This document shows positions 1-52,578 of a stretch of DNA of 52,578 bases, one piece after another. The position numbers and the translations under genes were made by a program. Numbering within the stretch: position 1 is the stretch's first letter; each line of letters opens with the position of its first letter. The notes under the pieces were generated by a model. That model was not told the DNA's origin and ran no database searches. It worked only from the letters and a program-made list of their open reading frames with translations. The stretch comes from Halococcus hamelinensis 100A6 (GTDB taxonomy: Archaea; Halobacteriota; Halobacteria; Halobacteriales; Halococcaceae). The stretch is from assembly GCF_000336675.1 (NCBI RefSeq), contig NZ_AOMB01000017.1:1-52578 (forward strand), written 5' to 3'.

Positions 1-9
1 CCCGCTCAG

Positions 10-28
10 AGATGTGTATAAGAGACAG
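10..28 (+). other. Tn5/Nextera mosaic-end adapter remnant
   Basis: Bases 10-28 read AGATGTGTATAAGAGACAG, which is exactly the 19-bp transposase mosaic end used in Nextera libraries. Bases 1-9 are therefore probably read or adapter junk too. The proteasome coding frame begins immediately after it (from base 29). The most economical reading is untrimmed sequencing adapter at a contig end, not an archaeal transposon; no transposase or second end is present. Confidence 0.95.
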
Positions 29-360
29 GCCTCGTAGAGGCGGACCTCGGCCTGGAGGTTGTTGATCAGCGCCTGAGCCGCGCTCACGGCCCCGGAGATG
101 GTGAGCGCGCCGCGGGGGTGGATCTCCGCGATCTTCTCGGCGCGCTTGCTCGCGACGAGGTTGCCCGCGCTGGCGCGGCGGTCGGTGGCGAGCACGACGC
201 CGTCGGTCGTGGTGAGGCCCACGGTCGTGGTGCCGGTCTTGGTGATCTGCTCGTCGGACATGTCGTGCGTCGGCAGGTCGCCGAGTTCCGGGCCGTAGAG
301 ACCCTCCGTCGCCGCTTCTCCCGGCCGGCCGAGATCCGGGCTGTTCGGGAAGTCTTGCAT
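29..360 (-). CDS. psmB: Proteasome subunit beta, partial (C-terminus cut off by contig edge)
   Basis: Catalytic beta subunit of the archaeal 20S proteasome, a self-processing N-terminal-nucleophile threonine protease in the cytosol. The 110 visible residues contain a 43-residue propeptide ending in KTG, followed by TTTVGL. Cleavage would expose Thr44 as mature Thr1. Asp60 and Lys76 then fall exactly on mature Asp17 and Lys33, the other two catalytic residues, and the following GNLV...KIAEI block is typical of the family. About 130 further residues are lost beyond the contig edge, where the sequence runs into the mosaic-end adapter. It is divergent from UPF0212, with a TATA-like box 22-28 bp upstream of the ATG suggesting a leaderless transcript. 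The ATG at 360 is chosen because it gives a normal-length haloarchaeal propeptide. Confidence 0.95.
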
Positions 361-381
361 ACCACCGTTACCGGCCCGACG

Positions 382-388
382 CTTAAAA
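382..388 (-). promoter_or_regulatory. TATA-like box for psmB
   Basis: On the minus strand this reads TTTTAAG, centred about 25 bp before the psmB ATG, the usual spacing for a leaderless haloarchaeal promoter. It is the only AT-rich patch in the 93-bp divergent gap, so it may also influence the plus-strand UPF0212 gene. Confidence 0.55.
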
Positions 389-453
389 GACCAGTCCTTC
401 CGTGCGTCACTCGAAACCACAAGGTTCGACCCTCTACATCACGACGACCAGCT

Positions 454-822
454 ATGACCGACTATCTCGTTGCGATGGAGGCGGCGTGGCTTGTTCGCGA
501 CGTCGACAACATCGACGACGCGATCGGCGTCGCGGTGAGCGAAGCGGGCAAACGACTCAACGACCAGGACAAGTCCTACGTCGAGGTCAACGTCGGCGCG
601 ACGGGCTGTCCGGCCTGTGGCGAGCCGTTCGATTCGGCCTACGTCGCCGCCGGCACGGCGTTGGTGGGACTGGTCCTCGAGATCGACGTGTTCAACGCCG
701 ACGGCCAACAGCACGCCGAACGGATCGCCAAGAGCGAGGTCGGCGGCGCGCTCCGTGACGTCCCGCTCTCGGTGGTCGAGACCATCGAACTCGACGGGGA
801 CGAGGAAGAAGCCGCGAGCTAG
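454..822 (+). CDS. UPF0212 / DUF555 family protein
   Basis: A 122-residue conserved archaeal protein of unknown function. It matches the haloarchaeal UPF0212 pattern: it opens with DYLVAMEAAWLVRDV, has a CPACG knuckle at about residues 52-56 (Cys52, Cys55), and ends with an AERIAKSEVGGALRDVPL stretch. The CxxC pair suggests metal or redox chemistry, but no reaction is established. The ATG at 454 starts exactly at the conserved N-terminus. Its TAG stop overlaps the stop of the convergent DUF2070 gene within one CTAG tetranucleotide. Confidence 0.9.
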   Translation: MTDYLVAMEAAWLVRDVDNIDDAIGVAVSEAGKRLNDQDKSYVEVNVGATGCPACGEPFDSAYVAAGTALVGLVLEIDVFNADGQQHAERIAKSEVGGALRDVPLSVVETIELDGDEEEAAS

Positions 823-2669
823 GTGAACAGGAAGACCACGACGCTCACCGCGAGCATCGCGACGGCGAACGCGCCCGCGAGCGCACTCCCCATCCCGAGC
901 ATCGCGTTGGCGTGGCTCGCGAGGGTCTCGGTTCTGTCGTTGCCGAACACGGTGACGCGGGCGCGTTCGGTCGCCATGCCCGCCTCGACCGGTTCGCGGT
1001 CGGCGAGGGCCTCCTCGACGAGCGACGCGATGAGCGCGATGAGTTCGTCGTCCGGGATGGCCCCGCCGACCTGGTTCGCCGACTCGACGGTGTTGACGAC
1101 GTGGGTGTCGGTCGTCATCACCTCCGCCGAGCCCGCGTCGATGTGGTCGAGGATCGCCTCCCGGAGCCCCGGTTCCATGTTGTTGCCGTCGACCAGAACG
1201 TAGACCGCGGTCTCGTCCTCGACGGTGAACGCCGCGACCCGGATGCCGAGCGGGCCGATACCCTCGCTCGCCGTCCACGGCGTCTCGTCCCACGCCACCC
1301 CGAGTTCGATCGGACCCTGCGGCGCGTTCGCGAGCGCCGCCGAGACCTCGCCGACGCCCTCGATGAGGTCGAACGAGCGCTGGCTGCCGGGGACCACGTG
1401 GCCGAGGTCGTCGCCGGTGAGGCCGTCGTTCGCGTTGTGGGCGTCGACCACCATCGCGTCGACGCCGTGGGAGCGCGCCTCGGCGACCGCCGACAGCCCC
1501 ACCGAGTAGTCGATGTCGTCGGCGAGCCCCGGCGCGTAGGTCGCGACGACCATCGCGCCGTCGCCCATCGCCTGCCCCGTGACGGAGGCCTCGCCGACGC
1601 GGCGTCGAACCGGCGGGCTGCCGGTCGTCGAGTACTCGATCCGGTCGTGGGCACGCGAAACCGCGTCGAGGAGGGTGTCGACTTCGCGCTCGGAGACGAG
1701 GTTGAAGTCGTGGCCCGCGGTTGCGTGGGGCGGGAATCCCAGCCCGTTAGCGCTTTTCGCGACGCGCTTCGGGAGGTTGCCGCCGCCGATCTCGCCCATC
1801 GGCCCTGGATGTACCATGGGAAGCACGAACCGCGCCTTCTCGGAGCCGTCGGAGCGACGGGCCGAGAGCACGCTCACCGGCACCACCGCCTCCTCGCCGA
1901 GCGCCGCGAAGAACTCCTCGAGTTCGTTGGATCCCTCCGCGATGTGGCCGATGAACCCCCGACCGAAATCCAGCACGCTCACGCCGAGGCTCCGTCGCCA
2001 CGGCCGGTCGATGACGCGGACGAACACCACGACGGCGAGAGCGTAGAACGCACAGAGAAGCGCGAGAACGGCGAAATCGAGCGGTTTGACCGCCCCGAAC
2101 TCGGCGGGGCCGCGGCTCGGCCGCGAGAGGAAGGACTGGACGAGCGGGCCGCCGACCTCGACGTAGCGCGCGGTGCCGCTGTAGACGAAGACGAGGAACG
2201 CCGCCGTCGCGGTCTGGATCCCCGCCGGGATCGCCGTGACGACGAGCGACTTCCGCGAGACCGCGAGCAACACCGCGAGTCGGATGGCACCAACCGCGGC
2301 GAGGCCGACGGTGAGCGCGTCGAAGACGAACTGCTGGCCGAGCGGCGTGAGGACGGCGATCGCCCCCGCGACCACGAGGACCGCGACCAGGAAGACCTCG
2401 CAGACCAGCGCGAGCAGGGAGGCGCGGTTCGGCGTGAGCTGGCCACCGAGCCGTCGGTCTATCGGCGGGGTGGCGACCGCCGCGACTATCGTCGGGACGC
2501 CGATGAAGAAGACGCCCTGCCAGGCGTCTTCGAGCACGAACTCCGAGTCGAACGCCGCGACGCCCGCGATCGCCGCGACCACGAGGGCGAACCCGAGGCT
2601 CGCGTACCACTTCGGGGCGCGAAAGACGAACCGCGAGAGCGCCGCGAGGTCGCCCTGGGTCTCGGTCAT
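819..2669 (-). CDS. DUF2070 family membrane protein
   Basis: A 616-residue integral membrane protein of the archaeal DUF2070 family. About the first 240 residues hold six or seven hydrophobic segments. A large soluble middle domain follows, containing motifs typical of the family (VHPGPMGEIGGGNLPKR, VDAHNANDG, GVAWDE), and one final transmembrane helix lies near the C-terminus. Histidines and acidic residues in the soluble part look like a metal or phosphate site, but no activity is known. The frame is open further upstream, but the ATG at 2669 starts just before the first conserved segment, and the upstream part would read into the 3' end of the GMP synthase gene. It lies 23 bp downstream of guaAA on the same strand. 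Confidence 0.88.
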   Translation of the reverse strand: MTETQGDLAALSRFVFRAPKWYASLGFALVVAAIAGVAAFDSEFVLEDAWQGVFFIGVPTIVAAVATPPIDRRLGGQLTPNRASLLALVCEVFLVAVLVVAGAIAVLTPLGQQFVFDALTVGLAAVGAIRLAVLLAVSRKSLVVTAIPAGIQTATAAFLVFVYSGTARYVEVGGPLVQSFLSRPSRGPAEFGAVKPLDFAVLALLCAFYALAVVVFVRVIDRPWRRSLGVSVLDFGRGFIGHIAEGSNELEEFFAALGEEAVVPVSVLSARRSDGSEKARFVLPMVHPGPMGEIGGGNLPKRVAKSANGLGFPPHATAGHDFNLVSEREVDTLLDAVSRAHDRIEYSTTGSPPVRRRVGEASVTGQAMGDGAMVVATYAPGLADDIDYSVGLSAVAEARSHGVDAMVVDAHNANDGLTGDDLGHVVPGSQRSFDLIEGVGEVSAALANAPQGPIELGVAWDETPWTASEGIGPLGIRVAAFTVEDETAVYVLVDGNNMEPGLREAILDHIDAGSAEVMTTDTHVVNTVESANQVGGAIPDDELIALIASLVEEALADREPVEAGMATERARVTVFGNDRTETLASHANAMLGMGSALAGAFAVAMLAVSVVVFLFT

Positions 2670-2692
2670 TCGGGAAAACCACCCAGTGGCGG

Positions 2693-3274
2693 CTAAATCC
2701 CTCTTTCGGTGGCCCGCTCGCAGACCGCCCGGAAGTTCTCGAACACCGCCTCGCCCTCCTCGGTGTGGGCGACCTCGGGGTGCCACTGGACGCCGAAGAG
2801 GTTCTCGCTGGTGTCGCTCATCGACTCGATGCCGCAGATGTCGCTCCGCCCCGTACGTTCGAAGTCAGGGGGGAGCTCGACGACCTGGTCGGCGTGGCTC
2901 GCCCACACCCGCGTCTCGGGCGCGAGCGAACCGACCAGCGGGTCCTCCGGGTCGTCGATCTCGACGGTGACGTCGGCGTAGCCACCGTACTCGCCGGGTT
3001 CGACGCGCCCGCCACGCTCGACCGCGAGCACCTGCATCCCGAGACAGATCCCGAGCACGGGAACACCCATGTCGAGATACTCGTCACACCGCCCGCCCGC
3101 GTCGGGTTCGTCGGCCGAGTCGGGGCCGCCGGAGAGTACGATCCCGTCGGCCTCGATTTCCTCGGGGGGCGTGGTGTTGTCGACGATCTCGGTCTCGACG
3201 CCGATGTCGCGGAGCGCCCGGCCTTCGAGGTGGGTGAACTGGCCGTGGTTGTCGACGACGACGATCCGGGTCAT
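2693..3274 (-). CDS. guaAA: GMP synthase [glutamine-hydrolysing] subunit A
   Basis: Class I glutamine amidotransferase subunit of archaeal GMP synthase. It hydrolyses glutamine and passes ammonia to the separate synthetase subunit (GuaAB, not in this window) for XMP to GMP. The 193 residues match the short archaeal form. The nucleophile elbow GICLGMQ places Cys77, and the WHPE motif gives His165 and Glu167, completing the triad. The oxyanion-strand LSGGPDSADEP is present. The ATG at 3274 begins the standard MTRIVVVDNHGQF start. DUF2070 follows in the same direction 23 bp downstream. Confidence 0.95.
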   Translation of the reverse strand: MTRIVVVDNHGQFTHLEGRALRDIGVETEIVDNTTPPEEIEADGIVLSGGPDSADEPDAGGRCDEYLDMGVPVLGICLGMQVLAVERGGRVEPGEYGGYADVTVEIDDPEDPLVGSLAPETRVWASHADQVVELPPDFERTGRSDICGIESMSDTSENLFGVQWHPEVAHTEEGEAVFENFRAVCERATERGI

Positions 3275-3325
3275 GCCCGAGACTGGCGACGCGCCGGCTA
3301 AAATCCCCCGAAACGCGCGCGCCGG

Positions 3326-3862
3326 TCAGCCGTCGTCGGCCTCGCGGCGTTCGGCGGCCGAGGCGAACTCGAACTCCGCTTGCTCCTGGCTCCGACGGCC
3401 CTCGCGGGCGGCGAGCGCCTCGGGGTCGGGGTTGGCGTCGTCGTCGATCCGCGCCCACGAGCCGTGGATCTTGGCGTGACACCACCGACAGAGGTATACA
3501 GTAATTTCGTGGCTCACCGCGCGCGAGTCGTCGTCGGCGTACGAGAGGTGGTGTTCTTCGAGCAGCGGCCGCTCGGTGGTGTGGGCCACCCGGCGCTCGT
3601 CGAGGCCACACCGGACACACTCACGCGAGCGGTTTCGGGCCCGGAACTGCGGGCAGTCCCGCCAGTCCCAGTCGGGGCCCGACTCCGTCACGACCGGGCA
3701 CGCGAAGTCGTCGGCCTCGCGCTCGCGGGCGAACGCGGGGTCGTGGGAGCCGTACTCGAGCGCGTACCGACACCGGCCGTCGTCGGTGAGGTGGTCACAC
3801 CGCTCGACGAACGCGTACGGGTCGGCGACGCCGACCGACGTCCCGGCGGGCGTCTTCTCCAT
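3326..3862 (-). CDS. HNH-like zinc-binding haloarchaeal protein (DUF7097-type)
   Basis: A 178-residue protein of unknown function. The central part resembles a degenerate HNH or treble-clef fold: CVRCG (Cys82, Cys85), LLEEHHLSY (His104-His105), then LCRWCHAKIHG (Cys125, Cys128, His129, His133). The N-terminal half has four more cysteines (22, 31, 55, 70), suggesting a second metal site. The C-terminus is acidic and probably disordered. If the HNH resemblance is catalytic, it would be a nuclease, but the fold is also used for plain zinc binding. It lies 51 bp upstream of guaAA on the same strand. I believe it belongs to the haloarchaeal DUF7097 family, from memory only. Confidence 0.75.
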   Translation of the reverse strand: MEKTPAGTSVGVADPYAFVERCDHLTDDGRCRYALEYGSHDPAFAREREADDFACPVVTESGPDWDWRDCPQFRARNRSRECVRCGLDERRVAHTTERPLLEEHHLSYADDDSRAVSHEITVYLCRWCHAKIHGSWARIDDDANPDPEALAAREGRRSQEQAEFEFASAAERREADDG

Positions 3863-3926
3863 GGCCGACCTCGGCCGCGAACCGATTTGAATCCTCGGTC
3901 GTCCAACGGGACCGATCTCGGGGGAG

Positions 3927-5426
3927 TCAGTCGTCGGTCGTCGAGGTCGTGGTTCGCTGGTGGTTGGCCGACTCCTCGTCGGCGGCGAGGTTGCGGTCGC
4001 GCCAGGTCCCGCGGCGGAACCAGAGGTACGACGCGAGCGCGCCGATCACGTTCGAGGCGGGGAAGGAGAGCCAGAGCCCGCTCACGCCGAGGAGGCCCGC
4101 GCCGAACCAGGCGACCGGCAGCCGGATCAGTCCGAGGGTACCGACCGCGATGACCGCGGCGACCATCGTGAACCCCGCGCCGCGGAAGCCGCCGGTGTAG
4201 ACCCGCATGATCCCGATGAAGCCGAACGTCGGCGCGGCGTAGCGGATGAACGTCGCGCTGGTCTCGACGACGGCGGGGTCGGTCGTGAACACCGCGGCGA
4301 TCGGCCGGGCGAAGAGCCACGCCACGACGCCCACGGCCGAGAGGATCACGAACAGCACCGCCGCGGCGACGTGGTTCGTCCGGTCCGCTCGGTCGGCCTT
4401 CCCGGCTCCGATGTTCTGACCGGTCATGGTCTCGACGCCCTGTGAGAGCGCGATCGCCGGCAGGAAGACGACCGAGAAGACCCGGGTGCCGATCCCGTAG
4501 GAGGCGACCACTGTGGTCGAAAAGGAGGCCACGACCACCAGCAGGAGGTTGATCGAGACCGCTCGGACGGCCCCCTCGACCGAAGCCGGCACGCCGAGCG
4601 CGACCATCCTTCGGGCGTACTCGAGGTCCGGCACCATCTGCGAGAGGCGGATCCGCACGCCCTGGTCGGCGCGGAACATGATCCAGAGCCCGACCACGAA
4701 CGCGATCGCACGCGAGCCGATCGTGGCGACCGCCGCGCCCTGGATACCGCTTCCCGCGTACCCGGTCGTGGCGTAGAGGCTAGCTTCGAGCCCGCCGAGA
4801 CCGAAGAAACCGAACAGCGGGTTCGACTCGAACCCGAAGATCAAGAACGGGTCGAGCACGATGTTGATCACGACCGAGACGAACATCACGACCATCGGCG
4901 TCACCGTGTCGCCGTAGCCCCGCATCAGCGAGATGAACATCGCGAACCCGAAGACGAAGACGAGGCCGATCATGAACACCCGCATGTAGCCCGCCGCGAG
5001 CGGGGCGATCGCGTCGTTCGCGCCCAGGAGGTCGACGAGTACGTCCACGGAGAAGTAGCCGACCACGCCGAGGAGCAACGAGACGAGTATCGAGAAGGCG
5101 ATCGTCTGCGAGGCGGCGTACTCCGCGCGGCGCTCCTTGCCCGCACCGACGTACTGCGCCACGAGCACGCTGCCCGCGACCGAGAGGCCGATCGCGAGCG
5201 AGATAACGAGAAAGACCATCGGGAACGCGAAGCTGATCGCCGCGAGCGCGTTCGTGCTGTGCTGGCCGAGCCAGAAGGTGTCCGCGAGGTTGTAGGCGGT
5301 CTGAAAGAGGTTGGTGATGACGATCGGCAGCGCGAGATAGAACAGCGGTCGGCCGATGCCGCCGGACGTCAGGTCGAACTCGTCGCGGGTCTTGAACAGT
5401 CCCCGCAGGCTGCCCCTGCGGCTCAC
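3927..5426 (-). CDS. MATE family multidrug/toxin exporter
   Basis: A 499-residue multi-pass efflux protein of the MATE (NorM-like) family, exporting small cations or drugs using Na+ or H+. Two homologous six-helix halves are visible: LALPIVITNLFQTAYNLADT in the first (about residues 30-50) and a matching LGVPASVEGAVRAVS in the second (about 277-291). GYGDTVTPM and the twelve hydrophobic segments fit the family. The start is the GTG at 5426, preceded by a GGGAGG Shine-Dalgarno-like sequence with about 9 nt spacing on the minus strand, so this transcript probably has a leader. An 18-bp palindrome lies 161 bp upstream (5587-5604) and may be the operator. No regulator gene is adjacent. Confidence 0.93.
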   Translation of the reverse strand: MSRRGSLRGLFKTRDEFDLTSGGIGRPLFYLALPIVITNLFQTAYNLADTFWLGQHSTNALAAISFAFPMVFLVISLAIGLSVAGSVLVAQYVGAGKERRAEYAASQTIAFSILVSLLLGVVGYFSVDVLVDLLGANDAIAPLAAGYMRVFMIGLVFVFGFAMFISLMRGYGDTVTPMVVMFVSVVINIVLDPFLIFGFESNPLFGFFGLGGLEASLYATTGYAGSGIQGAAVATIGSRAIAFVVGLWIMFRADQGVRIRLSQMVPDLEYARRMVALGVPASVEGAVRAVSINLLLVVVASFSTTVVASYGIGTRVFSVVFLPAIALSQGVETMTGQNIGAGKADRADRTNHVAAAVLFVILSAVGVVAWLFARPIAAVFTTDPAVVETSATFIRYAAPTFGFIGIMRVYTGGFRGAGFTMVAAVIAVGTLGLIRLPVAWFGAGLLGVSGLWLSFPASNVIGALASYLWFRRGTWRDRNLAADEESANHQRTTTSTTDD

Positions 5427-5586
5427 TCCGCGAAGCCTCCCGGGCGGGGCCGTAACCGGACCTCATCGTCCGATGGTCGGTCGTGGTTCGTGGTCGATTC
5501 GGTCCGTCGCGGGCCGCTCCTCGTCGGAGCCGATGCGAGCGATGCCGGGGGGTGAGCGAGTTCGTAATTCATCGTGTTCGTTCGAT

Positions 5587-5604
5587 ACTGACTATGCAGT
5601 CAGT
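5587..5604. promoter_or_regulatory. Perfect palindrome, candidate repressor operator for the MATE gene
   Basis: The sequence is ACTGACT-ATGC-AGTCAGT: two perfect 7-bp arms around 4 nt. On the minus strand a GTTTAAG box lies about 25 bp upstream, so the palindrome sits where transcription of the MATE gene would begin. That is the expected place for a dimeric TetR- or MarR-type repressor. The assignment to MATE rather than to the divergent GAN gene is inference from this geometry. Confidence 0.55.
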
Positions 5605-5704
5605 GGTTGGCGTGAGTAGCCGTCCGGTGGCTTAAACGTTTTCGGCAGCCCGGTTCGGGTCGGGCGAGTCGCGAACCCGTCGGCGGTCGGGCCGCCGTCC
5701 GGAA

Positions 5705-5712
5705 GCTTAAAT
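5705..5712 (+). promoter_or_regulatory. TATA-like box for the GAN/RecJ-like gene
   Basis: GCTTAAAT lies about 28 bp before the ATG at 5738, the spacing of a leaderless haloarchaeal promoter. The remainder of the 311-bp divergent gap (5427-5737) holds the palindrome at 5587-5604, a second TTAAAC box near 5630, and nothing else recognisable. Confidence 0.55.
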
Positions 5713-5737
5713 CCGATCCCGGCGTACCGGACGACGA

Positions 5738-7186
5738 ATGGCTGGTCCGGTCCCCGAACTCACGACACGCGCGGCGGCGTGCGCGGAGGCGCTCCGCGCG
5801 GCGGAGTCGGTCCTCCTCGCCTCCCACATCGACGCCGACGGCCTCACGAGCGCCGCGGTCGCGACGACCGCGCTCTCGCGCGCCGGGATCGACCACGAGG
5901 TCGCCTTCGAGAAACAGCTCGACGCCGACGCGATAGCGGGGATGGCGTCGCGGGCGTTCGATACGGTCCTGTTCACCGACTTCGGGAGCGGCCAGCTCGA
6001 CGTCATCACGGACCACGAGGCGGCCGGCGACTTCACACCCGTCGTCGCGGACCATCACCAGCCCGCCGACGCGGAGACCGAGTTCCACCTGAACCCGCTG
6101 TTGTTCGACCTCGATGGGTCGACCGAACTCTCGGGGGCTGGCACCACGTACGTCCTCGCGCGGGCGCTCGGCGAGACACGGAGCGACGAACCGCGAGCCG
6201 CAGGCGAAGCGGGGGCGAACCGCGACCTCGCGGCGCTGGCGGTCGTGGGCGCGGTCGGCGACATGCAGGACTCGACGGGGGAGCTCGTCGGCGCGAATCG
6301 GGGGATCGTCGCCGAGGGCGTCGCGGCGGGCGTGCTCGAAGAGACCACCGACCTGGCGCTCTACGGCAAACAGACCCGCCCGCTCCCGAAGCTCCTCGAA
6401 TACGCCAACGACGTCCGAATCCCAGGGATCTCGGGGAGCGAGCGGGGCGCGACCGCGTTCCTCTCGGAGCTCGAGATCGACCTGGAGGGCGAGAACGGCT
6501 GGCGGCGGTGGGTCGACCTCGATAGTGAGGAACGCCAGCGGGTGGCGAGCGGGCTGCTCCAGCGTGCGGTCGCCCGCGGGGTGCCCGCCGATCGGATCGA
6601 CGACCTCGTCGGGACGACCTACCTCCTGACCGACGAACCCGCGGGCAGCCAGCTCCGGGACGCGAGCGAGTTCTCGACCCTCCTCAACGCGACCGCGCGC
6701 TACGAGCGCGCCGACGTCGGTCTCGCGGTCTGCTGTGGCGACCGCGACGAGGCGCTGGCGGAGGCCGAGACGCTGCTCTCGAACCACCGCCGGAACCTCG
6801 CGACCGGCATCGACTGGGTGAAGCGCGAGGGCGTGACCCAGGCCGACCACCTCCAGTGGTTCGACGCGGGCGAGCGGATCCGCGACACCATCGTCGGCAT
6901 CGTCGCCGGGATGGCGATGGGCACCGACGGGGTACGCGGCGACCGACCGGTGATCGCGTTCGCGACGAAGAACGAGACCGAAACGAAGGTCTCCGCGCGC
7001 GGCACCCACCGACTGGTTCGGTCCGGCCTCGACCTCTCGGCGGTCGTGGGCGAGGCCGCACGCGCGCTCGACGGCGACGGCGGCGGCCACGACGTCGCCG
7101 CCGGGGCCACGATCCCCACCGACTCGAAGGCGGCGTTCGTCGAGCACGCCGACGCGCTCGTCGCCGACCAGTTGGGTGAGGCGTGA
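5738..7186 (+). CDS. GAN / RecJ-like DHH-family single-strand exonuclease
   Basis: A 482-residue phosphoesterase of the DHH/DHHA1 superfamily, related to bacterial RecJ, eukaryotic Cdc45 and archaeal GAN (GINS-associated nuclease). Likely a Mn2+-dependent exonuclease acting on single-stranded DNA or RNA in replication or repair. The metal-binding motifs are intact: HIDADG (residues 30-35), TDFGSG (Asp81), ADHH (Asp105, His106, His107), and the DHHA1 substrate motif GGGHDVAAG (His451). With all these present it should be catalytically active, unlike Cdc45. Haloarchaea carry several RecJ-like paralogues, and which one this is cannot be settled from the sequence. The ATG fits the leaderless promoter at 5705. 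Confidence 0.9.
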   Translation: MAGPVPELTTRAAACAEALRAAESVLLASHIDADGLTSAAVATTALSRAGIDHEVAFEKQLDADAIAGMASRAFDTVLFTDFGSGQLDVITDHEAAGDFTPVVADHHQPADAETEFHLNPLLFDLDGSTELSGAGTTYVLARALGETRSDEPRAAGEAGANRDLAALAVVGAVGDMQDSTGELVGANRGIVAEGVAAGVLEETTDLALYGKQTRPLPKLLEYANDVRIPGISGSERGATAFLSELEIDLEGENGWRRWVDLDSEERQRVASGLLQRAVARGVPADRIDDLVGTTYLLTDEPAGSQLRDASEFSTLLNATARYERADVGLAVCCGDRDEALAEAETLLSNHRRNLATGIDWVKREGVTQADHLQWFDAGERIRDTIVGIVAGMAMGTDGVRGDRPVIAFATKNETETKVSARGTHRLVRSGLDLSAVVGEAARALDGDGGGHDVAAGATIPTDSKAAFVEHADALVADQLGEA

Positions 7187-7208
7187 GCGGTATCCGAAGT
7201 GGTTCGTC

Positions 7209-7649
7209 TTATGCGGGCGCGTCGAGGTCGAGAAGCGTCCAGAGGATGATCTTCGCCTCCACGAGGTCGCGGGTCTCGACGAGGTCGTCCTCGTCGAACG
7301 TCTCGACGACCCGCCGGCTCTCGGCGATCATCTCGGTCTCGGCTTCGGTGTGGTCGGGTTCGTCGCGAACGTCGTTCAACAGCGCCTCGAAGTCCTCGCG
7401 GATGTCGAAGGAGGCGTAGGCGACGTTACACCGCGAGAGCGGGTTCTGGTCGAGGTCCACGACGAGGTCCCGCACGAGCTCCCAGTCGTTCTCGCAGAAG
7501 TGGATCGAGACCTCGCCCACGATGTCGCGCCACGCGATCGACCCAGCGTGTTTCATCCCCTGCACCGCTCGCGGCGGGAGGTCGAGCCGGGAGGTGGTCT
7601 CGGGGTTCGCACAGAGACAGCAGGGCTGTTCGGTCTTGCCGGTGTACAC
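7209..7649 (-). CDS. Conserved haloarchaeal hypothetical protein, cysteine-containing
   Basis: About 146 residues, unrecognised. The N-terminus has a CCLCANPE cysteine cluster (Cys10, 11, 13), followed by RLDLPPRAV and an IHFCENDWELVRD segment with a further His/Cys pair. Together these suggest one zinc site. The C-terminal half is predicted helical and strongly acidic. The frame stays open to 7733, but the GTG at 7649 starts just before the cysteine cluster and leaves a 98-bp divergent gap for the tyrS promoter; the upstream extension is basic and unlike the rest. It is convergent with the GAN gene, 22 bp from its stop. Confidence 0.7.
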   Translation of the reverse strand: MYTGKTEQPCCLCANPETTSRLDLPPRAVQGMKHAGSIAWRDIVGEVSIHFCENDWELVRDLVVDLDQNPLSRCNVAYASFDIREDFEALLNDVRDEPDHTEAETEMIAESRRVVETFDEDDLVETRDLVEAKIILWTLLDLDAPA

Positions 7650-7718
7650 GCCACGAGTACGGGCCACAGCCGCATGGGGCTGTTCGTTGCGGCAGCCCCG
7701 GGCGGGCGAAGGGAACGG

Positions 7719-7726
7719 CTTAACAG
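7719..7726 (+). promoter_or_regulatory. TATA-like box for tyrS
   Basis: CTTAACAG lies 22-29 bp before the tyrS ATG, fitting a leaderless promoter in the divergent gap. Confidence 0.5.
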
Positions 7727-7747
7727 CGCGCACGGGACAGAGAGGAT

Positions 7748-8779
7748 ATGGACGACGCGGAGCGCGGCCACCTCGTGCGGCGCAACACCGCCGAGGTCGT
7801 CACCGACGACGAACTCGACGAACTCCTGGGCGGCGATCCGACGGTGTACATCGGCTACGCCCCCACCGGCGAGATGCACATCGGGCACTTCACCACGATT
7901 CGAAAACTCGCCGACTTCCTGAAGGCGGGGCTCGAGGTCAAGGTCCTGATAGCCGACCTCCACGCCCACCTCGACGACGAGAAGAGCCCCTTCGACCTGC
8001 TCGACGCGCGCGCGACCTACTACCGCGAGGCGATCGAGGCGATGGTCGAGGCGGCGGGGGGCGACCCCAGCGAGATCGAGTTCTCCCAGGGTCGCGACTT
8101 CGAACTCGACCCCGACTACTCGCTCGACCTCCTCAGAACCGCCGCCGACACCACGATCTCCCGGGTGCAGCGCGCCGGCAGCGAGGTCGTCCGCCAGTCC
8201 GAGAACCCGAAATTGGGGGGATTGATCTACCCGCTGATGCAGACGCTGGACATCGACGCCCTCGACGCCGACGTCGCCTACGGCGGGATCGACCAGCGCG
8301 GGATCTACATGCTGAGCCGCGAACTGTTCGCCGACCGTGGCGAGAAACCTCCAGTGTGCGTGTTCGCGCCGCTGCTCTCGGGGCTCGCGGGCGGGAAGAT
8401 GAGCGCCTCCGACGCGAGTTCGAAGGTGAATCTCACCGACGATTCCAGCACTGTGGCCGAGAAGCTCCAGGGCGCGTACTGCCCCCAGGGCGAGGTCACG
8501 GACAACGGCGTGCTCGAATACCTCGAATACCTCGTCTTCCCGGTGCTCGACGAGCGCGGCGAGTCGTTCGTCGTCGAGCGCCCCGAGGAGTACGGCGGGG
8601 ACCTGACCTACGAGACGTACGACGACCTCGAAGCCGACTTCGTGAGCGAGGAGCTCCACCCGCAGGACCTCAAGAACGCCGCGGCCGACGCCATCTCGTC
8701 GGTGGTCGCGCCGGTACGCGACCGGCTCACCGACCGGCCCGAGCTGTTGGCGGAGGCCTACCCCGACGAACACGCCTAA
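7748..8779 (+). CDS. tyrS: Tyrosyl-tRNA synthetase, archaeal type
   Basis: Charges tRNA-Tyr with tyrosine in the cytosol. The 343 residues match archaeal/eukaryotic-type class I TyrRS. YIGYAPTGEMHIGH carries the HIGH signature (residues 44-47) and GGKMSAS carries the KMSKS-equivalent loop (217-221). AYGGIDQRGIYML is the tyrosine/tRNA-contact region, and the C-terminal domain has the expected HPQDLKNAAADAI helix. No bacterial S4 domain is present, as expected. The ATG follows the promoter at 7719. A tRNA gene lies downstream on the opposite strand (an Arg tRNA, so not a cognate pairing). Confidence 0.96.
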   Translation: MDDAERGHLVRRNTAEVVTDDELDELLGGDPTVYIGYAPTGEMHIGHFTTIRKLADFLKAGLEVKVLIADLHAHLDDEKSPFDLLDARATYYREAIEAMVEAAGGDPSEIEFSQGRDFELDPDYSLDLLRTAADTTISRVQRAGSEVVRQSENPKLGGLIYPLMQTLDIDALDADVAYGGIDQRGIYMLSRELFADRGEKPPVCVFAPLLSGLAGGKMSASDASSKVNLTDDSSTVAEKLQGAYCPQGEVTDNGVLEYLEYLVFPVLDERGESFVVERPEEYGGDLTYETYDDLEADFVSEELHPQDLKNAAADAISSVVAPVRDRLTDRPELLAEAYPDEHA

Positions 8780-8891
8780 CGACGGAAAACAGCCACGATA
8801 GGCGCGACGAGAATCACGGTCGGACGTGCTCACATCGCTGCGCGCGGTCTCTCTGATCCGAACGCTGTCGCCCGCCTCCTTGACGGCCGAA

Positions 8892-8964
8892 CGGGCGTGA
8901 CGGGATTCGAACCCGCGGTCTAGAGGTTAGGAACCTCTCGCCCTCTCCGCTAGGCCACACGCCC
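8892..8964 (-). tRNA. tRNA-Arg (anticodon CCT)
   Basis: On the minus strand a full cloverleaf folds. The acceptor stem is GGGCGTG/CACGCCC. The anticodon stem AGAGG/CCTCT encloses the loop TTCCTAA, giving anticodon CCT (reads AGG, Arg). The T-arm GCGGG-TTCGAAT-CCCGT is standard. Length is 73 nt including a G discriminator, with no encoded CCA and no intron. It sits between tyrS and tatA. Confidence 0.95.
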
Positions 8965-9007
8965 CGACGAAAGCTGTGGGCGCGAGGTGAAAAACCGTAC
9001 CGTTCCG

Positions 9008-9325
9008 TTACTGGTTGCTCTCGACTTCGGTGTTGCGCTCGTTGACCTCGGGTGGGTCGTAATCGACGTCGTTGTCCTGCGAGGCGGCGTCGGTCGACTC
9101 GCTGGCCGTCCCCGAGTCGGCGTCGACGTTGCTGGTCTGCATCTCCTCGAGTTCGTCCTCGACTTCGTTTCGGCCCTTGTCGAACTCGCCACGAGCCTGA
9201 CCGAGCGCGCCGGCGAGTTCTGGGATCTTGTTCGCACCGAACAGGAGGACGATGATCACGAGAACGATCAACACCTCCGGTCCACCCGGGATACCGGGAA
9301 TCTGGAGCAGCGATAGTCCAACCAT
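9008..9325 (-). CDS. tatA: Twin-arginine translocase subunit TatA/TatE
   Basis: A 105-residue TatA-type protein, forming the pore of the twin-arginine export system in the cytoplasmic membrane. Haloarchaea use this route for most folded exported proteins, and two Tat-type signals occur in this window (31589 and 45679). The short N-terminus PGGPEVLIVLVIIVLLFGANKIPEL combines the transmembrane helix, hinge FGxxKIPEL and amphipathic helix. The tail is acidic and Asn/Asp-rich, typical of halophiles. The ATG at 9325 sits about 26 bp from a CCTATAAC box on the minus strand. Confidence 0.93.
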   Translation of the reverse strand: MVGLSLLQIPGIPGGPEVLIVLVIIVLLFGANKIPELAGALGQARGEFDKGRNEVEDELEEMQTSNVDADSGTASESTDAASQDNDVDYDPPEVNERNTEVESNQ

Positions 9326-9350
9326 TGTATCTCAATCTTACGATGTGTGA

Positions 9351-9358
9351 GTTATAGG
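9351..9358 (-). promoter_or_regulatory. TATA box for tatA
   Basis: On the minus strand this reads CCTATAAC, 26-33 bp before the tatA ATG. It lies in an 86-bp divergent gap whose AT-rich centre could also serve the plus-strand peroxiredoxin gene. Confidence 0.55.
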
Positions 9359-9411
9359 CTTTTTGCTCAGCGAGCAGAAGCGTCTTCACCACGGCGAACG
9401 ACCCGTAGACG

Positions 9412-9888
9412 ATGCTTTCCGAGAACGATACGGCTCCCGACTTCACCGCCCCGCTCGCGAACGGCGACGTCGGCGAGCGGTTTGCGCTCGCCGACCGCCT
9501 CGACGAGGCCCCGCTGGTGCTCGCGTTCTTCCCCGGCGCGTTCTCCTCGGTCTGTACCGGCGAGATGAACACCTTTCAGGAGCGACTCGGGAGCTTCGAG
9601 GACGCGGGCGCGACGATCTACGGGGTCAGCGTCGACTCGCCGTTCGCGCTCAACGCCTTCCGCGAACAGGAGGGCCTCGACTTCGACTTCGTCAGCGACC
9701 CGAACCACGAGGTCGTCGAGGCCTACGACGCCACGATGGGCTTCGAGGACCTCGGGATCGACGAGGTCGCCCAACGCGCGGTGTTCGTCGTCGACGACGA
9801 GGAAACGATAGCCTACGCGTGGGCGAGCGAGAACCCGGGCGTCGAACCCGATTACGACGCGGTCGAGGCGGCCGTGCGCGACGCGTAG
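9412..9888 (+). CDS. 1-Cys peroxiredoxin (AhpE/BCP-like)
   Basis: A thiol peroxidase that reduces H2O2 or organic peroxides in the cytosol; 158 residues, thioredoxin fold. The peroxidatic cysteine is Cys48 in FFPGAFSSVC, so the usual PxxxTxxC has Ser in place of Thr. There is no other cysteine, so no intramolecular resolving residue exists and an external thiol must recycle it. GVSVDSPF and the QRAVFVVDDE strand are family features. A paralogue of the same length is at 24519-24995 and keeps the standard Thr. It is divergent from tatA. Confidence 0.92.
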   Translation: MLSENDTAPDFTAPLANGDVGERFALADRLDEAPLVLAFFPGAFSSVCTGEMNTFQERLGSFEDAGATIYGVSVDSPFALNAFREQEGLDFDFVSDPNHEVVEAYDATMGFEDLGIDEVAQRAVFVVDDEETIAYAWASENPGVEPDYDAVEAAVRDA

Positions 9889-9929
9889 GAACCAGAATCG
9901 GTTTTCCCTCGCGGGCCCAACCCCACCCC

Positions 9930-10751
9930 ATGAGTGACAACGCGGACCCCGGCTCGAACGGCCGGGTCTACGACCCCGATGCCGACCACGCCTTCCCCGA
10001 CGAGCGCCTGAACCGGGTGCTCGAAGTCGTCGAATCGGACGAGGAGATCCAGGCCTACCTCGACGCCCAGAACGTCAACCCGGTGGCACGAAAGCGCTAC
10101 AACGACCACGGCTCCCAGCACATCTCGATCGTCAGAAATCGTTCGCTCTGTCTCTACGACCTCCTCAAGGCCGGCAACGTCGATTTCAACGGCGCGGCCG
10201 ACCAGGGGCTCGACGAGGCCGACGAGGCCGTCATCATCGCGCTCGCCGCCACGCTCCACGACATCGGCCACGTCGTCCACCGGACCGACCACCCCTACTA
10301 CTCGATCCCGCTCGCCGCCGACCTCCTCGACCGCCTCCTCGCCGAGTTCGAGTGGTACGACGTCGGCGAGCGCGTGCGGATGAAGGGCGAGGTGCTCCAC
10401 GCCATCGTCGCCCACGACACCGACGAGACGCCGCTGACGCTCGAAGCCGGGATCGTACGGGTCTCGGACGCCCTCGACATGGAGCACGGCCGGTCGCGGA
10501 GACCCTACGAGGAGGGTGGCCGCGGCATCAACACCGTCTCCAGTCAGGCCATCCGGCAGGTCTCGCTCCAGCCGGGCGACGGGGTACCCGTCCTCGTCGA
10601 GATCGAGATGACCGACGCCGCCGGCGTCTATCAGGTCGACACGCTGCTCAAGGCCAAACTCAATGGGTCGGGGCTCGAAGACGACATCCGCATCGTCGCG
10701 GTCACCACCCGCGATCCCGAGGAACGCCTCGTCGAGCGCGTCGAGCTCTAA
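9930..10751 (+). CDS. HD-domain metal-dependent phosphohydrolase
   Basis: A 273-residue HD-superfamily protein, likely a nucleotide phosphohydrolase or phosphodiesterase. Metal ligands are recognisable: His64 in DHGSQH, His110-Asp111 in TLHDIGH, a further His in LHAIVAHDTDE, and the closing Asp in VRVSDALDME. The C-terminal region (about 195-273) is a predominantly beta domain of unknown role. Haloarchaeal homologues are usually annotated only as HD-domain proteins, and the substrate cannot be inferred. It starts at the ATG 41 bp after the peroxiredoxin stop, so co-transcription is possible. Confidence 0.85.
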   Translation: MSDNADPGSNGRVYDPDADHAFPDERLNRVLEVVESDEEIQAYLDAQNVNPVARKRYNDHGSQHISIVRNRSLCLYDLLKAGNVDFNGAADQGLDEADEAVIIALAATLHDIGHVVHRTDHPYYSIPLAADLLDRLLAEFEWYDVGERVRMKGEVLHAIVAHDTDETPLTLEAGIVRVSDALDMEHGRSRRPYEEGGRGINTVSSQAIRQVSLQPGDGVPVLVEIEMTDAAGVYQVDTLLKAKLNGSGLEDDIRIVAVTTRDPEERLVERVEL

Positions 10752-10760
10752 GCAACCACT

Positions 10761-10813
10761 TTTTTGGACGAGGGAATCGCTCGCTTCCGGCTCGCTCAAC
10801 CCCCGTCCAAAAA
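10761..10813. terminator. Long-loop inverted repeat after the HD gene
   Basis: TTTTTGGACG (10761-10770) and CGTCCAAAAA (10804-10813) are perfect 10-bp complements separated by 33 nt, starting 10 bp after the stop codon. With the T-run it looks like a transcription terminator or processing hairpin for the HD gene. It could instead be the edge of the adjacent repeat. Confidence 0.5.
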
Positions 10814-10832
10814 CCTGGACTAAAAACTGCTG

Positions 10833-11042
10833 CTCGCTCCCTACGGTCGCTCGCGGTACAACCACTTACATCTCCGCACAGCATGACCGCCCGCTCAGCA
10901 CAGCACCGCCGAAGCCCTCACCGCGCGCTCACTTCGTTCGCTACTCACTCGCCTTCGGCTCGTTCGCGCGGTTCGCCCTTCATCCGCCAGGCCCGGACCG
11001 CATCCGCGCCACGACCGCCGGACGGCGACCGCTAACCGCACC
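10833..11042 (-). repeat. Intergenic repeat element, copy A (divergent)
   Basis: Gene-free DNA built of tracts such as GCTCACTTCGTTCGCT and CGCTCGCGGTAC. Read on the minus strand, its ends match copy D (28660-28945): both open near GGTTAGCGGT and close with GTACCGCGAGCGACC/GTGCCGCGAGCGACC followed by GGGAGCGAGC. The interior differs from copies B-D. No credible ORF lies within it. It fills most of the 309-bp gap between the HD gene and the prenyl synthase gene. Confidence 0.55.
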
Positions 11043-11060
11043 GCCGCCGCAAGCGGCGGC

Positions 11061-11909
11061 TCACCGCTCGCGGACCACCACGAACTCGGCGAGGTCTCGG
11101 AGGTACTCGGCGGCTCGCTCGTCGGCGACGTCGACCGAGTCCAACGCCGAGAGCGCCCCGTCGGCCGTCTCGCGCGCCAGCGCGTTGGCCTCCTCGGGCG
11201 TGAGGTCGGTGACCTCCACGAGGGATGGCCGGTCCATCTCGCTGTCCTGGCCCGTCGGTTTCCCGAGGTCGTCGGCGTCGGCGGTGGCGTCGAGCACGTC
11301 GTCGCGGATCTGGAAGGCCACCCCGACGCCCTCGGCGTACTCGCCGAAGGCCTCGACGGTGCGGGCGTCGGCGTCGGCGGCGATCGCCCCGAGCTCGGCG
11401 GCGGCCCGGAACAGCGCCCCCGTCTTCCGGCGAGCGAGCGCGAGGTACTCCTCCTCGTCCGTGGGTCGGGCGACGAGTTCGGTGGCTTCGCCCTCGCCGA
11501 GTTCGACCATCGCCTCGCTCACGACCTCCGTCGCGCGCTCGTCGTCGAGGAAGAGCGCGAACGCCTCGCCGAGCAGCCCGTCGGAGGTGATCAGCGCCGG
11601 GCCATAGCCGAAGGCGGCCCACGCGCTGTCGGTCCCGCGTCGAACCTCGGAGTCGTCGATGATGTCGTCGACCACCAGCGAGGCGTTGTGGACGAGTTCG
11701 ACCCCCACGGCGAAGTCCACCGCGTCGGCCGCCTCGCCGCCGGCCGTCTCACAGGACAGCACGGTCACGGTCGGGCGAACCCGTTTCCCGTCCGACAGCG
11801 CGACGTGGGCGATCCGCTCGCTCAACTCGTCCGGGTCGACCACCTCGCACACCGATTCGAGGCGCTCCTCGACCATGCCTCGACGGTGTTCGAGGTACTC
11901 CATCGCCAT
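11061..11909 (-). CDS. Polyprenyl diphosphate synthase (GGPP/FGPP synthase type)
   Basis: Trans-prenyltransferase that condenses isopentenyl diphosphate with allylic diphosphates to supply C20/C25 chains for archaeal ether lipids or longer chains for quinones. 282 residues. The first aspartate-rich motif is VVDDIIDD (Asp81, Asp82, Asp85, Asp86) and the second is IRDDVLD (Asp203, Asp204, Asp207); GKRVRP supplies the diphosphate-binding Lys/Arg. The first motif is the short DDxxD form. Chain length cannot be assigned confidently. The ATG at 11909 (MAMEYLEHRR) gives a normal N-terminus. Confidence 0.92.
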   Translation of the reverse strand: MAMEYLEHRRGMVEERLESVCEVVDPDELSERIAHVALSDGKRVRPTVTVLSCETAGGEAADAVDFAVGVELVHNASLVVDDIIDDSEVRRGTDSAWAAFGYGPALITSDGLLGEAFALFLDDERATEVVSEAMVELGEGEATELVARPTDEEEYLALARRKTGALFRAAAELGAIAADADARTVEAFGEYAEGVGVAFQIRDDVLDATADADDLGKPTGQDSEMDRPSLVEVTDLTPEEANALARETADGALSALDSVDVADERAAEYLRDLAEFVVVRER

Positions 11910-12147
11910 ACGATTCGGTTGGAACGGCCCGCGAAAGTAGGTGACGGTCCCGGATTCGACGACCGAACCCGACGGACCCGTCCCGCCGAAGGGTTGAATC
12001 CGAAGCGGAGGGCAGTTCCTCTATTTCCCGGACGATACCCTTCCCAGTCACGACCTCGCGTCGAGGTGCTGCGGTCGCGTCCTACTGTCCACGGCAGGAC
12101 GACCTGCCGCGCGAATCGTTCCTCACCGAGGCGCTCCTGTAATCCGT

Positions 12148-13116
12148 TCAGACCTCGGGTGGCTCGCCGCCGAACTCCTCGATCAGCGCGGGCACGACGT
12201 CGAAGAGGTCGTCGACGATCCCGTAGTCCGCGAGGTCGTAGATCGGCGCGCTCGGGTCGTCGTTGATCGCGACGATGGTCTCGGCCCCTTTCATCCCAGC
12301 GACGTGCTGGACGGCCCCCGAGATCCCGATCGCGATGTAGACCTCCGGCGTGACGACCTTCCCGGACTGGCCGACCTGGCGGTTCTTCGGGAGCCAGCCG
12401 TTGTCGACGATCGGGCGGGAGGACGAGAGCGTCGCGCCGAGGGTGTCGGCGAGCGCCTCGATCAGCGCGAGGTTCTCCTCCTCCTCGATACCCCGGCCCA
12501 CCGAGACCAGCACGTCGGCGTCGGTGATGTCGACGTCGCCGCCGCCGACCTCCTCGAAGCCCGTCACCGTCGAACGAACCTGCGACTCGTCGACGTCGAC
12601 CTCGAACGCGGAGACGTCGGCGTCGCCGGTGCCCTCGACGGGCGGCCACTCGCCCGGCCGGACGGTGAGCGCGACCCGGTCGGCATCGACGTCGACGACC
12701 GTCTCGACCTTCGAGCCGTACATCTCGCGGGTGACCGCGAGGCCATCGTCCCGATGGACGCCGATCGCGTCGGTCACGAACGGGAGCGAGAGCCGGCTCG
12801 CGACCGCCGGCGCGTAGTCCAACCCGTTCACCGAGTGGGGCATCAGGAGTACATCGGGATCGAGGTCGTCGTGGAGCGCCTCGACGGCCTGGACGTAGAC
12901 GTCGTGGTTGAACTCCTCACCCTCGTCGACGGTGTGGACGACGTCGACGCCCTCGCGGTCGAGGTCGTCGGCGAAGGCCTCGACCTCCCCACCGACGACG
13001 GCCAAGTGGAGCTCGCTGTCCGTGGCGTCGGCGAGTTCGCGTCCCACAGTAGCGAGTTCGAAGCTCACGTCGCGGAGGTCGCCGCGGCGGTGTTCGGTGA
13101 TCCCAAGCACTGTCAT
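12148..13116 (-). CDS. etfA: Electron transfer flavoprotein subunit alpha
   Basis: FAD-binding alpha subunit of the ETF heterodimer, carrying electrons from acyl-CoA and similar dehydrogenases to the quinone pool. 322 residues: a variable N-terminal alpha/beta domain, then the conserved C-terminal FAD domain with SSSRPIVDNGWLPKNRQVGQSGK, AIGISGAVQH and AINDDPSAPI motifs. Its ATG overlaps the etfB stop by 4 bp (13113-13116), so the two subunits are translationally coupled. No fixC or fixX partner is adjacent. The 238-bp stretch upstream of the neighbouring prenyl synthase (11910-12147) holds nothing I recognise. Confidence 0.94.
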   Translation of the reverse strand: MTVLGITEHRRGDLRDVSFELATVGRELADATDSELHLAVVGGEVEAFADDLDREGVDVVHTVDEGEEFNHDVYVQAVEALHDDLDPDVLLMPHSVNGLDYAPAVASRLSLPFVTDAIGVHRDDGLAVTREMYGSKVETVVDVDADRVALTVRPGEWPPVEGTGDADVSAFEVDVDESQVRSTVTGFEEVGGGDVDITDADVLVSVGRGIEEEENLALIEALADTLGATLSSSRPIVDNGWLPKNRQVGQSGKVVTPEVYIAIGISGAVQHVAGMKGAETIVAINDDPSAPIYDLADYGIVDDLFDVVPALIEEFGGEPPEV

Positions 13117-13907
13117 CCCTCGACCACCCCCTTATCGCGGAGGAGGTCGGCGAGCTGCCCGGCGGTCTCCTCGGAGCTCCCCTCGTAGACCGTGGCGTCG
13201 CTCACGGTCTCCGGTTCGTAGAGTTCGGTCAGCGAGACCGCACCTTCGGTCGCGGAGGCATCGAGCCCGAGGTCGGCGAGTTCCTTCGGCGCGATCTCCT
13301 TCGACTGGGCCTGACGGATACCCCGGAGGCTCGCGTACCGCGGGTCGTTGATCCCGGTCTGTATCGTCAGCACGGCCGGGGTCTCGACGTCGGTGAGCTC
13401 CTCGACGCCGCCTTCGAGTTCGCGGCGAACCGACGCCTGGTCGTCGCCGGCCTCGTAGTCGAGGTGGTTCACGACCGCGGCCCACTCGAAACCGATCCGC
13501 TCGGCGAGGCTGACGCCCGTGGCCCCGAAGGCCGAATCGCCCGACTGGACGCCAGTCAGCACGAGGTCCGGTTCCTCCTCCGCGGCGACCGCGGCGAGGA
13601 CCTCGGCTTTGGTCGTGCTGTCGAGATACTCAGTACTCGCGAGGTCGTCGTCCCAGACCCGAATCGCGCGGTCGACGCCCTTCGCGAGCGCCATCCGGAT
13701 GGTCTCGTCGGCGCGCTCGGGGCCGACGGTCACCGAGACCACCTCGACGTCCTCGCCGGCTTCCTGGATCCCGACCGCGGCCTCGACGGCGTAGTCGTCC
13801 CACTCGTTCAGGTCGTAGGTCAGGTACCGCTCGTCGATCCCGAGGCCGTCGACCTCGAAGTCGTCCTCGACCTCCGCCACCTCCGCCACCGTCACGAGGA
13901 TCTTCAT
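13113..13907 (-). CDS. etfB: Electron transfer flavoprotein subunit beta
   Basis: Beta subunit of ETF, 264 residues, binding AMP and completing the FAD site with EtfA. It starts MKILVTVAEVAEVEDDF. LTGVQSGDSAFGATG and the VQTGINDPRYASLRGI-like region are the ETF-beta signature segments. It is the first gene of the etfBA pair and its TGA overlaps the etfA ATG. A bifurcating function cannot be judged from the sequence alone, and no acyl-CoA dehydrogenase lies nearby. Confidence 0.93.
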   Translation of the reverse strand: MKILVTVAEVAEVEDDFEVDGLGIDERYLTYDLNEWDDYAVEAAVGIQEAGEDVEVVSVTVGPERADETIRMALAKGVDRAIRVWDDDLASTEYLDSTTKAEVLAAVAAEEEPDLVLTGVQSGDSAFGATGVSLAERIGFEWAAVVNHLDYEAGDDQASVRRELEGGVEELTDVETPAVLTIQTGINDPRYASLRGIRQAQSKEIAPKELADLGLDASATEGAVSLTELYEPETVSDATVYEGSSEETAGQLADLLRDKGVVEG

Positions 13908-13950
13908 GAAAAATCCAGTCGCCGCGCGGATGTTAACCGTTCCGAAAGCC

Positions 13951-15048
13951 TCACTCCTCGTCGGGGAGGCTGATGAGGTTCTCGCGCCCGATCCGGAGTT
14001 TGTTCACCCGGCCGTCCTCGTCCATCGCCGACAGGAGCTGTGAGACCTTCGCGTTCGACCAGCCGGTGGCCTCGACGATCGAGGCCTGCTTCATCCGGCC
14101 GTCGTTCGCCGCGAGCAGCCGCTCGACGCGCTCCTCGTCCGAGAGGAGCTCCTCGTCCACGTCGGCCAGGACGGTCGTCTCGTCGGGTTCGTCCGACGGG
14201 CCGGGTGGGTCGGCGGTCCCCGCCCGCGCTGCCCCAGCCGTTCCATCGCCCGGTCCGTCCGACTCGTCGTCGCGCCGCGTCATGGCGTAGGCACCGGCTA
14301 CCACCACACCGATCACGAGCAGGACGCTCCCGACCGCGAGCGGCGGCACCGACCCGAAGAGGCCGGAGTCGGAACCCGGCGTCGACGTCGCGGGCTGGTT
14401 CCCGCGGCGTTCGAACCAGACGACCGGCGTCCCCTCGGAGAACGATGCCGGCCCCTCAAACCTGACGGTACCGTTCGCGAACCCGGCCCCCGTCGGCGAC
14501 CGGATGACGCCGTAGTCCGGCGGCGATTTGACGAGCAGCGTCTGGCGCTCGGTCAGCCCCGGGAGCCACGTCCCCTGGGTTCCGTTGAACGCATCGCCGA
14601 CCATGATTCGGCCGTCGGCGGTCCGGGCGAACTCGGCCCAGGTGAACCCGAGCGTGAGGCGACCGATATCGCTACCCGAACCGTTCGTGGCGATCGTGGC
14701 GTTTCGACTCACGTTCGTGACGTTCATCGACCGACCCGTGGCGACGCTGGAGGTGTTCGCGGCCCGCCGGAACGTCGAGGCGGAGATGCCGGCGTCGCCG
14801 GCCTCGAACGCCTCGCCCAGCGTCCGAAACGCCGCGGTGTCGTTGGCGTCGTCGAGGACGAACCGGGTTTCGAAGCTGAACCGCGCGTCGCCGTTGGGCT
14901 GGGGCTGGATGACGATAGTGGTCGTCGACGTGGCGTTGGTCGCCGTCGGCTCGTCCGCGGAGGACTGCGCGGCGACGGATACAGGTGCAGCGAGCGCGAC
15001 GACGGCAACGACGACGATCGCCAGCCCCAACACCGCCCGGGAGCGCAT
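13951..15048 (-). CDS. Membrane-anchored winged-helix protein (DUF7345/DUF7343-like)
   Basis: 365 residues with an unusual order: a cleavable-looking signal peptide (1-27, AAPVSVAAQ), an extracellular Asn/Thr-rich beta domain (to about 230) with many N-glycosylation-type sequons, one transmembrane helix (LAVGSVLLVIGVVVAGAYAM), an acidic linker, and a C-terminal winged helix (about 310-360, LLAANDGRMKQASIVEATGWSNAKVSQLLSAM). This layout predicts an outside sensor with a cytosolic DNA-binding domain. Related haloarchaeal proteins are annotated only as DUFs with HTH. The ATG at 15048 places the signal peptide at the N-terminus. It is divergent from the secreted protein at 15156. Confidence 0.82.
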   Translation of the reverse strand: MRSRAVLGLAIVVVAVVALAAPVSVAAQSSADEPTATNATSTTTIVIQPQPNGDARFSFETRFVLDDANDTAAFRTLGEAFEAGDAGISASTFRRAANTSSVATGRSMNVTNVSRNATIATNGSGSDIGRLTLGFTWAEFARTADGRIMVGDAFNGTQGTWLPGLTERQTLLVKSPPDYGVIRSPTGAGFANGTVRFEGPASFSEGTPVVWFERRGNQPATSTPGSDSGLFGSVPPLAVGSVLLVIGVVVAGAYAMTRRDDESDGPGDGTAGAARAGTADPPGPSDEPDETTVLADVDEELLSDEERVERLLAANDGRMKQASIVEATGWSNAKVSQLLSAMDEDGRVNKLRIGRENLISLPDEE

Positions 15049-15155
15049 ACCCCGTCTGTTCGGGCCGCGGCGAAAACGTTTTCCATCCCTGAAGTGTCCG
15101 CCGACCGTCGACCGGCCCGATGGTTTTTGTGCGTTCGGCGCACCCATCCCGATGG

Positions 15156-16622
15156 ATGCGTCGCGCGCTCGCGGTGGTGCTGGTTTGCTGTCTGCTCTCC
15201 GGAACGGCGTTCGCGGTCGCCGACGGAGCCGTGTCACCGAGCGTGGCGGGAGTGACACCGTCGCCGAACACCACCGGATCGCTCACCGTGGACCCCGACG
15301 CGCTCGAAACCGCGTCCTACCGGCGGGCGACCCTCGACGTCTCGGCCACGCTCACCCTCGCCACACGCAGCCTCGACGGCCAGTTCGAACAGCGTGTGCT
15401 CGACGAGCGTGCCAACGAACTCGACGCCGCGAGCGCCCGCCGCGCACAGCTCAACCGCAGCGTCGCCCGAGTCGAAACCGGCATCGCCCGGCTCCGCGCC
15501 CGCCAGACTGCGGCGGTCCGCGGCTACAACAACGGTACGCTCACCGACCGTGAGTTCGTCGTCGAGCTCGCGTACATCGACACCGCGGCGGGGCGGCTCG
15601 AAACCGCGGCGGGTCGGGTAGCCGACCGGGCGGACTCGCTCGCCGGAGCCCAGATCGACGGCCAGCCCGTCGACAACTGGGCGCAGAACCGGCAGGTCCA
15701 GCTCGGGGCGCTCGAAGGACCCGTCCGCGAACGGATCGCGGGCGCGCTCCGCGGCGAGAACACGGTTCGGATCGAGAACCAGCCGGTGCGGATCGACGGC
15801 GTCAACGCGACCCCCACCACGCGACTCGAACCCCTTCGAGTCTACGTCGAGACCACCGACGCCGGGGTCGTGCTGGCGACGGTCGACGACGGCACCTACC
15901 TCCGGGAGGCCTCCCTCCCCGGCGAGCGAAACAACACCACGGCCGGCGAACTCACCGGGATCCAGGACGCGCTCGACCGGGTCCAGACGAGCTACCCGTG
16001 GGCGTGGAACCACTCCTCCTCGACGACCTCCGCCGGGGATCGTCGCGCGGGGATCTACGCGTTCACGCTCTATCACGACCAGGGCGTGCTGACGACCTCC
16101 CTCAATCGAACCTCCGGGCGGGTGTTCGCCGAGGACCAGCGGATCGACCTCTCGAGCGTCCCGACCGCGACCCCGGTGCAGAACCGAACCGACGACCTCC
16201 GCTTGCAGGTGAACCGGACCTCCCCGACCGGCCCGCTCGAACTCTCGCTCTCGACCGCCGACGGCGAGCCCGCCGACGGCCGGATAGCGATCAACAACCA
16301 GTCGGTCGGAGCCACCGGCGACGACGGCCAACTCTGGACGGTCGCACCCCACGAGAACCTCTCGGTGACCGCGAGAACGGGCGAGGGAGTCATCACGGTG
16401 AACACCGACGCGACCGTTGGAAACGACACCGCCGTCGGAAGCGACAGCACCATCGGGACCGACGCGACCGCCGGAACCGGCACGGCCGCCGGGACGAACG
16501 CGACCGTTGGAATCGACACGGCTATCGGGAGTGATACGACGGACGGGAGCAACACACCCGAGCGAACGGCCACGGTCACGACCGCGGTCGCCAGCACCGC
16601 CGTCCGCCCCGCCGAAGGTTGA
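15156..16622 (+). CDS. Secreted haloarchaeal protein with C-terminal hexapeptide repeats (DUF7096-like)
   Basis: 488 residues. A signal peptide (LAVVLVCCLLSGTAFA) is followed by an Arg/Ala-rich coiled-coil-like helical region (about 45-180), then a beta-rich body with many NxT/S sequons. The C-terminus holds eight consecutive 6-residue units starting with Gly (residues 422-469), of the form G-x-D/N-x-T/A-V/I/A. An alternative in-frame ATG at 15120 adds 12 residues before the signal sequence and is less likely. No transmembrane anchor or sorting signal follows the repeats. It is divergent from the membrane winged-helix gene and 27 bp upstream of the pilin-like gene, so it is probably an envelope protein of that group. 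Function unknown. Confidence 0.78.
   Translation: MRRALAVVLVCCLLSGTAFAVADGAVSPSVAGVTPSPNTTGSLTVDPDALETASYRRATLDVSATLTLATRSLDGQFEQRVLDERANELDAASARRAQLNRSVARVETGIARLRARQTAAVRGYNNGTLTDREFVVELAYIDTAAGRLETAAGRVADRADSLAGAQIDGQPVDNWAQNRQVQLGALEGPVRERIAGALRGENTVRIENQPVRIDGVNATPTTRLEPLRVYVETTDAGVVLATVDDGTYLREASLPGERNNTTAGELTGIQDALDRVQTSYPWAWNHSSSTTSAGDRRAGIYAFTLYHDQGVLTTSLNRTSGRVFAEDQRIDLSSVPTATPVQNRTDDLRLQVNRTSPTGPLELSLSTADGEPADGRIAINNQSVGATGDDGQLWTVAPHENLSVTARTGEGVITVNTDATVGNDTAVGSDSTIGTDATAGTGTAAGTNATVGIDTAIGSDTTDGSNTPERTATVTTAVASTAVRPAEG
16419..16562 (+). repeat. Eight in-frame 18-bp repeats encoding hexapeptides
   Basis: Codons for Gly recur every 18 bases, giving GNDTAV, GSDSTI, GTDATA, GTGTAA, GTNATV, GIDTAI, GSDTTD, GSNTPE. 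The unit resembles the [LIV]-G-x4 hexad of left-handed beta-helix proteins. The DNA is only loosely repeated, so the periodicity is at the protein level. Confidence 0.8.
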
Positions 16623-16649
16623 AGTAGGGACACGGGGCCATTCCGTCGC

Positions 16650-17102
16650 GTGTCCCGGCGTGGCGTCGCCCCGGTCGTCGGTGTCGCGGTACTGGTGGTC
16701 GTCACCCTCGTGCTCGCGGCGGTCATCGGCGCCTTCGTCATCGGTCTCGGGGGCGCGGACCACACGCCGACGGCCGCCATCACCGCCGACCGGAACGGCA
16801 ACGAGGTCGTCCTCACCCACGCGGGCGGCGACAGCCTCGACGTGAACGACCTCACCGTTCGAGTCTTCGTCGACGGGCGAGCGCTCGACCACCAGCCGAG
16901 GGTTCCGGCGGTGGGGATGACGGGCTTCAGGGGCGCACCGGGCGGCCCGTTCAACAGCAGGAGCGACGACACCTGGAGCACCGGCGAGGTCGCCTCGGTG
17001 ACGATCGCGACGACCACGAACGCGCCACAGCCCGCCGCCGGGTCGACGGTGACCGTCCGGATCTACGCCGACGGCGAGGTCGTCGCGACGGCACGGACCT
17101 GA
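16650..17102 (+). CDS. Type IV pilin-like / archaellin N-terminal domain protein
   Basis: 150 residues, GTG start. The N-terminus RRGVAPVVGVAVLVVVTLVLAA is the class III pilin signal seen in haloarchaeal adhesion pilins: a basic patch, a prepilin peptidase site after Gly or Ala, and a hydrophobic polymerisation helix. The remainder is a small beta-rich globular domain with GGADHTPTAAI at its start, as in Pilin_N (DUF1628) proteins. It probably becomes a pilus or surface subunit after processing by PibD (not in this window). It follows the secreted hexapeptide-repeat protein by 27 bp and may share its transcript. Confidence 0.85.
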   Translation: MSRRGVAPVVGVAVLVVVTLVLAAVIGAFVIGLGGADHTPTAAITADRNGNEVVLTHAGGDSLDVNDLTVRVFVDGRALDHQPRVPAVGMTGFRGAPGGPFNSRSDDTWSTGEVASVTIATTTNAPQPAAGSTVTVRIYADGEVVATART

Positions 17103-17156
17103 CGAGCGCGCTCGACGAATCCGAATCAGCCGCCGTGGCGCGCGCTCGTCGTCGGT

Positions 17157-17331
17157 GACGAGCGAAAGCGAGTCGCCGACGGCAGACGCCGTGCGAGGGA
17201 TGAACGAGTGAGGGCGGAGCCCGAACGAAGTGAATCGGCTGGGGAGGCGTGTGGCGTGTTGCGGGAACGGTCGCGGTGCGGGGTGGTGGCGGTAGCGGGG
17301 CGGTCTCTCGTTTGCGCCAGGCTATCCGCGG
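17157..17331 (+). repeat. Intergenic repeat element, copy B (left arm of an inverted pair)
   Basis: The core TCGGCTGGGGAGGCGTGTGG (from 17235) is continued by GCGTGTTGCGGGA and ends in CTCGTTTGCGCC (17307-17318). The same string recurs on the opposite strand in copy C and, shorter, in copy D. The copies are alike but not identical, so this is an old repeat. Short ORFs spanning it encode Arg/Ser/Gly-rich shadows and are not genes. The rest of the 329-bp gap (17103-17431) has no recognised feature. Confidence 0.75.
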
Positions 17332-17431
17332 TCACATCGAGCGCTCAGCAGATATCGAACTACTCCCGTCGAAATCATCACGTAGCCACCGGCCACCCAA
17401 ACGAGGGTCGAGCAACAGAACCGATGTCGAT

Positions 17432-18052
17432 TCACTCGGGTGCGCGGGCGAGCGTCGTGATGGCGCGCGGGCTCCCCGGCTTCGCTTGCTGGATGTGGTG
17501 TTCGAAGGTCTCGTAGCCCGCGGCGTCGAACATCCGGTCGGCCTCGTCCTCGTCGTAGAACAGCATGATCGAATCGGCCAGCGCGCCGAACACCGAGGTG
17601 TGGGGCGCGTCGGGACCCACGACCAGGACCGGCCCGCCGGGTTTCGCCACACGGCGGAACTCCCGGAGCGTTTCTACAGGATCGGGCCAGTACTCGATCG
17701 AGCCCGAGGACCAGACGGCGTCGAAGGCGTCGTCGTCGAACGGGAGCCGTTCGGCGTCGCCGCGGTAGAACTTCACCTGATCGTTCTTCCCAAACTTCGC
17801 GAAAGCGCGTTCGAGCTGGTGGGGGCTCTGGTCGAGCCCGTGGACGTCGTCGGTGTGTTCGAGGAGCCCCTCGGTGGCGAAGCCGGTGCCACAGCCCACG
17901 TCGAGCACGCGGTCGTCCTGGCTCACGTCGAACCAATCGAGGGCCTCGTCGCGCATCGCCTCGTTCCAGACGAACGGGTTGATCTCGTCGTAGACCCGCG
18001 AGAGGTACTTGTAGAACACCCGCGCCCGAGCCTTGTTTTCGAGGACGCCCAT
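17432..18052 (-). CDS. VTE3-like (MPBQ/MSBQ-type) quinone methyltransferase
   Basis: 206-residue SAM-dependent class I methyltransferase. VLDVGCGTGFATEG is the SAM glycine-rich motif I. The flanking signatures FYKYLSRVYDEINPF, GLDQSPHQLERA and SSGSIEYWPDPVETLREFRRV closely resemble plant VTE3, which methylates 2-methyl-6-phytyl-benzoquinol in tocopherol and plastoquinone synthesis. That protein was noted to have archaeal relatives, so in a haloarchaeon the likely substrate is a menaquinone-type ring. This is inference, not shown. The frame is open to 18280, but the extension runs into repeat copy C. The ATG at 18052 starts at the conserved MGVLENKARARVFY. Confidence 0.85.
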   Translation of the reverse strand: MGVLENKARARVFYKYLSRVYDEINPFVWNEAMRDEALDWFDVSQDDRVLDVGCGTGFATEGLLEHTDDVHGLDQSPHQLERAFAKFGKNDQVKFYRGDAERLPFDDDAFDAVWSSGSIEYWPDPVETLREFRRVAKPGGPVLVVGPDAPHTSVFGALADSIMLFYDEDEADRMFDAAGYETFEHHIQQAKPGSPRAITTLARAPE

Positions 18053-18213
18053 TGGTCGGTGGTGGCGGGGTACGACCATAACGCTGGGGATGTCGGCTCG
18101 TTGGATAGTGCGTGACTGACCCGTTCGCGTCCAAGTTCGATTTTCGTTTCGGACGTGACTGTTGAGGTGTGGATACAGCGGGCGGAATGGGAGATAGCTA
18201 TGGCGAGCATTGA

Positions 18214-18420
18214 CCGCGAGTAGCCCGGCGCAAACGAGGGACCGCCATCGTCCCGCGACCGCTCCCGCAACGCGCCACACGCCTCCCCAGCCGACTGCGC
18301 TCCTCGCTCACTCCGGTGCTCATCCCTCGCACAGTGTTCGCGGTCGGCGTTCGCTATCGCTCACGCACGACCACGAGCGCGCGCCACAGCATTCCGCCCG
18401 CCTCTGCACCGCCCCGAAAC
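18214..18420 (-). repeat. Intergenic repeat element, copy C (right arm of an inverted pair)
   Basis: Contains GGCGCAAACGAG (18227-18238) and CGCCACACGCCTCCCCAGCC (from 18273), the complements of copy B's end and core. Beyond the core it continues through CCTCGCACAGTGT and GAGCGCGCGCC, which match copy D read on the opposite strand, so C and D share about 180 bp. With copy B it forms an inverted repeat spanning the methyltransferase gene. The rest of the 451-bp gap (18053-18503) shows no other feature. Confidence 0.75.
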
Positions 18421-18503
18421 CACCACCGAGCCGGTTCCCCGGAACGATCCCGGCGCGCGGCCGTGCGAAGCAGGTTTTTGACGACGGGCCGTGAGCGAAC
18501 CGT

Positions 18504-19433
18504 ATGCCATCCCGACCACCACGCACGAGCACGTTCTCCATCGTCGCCCGCGACCCCGCGACCGACGCGGTGGGGATCGCCGTCCAGTCGAAGTTCGTGA
18601 GCGTCGGTTCCGTCGTGCCCTTCGCTGCGGCCGACGCGGGCGCGGTCGCCACCCAGAGCTTCGCGAACGTCGCCTACGGACCGGACGGCCTCGACCTGCT
18701 CCGCGAGGGCTACTCGGCCGAGGAAGTAGTGGAAGAACTCACCGAAGCGGACGACGAGGCCACCCAGCGCCAGGTCGGGGTCGTCGGCCAGGACGGCTCC
18801 GTCGCGGGGTTCACCGGCGCGGAGTGCTTCGACTTCGCCGGCGACATCCAGGGCGAGAACTACACCGTGCAGGGCAACATCCTCGAGAACCGCGCGACCA
18901 TCGAGGCGATGGCCGAGACCTACGAGTCGGCCGACGGCGGCCTCCCCGACCGGCTCCTCGCGGCGCTTCAGGCCGGCAACGAGGCGGGTGGCGACGCCCG
19001 CGGCGAGCAGGCCGCGGCGCTCTACGTCGTCAAACCCGAGGGTGGCTACGACGGCGGCAACGACCGCTGGATCGACGTCCGTGTCGACGACCACGAACAC
19101 CCGATCGACGAACTCGAACGCGTCTTCCGCCGCTACGACGTCACACTGCTCGAACGCGAACCGCCCGAGGAATACCACGAACTCGCTGGGGAAACGGCGG
19201 AGGCAGTCACGGAAGCGCTCGACGAGGCCGGGTTCCGCGAGGACGCCTCGACGGCGCTCGGCGAGGGCGACACGGCGCTCTCGGCCTTCCGCGGCGCGAA
19301 CAACTTCGAGAACCACGAGGTCCGGGCGCTGGAGGACGCGCTCGCGCGCGGGTGGGACGACGCCGACGGGGCCGGCGAGGAGCGCCTGGTGAACGCGGTC
19401 TGGCACGGGCTGTCGGGCCGCGAGCGCGCGTAG
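18504..19433 (+). CDS. DUF1028 family protein (putative Ntn-type hydrolase)
   Basis: 309 residues. The N-terminal 210 residues are the DUF1028 domain: STFSIVARDP, GIAVQSKFVSVGSVVPF, GAVATQSFANVAYGP and the QGNIL motif near residue 125 are all typical. The family is thought to have an Ntn-hydrolase-like fold, but no substrate is established. A Glu/Ala-rich C-terminal tail of about 90 residues is probably an alpha-helical extension. The ATG at 18504 starts just before the conserved segment. A 48-residue ORF follows 38 bp downstream on the same strand. Confidence 0.85.
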   Translation: MPSRPPRTSTFSIVARDPATDAVGIAVQSKFVSVGSVVPFAAADAGAVATQSFANVAYGPDGLDLLREGYSAEEVVEELTEADDEATQRQVGVVGQDGSVAGFTGAECFDFAGDIQGENYTVQGNILENRATIEAMAETYESADGGLPDRLLAALQAGNEAGGDARGEQAAALYVVKPEGGYDGGNDRWIDVRVDDHEHPIDELERVFRRYDVTLLEREPPEEYHELAGETAEAVTEALDEAGFREDASTALGEGDTALSAFRGANNFENHEVRALEDALARGWDDADGAGEERLVNAVWHGLSGRERA

Positions 19434-19471
19434 GGACCAGCCTCATTAGGCGCTCGCCCGACGGATGCGGT

Positions 19472-19618
19472 ATGCGCGACGAGGCCGAGATCCGCGAGCA
19501 ATACGAGTTCCTCGCCGAGGAGCTCGACGACGAGGCGATGAACCACGAGGGCGTTCGGCAGATGTTCACCTACTACCGCCGGGCGCTCGGCTGGGTGCTC
19601 GAAGAGGAACACATGTGA
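19472..19618 (+). CDS. Small acidic haloarchaeal protein (48 aa)
   Basis: A 48-residue ORF: helical, acidic, with FLAEELDDEAMNHEGVRQMF and a C-terminal YYRRALGWVLEEE. Codon use and acidity match neighbouring real genes, while the overlapping alternative frames do not. It starts 38 bp after the DUF1028 stop. The function is not recognised; it may be a small accessory protein. Confidence rests on composition and position, not on a known family. Confidence 0.6.
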   Translation: MRDEAEIREQYEFLAEELDDEAMNHEGVRQMFTYYRRALGWVLEEEHM

Positions 19619-19662
19619 CCGACAGTCGATAGGGTTAAGTGTGACTGTCCGTTGCATACGAG

Positions 19663-19692
19663 TGACGCTTCGCTTGGAGGGCCGAAGCGTCA
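19663..19692. ncRNA. Hairpin in a gene-free gap; candidate structured RNA
   Basis: TGACGCTTCG (19663-19672) and CGAAGCGTCA (19683-19692) are perfect 10-bp complements around the 10-nt loop CTTGGAGGGC, which contains a GGAGG Shine-Dalgarno-like core. A GGTTAAGT box lies about 25 bp upstream (near 19633-19640), where a promoter for it would be. A second hairpin, CGCGGG-CTTTTCT-CCCGCG, follows near 19728 and is trailed by TTTT. The 310-bp gap (19619-19928) has no credible ORF. Either a small RNA or a regulatory leader is possible; strand is assumed plus. Confidence 0.4.
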
Positions 19693-19888
19693 GCGGGGAC
19701 CAATTCAGGGCGGCAAACGCTCGTCGCGGGCTTTTCTCCCGCGCGGGCGTTTTCCATCCTTCGAACACGACATCTCAACGAGACGTACGTATCCCCAGCC
19801 CCGATTTCGAGGGGTACAACGCCGTGAGACGAACCATCGTCGGGACGACGCCGAAACCAGTCGAGTATCCGACAGCGACAGCTCCGTT

Positions 19889-19899
19889 ATGTTTATGAT
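19889..19899 (+). promoter_or_regulatory. TATA-like box for the PadR gene
   Basis: ATGTTTATGAT lies 30-40 bp before the ATG at 19929 within an unusually AT-rich patch, fitting a promoter for a leaderless or very short-leader transcript. Confidence 0.5.
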
Positions 19900-19928
19900 A
19901 TTCAAACACATACGTGGGACGGACGACG

Positions 19929-20204
19929 ATGTACGACCTCACGGGATTTCAGCGCGACTTGTTGTACGCGATCGCGGGCCAGGACGAACCACACGGGTTG
20001 GCGATCAAAGAGGAGCTCGAGGACTACTACGAGACCGAGATCCATCACGGTCGGCTGTATCCCAACCTCGATACGCTGGTCGAGAAGGGGTTGGTCGAGA
20101 AGGGCCAGATCGACCGACGGACCAACTACTACAACATCACACGACGGGGCCAGCGGGAGATCGAGGCGCGTCGCGAGTGGGAGACCCAGTACGTCGAGGT
20201 GTGA
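19929..20204 (+). CDS. PadR-family transcriptional regulator
   Basis: 91-residue winged-helix DNA-binding protein, almost only the PadR domain: LTGFQRDLLYAIAG, HGLAIKEELEDYY, HHGRLYPNLDTLVEKGLVEKG, and the wing RRTNYYNITRRGQREI. It lacks the C-terminal dimerisation helix bundle of longer PadR proteins. Probably a repressor of nearby or distant genes. A GTG at 19914 would add five residues, but the ATG at 19929 starts at the conserved MYDLTGFQRDLL and suits the TATA box. A glycosyltransferase follows 70 bp downstream. Confidence 0.9.
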   Translation: MYDLTGFQRDLLYAIAGQDEPHGLAIKEELEDYYETEIHHGRLYPNLDTLVEKGLVEKGQIDRRTNYYNITRRGQREIEARREWETQYVEV

Positions 20205-20274
20205 GGGATCGACCGAGTAGGGGGATCCCGCCGATTCGAATAGGTTTTGAGGCCTCCGGTGACAGGAACGGACG

Positions 20275-21306
20275 ATGATTCCGACGGTGGCCGTCGCATA
20301 CTACCCCGAGGGGGCGGGTCACGCGACCCGGATGCTGGCGGTCGCAGCGGCGCTCGAAGCCCGTGGCGCGCAGGTAACGCTCGCCGGCGGCGGGCCGGGC
20401 GCACGCTTCGTCGAGCACAACGACTACGACCAGTTCGAGCCGGCGAGCGTCGACTTCATCGGTGACTACCAGGGCGGGTCGCTGCTCGACGTCGTCGTTC
20501 ATAGCCTCCCGAACAGCGCCCGCCGGGTCGCCCAGTACGTCGGTTGGCTCCGACGGGAGGCCCCCGACGCGCTGATCACCGACGACATGTTCGCTGCGAT
20601 GGCCTGCGAGTTCGTCGACATCCCGCTCTACATCTGCTCGCACAACGCCTCGTCGTACTACGACGCGGTCATCGAACAGGGGTTCACCTGGCTGTTACAC
20701 CGCCACCAGATCCACGCCGCCGAGGCCTTCCTCTATCCCTCGATCTGGCCGCCCGACCGCGGCGACCCGCCCGGCATAACCCACGTCCCGCCCATCGCGC
20801 TCGACCTCTCGTCGGACGGCCGGGTTCGTTCGCCGACGGGGAAGCCGACGCGCGTGCTCGCCGACGGCTCGGCCGCCGTGCCGGACGACTCCGACACGCC
20901 GGAGTCGTCCGAGGTGCTGGTGGTCCCAAGCGCCTACTCGACGGGGTTCGACGAGCTCGCCGAACGCCTTCGGGACGCGGGTCACGACGTCACCCTCGTC
21001 GGCGGCCCCGACTGGGAGTGCGTCCCGGCGCTCCTCCCCTACCTCCAGGCCGCCGACAAGGTGGTGTGCTCGGGCTACTCGACGGTGATGGAGGCCGCCG
21101 TCGCCGGCACGCCCTGTGTCGTCTACCCGTTCACCGACGAACAGCACGGCGTCTCGCGCGTGATCGAGCGCACGGGATTAGACGGCTTCCAGATCGAACA
21201 CTCGATCCGCCACGTGGTCCGCGCGGTCGGCCAGCCGCTCGACCCCCCCGAGTACGAGAACGGCGCGGGACGAACCGCGGCGGCGGTCCTCGACGGCATC
21301 GAGTAA
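20275..21306 (+). CDS. Glycosyltransferase, GT-B fold (GT28/MurG-like)
   Basis: 343 residues. The N-terminal PEGAGHATRMLAVAAALEARG is the glycine-rich loop of MurG/GT28-like GT-B enzymes. The C-terminal VVCSGYSTVMEAAVAGTPCVVYPFTDEQ is their nucleotide-sugar motif. It probably transfers a sugar from a UDP donor onto a lipid or small-molecule acceptor in the cytosol. No signal peptide or helix is present. The next gene, 36 bp downstream on the same strand, is the beta-RFAP synthase homologue. The two might share a transcript, and the substrate is unknown. Confidence 0.8.
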   Translation: MIPTVAVAYYPEGAGHATRMLAVAAALEARGAQVTLAGGGPGARFVEHNDYDQFEPASVDFIGDYQGGSLLDVVVHSLPNSARRVAQYVGWLRREAPDALITDDMFAAMACEFVDIPLYICSHNASSYYDAVIEQGFTWLLHRHQIHAAEAFLYPSIWPPDRGDPPGITHVPPIALDLSSDGRVRSPTGKPTRVLADGSAAVPDDSDTPESSEVLVVPSAYSTGFDELAERLRDAGHDVTLVGGPDWECVPALLPYLQAADKVVCSGYSTVMEAAVAGTPCVVYPFTDEQHGVSRVIERTGLDGFQIEHSIRHVVRAVGQPLDPPEYENGAGRTAAAVLDGIE

Positions 21307-21342
21307 CGACGACCTTTCCCTCCCTCCCACGGAGTCCCCGAC

Positions 21343-22335
21343 ATGACGCGAGTCAGGGTCGCGGCCGGCGGGCGGGTTCACTTCGGCTTCCAGAACCTCT
21401 CGCTCGCCCACGAGCGGCTCTACGGTGGGCTCGGGGTCGCGCTCGACGAGCCGCGCGTCGTGCTCGTGGCCGAACCCGCCGACGCGGTCCGTTGTGACGA
21501 CACACGAGCGGCGGCGTGTGCCGAGCGCGTCGTCGAACTCCTCGACGTTCCCGGGGTCGAGCTCGCGGTCGAGGAACACATTCCCCACCACGTCGGGCTC
21601 GGCAGCGGCACGCAGTTCGCGCTCGCCGTCCTGACGGCCGTCGCGCACGCCCACGACCGCGAACCACGGGTCAGGGAGCGTGCGCCGTCGTTCGGTCGCG
21701 GCGGCCGGAGCGGGGTCGGCTGTGCGACGTTCGAGGCCGGTGGGTTCGTCGTCGACGCCGGCCACCCCGCCGAGCGCTTCACCACGGAACCGCCGGCGGA
21801 GGGCGAATGGGCGGTCCCCGTGCCGGTCGCGCGTCACGCCCTCCCCGGATCGTGGCGGTTCGTGGTCGTGATACCGGCCATCGAGTCGGGCCGGTGTGGG
21901 GACGAGGAGAACGAGAGCATCGGTCGGGTGGTCGAGCGCGCCGACCCCGCCATCGCCGACGAGGTCGCCCGGGTGGTCGCCCAGCGGTTGCTTCCGGCCG
22001 CGGCCGAAAGTGACTGGGCGGGCTTCGGCGGGGCGGTCGCCGCGGTGAGTCGGCTCAACGGCACGTGGTACGCCGACGAGCAGGGCGGGGTCTACCGGCC
22101 GCCGCTCGGCGACATCGTGGACTCGTTGTCGGCCTCGCCCGCGGTCGCGGGCGCGGGCCAGTCGTCGTGGGGGCCCGCGGTCTACGGCCTCACCGACGAG
22201 GCACGCGCCGACGAGGCACGGGCGGTCGCCCGGGAGGCGCTGTCGTCGGCGGGCGTCGATGGCGACGTGCTGATGTGCGCGCCGCGCAACGAGGGCGCGC
22301 ACGTCGAGCGAGACCGACCGGCGAAACCCACTTGA
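21343..22335 (+). CDS. Beta-ribofuranosylaminobenzene 5'-phosphate synthase homologue
   Basis: 330-residue GHMP-superfamily protein. In methanogens this enzyme joins p-aminobenzoate to PRPP in the first step of methanopterin synthesis. AAGGRVHFGFQNLS at the N-terminus and the motif HHVGLGSGTQFALA (about residues 84-97) match the family, as do GRSGVGCATFEAGGFVVDAGH and the C-terminal GQSSWGPAVYGL. Halobacteria use folate-type rather than methanopterin coenzymes, so the product here is unclear. It lies between a GT-B glycosyltransferase and an HD hydrolase on the same strand. Confidence 0.85.
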   Translation: MTRVRVAAGGRVHFGFQNLSLAHERLYGGLGVALDEPRVVLVAEPADAVRCDDTRAAACAERVVELLDVPGVELAVEEHIPHHVGLGSGTQFALAVLTAVAHAHDREPRVRERAPSFGRGGRSGVGCATFEAGGFVVDAGHPAERFTTEPPAEGEWAVPVPVARHALPGSWRFVVVIPAIESGRCGDEENESIGRVVERADPAIADEVARVVAQRLLPAAAESDWAGFGGAVAAVSRLNGTWYADEQGGVYRPPLGDIVDSLSASPAVAGAGQSSWGPAVYGLTDEARADEARAVAREALSSAGVDGDVLMCAPRNEGAHVERDRPAKPT

Positions 22336-22370
22336 CCCGTAGCCGCCTGGTGCCAGCCGAGGACCGTTTC

Positions 22371-23039
22371 GTGACGAATCTCGACACCTTTTCGGGGGAC
22401 GAATCGGACGAGAAATACGAGGAGCGGGCGCTGTTCCGGGCTATCGCGGACGAGATGGTCGCGTGGTACGACGGGGACTCGTCTGGCCACGACCTCGACC
22501 ACGCGTGGCGGGTGTTCCGACTGGGGACCCGACTGGCCGACTCGGAAGGGGCCGACGTCGAGGTGGTCGGCGCGGCCGCGCTGACCCACGACATCCACCG
22601 GACGGTGAGCACCGACGACGAGTACGTCCACCCCGAGGAGACTCTTCCGGACGTGCGGGCGGTGCTCGACGCGACCGAGTTCCCGACGGGGAAGGTCCCC
22701 GCGGTCTGTCACTGCGTCGCGGTCCACGACGAGTACGAGTATCGAGGTATCGAGCGACCAGCCGAAACCATCGAAGCCGAGATCCTCCGGGACGCCGACA
22801 ACCTCGACGCCATTGGCGCGGTCGGGGTCGCGCGGAACTTCGCCTACGGCGGGGTCCACGGCACGCCGCTCTGGGATCCCGACGGCGGCTACTCGGGGAT
22901 CGAACACTACTACGACAAACTCCAGCATCTCCCGGACGAGATGAACACCGAGGCGGCGCGGGCGCTCGCCGAGGAGCGCCACGCGTTCACCGAGGACTTC
23001 GTCGAGCGCTTCGAGGAGGAGTGGTACGGCGAGCGATAG
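22371..23039 (+). CDS. HD-domain phosphohydrolase
   Basis: 222 residues, HD superfamily. The metal-binding residues appear as HDLDHAWRV (first His), AALTHDIHR (His-Asp), CHCVAVHDEYE, and ILRDADNLDAIGAVG (final Asp). This order matches small HD hydrolases of the YfbR/YedJ kind that act on nucleotides or phosphate esters. The GTG at 22371 starts 35 bp after the beta-RFAP gene, and an earlier TTG cannot be excluded. Same-strand proximity suggests an operon with the two preceding genes, though roles cannot be linked. Confidence 0.85.
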   Translation: MTNLDTFSGDESDEKYEERALFRAIADEMVAWYDGDSSGHDLDHAWRVFRLGTRLADSEGADVEVVGAAALTHDIHRTVSTDDEYVHPEETLPDVRAVLDATEFPTGKVPAVCHCVAVHDEYEYRGIERPAETIEAEILRDADNLDAIGAVGVARNFAYGGVHGTPLWDPDGGYSGIEHYYDKLQHLPDEMNTEAARALAEERHAFTEDFVERFEEEWYGER

Positions 23040-23102
23040 CCGGATAGGCCAGAGGCCCCAAACGTTCATTCTCGCTGCGCCCCAACCCCGCGACGAGCAG
23101 CC

Positions 23103-23531
23103 GTGTCCAACAGAAGCGACGGAACCCGCGTCGCGTTCGTCTGTGTCCAGAACGCCGGGCGGTCCCAGATGGCGAGCGCGTTCGCCGAGCGCGAGCGCGA
23201 CCAGCGAGGGCTCGACGATCTGGCGGTCCTCACCGGCGGCACCCACCCCGCCGACGGCGTCCACGACGAGGTCGTCGAGGTCATGCGCGAGGAGGGGATC
23301 GACCTCTCGGGCCGGACCCCCCGCGAGATCACCGAGGAGGAACTCCGGTCGTGTGAGTACGTGGCGACGATGGGTTGTTCGACGCTCGACCTCGACGAGG
23401 GGATCGACGTTCGCGACTGGGACCTGCCCGATCCACACGGCGCGGACGTCGAGACCGTCCGCTCGATCCGCGACGAAGTCCACGAGCGCGTGAGGAGCCT
23501 GTTCGACGAACTGGCCGCCGACCCGCGATGA
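23103..23531 (+). CDS. Low-molecular-weight phosphatase / arsenate reductase (ArsC type)
   Basis: 142 residues, GTG start. The P-loop CVQNAGRS (Cys14, Arg20) is the CX5R catalytic signature, and LPDPHG supplies the Asp acid. Two more cysteines lie at Cys84 and Cys92 in LRSCEYVATMGC, where thioredoxin-coupled arsenate reductases keep their redox relay (Cys82/Cys89 in the S. aureus enzyme, one residue closer together). So arsenate reductase activity is more likely than tyrosine phosphatase, but this is not proven. The TFS gene follows about 50 bp downstream. Confidence 0.85.
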   Translation: MSNRSDGTRVAFVCVQNAGRSQMASAFAERERDQRGLDDLAVLTGGTHPADGVHDEVVEVMREEGIDLSGRTPREITEEELRSCEYVATMGCSTLDLDEGIDVRDWDLPDPHGADVETVRSIRDEVHERVRSLFDELAADPR

Positions 23532-23580
23532 ATGGGTGGTCGGACCGGCTGCTTTTGCCGTCGGGGGTACGAGTCTCAGC

Positions 23581-23901
23581 ATGCAATTCTGCGACGACTG
23601 CGGCTCGATGATGCACGCCGACGGCGACGAGATGGTGTGTGCGGGCTGTGGGGCGCGGGTGGCCAAGGACGCAGAGCGCGCCGCGGCGTTCGTGAGCACC
23701 GAGGACCAGACCTTCGACGACGTGATCGAGACCACCGAGGACGCCGCCGACGAGGGGAAACCGACGGTCGAGATCGAGTGCGAGGAGTGCGGCAACGACC
23801 TCGCGTGGTACACCATCAAGCAGACCGGGTCGGCTGACGAGCCACCGACGAGGTTCTTCAAGTGTACCGAGTGCGGCCACCGCTGGCGGGGCTACAGCTA
23901 G
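23581..23901 (+). CDS. Transcription elongation factor S (TFS)
   Basis: 106-residue archaeal TFIIS/RPB9-like factor that stimulates RNA cleavage by backtracked RNA polymerase. There are two zinc ribbons. The N-terminal one has CDDCG and CAGCG (Cys4, 7, 20, 23); the C-terminal one has CEECG and CTECG (Cys67, 70, 95, 98). The catalytic acidic pair Asp86-Glu87 sits in the SADEPPT hairpin of the second ribbon, so it should be active in cleavage. The ATG at 23581 gives the standard MQFCDDCGSMM start; the upstream in-frame codons are not part of the family. Confidence 0.94.
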   Translation: MQFCDDCGSMMHADGDEMVCAGCGARVAKDAERAAAFVSTEDQTFDDVIETTEDAADEGKPTVEIECEECGNDLAWYTIKQTGSADEPPTRFFKCTECGHRWRGYS

Positions 23902-23956
23902 CTATCGAACCACCACCGACCGGAAGGTTTTGGCGGGCGCGTCGCGGAGGGTCGTC

Positions 23957-24463
23957 GTGACCGACGGACAGCGGATCGAAGTTCATCCCGGCTGTGAGGC
24001 GGTCGTGGAGTTCGACCCCGACCTCACCTTCGAGTGCGTGGACTCGTGTACGTGGTGCTGTCAACACGGCGTCCTGCTCTCGGATCCCGATCTCGTGGGC
24101 CTCGCCAAACGCGCGAACGTCAACGAGGCCACCGTGGACTTTCGCGGTCAGCAGGCCGTCAAACGCGAGCCGAAGGACCGGGAGAACGACGTGGCCCCCG
24201 ACGGCGCGGCCTGTTTCTTCCTCCGCGATGACGGCCTCTGTGCGCTCCACGCCGAACACGACTGGAAACCAGTTCGCTGTTCGGTGTTCCCTCTCTCCGT
24301 CGAACTCGAAGACGACGACCTCCACATCTCGATCCGCGAGGAGGCCCACGACCACTGCGAGGGGCTCGACGTGAGCGAACGCCGTGTGATCGACCACCTC
24401 GACGACTTCCTGCCCGAACGGCTCTGGTCGATCGCGAACCCCGAGACCGCCATCGAGCCGTAG
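23957..24463 (+). CDS. YkgJ-family cysteine-cluster protein
   Basis: 168 residues, GTG start. The cysteine pattern is CVDSCTWCC near residues 27-35, AACFFLRDDGLCALH in the middle, VRCSVFPL and HDHCEG later, as in YkgJ/CxxCxxCC proteins that probably bind zinc or an iron-sulfur cluster. Role unknown; some homologues are linked to protein or metal metabolism. It follows TFS by 55 bp on the same strand, and the GTG was chosen because it starts just upstream of the first conserved block. Confidence 0.82.
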   Translation: MTDGQRIEVHPGCEAVVEFDPDLTFECVDSCTWCCQHGVLLSDPDLVGLAKRANVNEATVDFRGQQAVKREPKDRENDVAPDGAACFFLRDDGLCALHAEHDWKPVRCSVFPLSVELEDDDLHISIREEAHDHCEGLDVSERRVIDHLDDFLPERLWSIANPETAIEP

Positions 24464-24518
24464 CTAAGGCTAGTCGGCGTGTCGGCTCGAAAAATCGGAG
24501 TGGGTTGCCGTCCTTGCT

Positions 24519-24995
24519 TCAGGCCGCCGCCTCGACCGCCTCTTGGACCTCGTCGTAGTCGGGTTCGTTGGTCGGGTCGTCGGCGACCCACGCGTAGGTG
24601 ACTTCGCCATCATTGTCGATCACGAACACCGCGCGCTGGGAGACGCCGTAGAGCCCGAGGTCGCCGATGTCGATCTCGAGGTCGTAGGCACCGATGGCCT
24701 CGCGGTCCATGTCGCTGAGGAGGTCGAACTCGAAGCCGTACTCGTCGGCGAAGGAGGCCTGGCTGAACGCCGAGTCGGCGCTCACACCGTAGAGCGTGCC
24801 GCCGGTCCCGCTGAAGCCGTCGTACTCCTCTTGGAAGGCGACCATCTCGTTGGTACACGGCGGCGTGTACGCCCCGGGGAAGAACGCGAGCACGACCGGA
24901 GCCTCGTCGAAGTGCTCCGAGAGCGTGAACTCCTCGGGGTCGTCGCCGGCGAGCGTGACGGTGAAGTCGGGTGCGGAATCGCCTTCTGATACCAT
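24519..24995 (-). CDS. 1-Cys peroxiredoxin (AhpE/BCP-like), second copy
   Basis: 158 residues, same length and fold as the peroxiredoxin at 9412. The catalytic loop is FFPGAYTPPC with the full PxxxTxxC motif and peroxidatic Cys47; no second cysteine exists, so reduction depends on an external thiol. YGVSADSAFSQASF and QRAVFVIDNDGEVTYAW complete the family signatures. The frame is open to 25019, but the ATG at 24995 (MVSEGDSAPDF) matches the paralogue's start. It is convergent with the YkgJ-family gene and 71 bp downstream of the ZIP transporter gene. Confidence 0.92.
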   Translation of the reverse strand: MVSEGDSAPDFTVTLAGDDPEEFTLSEHFDEAPVVLAFFPGAYTPPCTNEMVAFQEEYDGFSGTGGTLYGVSADSAFSQASFADEYGFEFDLLSDMDREAIGAYDLEIDIGDLGLYGVSQRAVFVIDNDGEVTYAWVADDPTNEPDYDEVQEAVEAAA

Positions 24996-25066
24996 GCGCG
25001 CGTTTGGGCGTCGGACCACAAGAACCCACGGCTCCTCACGGAGGCGTGCTCACACCCCACACCCGC

Positions 25067-25924
25067 TCAGCCCACGACGAGCCACGCGAGGAAGACCGCG
25101 CCCGCCCCGACCGCGGTGCTCGCGACGCCGTGGATCCGGAGGCGGTCGAGCAGCGCGTGGTCGTCCTCGCCCTTGCCGACGAGGGCCGCGACCTCGCTGC
25201 CGACCTCGCACTCGGGCAGGAAGTCCATCGCGATGTGGAGGAAGATCCCGGCGGCGAAGCCGAACACCGCGGCGTTCGTCGCCATCGAGGTGGACGGGTC
25301 GAGGAGGCCGATGGCGGTGGCCGTGATCCCGACGCCCGCCGCCGGGAGCAAGAGCGAACCGACCGAGCGGCCCTTCGTCCGAAGCCGACGTGCGGCGGCG
25401 TAGCCCGCGGGTCCCTTGTGCGAGACGATCCCGAATCCGAGGAGCAATCCGAGGTCGGGAAGTAGGGAGTAGACCGCACCGATGACGAGCCCCGCCGTGA
25501 GCGCGTGTGCGGTGAGCTGGGCGGTCGTGGTCTCGATCGGGAGGTCGCGGTGGCTGAACCGGTGGCCGATGACGTGGCCGGCGTAGCCCGCCAGCAGCCC
25601 CGCCGCCACCCCGAACCCGCCGACCTGCGGGTCGTAGCCGACCGCCTGTGGAACCAGGAACACCGCGGCGCTCGTCACCATCGCGCCGCTCGCCAGACCG
25701 TAGCTCCAGACCACCCGACGGGGATGGGGGTCGGCGACCGAAACCCGCGCCACTGCCGCCGCACCCGCCATCGCGACGAAGGCAACCCAGCCGATCACGA
25801 GCACCTTCCACAGCCCCGCGACCGCCCCGAGCCCGGTCAAAACGACGAACCCCGCCGTCGCTCCGACCCCGACCCACGGCGGACCCGCGGAGTTAACAAA
25901 AGACGAAGATTCGTTAATACGCAT
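25067..25924 (-). CDS. ZIP-family divalent metal transporter
   Basis: 285 residues, about eight hydrophobic segments. The metal-binding helices are recognisable: LTAHALTAGLVIGAVYS, a following FGIVSHKGPAGYAAAR, and LHIAMDFLPECE. The typical His/Glu metal ligands of ZIP carriers are present (HALTAG, SHK, HIAMDFLPE). It likely imports Zn2+, Fe2+ or Mn2+ across the cytoplasmic membrane. The start ATG at 25924 lies in an unusually AT-rich stretch (ATTAACG, TTTTGTTAAC) that may overlap regulatory DNA, so a later start is possible. Confidence 0.88.
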   Translation of the reverse strand: MRINESSSFVNSAGPPWVGVGATAGFVVLTGLGAVAGLWKVLVIGWVAFVAMAGAAAVARVSVADPHPRRVVWSYGLASGAMVTSAAVFLVPQAVGYDPQVGGFGVAAGLLAGYAGHVIGHRFSHRDLPIETTTAQLTAHALTAGLVIGAVYSLLPDLGLLLGFGIVSHKGPAGYAAARRLRTKGRSVGSLLLPAAGVGITATAIGLLDPSTSMATNAAVFGFAAGIFLHIAMDFLPECEVGSEVAALVGKGEDDHALLDRLRIHGVASTAVGAGAVFLAWLVVG

Positions 25925-26074
25925 ACGGTCTCAAAACGGCAACCGTCGCTGATAAACCCGTCGCACACGCCCGAGGCGGTCGTGGTCGGACCGGAATCGG
26001 TCACGGTCGCACCGGGTGCGGGGTACGAACGCTTTTGCGACCGCGCGTCGAGGTGAAACCAACAGTGGTGTCGC

Positions 26075-26272
26075 ATGAATAAGACGGGAACGGAACTCCT
26101 CGGGTCGCTCCTCGTCCCCCTCTGTCGGTTCGGCTACCACGACTACGACCCCCAGTACGTCGTCAGGATGGACGCGATCGGGCTCGGCGACGACCGCTAT
26201 CCGCTCCGGATGCGCTGGCGGTGCTCGCGGTGTGGGAAGCAGTGTACGCTCCCCGCCGGCGTCTCGCCGTAG
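26075..26272 (+). CDS. Small protein with a C-terminal zinc knuckle (65 aa)
   Basis: 65 residues: a short hydrophobic N-terminal segment (LLGSLLVPLCRFGYHDYDP), then RMRWRCSRCGKQC, giving one CxxC plus a further Cys near the C-terminus. It resembles small prophage or chromosomal DUF1660-like zinc proteins but I do not recognise a firm family. Divergent from the ZIP gene with a 150-bp gap. It is tentative because it is short and rests on the cysteine motif and composition. Confidence 0.55.
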   Translation: MNKTGTELLGSLLVPLCRFGYHDYDPQYVVRMDAIGLGDDRYPLRMRWRCSRCGKQCTLPAGVSP

Positions 26273-26362
26273 TCGAGGAGAGGGGTCGACGACCGCGCAC
26301 CTTTCGAGCACGCCGACCCACCGGTCCGTCCGAACGGGCGAGCAGGCAGCAGCGTGGTGGGA

Positions 26363-26370
26363 GTTTATAC
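26363..26370 (+). promoter_or_regulatory. TATA box of the 49-aa zinc-ribbon gene
   Basis: GTTTATAC lies 23-30 bp before the GTG at 26393, the textbook spacing for a leaderless haloarchaeal transcript. This also supports the GTG as the start. Confidence 0.6.
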
Positions 26371-26392
26371 ACGACGGCGGACACGGGCGAAC

Positions 26393-26542
26393 GTGAGTTC
26401 AACACCGACATCGAGCGACGTCACCTGTCCGAGCTGTGAGTCCAACAACGTCCAGATAGCCGACGCCACCGCCGATGCCGACGAATCGCACTACGAGTGC
26501 CTCGACTGCGAGGAGGAGTTCGAGACGTCGAAATCCGAATAA
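26393..26542 (+). CDS. Single zinc-ribbon micro-protein (49 aa)
   Basis: 49 residues, starting at a GTG. It is one complete zinc ribbon: CPSCESNNVQ (two Cys) and YECLDCEEEF (two Cys) joined by an acidic loop. Such ribbons occur in many tiny haloarchaeal proteins, probably involved in nucleic-acid or protein binding. The open frame reaches back to 26354, but the TATA box supports the GTG. The function is unknown. Confidence 0.75.
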   Translation: MSSTPTSSDVTCPSCESNNVQIADATADADESHYECLDCEEEFETSKSE

Positions 26543-26680
26543 GGACCCGACACCCCGCTTCGAGTGGCACTCTCAACGCTCGGACGGTATCCGAGAGCCG
26601 GGAGACGTGACCCGGAACGAACCACCGTTCGACCGGTCGTTTGTGCGTCACTTATGAGGGACGAGGCGTAAGCCCGAACG

Positions 26681-26905
26681 ATGGGCACACTCGACAGCGT
26701 GCGGGCGTTCTTCCAGCGGGACATCGTGTATCTCACGGTTTCGGCACTGTTCGTCCTCGTGGGACTGTTCGATATCGTGGCTCGGACCGGGGCCGTCGGG
26801 CTCGTGCTGGGCGTGGTACTGATCTGGCTCGGACTGTCCCGGTTCTACGGCTTCTACATGGGCGAGCGGGTCGGCGAGACGGTCGCCAGGCGCTTCGGAC
26901 GGTAG
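26681..26905 (+). CDS. Small two-helix membrane protein (74 aa)
   Basis: 74 residues. Two hydrophobic segments (IVYLTVSALFVLVGLFDI and VGLVLGVVLIWLGLSRFYGF) separated by a short loop suggest a helical hairpin in the membrane. The N-terminus starts MGTLDSVRAFFQRD and the C-terminus is Arg-rich. No family recognised. A weak ACTTATG box lies about 30 bp upstream. It is convergent with the M20 gene, 51 bp apart, and only moderately certain because it is short. Confidence 0.7.
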   Translation: MGTLDSVRAFFQRDIVYLTVSALFVLVGLFDIVARTGAVGLVLGVVLIWLGLSRFYGFYMGERVGETVARRFGR

Positions 26906-26956
26906 ATAATACAGCCCGTCGTTCGGCGTTCGTCGACCGACGACTGGTGTCGGAGG

Positions 26957-28234
26957 CTACGGCCGCTCGCCCGCGATCCGGAGCACCGACTCGGTCAGCA
27001 CGTCGACACCGATGTCGATCGAGCGTTCGTCGACGTCGAAGGTCGCGGTGTGGTGGCCGCCGGGGTGGTCCGTGCCGATGCAGACGTAGGCCGCGCGCCC
27101 GCCACGCTCCTGGACCCGGTGCATCAGGTAGGTCGCGTCCTCGCTCCCGCCGAGGCCGTCGCGTTCGGTGGGGGTGTCGACCCCCTCCGTTTCGGTCGAA
27201 GCCTCGTGGACGATCCCGACGAGTTCGGCGTCGCTGGTCGCGCTCGGCGCGCCGCCCACCGTCGAGAGACCGAGCGAGCAGCCGTGCATCTCGGCGGCGG
27301 ATTCGAGCACCTGTTCGGCGCGTTCGCGCATGTACTCCATGAGCTCCGTCGTCCGACCGCGGACCTCGCCCTCGATGAACGCCTCCTCTGGGATGATGTT
27401 GGTCGCGCTCCCGCCGCCGACCATTCCGGCGTTGATCCGGGTGGGGCCGTCGTCGTTTCGGGGGATGGCGTAGAGGTTCTGGATGGCGGTGGCCATCGCC
27501 TGAACGGCGTTCTTCCCCTCCTGGGGGTCGGCCCCGGCGTGGGCGGGTTCGCCCGAGAAGTCGGCTCGGAAGTGGTGAACAGCGAGGAAGTCGTCGATGC
27601 CCGCGACGACCTCGCCGGTGGGGTGGTCGAGGCCGATGTGGACGGCGAGGAGGTAGTCCACGTCGTCGAGGTGGCCGCTCTCGGCGATCGGTTTCGCGCC
27701 CGCGACCATCTCCTCGCCGGGCTGGAAGACGACCTTGAACGTCCCCTGGAAGTCGCTCTCGGCGATCGTTTCGAGTACGCCGATGCCCATCGTGGCGTGC
27801 GAGTCGTGGCCGCAGGCGTGCATCGCGCCGGTCTCCGAACGAAAGCCCTCCTTCGTGGGGACGTGCTCGTCCGAACGGGACTCCTCGCGGAGTAAGCCGT
27901 CGATATCGACCCGGAGCGCGACGGTCGGGCCCTCGCCACGTTCGAGGACCGCTATCGCGCCGGTGTAGCCCCCCGCCAGTTCTTCGAGGACGTCCTCGCG
28001 CGCGCCGGCGGCGCGGGCCCGTTCGTACCACGTCGCGAGTTCCTCGTCGTCCGGGACGGCGGTGCGCTCGCCGTCGGCGAGGATCGCGGGCCCGACGAGG
28101 AGTTCGTCGACGCCGATGCGTTCGCACTCCTCGACGATCCGGCTGGTGGTGTAGAACTCGCGCCAGGCGGGTTCGGGGTGACGGTGGAGGTCGCGGCGGA
28201 GGTCGACGAGTCGGTCGTGGCGGGCCCGTTGCAT
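26957..28234 (-). CDS. M20-family amidohydrolase, AbgA-like
   Basis: 425 residues, M20D metallopeptidase/amidohydrolase. The zinc-binding motif HACGHDSH, GEEM (catalytic Glu) and VHIGLDHPTGE are present. The N-terminal RRDLHRHPEPAWREF and the inserted DDEELATWYERARAAGA segment resemble AbgA, the p-aminobenzoyl-glutamate hydrolase subunit, more than indole-acetyl hydrolases. Cleavage of an N-acyl amino acid such as p-aminobenzoyl-glutamate is plausible but not certain. It runs opposite to the small membrane protein and follows the S10 paralogue gene by 38 bp. Confidence 0.85.
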   Translation of the reverse strand: MQRARHDRLVDLRRDLHRHPEPAWREFYTTSRIVEECERIGVDELLVGPAILADGERTAVPDDEELATWYERARAAGAREDVLEELAGGYTGAIAVLERGEGPTVALRVDIDGLLREESRSDEHVPTKEGFRSETGAMHACGHDSHATMGIGVLETIAESDFQGTFKVVFQPGEEMVAGAKPIAESGHLDDVDYLLAVHIGLDHPTGEVVAGIDDFLAVHHFRADFSGEPAHAGADPQEGKNAVQAMATAIQNLYAIPRNDDGPTRINAGMVGGGSATNIIPEEAFIEGEVRGRTTELMEYMRERAEQVLESAAEMHGCSLGLSTVGGAPSATSDAELVGIVHEASTETEGVDTPTERDGLGGSEDATYLMHRVQERGGRAAYVCIGTDHPGGHHTATFDVDERSIDIGVDVLTESVLRIAGERP

Positions 28235-28272
28235 GGAGGGGTGTGGCGACCGCCGGTGACGTAACCTTTCGG

Positions 28273-28599
28273 TCAGCGACCGGCCTGTCGGACCTGGTCG
28301 ATCTCGACCTCGACGTGGACGCTTGCGGGGAACTCGCCGCCGGCGACGCTCCGGGCGAACTCGTCGTGGCCGACGATCTCGATGGTGCGCGAGTAGACGG
28401 TGTAGGTCCAGTCGGCGAACCGGTCGCCGGTCGCGGAGAGGCGTTTCGACTGCGGGGCGTGCTGCTCGTGGGGCTGGCCCGAGTGCGGGCCGCCGAACTC
28501 GACGCCCTTCCGCGAGGCGGTCTCCTTGATGTCCTCGACCACACGGTCGAGCGCGCCCCGGTCGCCGCTCGTGAGTTCGAGTGTCGTGACGAAAGGCAT
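28273..28599 (-). CDS. S10-domain protein, paralogue of ribosomal uS10
   Basis: 108 residues. The fold signature of uS10 is present: MPFVTTLELTSGDRGALD at the start, GPHSGQPHEQHAP in the loop, FADWTYTVYSRTIEIVG and the C-terminal ASVHVEVEIDQV. It differs strongly from canonical haloarchaeal uS10 (which opens MQQARVRL...), so this is a second, divergent copy. It may be a ribosome accessory or stress-related factor. The ATG at 28599 starts exactly at the domain. It precedes the M20 hydrolase gene by 38 bp on the same strand. Confidence 0.8.
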   Translation of the reverse strand: MPFVTTLELTSGDRGALDRVVEDIKETASRKGVEFGGPHSGQPHEQHAPQSKRLSATGDRFADWTYTVYSRTIEIVGHDEFARSVAGGEFPASVHVEVEIDQVRQAGR

Positions 28600-28659
28600 T
28601 GGTGTCCGTTCTGGGTGGTCACGCACCAAAAACGCACCCGTGTGGAGTCGTCGGTGAAC

Positions 28660-28945
28660 GTCGGTCGCGGTTAGCGGTGCGGTGGTGGGTGGAAGCGGTG
28701 CGGATGCTGGGGCGCGCGCTCGCGGTCGCGTGCGAACAAAGTGAGCACCGACCGCGGACACTGTGCGAGGTCTGCGCGAGCGTAGCGAGTGCAGGCTCGG
28801 CAGAGCGAAGCTCTGCCGGTGGATGAGTGAAGTGAGCGAACGCGAACGGAGCGAATCGGTTGGGGAGGCGTGTGGCGGTCGCGGGGCGGTTGCGGAGGCG
28901 GAGCGAGAAGTCGTTGTGCCGCGAGCGACCGATGGGAGCGAGCGG
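28660..28945 (+). repeat. Intergenic repeat element, copy D (longest)
   Basis: Opens near GGTTAGCGGTGCGGTGG and closes with GTGCCGCGAGCGACC followed by GGGAGCGAGC, matching copy A's ends. It carries the core TCGGTTGGGGAGGCGTGTGG shared with copies B and C, and its left half (GCGCGCTCGCGGTCG, ACACTGTGCGAGG) matches copy C in reverse. An internal perfect hairpin CGGCAGAGC-GAA-GCTCTGCCG occupies 28798-28818 and is absent from the other copies. It fills most of the 385-bp gap (28600-28984); Ser/Arg-rich ORFs across it are not genes. Confidence 0.75.
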
Positions 28946-28984
28946 GCCGAGGAATCCCCGAACGACAGCAAAAAGGTGGAGTTC

Positions 28985-29329
28985 TCAGATGAAGTCGCGA
29001 ACCTCGGAGTACCACATCTCGTGGTGGTCGAGGGCGTCGACGCGGCGGGCGATCTCGGTCGCGAGGACGTGCCAGCACAGCTGGTCGGGGTCGTCGGGCG
29101 CGAGGTTGTAGGCCGAATCCTTGCAGGTACAGCTGCCGTCCTCGACGACGTACTCGTCGGAGTGGCCCACGACGACGGTGAAGTCGAGGTACTCCTTGAT
29201 GCGGCGCTCGGCGACCGCCTCCATGGCGCGCACCCCACGGTCGCCGTGGACTTCGATGATCCGCCCGGCGATCTCGGAGTCGAGTTCGCCGCGCTCGTCG
29301 AGCGCGTGTCGCCAGGACGTCGCCGTCAC
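28985..29329 (-). CDS. SWIM zinc-finger protein
   Basis: About 114 residues. GSCTCKDSAYNLAPDDPDQLCWH is the SWIM zinc finger (CxC...CxH), preceded by a helical domain (RAMEAVAERRIKEYLDFTVVVGHSDEYVV). SWIM fingers mediate DNA or protein interactions in many haloarchaeal proteins with no further assigned role. The frame extends to 29413, but the GTG at 29329 gives an N-terminus without the odd basic extension. It lies directly after repeat copy D and runs opposite to it. Confidence 0.78.
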   Translation of the reverse strand: MTATSWRHALDERGELDSEIAGRIIEVHGDRGVRAMEAVAERRIKEYLDFTVVVGHSDEYVVEDGSCTCKDSAYNLAPDDPDQLCWHVLATEIARRVDALDHHEMWYSEVRDFI

Positions 29330-29471
29330 GACGGGGGGTTCGGACCGACCGATGAAAACCCGTTCGGTAGCCGGACCGACGACTCCGCAGGTACGCGATT
29401 CGGTCGATACCACTGGACGCGGCGAACCCGTTCCCTCGTCGGTCGGTTCGAGTCGCTCCTCGGAGCGGTCG

Positions 29472-30188
29472 CTACGACCCGTCGAGGATTTCGGCGAACC
29501 AGCCCGCCCGCTGGGCCACCCGGCGGGCGGTTTCGAGCCGGGTTCCTCCCCGGATCGGCGTGTTGAACCACTGACGAACGAGCCAGCGGCGTGATTTGCC
29601 GTCGAGCCGCCACCACTGGACGTCCGCCCGGCCGAGGAGGTAGGACTTCCGCAGGAAGTGTCGAAACGACTCGACGTAGGTGTGCTCGACGACGAGTTCG
29701 GGGACGTACTGGATCGTGTAGGCCTCGGCGATCCGCTCGGCGAGTTCGGACTCCTCGTGGCCCCAGCCGAAGGTCTCCGCGTCGAACCCGCCGACGTCGT
29801 CGAGCACCTCGCGTCGGATCGCCATGTTGCACCCCGGCAGCATGTCGGTGGGTTTCGACTCGTCGCCCTGGTCGTACCACGGGAGGTCGAGGTCGGAAAA
29901 TGGGGCGTCTGCGGGCTGGAAGACCCGACCGGCGACGGCGGGGTAGGCGTCGAGCGCGACGCTCGCGACCCGGAGGTAGCCCCGGCAGGGCACCGAGTCG
30001 TCGTCGAGGAAGACGAGCTTCTCGCCGCGTGCCCGCTCGATCCCGACGTTGCGGGCGTGGGCCGCGCCCCCCTCGCGCTGGATCAGGACCTCGTAATTCT
30101 CGAAGTCGTCGCCGGCGAGCCGTGCGGCCGATAGTACGTCGGCGTCATCCGAAAGCGTCGTCGGAATGATGACGCTTATCTCGACCAT
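29472..30188 (-). CDS. Family 2 glycosyltransferase
   Basis: 238 residues, inverting GT-A enzyme with Rossmann start EISVIIPTTL, donor-binding GERARGEKLVFLDDDSVP (DxD), and the LPGCNMAIRREVLDDVGGFDAETFGWGHEESELAERI acceptor region typical of GT2. It has no transmembrane helix, so it works in the cytosol or at the membrane face. It likely adds one sugar in glycan or glycolipid assembly. The start is the ATG at 30188. It is divergent from the membrane GT2 gene, which begins about 150 bp away. Confidence 0.9.
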   Translation of the reverse strand: MVEISVIIPTTLSDDADVLSAARLAGDDFENYEVLIQREGGAAHARNVGIERARGEKLVFLDDDSVPCRGYLRVASVALDAYPAVAGRVFQPADAPFSDLDLPWYDQGDESKPTDMLPGCNMAIRREVLDDVGGFDAETFGWGHEESELAERIAEAYTIQYVPELVVEHTYVESFRHFLRKSYLLGRADVQWWRLDGKSRRWLVRQWFNTPIRGGTRLETARRVAQRAGWFAEILDGS

Positions 30189-30304
30189 GGAGCGGGTTCC
30201 GCGAGCCATCGGAAAGCCCTTCCGACGCGGCGGTGTCGGTCAGTTATGACCGCGAATCGACCCGCTGATACGCGATACCGTCCCGAAGGGCGCGCGGTCA
30301 GCAA

Positions 30305-30312
30305 CACTTAAT
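30305..30312 (+). promoter_or_regulatory. TATA-like box deciding the start of the membrane GT2 gene
   Basis: CACTTAAT lies 26-33 bp before the ATG at 30338 and only touches the earlier ATG at 30311. This favours 30338 as the real start in a leaderless transcript. Confidence 0.5.
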
Positions 30313-30337
30313 GTTCCCGCTGGCGTCGCCGGTTCCA

Positions 30338-31498
30338 ATGGCCGGATCGGTCGCCGCAGCGGTGCCTGTGGTGCTCTCAATCATCCTTTGGAGTATTGCC
30401 CTGCTTTCGGTCTGCTCCATCGCCTACTGGACGTACCTCGTTCTGTTCGTCGTTCGGGGCTCCGAGTATCCCGAGATCGAGCACGACCCGAGCGAGGTCC
30501 AGGTCAGGATACTGACCGTCGATTCACCCCAGATCATCCAAAAGAGCGTCAGCGCCATCCCCGATACCGTCACCGACCGCCACGTGATCGCCGAGGAGCC
30601 GATGGATATCCAAGGGGCGACGGTCCACGTGGTGCCCGACAGCTTCGACTCCGAGGCGATCCGGAAGGGCCGGGCGCTCGAATGGGCCCGGCAGAACGTC
30701 CCCTGCGGGAAGGAGTTCGTGCTCTACCTCGACGAGGACAGCCTCATGTCGGATTTCGAGGGGGTTCCCGACGCGGACGTGGTCCAGTTTCGGGAGCGCC
30801 CCCGCCGGAGCCGGTCGTGGCTCTCCTACCTCGCTGAGGTCTTCCGGATGGGCTTTCAGATCGAACAGCGCGCCTTCCCCTCGCTCTCGGTGCCGCTCTA
30901 CGCCTGGGGCGGTGGGATCGCGATCCGGTCCGACCTCGAAAACCGCGTCACGTGGGACCACCACACCATGATCGAGGACACCGCGTTCGTCTGGAACGCG
31001 GTGGCGATGGACGGCGCGGTCGACTTCGACATGGCGCGCACCAAGTTCGACACCCAGGCCCCGCCGACGATCCGCGCGATGGTGAGCCAGCGAAGCCGGT
31101 GGCTCGCGGGCTCGCAGTCCGAGAGCGACCTCCTCCCGCTGCCCTATCACCTCCTCACGACCGTCCGCAACCTCGCGTGGGCGCTCTCGCCCGCGGTGCC
31201 GTTCCTGACGCTCGTCCCGCTGCTCGTCCCCGGAACCATCCTCTTCGAGACCGCCTTCCAGGTCCTCTCGGTTCTGGTCTTCAGCTTCGTCGTGGTCTGG
31301 TCGATCGCGGGGGCCGCCTACTACGACAGGTCGGTCCTCCTCGGGCTGGTCGTGGTGGTGTTGTCGCCGCTCGTCAGCCTGCTCCACTCCTTCGGCGCGT
31401 TCGTGGGACTGGTCGCCCCGCCGAACGACTTCTCGGTCACCCGGAAGATCAGCCCCGAACACGTCGATACGCCCGAGCGCGAGGTCGAGGGCGACTGA
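30338..31498 (+). CDS. Membrane-bound family 2 glycosyltransferase (egghead/BcsA-like)
   Basis: 386 residues. A hydrophobic start (VAAAVPVVLSIILWSIALLSVC) anchors the enzyme, a cytosolic GT-A core follows with LYLDEDS (DxD metal site), an ED catalytic acid in TMIEDTAF, and SQRSRWLAG, the QxxRW acceptor-binding motif. Four or more C-terminal transmembrane helices follow. This is the layout of processive or lipid-linked GT2 synthases and of the egghead beta-mannosyltransferase family. It probably makes or extends a polysaccharide or glycolipid at the membrane. GH26 genes follow directly. The alternative ATG at 30311 adds nine residues and overlaps the TATA box. Confidence 0.86.
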   Translation: MAGSVAAAVPVVLSIILWSIALLSVCSIAYWTYLVLFVVRGSEYPEIEHDPSEVQVRILTVDSPQIIQKSVSAIPDTVTDRHVIAEEPMDIQGATVHVVPDSFDSEAIRKGRALEWARQNVPCGKEFVLYLDEDSLMSDFEGVPDADVVQFRERPRRSRSWLSYLAEVFRMGFQIEQRAFPSLSVPLYAWGGGIAIRSDLENRVTWDHHTMIEDTAFVWNAVAMDGAVDFDMARTKFDTQAPPTIRAMVSQRSRWLAGSQSESDLLPLPYHLLTTVRNLAWALSPAVPFLTLVPLLVPGTILFETAFQVLSVLVFSFVVVWSIAGAAYYDRSVLLGLVVVVLSPLVSLLHSFGAFVGLVAPPNDFSVTRKISPEHVDTPEREVEGD

Positions 31499-31553
31499 CA
31501 CCGACGACCCTGGCCCTACGCCGGTCGGCGGTTCCCGCCGCGCACATCACAAT

Positions 31554-31560
31554 GTTTAAC
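31554..31560 (+). promoter_or_regulatory. TATA-like box for the exported GH26 gene
   Basis: GTTTAAC lies about 30 bp before the ATG at 31589 in an AT-rich patch, so the GH26 gene probably has its own promoter despite the 90-bp proximity to the GT2 gene. Confidence 0.55.
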
Positions 31561-31588
31561 CGAAATCGCGGCAAGGACCGACCGATAG

Positions 31589-32857
31589 ATGGATCGTCGG
31601 ACCTTTCTTCGTACGACAGGGGTGGCCGGCGTCGCCGGGCTGGCGGGCTGTTCGACCCCGTTCGACCCCGTATCGACCCCGGAGTCGTCGAACGGCAGCG
31701 GGAGCGCGCCGACCGACGGGTCGGGTGCCGGAAACGAGAGCACGGGCGAGCTCACCGAAACCCCCGAAGCGCCCCAGACCCGCTCCGGCGCGGCGCTCAC
31801 GGGCGTCTTCCCCGGCAGCGAGGAGCTCGACGCGACCCTCGCGGCGTACTCGAACTGGATCTCGAAAAAGCCCGCCGTCGTACTGCTGTTCGTCGACGCG
31901 CTCGCCGAGCCGAGCGCGACGCAGGGCTTCGTCGACGACGCGTTGACGCAGGTCTGGAACGCGGGCCACGTGCCCATGATATCCTGGCAGCCGCTGGTCA
32001 ACGACGGGCAGACCCCGGAGGCGGTCGAGCGCCGGATCGCCAACGGCGACTACGACGAACAGATCCGGGCGTGGGCGATGGCCCTCGACGACTGGGCGCA
32101 TCCGCGCGGCGGGCAGACGCGGGGTCGGCGGTTCTACTTCCGACCGGCCCACGAGATGAACGGCAACTGGTTCCCCTGGAGCGCGGTGGATTCGACTCGC
32201 GTCCCCGCCAGTACGGACAGCCCGGGCACCGCCGACGACTACGTCTCGATGTGGCGACACGTTCATCAACTGTTCGGGAACACCGACCTCGACGAGACGA
32301 ACGTCCAGTGGATGTGGTCGCCGAACGCCGACGAGCCGAGCAACAGCGTCCGCGCCGAGCAGTACTACCCCGGCGACGAGTTCGTCGACTGGGTCGGCCT
32401 CGACGGCTTCAACTTCGGCGGGAGTCAGGAGTACGACAACGGCGCGACGTCGAACTGGCGCTCCCCGAACGGGATCTTCGGGCCGATGCTCCAGCGAATA
32501 CGCGACCTCACCGACAAGCCGGTGGCGCTGGCCGAGTTCGCCTCCTCGTCGGTGCCCGAGTCCGGCGACGGCCACCAGCCCCAGCAGAAGGCCGAGTGGA
32601 TCCAGGACGTCTTCGACTACGTCGCCGAGAACGACATCAAGATGGCCTGCTGGTTCAACGTCGACCAGGAGGGCCAGGACGAGTCCGACTGGGCGGTCTT
32701 CGGCGGCGCACGCGGCACCTCCCAGGTCACGATCGGCGGGACGCAGTACCCCGTCTACGAGGCCTACAACCGGTCGGTTTCGGGCTCGGACTACCTCGGC
32801 GCGCTGCCGGACTACCCGCCGCTGCTGACCGACGACGAGTTCGCCGGGGACTTCTGA
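31589..32857 (+). CDS. Exported GH26 glycoside hydrolase (beta-mannanase family), Tat lipoprotein
   Basis: 422 residues. The N-terminus has a twin-arginine signal RRTFLRTTG followed by lipobox LAGC (Cys21), predicting Tat export and lipid anchoring outside the cell. A Ser/Thr/Gly-rich linker leads to a GH26 catalytic domain. The acid/base is Glu189 in RPAHEMNGNWFPW and the nucleophile is Glu316 in ALAEFASSS; the VGLDGFNFG strand is also typical. The family contains beta-1,4-mannanases and some 1,3/1,4-glucanases. It lies downstream of the membrane GT2 gene, convergent with a second GH26 gene. Confidence 0.9.
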   Translation: MDRRTFLRTTGVAGVAGLAGCSTPFDPVSTPESSNGSGSAPTDGSGAGNESTGELTETPEAPQTRSGAALTGVFPGSEELDATLAAYSNWISKKPAVVLLFVDALAEPSATQGFVDDALTQVWNAGHVPMISWQPLVNDGQTPEAVERRIANGDYDEQIRAWAMALDDWAHPRGGQTRGRRFYFRPAHEMNGNWFPWSAVDSTRVPASTDSPGTADDYVSMWRHVHQLFGNTDLDETNVQWMWSPNADEPSNSVRAEQYYPGDEFVDWVGLDGFNFGGSQEYDNGATSNWRSPNGIFGPMLQRIRDLTDKPVALAEFASSSVPESGDGHQPQQKAEWIQDVFDYVAENDIKMACWFNVDQEGQDESDWAVFGGARGTSQVTIGGTQYPVYEAYNRSVSGSDYLGALPDYPPLLTDDEFAGDF

Positions 32858-32887
32858 ACCGCCGACTCGTCGCACCCTTTCACCTCG

Positions 32888-33883
32888 TCACTCGCCGCGA
32901 AACGCCGCGTCACCGACGAACGCGGTTTCGTCAGCCACGGCCCGGTTTTCGATGTCCGTCGTCGCGTCGCGGTAGGCGGCGTACCGCCAGTGTGGAACCG
33001 CCCCGTCGGGCGATTCCGTCCCCCGCGCCCCGTCGAACGCCGCCCAGTCGGTCTCCTTGTCCTCGTTGAACCAGCACCGGAGCGCCACGCGGTCGTCGAG
33101 GTAGTCGAACGCGTCGCGTATCCACGCCGCCTTCCTCGACGGGTCGTGACCCGCGGCCGTCACCGACGAGCTCGCGACCTCCGGCACGCAGACCGGTTTC
33201 GCGGCGAGCGCGTCGAGCCGGTCGAGCATTTCGTCGAAGACCGCCGCCGGCGAGGCCCATCCCGACCACTCCTGGCTCGTCCCCCAGTTGAAGCCGTCGA
33301 GGCCGACCCAGTCGACGAACTCGTCGCCGGGATAACACGCCTCGGCCGTGTGGGAGCCGACGTCGACGTGGTTGACACACCAGACCCACTGGAGGCGCTC
33401 GGCCGGGAGGTCGTCCATCCGGTCGTGGACGCGCCGCCACATCGCGACGTACTCCTCCGGCGTTGTGTTCCCGCCCGCGGGGGCCCAGGGATACCAGTCC
33501 CCGTTCATCTCGTGACCGGGCCGGAGGAAGCACCGGCGGTCGTCGGCGGTCCCGAGCGCCCCGTCGGGCCCCGCGAGCCACCCGCGAAGTCGCTCCGCCC
33601 ACGCGTCGAGGTAGTCGTCGTACGCCCCTTCGGCGATCCGCGCTGCGATGTCCGGCGGCGTCGAATCCGGGGTTGGGGTGTAGGGCTCCCAGGTGAGCAG
33701 CGGCACGCGGCCCGCGTTCCATACCTCGGGAAGCAGCTGGTCGAAGACGTGGTCGAGCCCGTCGGGATCCCACGGCACGAAGACGACGTGGACGGCGTGG
33801 CGCGCGCCGGCCCACTCGTCCATCGCGTCGAGGACGGCGATCCTGTCCGGTCGGACGTAGGCCCCACACAGCGTCGTGGTCAT
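32888..33883 (-). CDS. Cytosolic GH26 glycoside hydrolase paralogue
   Basis: 331 residues, clearly homologous to the neighbouring GH26 but without any signal peptide or lipobox. Acid/base Glu125 in RPGHEMNGDWYPW and nucleophile Glu235 in VPEVASSSV are intact, as is VGLDGFNWGTSQEWSG. It could act on oligosaccharides inside the cell, or it could use an unrecognised export route. The open frame extends far upstream only as the antisense of the RFC gene; the ATG at 33883 starts at the domain (MTTTLCGAYVRPD). Its stop lies 30 bp from the stop of the exported copy. Confidence 0.88.
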   Translation of the reverse strand: MTTTLCGAYVRPDRIAVLDAMDEWAGARHAVHVVFVPWDPDGLDHVFDQLLPEVWNAGRVPLLTWEPYTPTPDSTPPDIAARIAEGAYDDYLDAWAERLRGWLAGPDGALGTADDRRCFLRPGHEMNGDWYPWAPAGGNTTPEEYVAMWRRVHDRMDDLPAERLQWVWCVNHVDVGSHTAEACYPGDEFVDWVGLDGFNWGTSQEWSGWASPAAVFDEMLDRLDALAAKPVCVPEVASSSVTAAGHDPSRKAAWIRDAFDYLDDRVALRCWFNEDKETDWAAFDGARGTESPDGAVPHWRYAAYRDATTDIENRAVADETAFVGDAAFRGE

Positions 33884-34024
33884 TGGTAGTGCAGTGGGTC
33901 GGCTGGTGGTCGTGCGGGCGGCGTGCGGTCGGTGGCCATAGCTCGGGATCCGTTCGGGCGGGATTGAGTCTGGTGGTCGCCACCGACCGACCGATTCTTT
34001 TCGGTGGCGCGCCGAGGACGGGTA

Positions 34025-35026
34025 ATGGACGGGCCGCTCTGGACCGACGACCACGCGCCGGCGCTCGCCGACCTCCCCCAGGCCGACGTCCGGCGCTCGC
34101 TCGCGCGCGCGGTCGAGGAGCCGCTGAACCTCGTGCTGCACGGCCCGCCGGGCGCGGGCAAGACCGCCGCGGTTCGCGCGCTCGCCGACGAGACCCACAC
34201 GCACGCCGACGACCTCGTGGAGCTCAACGTCGCCGACTTCTTCGGCCGGACCAAGAAGGAGGTGAGCGAGGACCCCCGGTTCTCGTCGTTCATCACCTCG
34301 AAGCGCCGCCGGAACTCCTCGAAGGCCGACCTCATCAAACACGTCCTCACCGAGTCGGCGAGCTACGCGCCCGTCGACGGTACCTACAAGACGATCCTGC
34401 TCGACAACGCCGAGGCCATTCGCGAGGACTTCCAGCAGGCGCTCCGCCGGGTGATGGAACGCAACTACAAGACCACGCAGTTCGTCATCACGACGCGCCA
34501 ACCCTCGAAGCTCATCCCCCCCATCTCCTCGCGGTGTTTCTCGATCCCGGTGCGCGCGCCGACCACCGACGAGACCGTGGCGGTGCTCGAATCGATCGTC
34601 GAGGCGGAGGGCGTCGCGTACGACGACGACGGCCTCGAGTACGTCGCGGGCTACGCCGACGGCGACCTCAGAAACGCGATCCTGGGTGCCCAGACCACCG
34701 CCGAGGACGCGGGCGAGGTCACGATGGAGACCGCCTACGACGCGCTCGGGTCGGTCGGCAACGACGACCGGGTCGAGGGGATGGTGGCGGCGGCCGTCGA
34801 CGGCGAGTTCACGGACGCGAGAAGCACCCTCGACGACCTCCTCGTCGACGACGGGCTGAGCGGGAGCGAGGTCCTCGAGGACGTTCTCCGGGTGGCGCGC
34901 TCGCGGTCGGTCGGACCGTCCGCCCCCGAACTCCACCGGCTCGCCGGCGAGGTCGACATGGACCTCGCCGAGGGCACCGACGACCGCCTCCACCTCTCGC
35001 ACCTCCTCGCCGAGCTCGGTCGATAG
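34025..35026 (+). CDS. Replication factor C small-subunit paralogue (RfcC-like), with altered Walker B
   Basis: 333-residue AAA+ ATPase of the clamp-loader small-subunit family. Walker A is GPPGAGKT (residues 40-47) and the arginine-finger motif SSRC (Arg170) is intact. The Walker B tail reads LLDNAE (127-130) instead of LLDEAD, so the catalytic Glu is replaced by Asn. Haloarchaea have more than one small subunit, and this resembles the second one (RfcC in Haloferax, from memory). It may bind ATP without hydrolysing it well while still supplying its arginine finger to a partner. The ATG at 34025 gives MDGPLWTDDHAPAL. Confidence 0.88.
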   Translation: MDGPLWTDDHAPALADLPQADVRRSLARAVEEPLNLVLHGPPGAGKTAAVRALADETHTHADDLVELNVADFFGRTKKEVSEDPRFSSFITSKRRRNSSKADLIKHVLTESASYAPVDGTYKTILLDNAEAIREDFQQALRRVMERNYKTTQFVITTRQPSKLIPPISSRCFSIPVRAPTTDETVAVLESIVEAEGVAYDDDGLEYVAGYADGDLRNAILGAQTTAEDAGEVTMETAYDALGSVGNDDRVEGMVAAAVDGEFTDARSTLDDLLVDDGLSGSEVLEDVLRVARSRSVGPSAPELHRLAGEVDMDLAEGTDDRLHLSHLLAELGR

Positions 35027-35111
35027 CACGACCCGCGATCGGTTGTCGTGCGACAACTTTGGCGTGCGACAACCGAACCCGTATGACCGTCCCCCCCCGA
35101 CTCACGGTCGG

Positions 35112-35243
35112 ATGAACGATGGGTCCCGAGCGGTCGCGAGCGTGGCGCGGTGGTGGAGCGACCTCGACGGCGGGTGGCGGGCGGTGCTCCTCGGAACCGT
35201 CCTCGTCGCGGTCGTCCTGACCGGGATCCGGATACCGTGGTGA
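35112..35243 (+). CDS. Small single-helix membrane protein (43 aa), coupled to the next gene
   Basis: 43 residues: a short polar N-terminus (NDGSRAVASVARWWSDLDGG) and one hydrophobic helix (WRAVLLGTVLVAVVLTGI). Its TGA stop overlaps the following GTG start in a GTGA arrangement (35240-35243), a sign of translational coupling. Its position suggests a helper subunit or leader for the transporter. No family is recognised. It is plausible but small, so only moderately certain. Confidence 0.6.
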   Translation: MNDGSRAVASVARWWSDLDGGWRAVLLGTVLVAVVLTGIRIPW

Positions 35244-36226
35244 GGCAGTTTCTGCCGGGCATCGCGGCACTCGTCGCGGTCGGCCTTCTCGCACGCGGCG
35301 TGTCACGGGTCGTTCCCGAGGCCAACCACCTGATCGTCGCGATCGTTCTCGGCGTCGTGGTCGCCAACACCTACGGGGTCCCCGACCGGGCGGAATCGGG
35401 CGTCGGCACCCACACCCTCTGGCTCGAAACCGGGATCGTGGTGATGGGTGCGAGCGTCGCGCTCGACCGGGTGGTCGCCGCCGGGCCTACGATCCTGGCC
35501 CTCGTCGTGGGGACGGCTCTCACGACGGTCGTGGTGGTCGAAGTGCTCGCGCGGGGGCTGTTCGCGATCGACGAGGAGACCGGGTCGTTGCTCGCCGCTG
35601 GCTCCGGGATCTGTGGGGTCTCGGCGGTGGTGGCGATCGCCGAGTCGATCCACGCCGACGAGACCCGGATCGCCTACGCCGCCGCCACGGTCCTGCTGTT
35701 CGACGCCGTCACCCTCCTCGTCTACCCCGTGGTCGGCCACCTGCTGGGGCTCTCGGACGCCGTCTTCGGGGTCTGGGCGGGGCTCACGATGTTCAGCACC
35801 GGGCCGGTGACCGCCGCCGGCTTCGCGTTCTCGCCCGCGGCGGGTCGGTGGGCCCTGCTGGTCAAACTCACCCGCAACGCGCTGATCGGGCTGGCCGCGG
35901 TGGCCTACGCGGTCTACTACGCCCGGCGGTCGGGTCGCACCGCCGACGGCGTCGGGCTCGACCACCTCTGGCGGACGTTCCCGAAGTTCGTCCTCGGCTT
36001 CCTCGGCGTGATGGTGCTCGCCAACGTCGGCGTGCTCGGGCCACAGGCCATGGATTCGCTCTCGCACGCCTCGGACTGGCTGTTCCTGTTCGCCTTCGCG
36101 GGGCTCGGCCTCACGATCGACGTCGACGAACTCCGCTCGACCGGCTACGAACCCGTCCTCGTCGTTTTCGTCGGGCTCGTCACGGTGAGCACGACCGCGC
36201 TGATCGTCGTGGCCGCGCTGTTCTGA
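35240..36226 (+). CDS. UPF0324 (YeiH-type) putative sulfate exporter
   Basis: 328 residues, GTG start, about ten hydrophobic segments. The motif GSGICGVSAVVAIAESIHADETRIAYA and the LTMFSTGPVTAAGFAFSPAAGRWALLVKLTRNALIG block are the family signatures. Members are annotated as putative sulfate exporters from genomic context (CysB/CmbR regulation in bacteria). No direct transport data exist for the archaeal branch. It overlaps a 43-residue membrane protein and is followed 38 bp later by a Bat-type regulator and then a tandem rhodanese, consistent with a sulfur-handling group. Confidence 0.85.
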   Translation: MRQFLPGIAALVAVGLLARGVSRVVPEANHLIVAIVLGVVVANTYGVPDRAESGVGTHTLWLETGIVVMGASVALDRVVAAGPTILALVVGTALTTVVVVEVLARGLFAIDEETGSLLAAGSGICGVSAVVAIAESIHADETRIAYAAATVLLFDAVTLLVYPVVGHLLGLSDAVFGVWAGLTMFSTGPVTAAGFAFSPAAGRWALLVKLTRNALIGLAAVAYAVYYARRSGRTADGVGLDHLWRTFPKFVLGFLGVMVLANVGVLGPQAMDSLSHASDWLFLFAFAGLGLTIDVDELRSTGYEPVLVVFVGLVTVSTTALIVVAALF

Positions 36227-36264
36227 CCCGCACGCTTTTCGTCGTGCGCCAACTCGTCTCGTCG

Positions 36265-36999
36265 ATGCGGGAGTTCACGTTCGTCATCGAGTACGATGCG
36301 GGGACCGACCCCGTCATGGACGTCTGTATCGAGCATCCCTCGGTTCTCGCCCACTCGCTCGACGGCTTCGTGACCGGCGACCGGTTCTGGCGGATCGAAC
36401 GGATCTCGGGGCCCGAACCCGCGCTCGAAGCGATCGAGACCGTCCGGTTCGATGGGACGAAATGCGGCGAGTCGGTCACCGAACACGACTGCGAGGCCGC
36501 ACGCTACCACGACGTGCTCGAACGCGACGAGGGCGAACTCGTGCTCTACACCTACCTCGAAGACATCACGCGGTGTGAGTCGATACACACCCTCGCGGGC
36601 AAACACCTCCCCTCGGGGCTGGTCTTCGAGACCCGTCGGGAGGGCTCGCGCCACCACTGGCGGGTGCTGATGCGGTCGGACGCCAACGTCGGGGTGCTCT
36701 ACGACGAGATCGGCGCGCGGCTCCGGGACGGACTCACGTTTCGGATGGGACACCTCCGGGACGCCGACGGCTGGCGGCGCGATGCGTTCGCAACGCTCTC
36801 GATGCCCGACGAACAGCGAACCGCGCTCGAAGCCGCCGTCGCGGGCGGCTACTACGAGACGCCCCGCGAGACCACGCTCGATGCGATCGCCGACGACCTC
36901 TCCATCCCACGCTCGACGCTCTCCTACCGGCTCCGCCGGGCCGAGACCACGCTCGCACGGCGGTTCGTCGGCGAGGACGGGGACCGGTGGCTCCGGTGA
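36265..36999 (+). CDS. Bat-type (HTH_10) transcriptional regulator
   Basis: 244 residues. The C-terminal 55 residues are the HTH_10 domain of bacterio-opsin-activator-like regulators: LEAAVAGGYYETPRETTLDAIADDLSIPRSTLSYRLRRAE. The N-terminal part (MREFTFVIEYDAG onward) is a beta-rich sensor of unknown ligand, with several cysteines (including Cys21) that might sense redox or metal. Many haloarchaeal paralogues exist, each controlling nearby genes. It lies 38 bp after the UPF0324 gene on the same strand. An earlier in-frame GTG exists, but the ATG at 36265 starts at the conserved MREFTF. Confidence 0.9.
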   Translation: MREFTFVIEYDAGTDPVMDVCIEHPSVLAHSLDGFVTGDRFWRIERISGPEPALEAIETVRFDGTKCGESVTEHDCEAARYHDVLERDEGELVLYTYLEDITRCESIHTLAGKHLPSGLVFETRREGSRHHWRVLMRSDANVGVLYDEIGARLRDGLTFRMGHLRDADGWRRDAFATLSMPDEQRTALEAAVAGGYYETPRETTLDAIADDLSIPRSTLSYRLRRAETTLARRFVGEDGDRWLR

Positions 37000-37068
37000 G
37001 TTCTCCTATTGCTCGTCCGGAGTGCGCCCCGGGGTTAATACCGCTCGCGGCGAAAGGGAGGACACCGG

Positions 37069-37944
37069 ATGAGTGACTCGACGACCGACGCGCTGGTGTC
37101 CGCCGAGTGGGTCACGGAGCGCCTCGACGCGTTCGGGCGCGACGACCCGTCGCTCCGGCTGCTCGAAGTCGACATCGAACCCGCGAACTACGACGCGGGC
37201 CACGTGCCGGGCGCGACCAAGCTCGACTGGAAACGCGACCTCCAGGACGCCACGACGTTCGACGTGCCGACGAGGACGGCCTTCGAGCGGCTGCTCGGCG
37301 ACGTCGGGATCACCGCCGATTCGACGGTGGTGGTCTACGGCGACATGATGAACTGGTTCGCGGCCTACGCTTACTGGCTGCTGGCCTACTACGGTCACGA
37401 CGACGTCCGACTCCTCGACGGCGGTCGGGACGTCTGGACCGCCCACGACCGCCCGACCACGACCGAGACCCCGCAGTTCACGTCGCGGTCGTACGCCGTG
37501 GACTCGTTCGACGAAACCGTTCGCGCCGACCGGCCCGACGTCGAGGACGCCATGCGCCGGGGCGTGCCGCTCGTGGACGTTCGCACGCCCGAGGAGTACC
37601 GCGGCGAGATCCTCGCGCCGCCGGGCTGGAACGAGGGCGTCCAGCGCGGCGGCCACATCCCGGGCGCGGTGAACGTGCCCTGGAGCCAGGTGGTCGACGA
37701 CGAGGGCCGTTTCAAACCCCGCGAGGAGCTCGACGCGATCTACCACGAGGCCGGCCTCGACCCCGCGACCGAGGTGATAACCTACTGTCGGATCGGCGAA
37801 CGGTCGGCGCTGACGTGGTTCGTGCTCTCGGAGCTCCTCGGCTACGCCGACGTCAGGAACTACTACGGCTCGTGGGTCGAGTGGGGGAACTCCGTTGGCG
37901 CGTCGATCGAGAAGGGCCAGCGCGCCGGCGTCCGCCGGGAGTAG
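37069..37944 (+). CDS. Tandem-rhodanese sulfurtransferase (thiosulfate/3-mercaptopyruvate type)
   Basis: 291 residues, two rhodanese domains. The C-terminal domain carries the active-site loop TYCRIGERS with catalytic Cys240, where the persulfide forms. The N-terminal domain has VYGDMMNWFA at the equivalent place and no cysteine, as usual. The CRIGERS loop favours thiosulfate-type enzymes. It likely transfers sulfane sulfur to cyanide, thiols or a biosynthetic acceptor in the cytosol. It starts 69 bp after the Bat-type regulator. Whether it shares that transcript is unclear. Confidence 0.92.
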   Translation: MSDSTTDALVSAEWVTERLDAFGRDDPSLRLLEVDIEPANYDAGHVPGATKLDWKRDLQDATTFDVPTRTAFERLLGDVGITADSTVVVYGDMMNWFAAYAYWLLAYYGHDDVRLLDGGRDVWTAHDRPTTTETPQFTSRSYAVDSFDETVRADRPDVEDAMRRGVPLVDVRTPEEYRGEILAPPGWNEGVQRGGHIPGAVNVPWSQVVDDEGRFKPREELDAIYHEAGLDPATEVITYCRIGERSALTWFVLSELLGYADVRNYYGSWVEWGNSVGASIEKGQRAGVRRE

Positions 37945-38934
37945 CTATCCCAACACCGCGATGTAGCGGGTGAGCGAAGCGTGAACCCGGCGTTCGAAGA
38001 CGTCCTCGACCGTCCAGCCCGCCGCGCGCGCCGCGTCGGTCCACGGTCGGTCGCTGACGAGTACGGCTCGCGGCGCGACCCGTCGGGCTTCGGCGAGCGC
38101 GCCGGCCACCACCGTTTCGAGGTCGCCCTCAATCCTCGATTGGCGACCGTAGGGCGCGTCGAACACCACCGCGTCGGCCGCCCCGTCTTCGAGGGGAAGG
38201 TGGGTCGCGTCGCCGCGCGCGGTCGCCCACCCGCCGTCGAGGTAGTGTGCGAGGTTCTCGCGCGCCCCGCGGGCCATCTTCGCCTGGGCGTCGAGCCCCA
38301 GCACGTCGGCCCCCACCAGACCGGCCTCGACCAGGACCCCGCCGGTGCCGCACATCGGATCGACCACGAGCGAACCGGGCTCCGTGCCGGCGATGTTGGC
38401 GAGCGCCCGCGCGAGCAGCGGGCTCATCGACCCCGGCTGGAAGAAGGGTTTCTTCGTCGGGGCGCGCGCGCCGAACCCGCGGTCGGTCTCGATGTCGAGC
38501 CAGCCGAGGACACAGCGTTCGTCCGAAAACAGCGCCCGAAGCTCGTGGTCGGGGTCGTCGAGGTCGACCGGAAGTCCTTCGTTCGTGAGGACGCCGCCGA
38601 GCTCCCGTTCGGCGTGCGGGGTGTCGACCCCCGTTCCGCGGCGGACGTCGCGCGCCCGGACCGCGACGGTTCCGTCGAGGTCGAGCGGGGCGGCCGCGAG
38701 GGACGCGACGGCGGCCTCGACGGTCGCCGCGGACCGGTCCACGACGCGGCTCACACGGTGGGTGTACGCGAGGCTCCGCACCGCCCGTCTATCGACCGCT
38801 TCGGCGACCCCGACCCCGGGGGCGACGACCTCGACCCCCGTCATCGCGGTCGCGGCCTCGCGGGCGGCGAAGGCGTCGTCCTCGCCCGCGAACTCGACGA
38901 CGTACACGGCCTCACTCCGGGCGGGCCGTCTCAT
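37945..38934 (-). CDS. tRNA (guanine(10)-N2)-methyltransferase, Trm-G10/Trm11-like
   Basis: 329 residues. The THUMP-type N-terminal half is followed by a SAM methyltransferase: VVDPMCGTGGVLVEAGLVGA (motif I), LGLDAQAKM, and the catalytic loop VFDAPYGRQS. The usual DPPYG appears as DAPYG here. It probably makes N2-methyl- and dimethyl-G10 in tRNA. A TTG at 38982 and a GTG at 38907 (MYVVEFAGEDDAF, closest to other family starts) are alternatives to the ATG used here. It converges on the rhodanese gene with no gap and is divergent from tbp. Confidence 0.88.
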   Translation of the reverse strand: MRRPARSEAVYVVEFAGEDDAFAAREAATAMTGVEVVAPGVGVAEAVDRRAVRSLAYTHRVSRVVDRSAATVEAAVASLAAAPLDLDGTVAVRARDVRRGTGVDTPHAERELGGVLTNEGLPVDLDDPDHELRALFSDERCVLGWLDIETDRGFGARAPTKKPFFQPGSMSPLLARALANIAGTEPGSLVVDPMCGTGGVLVEAGLVGADVLGLDAQAKMARGARENLAHYLDGGWATARGDATHLPLEDGAADAVVFDAPYGRQSRIEGDLETVVAGALAEARRVAPRAVLVSDRPWTDAARAAGWTVEDVFERRVHASLTRYIAVLG

Positions 38935-38995
38935 GACGATATCGGTCCCGAAGCCGGGATGTTCATCGTCGATACGTATCAACCAACACCACCAA

Positions 38996-39027
38996 CTTTT
39001 ATAAGTCTTAAATACTATTTTTAAGAC
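38996..39027. promoter_or_regulatory. AT-rich divergent promoter with a palindrome over the tbp TATA region
   Basis: TTTATAAG (near 39000) sits about 30 bp before the tbp ATG. Immediately after it GTCTTAAA (39005-39012) and TTTAAGAC (39020-39027) form perfect 8-bp arms with a 7-nt spacer, ending 5 bp before the start codon. This can serve as an operator or a place for dimer binding. On the minus strand the same AT-rich block (CTTATAAAAG) could drive the Trm-G10 gene. Confidence 0.65.
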
Positions 39028-39032
39028 GACTC

Positions 39033-39602
39033 ATGTCCGCTCAGGACCCAAAGGAAACCATCAACATCGAGAACGTCGTGGCGTCGACGGGTATCGGGCA
39101 GGAACTCGACCTCCAGAGCGTCGCGATGGACCTCGAAGGTGCGGACTACGACCCCGAACAGTTCCCGGGGCTGGTCTACCGAACCCAGAACCCGAAGTCC
39201 GCGGCCCTGATATTCCGGTCGGGGAAGATCGTCTGCACCGGCGCGAAGAGCACCGCCGACGTCCACGAGAGCCTCGAGATCGTCTTCGACAAGCTCCGGG
39301 ACCTCGAGATCAAAGTCGAGGACGCTCCCGAGATCGTCGTCCAGAACATCGTCACGAGCGCCGACCTCCAGAAGACCCTGAACCTCAACGCGATCGCCAT
39401 CGGGCTGGGGCTCGAGAACATCGAGTACGAGCCCGAGCAGTTCCCGGGGCTCGTCTACCGGCTCGACGACCCCGAGGTCGTCGCGCTGCTGTTCGGTTCG
39501 GGGAAGCTCGTCATCACCGGCGGGAAGGAGCCCGCCGACGCCGAACACGCCGTCGACAAGATCACCGACCGGCTCGACGACCTCGGGCTGCTCGACGGCT
39601 GA
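39033..39602 (+). CDS. tbp: TATA-box-binding protein
   Basis: 189-residue archaeal TBP. Two imperfect repeats of about 90 residues are visible: INIENVVASTGIG...FPGLVYR...KIVCTGAKS and IVVQNIVTSADLQ...FPGLVYR...KLVITGGKE. Each holds the paired DNA-contacting residues of the saddle. The acidic surface is typical of halophile TBPs, which usually exist as several copies; this sequence cannot be assigned to a specific paralogue. The ATG follows an AT-rich promoter with its own palindrome at 39005-39027, so self-regulation is conceivable. Confidence 0.96.
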   Translation: MSAQDPKETINIENVVASTGIGQELDLQSVAMDLEGADYDPEQFPGLVYRTQNPKSAALIFRSGKIVCTGAKSTADVHESLEIVFDKLRDLEIKVEDAPEIVVQNIVTSADLQKTLNLNAIAIGLGLENIEYEPEQFPGLVYRLDDPEVVALLFGSGKLVITGGKEPADAEHAVDKITDRLDDLGLLDG

Positions 39603-39685
39603 GATACCCCCTTTTCATCCGAACGTGAGCGAGCTATGAACCGCGAGGGAAACCCGGGACGAACCCGCGAGGACGGACGCAGGCG

Positions 39686-40060
39686 ATGATCGAGAACGTC
39701 CTCGCACAGGTCACCCCGACCACCGGCAGGCCGCTCGCCTACCTCGGGACGTTCGTGCTCGCGGCGGCGGTCTACTCCCTCACCGCGCACATCGCCGCCC
39801 GGAACGTCCTCGGCGACGTGCCGGCTCGGCGAGCGCTCCTCGTTGGACCGGGCCCCGCCGCCGTCTCGGTCGCTCTCCAGCAGTACGGCGTCCTCGCGTT
39901 CGCCGTGGCGCTCGCGCTGGATTTCGTGTTGATCCGCTACGTCTACCGGCTTCGCTTGCGAACCGCGGGCCTCGTGACGGTCATCCACCTCGTGGTGAGC
40001 GTCCTCGTCCTGTTCGTGGCGCTGAGCGCCTACCGGCTCGCAAGTACCGCGCCCGGATAG
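39686..40060 (+). CDS. Small membrane protein (DUF7473-type), four helices
   Basis: 124 residues. Four hydrophobic segments (YLGTFVLAAAVYSLTAHIAA, ALLVGPGPAAVSVALQQYG, VLAFAVALALDFVLIRYVY, VTVIHLVVSVLVLFVALSA) with short loops. No catalytic motif is seen. I believe it belongs to the haloarchaeal DUF7473 family, from memory. It starts 84 bp after tbp and ends 2 bp before the hisG stop, so the two are convergent. Confidence 0.72.
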   Translation: MIENVLAQVTPTTGRPLAYLGTFVLAAAVYSLTAHIAARNVLGDVPARRALLVGPGPAAVSVALQQYGVLAFAVALALDFVLIRYVYRLRLRTAGLVTVIHLVVSVLVLFVALSAYRLASTAPG

Positions 40061-40061
40061 C

Positions 40062-40907
40062 TCAGTCGACGAGGCGTTCGATCTCGGTCACCAGAATGTC
40101 GCTCGCGCCGCGCGCCTTGACGTCGGTGATGACCTCGAAGACGTCGCGTTCGTCGACCACGGCGTGGACCGCGACCTGGTCGCCGCCCGCGATGTTCATC
40201 ACCGTCGGCCCGCCGAGCCCCGGGATCACGTCCCGGATCGCGTCGAGTTCGTCCTCGGGGGCGTTCATCATGAGGTAGCGTTTGCCCTCGGCCGAGCGCA
40301 CCGAGGAGAGCGCGGTCTCGATCTCGGCGAGCTTCGGGTCGTCGGCGACGTCGGGCCGGACGAACAGCCGGGCGGAGCTTTCGAGGACCTCGTCGACGAC
40401 CGCGAGCCCGTTGACCCGGAGGGTGGTTCCCGTGGAGGTGATGTCGATGATCGCGTCGGCCATCTCGACGTGCGGGGTGAGTTCGGTCGCACCGGAGACC
40501 TCGACGACCTCGGGGTCGATCCCCCGTTCGGCGAAGTACTCCCGGGCGATGTGGGGGAACTCGGTCGCGACGGTTCCGCCCGCGAGGTCATCGACCGACC
40601 CGATCGAGCCGTTCTCCGGGGCGGCGAGCACCAGTCGGCAGTTCCCGAACCCGAGGTCGAGGCGTTCGTCGAGGTCGACGCCGGCCTCGCGGACCTGGTC
40701 GAGCCCCGTGACGCCGGCGTCGGCCGCGCCGTCGGCGACGTACTCGGGGACGTCAGCCGCCCGGACGAACAGCACCGTGACTTCGGGGTCGACCGTCGAG
40801 GCGTAGAGCTGGCGGTCGGTGCCGTTCTCGAGGTGGAGACCCGCGCGTTCGAGCAGACCCACCGTCGGATCGTGGAGGCGGCCCTTGTTGGGCACGGCGA
40901 GGCGCAT
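40062..40907 (-). CDS. hisG: ATP phosphoribosyltransferase, long form
   Basis: First step of histidine synthesis, PRPP plus ATP to phosphoribosyl-ATP. 281 residues, starting [28 protein letters not shown] is the PRPP-binding motif. The C-terminal 75 residues ([26 protein letters not shown]) form the allosteric histidine-binding domain, so it is the long type that is feedback-inhibited and does not need HisZ. It is not near other his genes here, as is common in haloarchaea. Confidence 0.95.
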
Positions 40908-41041
40908 ACCCGCTATCGAGTCCCCGCGGATGAACTGCCTTTCGTTACCCGCGCGACCGACCCGCCGGCTCGACCGTCCAACGAACCGCTACCGGGTTCG
41001 GCGGTCAACAGCGTCATGACTGCGTAGCGCCAGGATCCGGT

Positions 41042-42262
41042 ATGAACCGGGAGACCGACGTGCTCGTCGTCGGCGGCGGCGCGACCGGGGTCGGCGTCGC
41101 GCGCGACCTCGCGATGCGGGGCGTCGACGTCACGCTCTGCGAACGCGGCGGGCTGGGGTCGGGAACGACGGGGCGCTCGCACGGCGTGCTCCACAGCGGC
41201 GCGCGCTACGCCGAGTCCGACGCCGAGGGCGCACGCGAGTGCATCGCGGAGAACCGGGTCGTCAAGGGGATCGCCGGCGCGTGCGTCCGGGACTCGGGCG
41301 GCTACTTCGTCGCGCTCGACGGCGACGACCCCGACTATTTCGAGGCGAAGCTCGAGGGCTGTCGGGCGCAGGACATCCCCGCCGAGCCGATGTCGGGAGC
41401 GGCGGCGCGCGAGGCAGTACCGGCGCTCGCCGACGATGTCGAACGAGTCATCCGGGTGCCCGACGCCGTGGTCTACCCCTCGCGGCTCGTCGCGGCCACG
41501 GCCGAGAGCGCCCGTCGCCACGGCGCGCGGGTGCTCCCCGACGCGCCCGTGACGGACCTCCACACCGAGAACGGGCGGGTCGTCGGCGCGACGGTCGACC
41601 ACGACGGCGGGGAGACCGTTCGGACGAACCACGTCGTCAACGCGGCGGGCGCGTGGGCGGGCCGGATCGCGGAGAAGGCCGGCGTCGAGGTATCGATGCA
41701 GCCGACGAAGGGCGTGATGGTCGCGATCGAGGGTGTCGAGGTGGACCCGGTCCTGAACCGCTGCCGGTCGCCCGCCGACGGCGACCTCGTGGTCCCGCAC
41801 GACGACGAGGTCGTGCTGGGCACCACGAGCGTCGCGGTCGACGACCCCGACGAGTATTCGCGGGAGGACGAAGCGGTCGACCGGATGGTCGCCGAGTGCG
41901 CCGCGATGGTGCCCGCGCTCGCGAACCGCGAACCGGACAGAACCTACTGGGGCGTCAGGCCGCTCTACGCGCCCGACGAGGACGAACGCGGCGGCGCGCG
42001 CTCGATCTCGCGGGGCTTCTTCCTGCTCGACCACGCCGACGACGGGGTCGGGGGGTTTTCGAGCATCGTCGGCGGGAAGCTCACCACCCACCGCCGGATG
42101 GCCGAGGCGGTCGCCGACCACGTCTGCGACGCGCTCGGGGTCGACGGGACGTGTCGAACCGCCGACGAACCGCTCCCCGGCCACGACGACCCCGCGGAAC
42201 TCGACGACCTCGTCGGCGAGTACGTGACCGACTCGCCCGCCGACAGCGACCTCCGGGACTGA
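41042..42262 (+). CDS. FAD-dependent glycerol-3-phosphate dehydrogenase-like protein (short GlpA)
   Basis: 406 residues, DAO fold. The FAD-binding VVGGGATGVGVARDLAMRGVDVTLCERGG opens the protein and the family strings RSHGVLHSGARYAE, QPTKGVMVAIEG and SSIVGGKLTTHRRMAE are present. Standard haloarchaeal GlpA is longer and has a C-terminal cysteine-rich iron-sulfur region; that part is missing here. No glpB, glpC or glpK is adjacent. So this is either a short paralogue or a different glycerol-phosphate or amino acid oxidase. The ends look clean, without an obvious frameshift. Confidence 0.82.
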   Translation: MNRETDVLVVGGGATGVGVARDLAMRGVDVTLCERGGLGSGTTGRSHGVLHSGARYAESDAEGARECIAENRVVKGIAGACVRDSGGYFVALDGDDPDYFEAKLEGCRAQDIPAEPMSGAAAREAVPALADDVERVIRVPDAVVYPSRLVAATAESARRHGARVLPDAPVTDLHTENGRVVGATVDHDGGETVRTNHVVNAAGAWAGRIAEKAGVEVSMQPTKGVMVAIEGVEVDPVLNRCRSPADGDLVVPHDDEVVLGTTSVAVDDPDEYSREDEAVDRMVAECAAMVPALANREPDRTYWGVRPLYAPDEDERGGARSISRGFFLLDHADDGVGGFSSIVGGKLTTHRRMAEAVADHVCDALGVDGTCRTADEPLPGHDDPAELDDLVGEYVTDSPADSDLRD

Positions 42263-42431
42263 CGACGGGCGCGGGGTTTCGGGACCGAGGTCCGCTCGAA
42301 CCGGGAGTCGTCGGTCACGGCTGTCGACGGACCGCAGCGACCGACCGCCGCTCGCGGATGCGTTCGGTCGGCGCTACCGACCACGTTATCGTCTCGCGGT
42401 GCGTCCGTCCTGTCGAGGGGTACGTTACCAA

Positions 42432-42641
42432 TTGTCAGATTCAAAGCAACCGGATGGCCACGCGTTCCAGCCGACCGACGACGAGGAGGACGTCGAGACC
42501 GTTCGCCCGTCCGACGACCTCGGCGTCCCCGAGGACCGTCTCTCACGCCGCGCGTGGAAACGGGCGTGTGAGTCGTGCGAGACGCTCGTTCCGGTCGGGA
42601 ACTACTGTATCGAGTGTGGGGACCCGTTGACCGAGGAGTAG
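42432..42641 (+). CDS. Small zinc-ribbon-type protein (69 aa)
   Basis: 69 residues if started at the TTG at 42432. It begins MSDSKQPDGHAFQPTDDEEDV and ends in RRAWKRACESCETLVPVGNYCIECGDPLTEE, giving one CxxC...CxxC zinc site. The acidic middle is typical of halophile proteins. There is no ATG or GTG candidate close to the zinc site except the distal ones, so the TTG start is inference. The 169-bp gap upstream (42263-42431) holds nothing recognisable. Confidence 0.65.
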   Translation: MSDSKQPDGHAFQPTDDEEDVETVRPSDDLGVPEDRLSRRAWKRACESCETLVPVGNYCIECGDPLTEE

Positions 42642-42741
42642 CGCGGCGTCGACGAAGCCGTGGCCGGGTCGTAGCCCACACCGGGGTCGAGAAGCCGCCC
42701 GGCTTCGACGGATTGAGGGTTCGGGCCGCCCCAGTCCGGCC

Positions 42742-44031
42742 ATGACCACGCTCGAGATCGTCGGCGGTCGGGTGCTTCGTCCGGACATGACCGTCGAGCA
42801 CGGGGACGTGCTCGCGGACCGGGAGACGGGCGAGATACGTGCGGTCGGCGACGTTCCCGACGGCGACGAGTCGCTGGACGCGAGCGGCGGGCTCGTCATC
42901 CCCGGATTGGTCAACGCCCACACCCACGTCGCGATGACGCTGTTGCGGGGCTACGCCGACGACGAGCCCCTCGAAACCTGGCTTCAGGAGGACATCTGGC
43001 CGGTCGAGGCCACCCTCGAACCCGCGGACGTCCGGGCAGGGGTCGAACTCGGGCTGGTCGAGATGATCGAGACCGGCACGACCGGCTTCTGCGATATGTA
43101 CTTCGACGTCCCCGAGACCGTCGCCGCGGTCGAGGAAGCGGGCCTCCGCGCCCGCGTCGGCCACGGCATCGTCACCGTCGGGAAGGACGAGGACGAAGCC
43201 CGGGCGGATCTCGAGGAGGGGCTACGCGTGGCCCGCGAGTTCGACGGTGCGGCGGACGGGCGGGTCTCGACGGCGTTCATGCCCCACAGCCTCACCACCG
43301 TCGACGCCGCCGAACTCGACGCGTTCGTGCCGGAAGCACGCGAGGCGGACGTTCCGGTCCACCTCCACGCCAACGAGACGACCGGCGAGGTCGAGCCCAT
43401 CGTCGACGACCACGAAAAGCGCCCCCTGGAGTATGCCGTCGACCACGGCCTGCTCGAACCCGAGGACTTCGTCGCCCACGGCGTCCACCTCGACGAGCGC
43501 GAGGTCGACCTGCTCGCCGAGCGGGGTGCCGGCGTGGTCCACTGTCCGGCCTCGAACATGAAGCTCGCGAGCGGGATCGCCCCGGTGCAGACGCTCCTCG
43601 ATGCGGGCGTCACGGTCGGCCTGGGAACCGACGGGGCGGCCTCGAACAACGACCTCGACATGTTCGACGAGCTCCGCGACGCCGCGATGGTCGGCAAACT
43701 CGGGGCCGGCGACGCGAGCGCGGTCGACGCCCCGAGCGCGGTCGGGATGGCGACGGCGGGGAGCGCCGCGGTCGCGGGCTTCGATGCCGGCCGGATCGAG
43801 CCGGGCGCGAACGCCGACCTCGCCGTCCTCGACCTCGACGCGACCCACCTCACGCCCCACCACGACCTCGTGAGCCACCTCGCCTACGCCGCCTCGGGGA
43901 CTGACGTCCGGCACACGGTCTGCGATGGCGAGGTCCTGATGCGCGACCGGGAGGTCCTGACGCTCGACGTCGACGAAGTCCGTGAAACGGCCGAGCGCCA
44001 CGCCGCGGCCGTGGTCGAGCGCGCCGAGTAA
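42742..44031 (+). CDS. 5'-deoxyadenosine/MTA/S-adenosylhomocysteine deaminase
   Basis: 429-residue metal-dependent amidohydrolase of the MtaD/DadD family. Zinc ligands appear as NAHTH, HLHANET, HGVHL and TDGAASNN. These enzymes deaminate SAH to S-inosylhomocysteine and act on MTA or 5'-deoxyadenosine. In Methanocaldococcus the product goes to a SIH hydrolase. An AhcY homologue lies 2.9 kb downstream. The ATG at 42742 (MTTLEIVGGRVLRPD) gives a standard start. The specificity within the family cannot be told from the sequence. Confidence 0.9.
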   Translation: MTTLEIVGGRVLRPDMTVEHGDVLADRETGEIRAVGDVPDGDESLDASGGLVIPGLVNAHTHVAMTLLRGYADDEPLETWLQEDIWPVEATLEPADVRAGVELGLVEMIETGTTGFCDMYFDVPETVAAVEEAGLRARVGHGIVTVGKDEDEARADLEEGLRVAREFDGAADGRVSTAFMPHSLTTVDAAELDAFVPEAREADVPVHLHANETTGEVEPIVDDHEKRPLEYAVDHGLLEPEDFVAHGVHLDEREVDLLAERGAGVVHCPASNMKLASGIAPVQTLLDAGVTVGLGTDGAASNNDLDMFDELRDAAMVGKLGAGDASAVDAPSAVGMATAGSAAVAGFDAGRIEPGANADLAVLDLDATHLTPHHDLVSHLAYAASGTDVRHTVCDGEVLMRDREVLTLDVDEVRETAERHAAAVVERAE

Positions 44032-44035
44032 CGGG

Positions 44036-45679
44036 TTATTCGCGGCCGCCGAGGCGTCGCGCGCCGACCGCCGCCAGACCCGCGAGCGCCGCGACGACGC
44101 CGAAACCCGGTCCGTTCGAGCTGGTGGTCTCGTTGCCGCTTCCGCCCGTCGCGCCGGTCCCGGCGGAGCCCGCACCGCTCGTGGCCTCGGATTCGCCGGC
44201 CGCCGCACCCCCCGCCGTTCCGTTCGCCCTGGCCGCCATTCCCGTCGATGTGCCCGTCGTCCCGGCGTCCGTCCGGTTCCCGGACCCGCCGCTCGCGTCC
44301 GAGGCGGGGACGAGCCGGTGGACGCCACCGCCGTCGTCGCCCCGGGTGAGAGCGTAGAGCTCGTCGTCGTTGTCCCGGCCGATCGCGATGAGCGCACCGT
44401 TCAGTTCGCCGTCGTCGGTCGTGGCGACGTCGAGTTTCGTGAACGACCAGAGGTCGTCGCCGTCACTGGGTGTGGCGGCGAACAGCGCGCCGACGGCGGA
44501 GCCGCCGAAGAGGTAGTCGCCGAAGACGTACTGGCCGGAGAGCGCGTCGACCGATCCGTCGTAGACGTAGCCGCCGATGACCGACACCCCGACCGGCTGG
44601 CCGTCCCTGACGTGCGGATACTCGATGACGGGGTCGATGAGCGGCTCGCCGCCCCGGACCGACTCCGGGGTCGAACTCGGGCAGCTGTCGCCGCTCGTGC
44701 CGTAACAGTGGGTCCCCTCCCGGACGTTCCAGCCGTAGTTCCCGCCGTTCTCGACGATGTCGACCTCCTCGTACTCCGACTGGCCGACGTCGGCGACGTA
44801 GAGCTCGCCGTTGGAAAAGCCCATTCGCCAGGGGTTGCGAAAGCCCCACGCGAAGTGTTCGTCGAGGCCCTCTTCTCCCACGAGGGGGTTGTCCTCGGGG
44901 ATGCCGTAGGGTTTCCCGTCCGATTCACCGTCGACGTCGATCCGGAGGACGCTCCCGAGGAGGTTCTCGGTGACGTCCTGACCGTTGCCGCCCTCGTTCG
45001 CGTCGTACCAGTCCTCGGCGTGACCGGTGCCGGCGTCGCCGCCCTTGCCGCCGTCGCCGAGCGAGGCGTAGAGGTAGCCGTCGGGCCCGAACGCCACCGC
45101 ACCGCCGTTGTGGTTGCTCTGGGGTTCGGGCTCCGAGATGAGCTGGCGTTCGGAGTCTGGGTCCCCGCTCGACCCGTCGTCGGTCGCCGTGAACTCCGAG
45201 AGCACCGCGTTGTGCGAGTAGGGGTCGGGCGTCTCCTCGGTCGGGGGTTCGCTGTAGCGGAGGTAGAACCGGCCGTTGTCCGCGAACTCGGGGTGGAAGG
45301 CGAGCCCTAGCGCACCCTGTTCGCCCTCCACGGGGGTCATTCGGTCGGCGATGTCGATGAACGGTTCGTCCCGGCTGCCGTCGTCGTCGACCACGTAGAC
45401 CTGGCCCGCACGTTCGAGCACGAACCACCGGTCGTCGCCCGCCGGCGCGGCGAAGTCGATCGGTTCTTCGAGCCCGTCGGCGACGGTTTCGAGCCCGATC
45501 GACGGACCGCCCGGCACCACCGCCGCCTGCTGTCGAGCCGGCGTCGCACGACCCGTGCCGACCCCACCGAGACCGCCGGTCACCCCGGCGAGCGTGCCGG
45601 CTGCGACGGTTCCGAGCAGACGGCGGCGGGTTGGAGTCGGTTCGAAGGAGGAAATCTCGGGGCGGCTATCTGCGTTCAT
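44036..45679 (-). CDS. PQQ-type (soluble glucose/sorbosone) sugar dehydrogenase, Tat-exported, PGF-CTERM
   Basis: 547 residues. Tat signal TRRRLLGTVAAGTLAG at the N-terminus, then a six-bladed beta-propeller with the GSDH family's HPEFADNGRFYLRYSE, SNHNGGAVAFGPDGYLYASLGDGG, FRNPWRMGFSNGELYVADVGQ and NYGWNVREGTHCYG motifs. The usual cofactor is PQQ. An Ala/Gly/Thr-rich linker leads to GPGFGVVAALAGLAAVGARRL, a PGF-CTERM archaeosortase tripartite signal, so it would be anchored outside the cell. It oxidises an aldose at the cell surface; the sugar is unknown. It is convergent with the deaminase, 5 bp apart. Confidence 0.9.
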   Translation of the reverse strand: MNADSRPEISSFEPTPTRRRLLGTVAAGTLAGVTGGLGGVGTGRATPARQQAAVVPGGPSIGLETVADGLEEPIDFAAPAGDDRWFVLERAGQVYVVDDDGSRDEPFIDIADRMTPVEGEQGALGLAFHPEFADNGRFYLRYSEPPTEETPDPYSHNAVLSEFTATDDGSSGDPDSERQLISEPEPQSNHNGGAVAFGPDGYLYASLGDGGKGGDAGTGHAEDWYDANEGGNGQDVTENLLGSVLRIDVDGESDGKPYGIPEDNPLVGEEGLDEHFAWGFRNPWRMGFSNGELYVADVGQSEYEEVDIVENGGNYGWNVREGTHCYGTSGDSCPSSTPESVRGGEPLIDPVIEYPHVRDGQPVGVSVIGGYVYDGSVDALSGQYVFGDYLFGGSAVGALFAATPSDGDDLWSFTKLDVATTDDGELNGALIAIGRDNDDELYALTRGDDGGGVHRLVPASDASGGSGNRTDAGTTGTSTGMAARANGTAGGAAAGESEATSGAGSAGTGATGGSGNETTSSNGPGFGVVAALAGLAAVGARRLGGRE

Positions 45680-45761
45680 CGGGTGAGTGTCACGTTCGAG
45701 TCGCCGTCCGGGTAAAGTTCTACCGGCCCCACGTGCTGCGATTCGGCCTCTGTCCGACGGC

Positions 45762-46820
45762 TCAGTCCCCCGAGAGCCGGTCGCCGACCGACTCGCCCGG
45801 TTCGACGGTGTTCCAGGGCTCGCCGTCGACGGAGACCCGAAGCGTCGCGTTGCCGTCGTTGCTCAGGGAGGTGACCTCGCCCGTCGTCCGATAGCTGTCG
45901 ACGCCACCGTCACCGACGAACCCGTAGATCTCGTTGGTTCCGATAGGTGACCATCGGTCCGGACGGTCCGCCTCGGCGGGAACGTCGGCCTCGTTGCCGA
46001 GCGTGAGTCCCTCGGTCGCCGAGAGGAAGTACATCGACTCGCCGCTCCCGACCGCCTCGACCCGGACGACGTTCTCCGAGTCGCTCGGCGGCGGCAGCGT
46101 GGTCGGCGCGATCGTGGTGTTCCCCTCTAGCCCCTCGCCGGGTTCGAGCGTGTCGGTCCGTTCGCCGTCCTCGTAGACCGCCAGCGTCGCGTTGCCGTCG
46201 TTGACCATCGTGCCCGGCGAGACACCGGTGATGTAGCTGTCGACGCCCCCGTCACCGACGTAGCCCTGAATATAGGTCTCGGTCAGATGGATCGTCCGGT
46301 CCGGGTGGTCGGCACCCTCGCGGTCCGCCTCGGGCCCGAGTTCGATGCTCCCCGGGACGTAGATCCGGTAGTAGGACTCGCCGCTCCCGACCGCCCGCAC
46401 GACCAGATATCGCTGGTCGTCGTCCAGCCCGTCGGGCCGTTCGACGACCGACCCGGATTCGGTTCCCGTCGGCGTGTCGGTCGGCGTCGCGGTGCTCGTG
46501 GCGGCCGGTGTTGCAGTCGGAGTACTGGTCGGTGTCGGAGCGGGAGTCGTCGCTGTCGGCGTCGCGGTTGATGCTGTGGTCGCGGTCGCCGTCGACGTCG
46601 CGGCGCGAGTCGTCGGGGTGGCCGCTACGGTCGTCGTGGTCTCGGCGGGCGTCTCGGTCGCGTCGTCGCCTCCCGTGGGGGCCCCGCCAGCCGCCGTCCC
46701 TTCGATCGGCGTCGACGTCGGTGCGGCGGTCTCCTCCCCACCGAGACCGGCGAGTCCGGCACAGCCCGAGAGCAGAACGGCCACGGCGATCACGATCGCG
46801 AGGGTGGATTTCGACGTCAT
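45762..46820 (-). CDS. Surface lipoprotein with two tandem domains
   Basis: 352 residues. A lipobox LLSGCAGL follows the N-terminal hydrophobic stretch. A Thr/Pro/Ala-rich linker of about 80 residues leads to two similar domains of about 90 residues. Both include VGSGESxY, an YGFVGDGGVDSY/YIQGYVGDGGVDSY block and NDGNATLxVxxDG. Many NxT sequons suggest glycosylation. The open frame upstream to 48236 is the antisense of ahcY and not part of the gene; the ATG at 46820 starts the signal peptide. Function unknown, perhaps ligand binding. Confidence 0.83.
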   Translation of the reverse strand: MTSKSTLAIVIAVAVLLSGCAGLAGLGGEETAAPTSTPIEGTAAGGAPTGGDDATETPAETTTTVAATPTTRAATSTATATTASTATPTATTPAPTPTSTPTATPAATSTATPTDTPTGTESGSVVERPDGLDDDQRYLVVRAVGSGESYYRIYVPGSIELGPEADREGADHPDRTIHLTETYIQGYVGDGGVDSYITGVSPGTMVNDGNATLAVYEDGERTDTLEPGEGLEGNTTIAPTTLPPPSDSENVVRVEAVGSGESMYFLSATEGLTLGNEADVPAEADRPDRWSPIGTNEIYGFVGDGGVDSYRTTGEVTSLSNDGNATLRVSVDGEPWNTVEPGESVGDRLSGD

Positions 46821-46970
46821 CTCGTCGTTGGCGTTCGGAAGCGCTCCGGTGGCATATAAACCCCACCGTTGTCGCGGCGGTGGGCGCGTTCGACATCCCT
46901 CGGGCGACGTGTCGCGGTCGATCCACCGGGCTTCGGTAGGGTTTTGAGCCCACTGGCTCTCGATACGACC

Positions 46971-48245
46971 ATGACCGCATCTCCGATCACCGACCGGCTC
47001 GACGACCCGGCGGCGAGCCGGGAGTCGGGCCGCCAGAAGATCGACTGGGCCCGCGAACACATGCCGATCCTCGACGCGCTCCGCGAGGAGTTCGAGGCCG
47101 AGCAACCCCTCGCGGGCGAACGCCTCGGGATGGCGATGCACGTCGAGGCCACCACTGCCGTCCTCACCGAGACCCTCGCGGCGGGCGGGGCGGAGATCGC
47201 CATCACGGGCTGCAACCCGCTCTCGACCCACGACGACGTCAGCGCGGCGCTCGACGCCAACGATTCGATCACCTCCTACGCCGAGCGCGGGGTCGACGAC
47301 GACGAGTACTACGACGCGATCGAGGCCGTCATCGACCACGAACCCACCATCACCGTGGACGACGGCATGGACATGGTCGCCGCGATCCACGAGGACCACC
47401 CCGACCTCATCGACTCGATCAAGGGCGGCTGCGAGGAGACGACGACCGGGGTCCACCGCCTCCGCGCGATGGACGACGACGGCGCGCTCGACTACCCGGT
47501 GTTCGCGGTGAACGACACCCCGATGAAACACCTCTTCGACAACGTGCACGGGACCGGCGAGTCCTCGCTCGCCGCCATCGCGATGACCACCAACCTCTCG
47601 TGGGCGGGCAAGACCGTGGTCGTCGCTGGTTACGGCTTCTGCGGGCGCGGCGTGGCGAAGAAGGCCGCCGGGCAGAACGCGAAGGTCGTCGTCACGGAGG
47701 TCGACCCCCGGCGCGCGCTCGAAGCCCACATGGAGGGCTATGAGGTCCTGCCGATGGACGAGGCCGCCGCCGTCGGCGACGTCTTCATCACGACGACCGG
47801 GAACCGCGACGTGATCACCCGCGACCACTTCGAGTCGATGCAAGACGGCGTCCTGCTCGCCAACGCGGGCCACTTCGACATCGAGATCGACCTCGACGCG
47901 CTCTCCGAGCTCGCCGAGAGTGATCGTGAGGTTCGCCCCGGCGTTCGTGAGTACGCGCTCAGTGATGGAAGACGGCTCAACGTGCTCGCGGAGGGTCGGC
48001 TGGTGAACCTCGCCGCGCCGGTGGCGCTCGGCCACCCGGTCGAGGTGATGGACCAGTCCTTCGGGGTCCAGGCCGTCTCGGTTCGCGAACTCACCGAAGC
48101 GAGCTACGAGCCGGGCGTCCACGACGTGCCCGACGAGCTGGACAGGGAGGTCGCCGAGATCAAACTCGACGCCGAGGGGATCGACCTCGACGAACTCACC
48201 GGGGCACAGACCGAGTACATGGGGAGCTGGGACCACGGGACGTGA
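46971..48245 (+). CDS. ahcY: Adenosylhomocysteinase (or S-inosylhomocysteine hydrolase)
   Basis: 424 residues, NAD-dependent SAH/SIH hydrolase: splits the methylation by-product to homocysteine and a nucleoside. [34 protein letters not shown] (active-site Lys and Asp region) and the Rossmann [12 protein letters not shown] are present, followed by [10 protein letters not shown]. Archaeal members may prefer S-inosylhomocysteine produced by the deaminase upstream, which lies 2.9 kb away. The ATG at 46971 is followed by the standard start. It overlaps hjc by 4 bp. Confidence 0.94.
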
Positions 48246-48667
48246 GCCACGCGAAGGGCGACCGGGTGGAACGCGAACTCGTCAATCGGCTCGATGGGGC
48301 GGGCTACGCGGTGATGCGCGCGCCCGCCTCGGGAGCGGCCACCGAGCGCGAACTCCCGGACGTGCTCGCGGGCAACGGCGACGACTTCTACGCCATCGAG
48401 GCGAAATCGTCCTCGGGGGATCCGATCTACCTCACCGGCGAGGAGGTCGAGGCGCTCGTCTTCTTCGCGCGGAACTTCGGCGCGAAACCCCGGATCGGGG
48501 TGCGCTTCGACCGCGAGGACTGGTACTTCTTCCATCCCGGCGACTGCTACGTCACCGACGGCGGCAACTACCGCGTCAAGAAGGAGACCGCCCTCTCGGA
48601 CGGCATCGACTTCGACGAACTCACCGGCCAGTCCTCACGAACTCAGCTCGACGAGTACGAGCCCTGA
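48242..48667 (+). CDS. hjc: Holliday junction resolvase Hjc
   Basis: 141 residues, GTG start overlapping the ahcY stop (GTGA). It cleaves four-way DNA junctions in recombination and repair. The N-terminal [28 protein letters not shown] is the conserved region with the catalytic Glu; LPDVLAGN carries the acidic residue and [15 protein letters not shown] completes the PD-(D/E)XK core (EAK). The C-terminal part is short as in archaeal Hjc. Co-translation with ahcY is unusual and may reflect chance packing. Confidence 0.93.
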
Positions 48668-48878
48668 CTTCGATCCCACGGCGACCGCCGCCGAACCCGG
48701 TTCGTCGTGCGAGTGTCTGACGCGGAATTAAGTACCGTCCGGGCCTCGTCCCGAGCGGGCGCGTCGACCGGTTCCACCCCTCCCCCACACTTCCCCCCGT
48801 TCGCGCGCCCGGTTTTCCCTCTCCTCTAGATCGGGGCTCCTCCACCCCGACCCCGACCGTTCGAGCCGCGCCGCCGGT

Positions 48879-49544
48879 TCAGTCGTCGGCCGTCCCGTGG
48901 ATACGGTCGCGGACCGCCGAGACGACGTCCGGTTCGGCCATCATCGCGAGGCGGTCGCCGGTCTCGACTTCGGTCCTCGGCAGCGGGATCGTCATCGGCT
49001 CGTCCGCGCGACCGTGGGCGTAGATGTGGGCGTCGTCGGGGATGTCGAGCGCGACGACGCGTTCACCCACCACCGGGGAGTCCTCGGGGACGACGAGCAC
49101 GATCGCCGAGAGCCGTTCGGTGATGTCGGCGAGCACGCTGAAATCGCCGCCGAGCAGCGCGGTCTTCGCGCCGGCCGCGCCGAGCTGCTCGGGGTAGATG
49201 ATCTCGTCGACGCCCTCGCTGTACTTTCGGTAGACGTCCTCGGTGAACTCGTCGCTGATCCGGAGAACGGTGCGACAGCCGTGGTCGTTCCCCGCCCGAC
49301 AGGCCTCGAAGTTGACTTCGGGGTCGCCGGTGAGACCGCCGACCGCGTCGGCGGTTTCGAGGTCGGCTGATTCGAGCACCGCCTCCGAGGCTCCGTCGCC
49401 CTCGATCACGTCGATCCCCGCCTCGCGAGCCCGTTCGACCTTCTCGGGGTCGTTCTCGACGACGGTCACCTCGTGGCCCTCCGTATCGAGGATCTGTGCG
49501 GTCCGGATCCCGACGCGGCCGTAACCCACCAAGACGCAGTTCAT
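48879..49544 (-). CDS. TrkA-family potassium uptake regulator (RCK domains)
   Basis: 221 residues. The N-terminal Rossmann domain CVLVGYGRVGIRTAQILD binds NAD/ATP, with GDGASEAVL (RCK-N), and the C-terminal RCK-C domain spans about 130-215 (VVGERVVALDIPDDAHIYAHGR). It gates a potassium transporter or channel; no TrkH/Ktr membrane subunit is next to it, so it acts with a distant gene. In halophiles this system is central to osmotic K+ control. The 211-bp gap upstream (48668-48878) holds pyrimidine-rich DNA and no feature I can name. Confidence 0.92.
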   Translation of the reverse strand: MNCVLVGYGRVGIRTAQILDTEGHEVTVVENDPEKVERAREAGIDVIEGDGASEAVLESADLETADAVGGLTGDPEVNFEACRAGNDHGCRTVLRISDEFTEDVYRKYSEGVDEIIYPEQLGAAGAKTALLGGDFSVLADITERLSAIVLVVPEDSPVVGERVVALDIPDDAHIYAHGRADEPMTIPLPRTEVETGDRLAMMAEPDVVSAVRDRIHGTADD

Positions 49545-49650
49545 GCGCCCTCTTGCGCACCGGGGATGAAAACCCTACCTGCTTTCCGGCACGAACGACC
49601 TGCCAGGCCGTCATCAAGCCCTATGTACTCTCCCGGAGAACGGCGGTACG

Positions 49651-50430
49651 ATGACGAAGATCGCGATAACCGGCGCGGCGGGCAACGTTGGACGAGTGCT
49701 ACTGGATGGCTTCGCCGACCACGAGGTCACGCCGCTCACGTTCGAGGAAACGGACGACCTCGATTCGATCGTCTGCGATATCACCGACCGCGAGGCGTTC
49801 GTCGACGCGCTCGACGGTCAGGACGTCCTGATCCATCTGGCCGGGAATCCCTCGCCGTACGCCGAGTGGGACGACCTCAAGGAGCCGAACATCGACGGGG
49901 TCTACAACGCCTACCACGCGGCCATCGAGAACGACCTGGACCGGGTGGTGTTCGCGAGTTCGAACCACGCCGTCAACATGGACGACATCTCGGATCCCAC
50001 GGAACCCGAGACGATGGCCGCCGACGCGCCCACGGTCTACCCCGGGACCGCGGGCCGGCCCGATTCGTTCTACGGGGTCTCGAAGGTCGCGGGCGAGGCG
50101 CTCGGCGACTTCTTCTCGAAACGCTACGACATCGAGGCCGTTAGCCTCCGCATCGGCTGGCTCATGACCGAGGACGAACTCGAAGACTCACAGGACACGG
50201 CGGACAGCGACTACCCCGAGGACGCCGCCCGGTTCGGGCGCGCGATGTGGCTCAGCCACCGCGACTGCCGGGACGTCTTCGAGTCCGCCGCCACCGCCGA
50301 GGTCCCGCACGAACCGCTCGTGGTCCACGGGATCTCGCGCAACGACGACCGCTACCTCTCGCTCACCGAGACCCAGCGCACGATCGGCTATCGGCCACGT
50401 GACAACGCGAGCGAAACGCTCGAAAACTAA
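49651..50430 (+). CDS. Extended SDR, Azf/uronate dehydrogenase-like NAD(P)-dependent oxidoreductase
   Basis: 259 residues. The NAD-binding TGAAGNVGRVLLDGF, IHLAGNPSP, FASSNHAVN, and YGVSK (catalytic Tyr and Lys) with RIGWLMTEDEL and MWLSHRDCRDVF match the family of haloarchaeal Azf (NAD-dependent glucose-6-phosphate dehydrogenase) and bacterial uronate dehydrogenases. Which sugar or sugar phosphate is oxidised is not decidable here. The start is the ATG at 49651, divergent from trkA. It is not in an obvious operon. Confidence 0.85.
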   Translation: MTKIAITGAAGNVGRVLLDGFADHEVTPLTFEETDDLDSIVCDITDREAFVDALDGQDVLIHLAGNPSPYAEWDDLKEPNIDGVYNAYHAAIENDLDRVVFASSNHAVNMDDISDPTEPETMAADAPTVYPGTAGRPDSFYGVSKVAGEALGDFFSKRYDIEAVSLRIGWLMTEDELEDSQDTADSDYPEDAARFGRAMWLSHRDCRDVFESAATAEVPHEPLVVHGISRNDDRYLSLTETQRTIGYRPRDNASETLEN

Positions 50431-50457
50431 TCGTTCGGAACGCGAACGTCGGATCGG

Positions 50458-50742
50458 TTACTCGATGTGGCCTTCGCGCCGGAGCTGGTCGGCGTCCTGG
50501 TCCTCGTAGCGCCACTCGATGGTGCCCTTCTCGTCCTGCCAGTCCCAGGGCTCGAGGATCACGACGTCGCCCTCGTTGATCCAGACCCGATACTTCATTC
50601 GACCGGGGATCCGCCCCATGCGCTCTCTCCCGTCCATACACCGTACGCGGACGTGGTTGCCACCGTTGTGCTCGGTGACGACCCCGAAGACCTGGTTGTC
50701 GTCCGGCATTCGGAGGTTCTTTCGTCCGGATCCTTCGCTCAT
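50458..50742 (-). CDS. Translation initiation factor aIF1A
   Basis: 94 residues with one OB-fold S1-like domain: [57 protein letters not shown]. It binds the ribosomal A site during initiation together with aIF1, aIF2 and mRNA. A basic N-terminus ([13 protein letters not shown]) is present as usual. A GGCTTAAGAG box lies about 26 bp upstream on the minus strand, so the transcript is probably leaderless. The frame open to 51048 is not part of the gene. Confidence 0.95.
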
Positions 50743-50764
50743 GCGTTCCGGTAGGTGACATGGA

Positions 50765-50774
50765 CTCTTAAGCC
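50765..50774 (-). promoter_or_regulatory. TATA-like box for aIF1A
   Basis: On the minus strand this reads GGCTTAAGAG, with TTAA 26-29 bp before the ATG at 50742, standard leaderless spacing. Confidence 0.55.
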
Positions 50775-50867
50775 ATTGGAAACGTTCGGTAGCGTTTGCC
50801 ACGCCCTCGATGGGTGGAGAACCGATCCGATGGATTGGTGCGTTCGCGGTCGGTACGGGTTCGAACC

Positions 50868-51651
50868 GTGCCCCCGAACGACTCCGCGACCCCGTTCGCG
50901 AGCGCCGAGACCTACTACGCCGACTACCGCCCGGGGTACGGCGAGCCCGCCATCGAGTACCTCCAGGGTCGATTCGACCTCGACGGCAGTTCGCGCGTGC
51001 TCGACCTCGGCTGTGGGGCCGGTCAGGTCGCGGTCCCGGTCGCGGCACACGCGGGGTCCGTCCTCGGGATGGACCCGAACCCGGAGATGCTCCGGGAAGC
51101 CGAGGCGCGCGCCGAACGCGCTGGACGGGAGAACCTTGACTGGGTCGTCGGCTCGGACGCCGAACTGGCGGGGGTCGAGGGCCCCTTCGACCTCGTCACG
51201 ATGGGGCGCTCGTTTCACTGGATGGACCAGGCACGAACCCTCGAACGGGTCCACGAACTCACCAGTCCTGGGGGCGGTGTCGCGCTCCTCACCAACCGCG
51301 AGTGGATCACGCGCGGGACGAAGGAGTGGCAGGACGCGGTCTACGCGCTCGTCGGCGAGTACCTCGCGGACCTCCCCGAACGAACCGGCCCCGATCGAGT
51401 ACGACGACCCCTGGGACGAACTCGTCACGGAGTTCGGGTTCGCCGTCGTCGAGACCGCGACGTTCGGGTTCGAACGCGCCTGGGACGTCGATTCGGTCGT
51501 CGGCTACGTCTTCTCGCTCTCCTTTTGCTCGCCAGCCACCGTCGGGAACGAGAAGGAGGCGTTCGAAGCGGCCCTTCGTGACCGGCTCGACGGGTTCGAC
51601 GAACCGTTCGTCCAGGACGCCGTCGTGACGGTGATCGCCGGGAGGAAATAG
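50868..51651 (+). pseudogene. Class I SAM methyltransferase gene broken by a +1 frameshift
   Basis: The 5' part (from GTG 50868) encodes [16 protein letters not shown] (SAM motif I), MGRSFHWMD and a full methyltransferase core. The frame is lost at CCCC (51389-51392): removing one C gives ...ERTGPIEYDDPWDELV..., and the second frame then continues to a natural end at 51651 with YVFSLSFCSPATVGNEKEAFEAAL. So a single-base insertion in a C-run divides a protein of about 260 residues. It may be a true pseudogene, a sequencing error, or a programmed shift. The intact protein would be a UbiE/Methyltransf_11-like enzyme. Confidence 0.85.
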
Positions 51652-51697
51652 CTCCGGCCACCGAAAGCGGCTTTCGCCGTCGTGGAGTACTCGCCCC

Positions 51698-52360
51698 ATG
51701 CACGTCGTGGCCAACGCGGCGATGAGCGCCGACGGGAAGCTCTCCTCGCGCCGACGCGAGCAGGTCGTCATCAGCGGGCCCGAGGACTTCGCCAGAGTGG
51801 ACGCCCTGCGGGCGTCGTGCGATGCGGTGCTCGTCGGGGTCGGCACGGTGCTCGCCGACGACCCCCACCTGACCGTCGAGGACCCGAAGCTACGCGACGA
51901 GCGACGCGCGCGCGGCGACCCCACCCACCCCGCGCGGGTCGTGGTCGACACCCGTGCACGAACGCCGCCCGGGAGCCGGATCCTCGACGACGAGGCCTCG
52001 ACCTACGTACTCGTCGGTGAGGCGGCCCCCGAGGACCACCGAGCGGCCCTCCGTGAGGCTGGCGCGCACCTCCTCGAAACCGGCGACGACCGCGTTGACC
52101 TCACATCGGGGTTCGCGGCGCTCGAAGCCGAGGGGATCGACCGGCTCATGGTCGAGGGCGGTGGCGAAATTCTCTTTTCCGTGTTCGAAGCAGGCCTCGT
52201 CGACGAACTCTCGGTCTTTCTCGGCTCGCTGGTCATCGGTGGCCGGGAAGCACCCACGCTCGCCGACGGAACGGGCTTCGTCGAGGAGTTTCCCGACCTC
52301 GCGCTCGAATCCGTCGAGCGGATCGACGACGGCGTGCTGTGTCGCTACGCGGTCGAGTGA
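51698..52360 (+). CDS. 2,5-diamino-6-(ribosylamino)-4(3H)-pyrimidinone 5'-phosphate reductase (RibD C-domain type)
   Basis: 220 residues. The family start HVVANAAMSADGKLSS is followed by GVGTVLADDPHLTV and LMVEGGGEILFSVFEAGLVDEL, the NADPH and substrate signatures of RibD C-terminal reductases. In archaea this stand-alone enzyme (ArfC or Rib7 type) acts in riboflavin and F420 precursor synthesis before deamination. The ATG at 51698 gives the standard length. It lies 46 bp downstream of the frameshifted methyltransferase; other rib genes are not nearby. Confidence 0.92.
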   Translation: MHVVANAAMSADGKLSSRRREQVVISGPEDFARVDALRASCDAVLVGVGTVLADDPHLTVEDPKLRDERRARGDPTHPARVVVDTRARTPPGSRILDDEASTYVLVGEAAPEDHRAALREAGAHLLETGDDRVDLTSGFAALEAEGIDRLMVEGGGEILFSVFEAGLVDELSVFLGSLVIGGREAPTLADGTGFVEEFPDLALESVERIDDGVLCRYAVE

Positions 52361-52378
52361 GAAATCGGATTGGGACCG

Positions 52379-52578
52379 TCAGTCGTCGTCGGCGAACGCG
52401 GCTTCCGCTTCCGCCGTCGGTGCGTCGTGGGTTTCGAGATAGTCGTCGGCGTCGAGTGCGGCCTTCGCGCCCATGCCCCCGGCGGTGACGGCCTGCTGGT
52501 AGTGTGAGTCGACGACGTCGCCCGCACCGAAGATGCCGGGAACGCCGGTTCGGGTCTGTCCGCCGCCGGTGCCGCCCT
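52379..52578 (-). CDS. Thioredoxin reductase-type FAD oxidoreductase, partial (C-terminal end)
   Basis: The last 65 residues of a thioredoxin-reductase-family protein cut by the window end. The conserved TGVPGIFGAGDVVDSHYQQAVTAGGMGAKAALDADDYL is the FAD-binding C-terminal segment. A short acidic tail (AFADDD) follows. The catalytic CxxC and N-terminal FAD site lie outside the window, so activity cannot be judged. It is convergent with the reductase gene. Confidence 0.85.
   Translation of the reverse strand, partial: GGTGGGQTRTGVPGIFGAGDVVDSHYQQAVTAGGMGAKAALDADDYLETHDAPTAEAEAAFADDD

Follow-up and report, generated by a model that had tools for sequence, protein, structure and literature searches.

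In the bacterial BcsA–BcsZ system, a membrane glycosyltransferase of family 2 (GT2) with DxD, ED, QxxRW and FxVTxK motifs adjoins an endo-hydrolase of β-glucan. In BcsA and plant CesA, FxVTxK forms the gating-loop motif, and mutation shows that activity depends on it; at this position, hyaluronan and chitin synthases have WGTR/KG (PMC10592267). RiGT2 of Romboutsia ilealis and BgsBA of Sinorhizobium meliloti are (1,3;1,4)-β-glucan synthases, and RiGT2 likewise carries FxVTxK (PMC10374906). Their product would be the natural substrate of lichenases of the type of CtLic26A (endoglucanase H), a member of glycoside hydrolase (GH) family 26. Among archaea, PcManGT of Pyrobaculum calidifontis is a small membrane GT2 with a minimal cellulose-synthase-like fold that acts in N-glycan biosynthesis, as the title of its report states (Gandini 2020, in PMC8993221), and HAH_1662/HAH_1667 are known exopolysaccharide genes of Haloarcula hispanica (PMC5467301). 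We describe a haloarchaeal locus that combines a membrane GT2 with GH26 enzymes. The initial annotation knew of no account of such a locus in haloarchaea, and our search of the open-access literature agrees with it as far as the search goes (absence there is not proof).

Gene content and conservation of the locus

The window, the whole 52,578-nucleotide stretch analysed here, comes from the haloarchaeon Halococcus hamelinensis 100A6, whose 3.4-Mb genome is assembled in 46 contigs. A check of its open reading frames (ORFs) and of their Pfam matches confirmed the coordinates and gene calls of the initial annotation for all four genes: a soluble GT2 (GT2a), a membrane GT2 (GT2b), a Tat-lipoprotein GH26 (GH26a) and a signal-less GH26 (GH26b) (Table 1). 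GT2a matched Pfam GT2 families, GT2b matched PF13632 (48.8 bits, cut-off 27), and GH26a and GH26b matched PF02156 (48.6 and 51.9 bits, cut-off 20.2). The two GH26s share 41% identity, and two further GH26 genes lie elsewhere in the same genome. For GT2a, whose ORF spans 29472–30209 (−), a start at 30188 is more likely than one at 30209. For all four, dN/dS is 0.15–0.25 against the nearest congener and 0.23–0.50 against a more distant one; they are real genes that evolve under purifying selection. A TTTAA box upstream of GH26a could possibly provide this gene with its own promoter.

Table 1. Positions of genes and sequence features of the locus in the window.
Feature	Position	Strand	Description
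GT2a	29472..30188	−	soluble family-2 glycosyltransferase, divergent orientation to GT2b
GT2b	30311..31498	+	membrane GT2 (PF13632), 395 aa; LDED, ED, QRSRW, FSVTRK
FSVTRK (FxVTxK) gating-loop codons	31430..31447	+	GT2b residues 374–379; motif definition PMC10592267, PMC10374906
TTTAA box	31554..31558	+	~30 nt 5' of GH26a ATG
GH26a	31589..32857	+	predicted exported Tat lipoprotein, CtLic26A-like; acid/base E189, nucleophile E316
GH26b	32888..33883	−	GH26 without signal peptide, CtLic26A-like; presumably cytosolic

In 8/9 congeners, GT2b and GH26a are neighbours on the same strand, 71–159 bp apart; in the ninth (L067), the contig breaks off there. GH26b follows in 7/9 congeners, and GT2a occupies its divergent position in 9/9 congeners checked. 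L071 and L072, from another genus of the family, also have the pair, without GT2a and GH26b at that place, and no GT2a was found beside GT2b outside the genus. GT2a and GH26b are thus tied to this place within the genus only, and the conservation of the four-gene order is narrower than that of the pair. The initial annotation had proposed gene-order conservation as a check, with an order unconserved in any relative counting against its reading. This check did not refute it: the order is kept in the genus, and the pair recurs in the second genus and in other families.

Motifs and folds of the synthase-like and hydrolase-like proteins

The catalytic and gating motifs of GT2b are conserved. LDED, ED, QRxRW and F-x-V-T-x-K are invariant in alignment A1, with QRSRW (QxxRW) at residues 260–264 of GT2b. 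Among the 126 homologues, 124 carry the DxD-type motif, ED and QxxRW together, and 116 carry FxVTxK; the ten that lack it are all unlinked to GH26 or GH16. The protein ends at residue 395, 16 residues past FSVTRK, a Pfam search found no PilZ domain in it, and family-averaged hydropathy indicates about 3–4 hydrophobic segments. Its closest PDB profile match is BcsA (E 0.007, sequence similarity being weak). The predicted model (pLDDT 83.7) aligned to BcsA (4p00) with Z 22.2 over 351 residues (rmsd 3.8), to Chlorella virus hyaluronan synthase (HAS) with Z 23.6, and to PcManGT with Z 21.1 over 304 residues. The last alignment stops at residue 373 of GT2b, short of FxVTxK.

These features suggest that GT2b works as cellulose synthases do where catalysis and gating are concerned. 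It is not BcsA proper, because it has no PilZ domain and too few transmembrane helices; it is also about half as long as BcsA. With RiGT2 and BgsBA it shares a GT2 domain with D, D, D and QxxRW, and with RiGT2 also FxVTxK. RiGT2, however, has a PilZ domain and BgsA binds c-di-GMP through a C-terminal peptide (PMC10374906), and neither feature was recognised in GT2b. We rejected a hyaluronan- or chitin-synthase type for GT2b: the fold is equally near HAS, but FxVTxK stands in place of WGTR/KG. A translocation channel within the monomer appears doubtful, because the hydrophobic segments are fewer than in BcsA, PilZ is missing and no BcsB-like partner was recognised among the recurrent neighbours in the neighbour clustering described below. 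A channel formed by a GT2b oligomer is conceivable.

The N-terminus of GH26a (MDRRTFLRTTGVAGVAGLAGC) combines a twin-arginine motif with a lipobox (RRTFLR...GLAGC), and both the twin-arginine motif and the lipobox cysteine are kept in congeners and in g3. Of the TAT models, PF10518 scores below its cut-off (19 versus 22.7 bits) and TIGR01409 exactly at its own (16.7), so that both matches are borderline. GH26b starts with MTTTLCGAYVRPDR, and no signal peptide is present in frame upstream. The initial annotation had described two GT2s, with QxxRW in the membrane enzyme, an exported GH26 that is a Tat lipoprotein and a cytosolic GH26; our results agree, the cytosolic location of GH26b being the probable consequence of its missing signal.

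Among solved structures, CtLic26A is nearest to both GH26s, whether compared by sequence, profile or fold. When 31 haloarchaeal GH26s were combined into a profile, it scored 172 bits against this lichenase and ≤71 bits against mannanases, and the predicted GH26a model (pLDDT 83.6) matched CtLic26A first (E 3e-23), followed by the mixed-linkage xylanase AlXyn26A (2e-12). E189 and E316 are invariant in the 31 sequences and align with E109/E222 of CtLic26A, with an identity of the archaeal GH26s to that enzyme of only 24–26%. As a control, the haloarchaeal GH26 L095, with a full Pfam score, found a mannanase as best match (159 bits), with CtLic26A unlisted. Both GH26s of the locus therefore resemble the CtLic26A type rather than the mannanase type and are predicted to be lichenase-like. 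They differ from CtLic26A in that one is a Tat lipoprotein and the other is signal-less.

Recurrent linkage of GT2b with GH26 or GH16

Within the class, 126/391 genomes contained a GT2b homologue (E < 1e-60), 41 a GH26 and 43 a GH16; the GT2b matches listed in a search of 247 genomes across the phylum came from the window's taxonomic order only. We called genes around 129 GT2b genes and clustered the neighbours without preselecting families. GH26 formed the top cluster, with 18 loci, 13 of them at +1 on the same strand (two of the 18, L235 and L236, had been chosen for their GH26, and the unbiased count is 16). GH16 came second, with 12 entries that represent 10 distinct loci, since one genome and one double locus were counted twice; nine lie at +1 on the same strand. 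Lower-ranked clusters mostly reflected genus-level synteny, and no transporter or sugar-catabolism genes were found among the recurrent neighbours. Outside the window's genus, 7/34 GH26 genes and 10/60 GH16 genes lie ≤3 kb from a listed GT2b, against 0.04 and 0.08 expected under an assumption of gene independence that is not fully met. This incomplete independence is answered by the phylogeny, which forces repeated changes of the link: the starred branches of the GT2b tree (126 rows) require at least five changes for GH26 and at least four for GH16. We rejected chance adjacency on the basis of the neighbour clustering together with 3-kb counts far above expectation.

The linked GH26 loci are distributed over families f1, f4, f5, f12 and f14, the GT2b–GH26 linkage being separately present in four families other than that of the window, and the linked GH16 loci over f5, f6 and f7. 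One well-supported clade contains both, with GH26 in L152, L205 and L225 and GH16 in L184. By contrast, 98/126 GT2b homologues, among them a clade of 44, have neither GH26 nor GH16 within 1.5 kb. In Salinirubellus salinus, GT4 and a membrane protein, in this order, precede GT2b and GH26, the last two overlapping by 8 bp. In the second linked family of loci (L084 and L086), a UDP-sugar dehydrogenase-like gene, an epimerase, FemAB and GT4 accompany the pair in what resembles a heteropolysaccharide cluster.

The partners differ in their predicted export. GH26 partners of GT2b in f4, f5 and f12 carry no signal, as in GH26b; those in L216, L235 and L236 cluster with the GH26b type, which is the direct partner of GT2b in f5 and f12. 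A twin-arginine motif and a cysteine, as in GH26a, are present in nearly all GH16s linked to GT2b. The nearest relatives of the GH16 partners are an endo-β-1,3-glucanase and a laminarinase, with lichenases lower in the list, and all nine partners inspected for EIDxxE carry it. No haloarchaeal GH26 of the high-scoring mannanase-like kind lies within 3 kb of a listed GT2b.

Loci that join a GT2 to a divergent GH26 also occur in bacteria. A plasmid of Deinococcus taeanensis carries GH16, a membrane protein, GT2 and GH26 in this order, the GT2 being flanked by both hydrolase families, and a plasmid of Curtobacterium sp. TC1 carries GT2, a GH26-like gene and a UDP-glucose/GDP-mannose dehydrogenase. 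Unlike GT2b, these GT2s are of other types without FxVTxK, and that of Curtobacterium has WGTR. We found no earlier description of either locus.

Proposed function and competing explanations

The initial annotation had likened the locus to a synthase–hydrolase pair of the BcsA/BcsZ kind, and this comparison is upheld by the gene order in the genus, the recurrence in other families and FxVTxK. The locus would work like BcsA/BcsZ while falling outside BcsA in PilZ and helix number and outside BcsZ in hydrolase family, which here is GH26 or GH16 instead of GH8, with GH26a predicted to be lipid-anchored on an archaeal surface. To our knowledge, a β-1,3/1,4-type glucan is the sole substrate common to CtLic26A-like GH26 and glucanase-like GH16. 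This shared substrate and the cellulose-type gating motif therefore lead us to favour, with a little better than even confidence, a minimal β-glucan synthase with its own dedicated endo-glucanase, the product probably being a mixed-linkage glucan and not mannan. In the mechanism that we infer, GT2b in the cytoplasmic membrane would processively polymerise UDP-glucose into a β-glucan, most likely (1,3;1,4)-mixed-linkage or a related β-1,3/1,4-glucan, and would itself pass the chain to the cell surface. Lipid-anchored GH26a, outside the membrane, would cut or trim the glucan as BcsZ does cellulose, and signal-less GH26b may clear or recycle chains in the cytosol. In other haloarchaea, the unrelated retaining β-glucanase family GH16 would fill the same role beside the same synthase family. 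Against this explanation stand the few hydrophobic segments of GT2b and its lack of PilZ and of a recognised BcsB partner, fold matches of HAS and PcManGT about as good as that of BcsA, the weak sequence similarity to BcsA, and the 98/126 homologues with neither hydrolase nearby. GH16 also includes galactanases, and the access of signal-less GH26b to an exported polymer is questionable.

The main rival makes GT2b a non-processive membrane enzyme of the PcManGT kind, which would transfer a single sugar, or a few in a row, to the lipid-linked precursor for an N-glycan, a glycolipid or a heteropolysaccharide; the neighbouring GH26 or GH16 would trim that heteroglycan. The alignment of PcManGT to the GT2b model, the few transmembrane segments and the heteropolysaccharide-like surroundings of the pair in L084/L086 all favour it. 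We nevertheless regard it as less likely, since that alignment ends before FxVTxK and a recurrent endo-glycanase partner is easier to reconcile with a polymer that contains an internal stretch of β-glucan than with a short glycan. The mannan-like product of the initial annotation, with GT2b as its synthase and two mannanases cleaving it, could draw on the fact that most characterised GH26 enzymes are mannanases and that plant CslA mannan synthases are likewise cellulose-synthase-like. This part of its interpretation was not supported, in contrast to the synthase–hydrolase pair, the Tat lipoprotein, the signal-less second GH26 and the lack of a prior report, and we now consider it improbable: the GH26s of the locus are CtLic26A-like by profile and fold, mannanase-like L095 does not adjoin GT2b, and GH26 is replaced at other loci by GH16, a family for which we know of no mannan cleavage.

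GH26 and GH16 are both retaining families, and BcsZ (GH8) is inverting. The alternation of two different retaining families at one place, and the lipobox that would anchor GH26a beside the likely exit site, would suit an exported enzyme that is chiefly a transglycosylase grafting nascent glucan onto other surface polymers. Signal-less GH26b fits this poorly and the features tested do not separate a transglycosylase from a hydrolase; we rate a grafting role as quite improbable. That the hydrolases instead feed on environmental β-glucan, with GT2 nearby by chance, would agree with the two additional GH26 genes in the genome and with the known existence of haloarchaea that grow on polysaccharides (PMC9726719, PMC10963439). 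Repeated independent linkage far above expectation and recurrent neighbours devoid of transporter or sugar-catabolism genes make it very improbable.

Beyond the favoured reading of a β-glucan synthase with a dedicated endo-glucanase, we put forward tentatively, as a possibility at less than even chance, that haloarchaea build (1,3;1,4)-mixed-linkage β-glucan with a stripped-down cellulose-synthase-like enzyme of 395 residues, the endo-β-glucanase being repeatedly exchanged between GH26 and GH16. We know of no experimentally demonstrated archaeal β-glucan synthase. If the proposal is true, cellulose-synthase-type β-glucan synthesis would reach archaea, and so small an enzyme may reveal the least machinery needed for building such a polymer. 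The exchange of GH26 and GH16 would let genomics hint at polymer linkage, since no polymer other than a β-1,3/1,4-type glucan fits the two families, and haloarchaeal surface polysaccharides and biofilms, which are poorly known, would gain a named candidate gene pair.

Neighbouring genes and additional GH26 genes

The genes adjoining the locus in the window, encoding an M20-type amidohydrolase and a small SWIM-zinc-finger-like protein, are ordinary neighbours; synteny of the latter is kept in the nearest congener. The same genome harbors two more GH26 genes, both without GT2b (the membrane family 2 glycosyltransferase), one of which (L093) is preceded by repeated N-terminal segments, GSASG-like repeats, common to the ORF before GH26.

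Interrupted or unpaired GT2b and GH16 genes

In two related genomes where an intact GH26 adjoins GT2b, the GT2b gene carried an in-frame stop within the aligned region (position 212 in L084, 38 in L086), reflecting either gene decay or, for L086, a later start. The GH16 fragment immediately after GT2b in Haloterrigena salina lacked the catalytic EIDxxE segment, and a second, intact GH16 lay 2 kb further along. Within one genus, GT2b homologues of ten genomes (clusters around L083, L085, L164 and others) were located directly downstream of SMC and a gene resembling ScpA, with no hydrolase alongside.

Coordinates of the features described, each in its own locus or in the window
Source	Feature	Coordinates
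Window	Adjoining genes	26957-29413
L092	GH26	7060-8091
L093	GH26	5716-7302
L084	GT2b	7157-8407
L086	GT2b	6734-7849
L100	GH16 fragment	902-1543
L241 (NZ_CP083458)	Apparent operon	2945-7026
L245 (NZ_CP081962)	Gene set	2684-7255

Bacterial GT2-GH26 loci

A plasmid of Curtobacterium sp. TC1 has what resembles a small exopolysaccharide operon, in which genes with overlapping ends encode a GT2 containing WGTR, a hydrolase similar to GH26 and a UDP-glucose/GDP-mannose dehydrogenase. A Deinococcus taeanensis plasmid encoded GH16, a membrane protein (GGDEF-like by appearance), GT2 and GH26 in one apparent operon; GH16 and GH26, which alternate in haloarchaea, are both present in this single bacterial locus.
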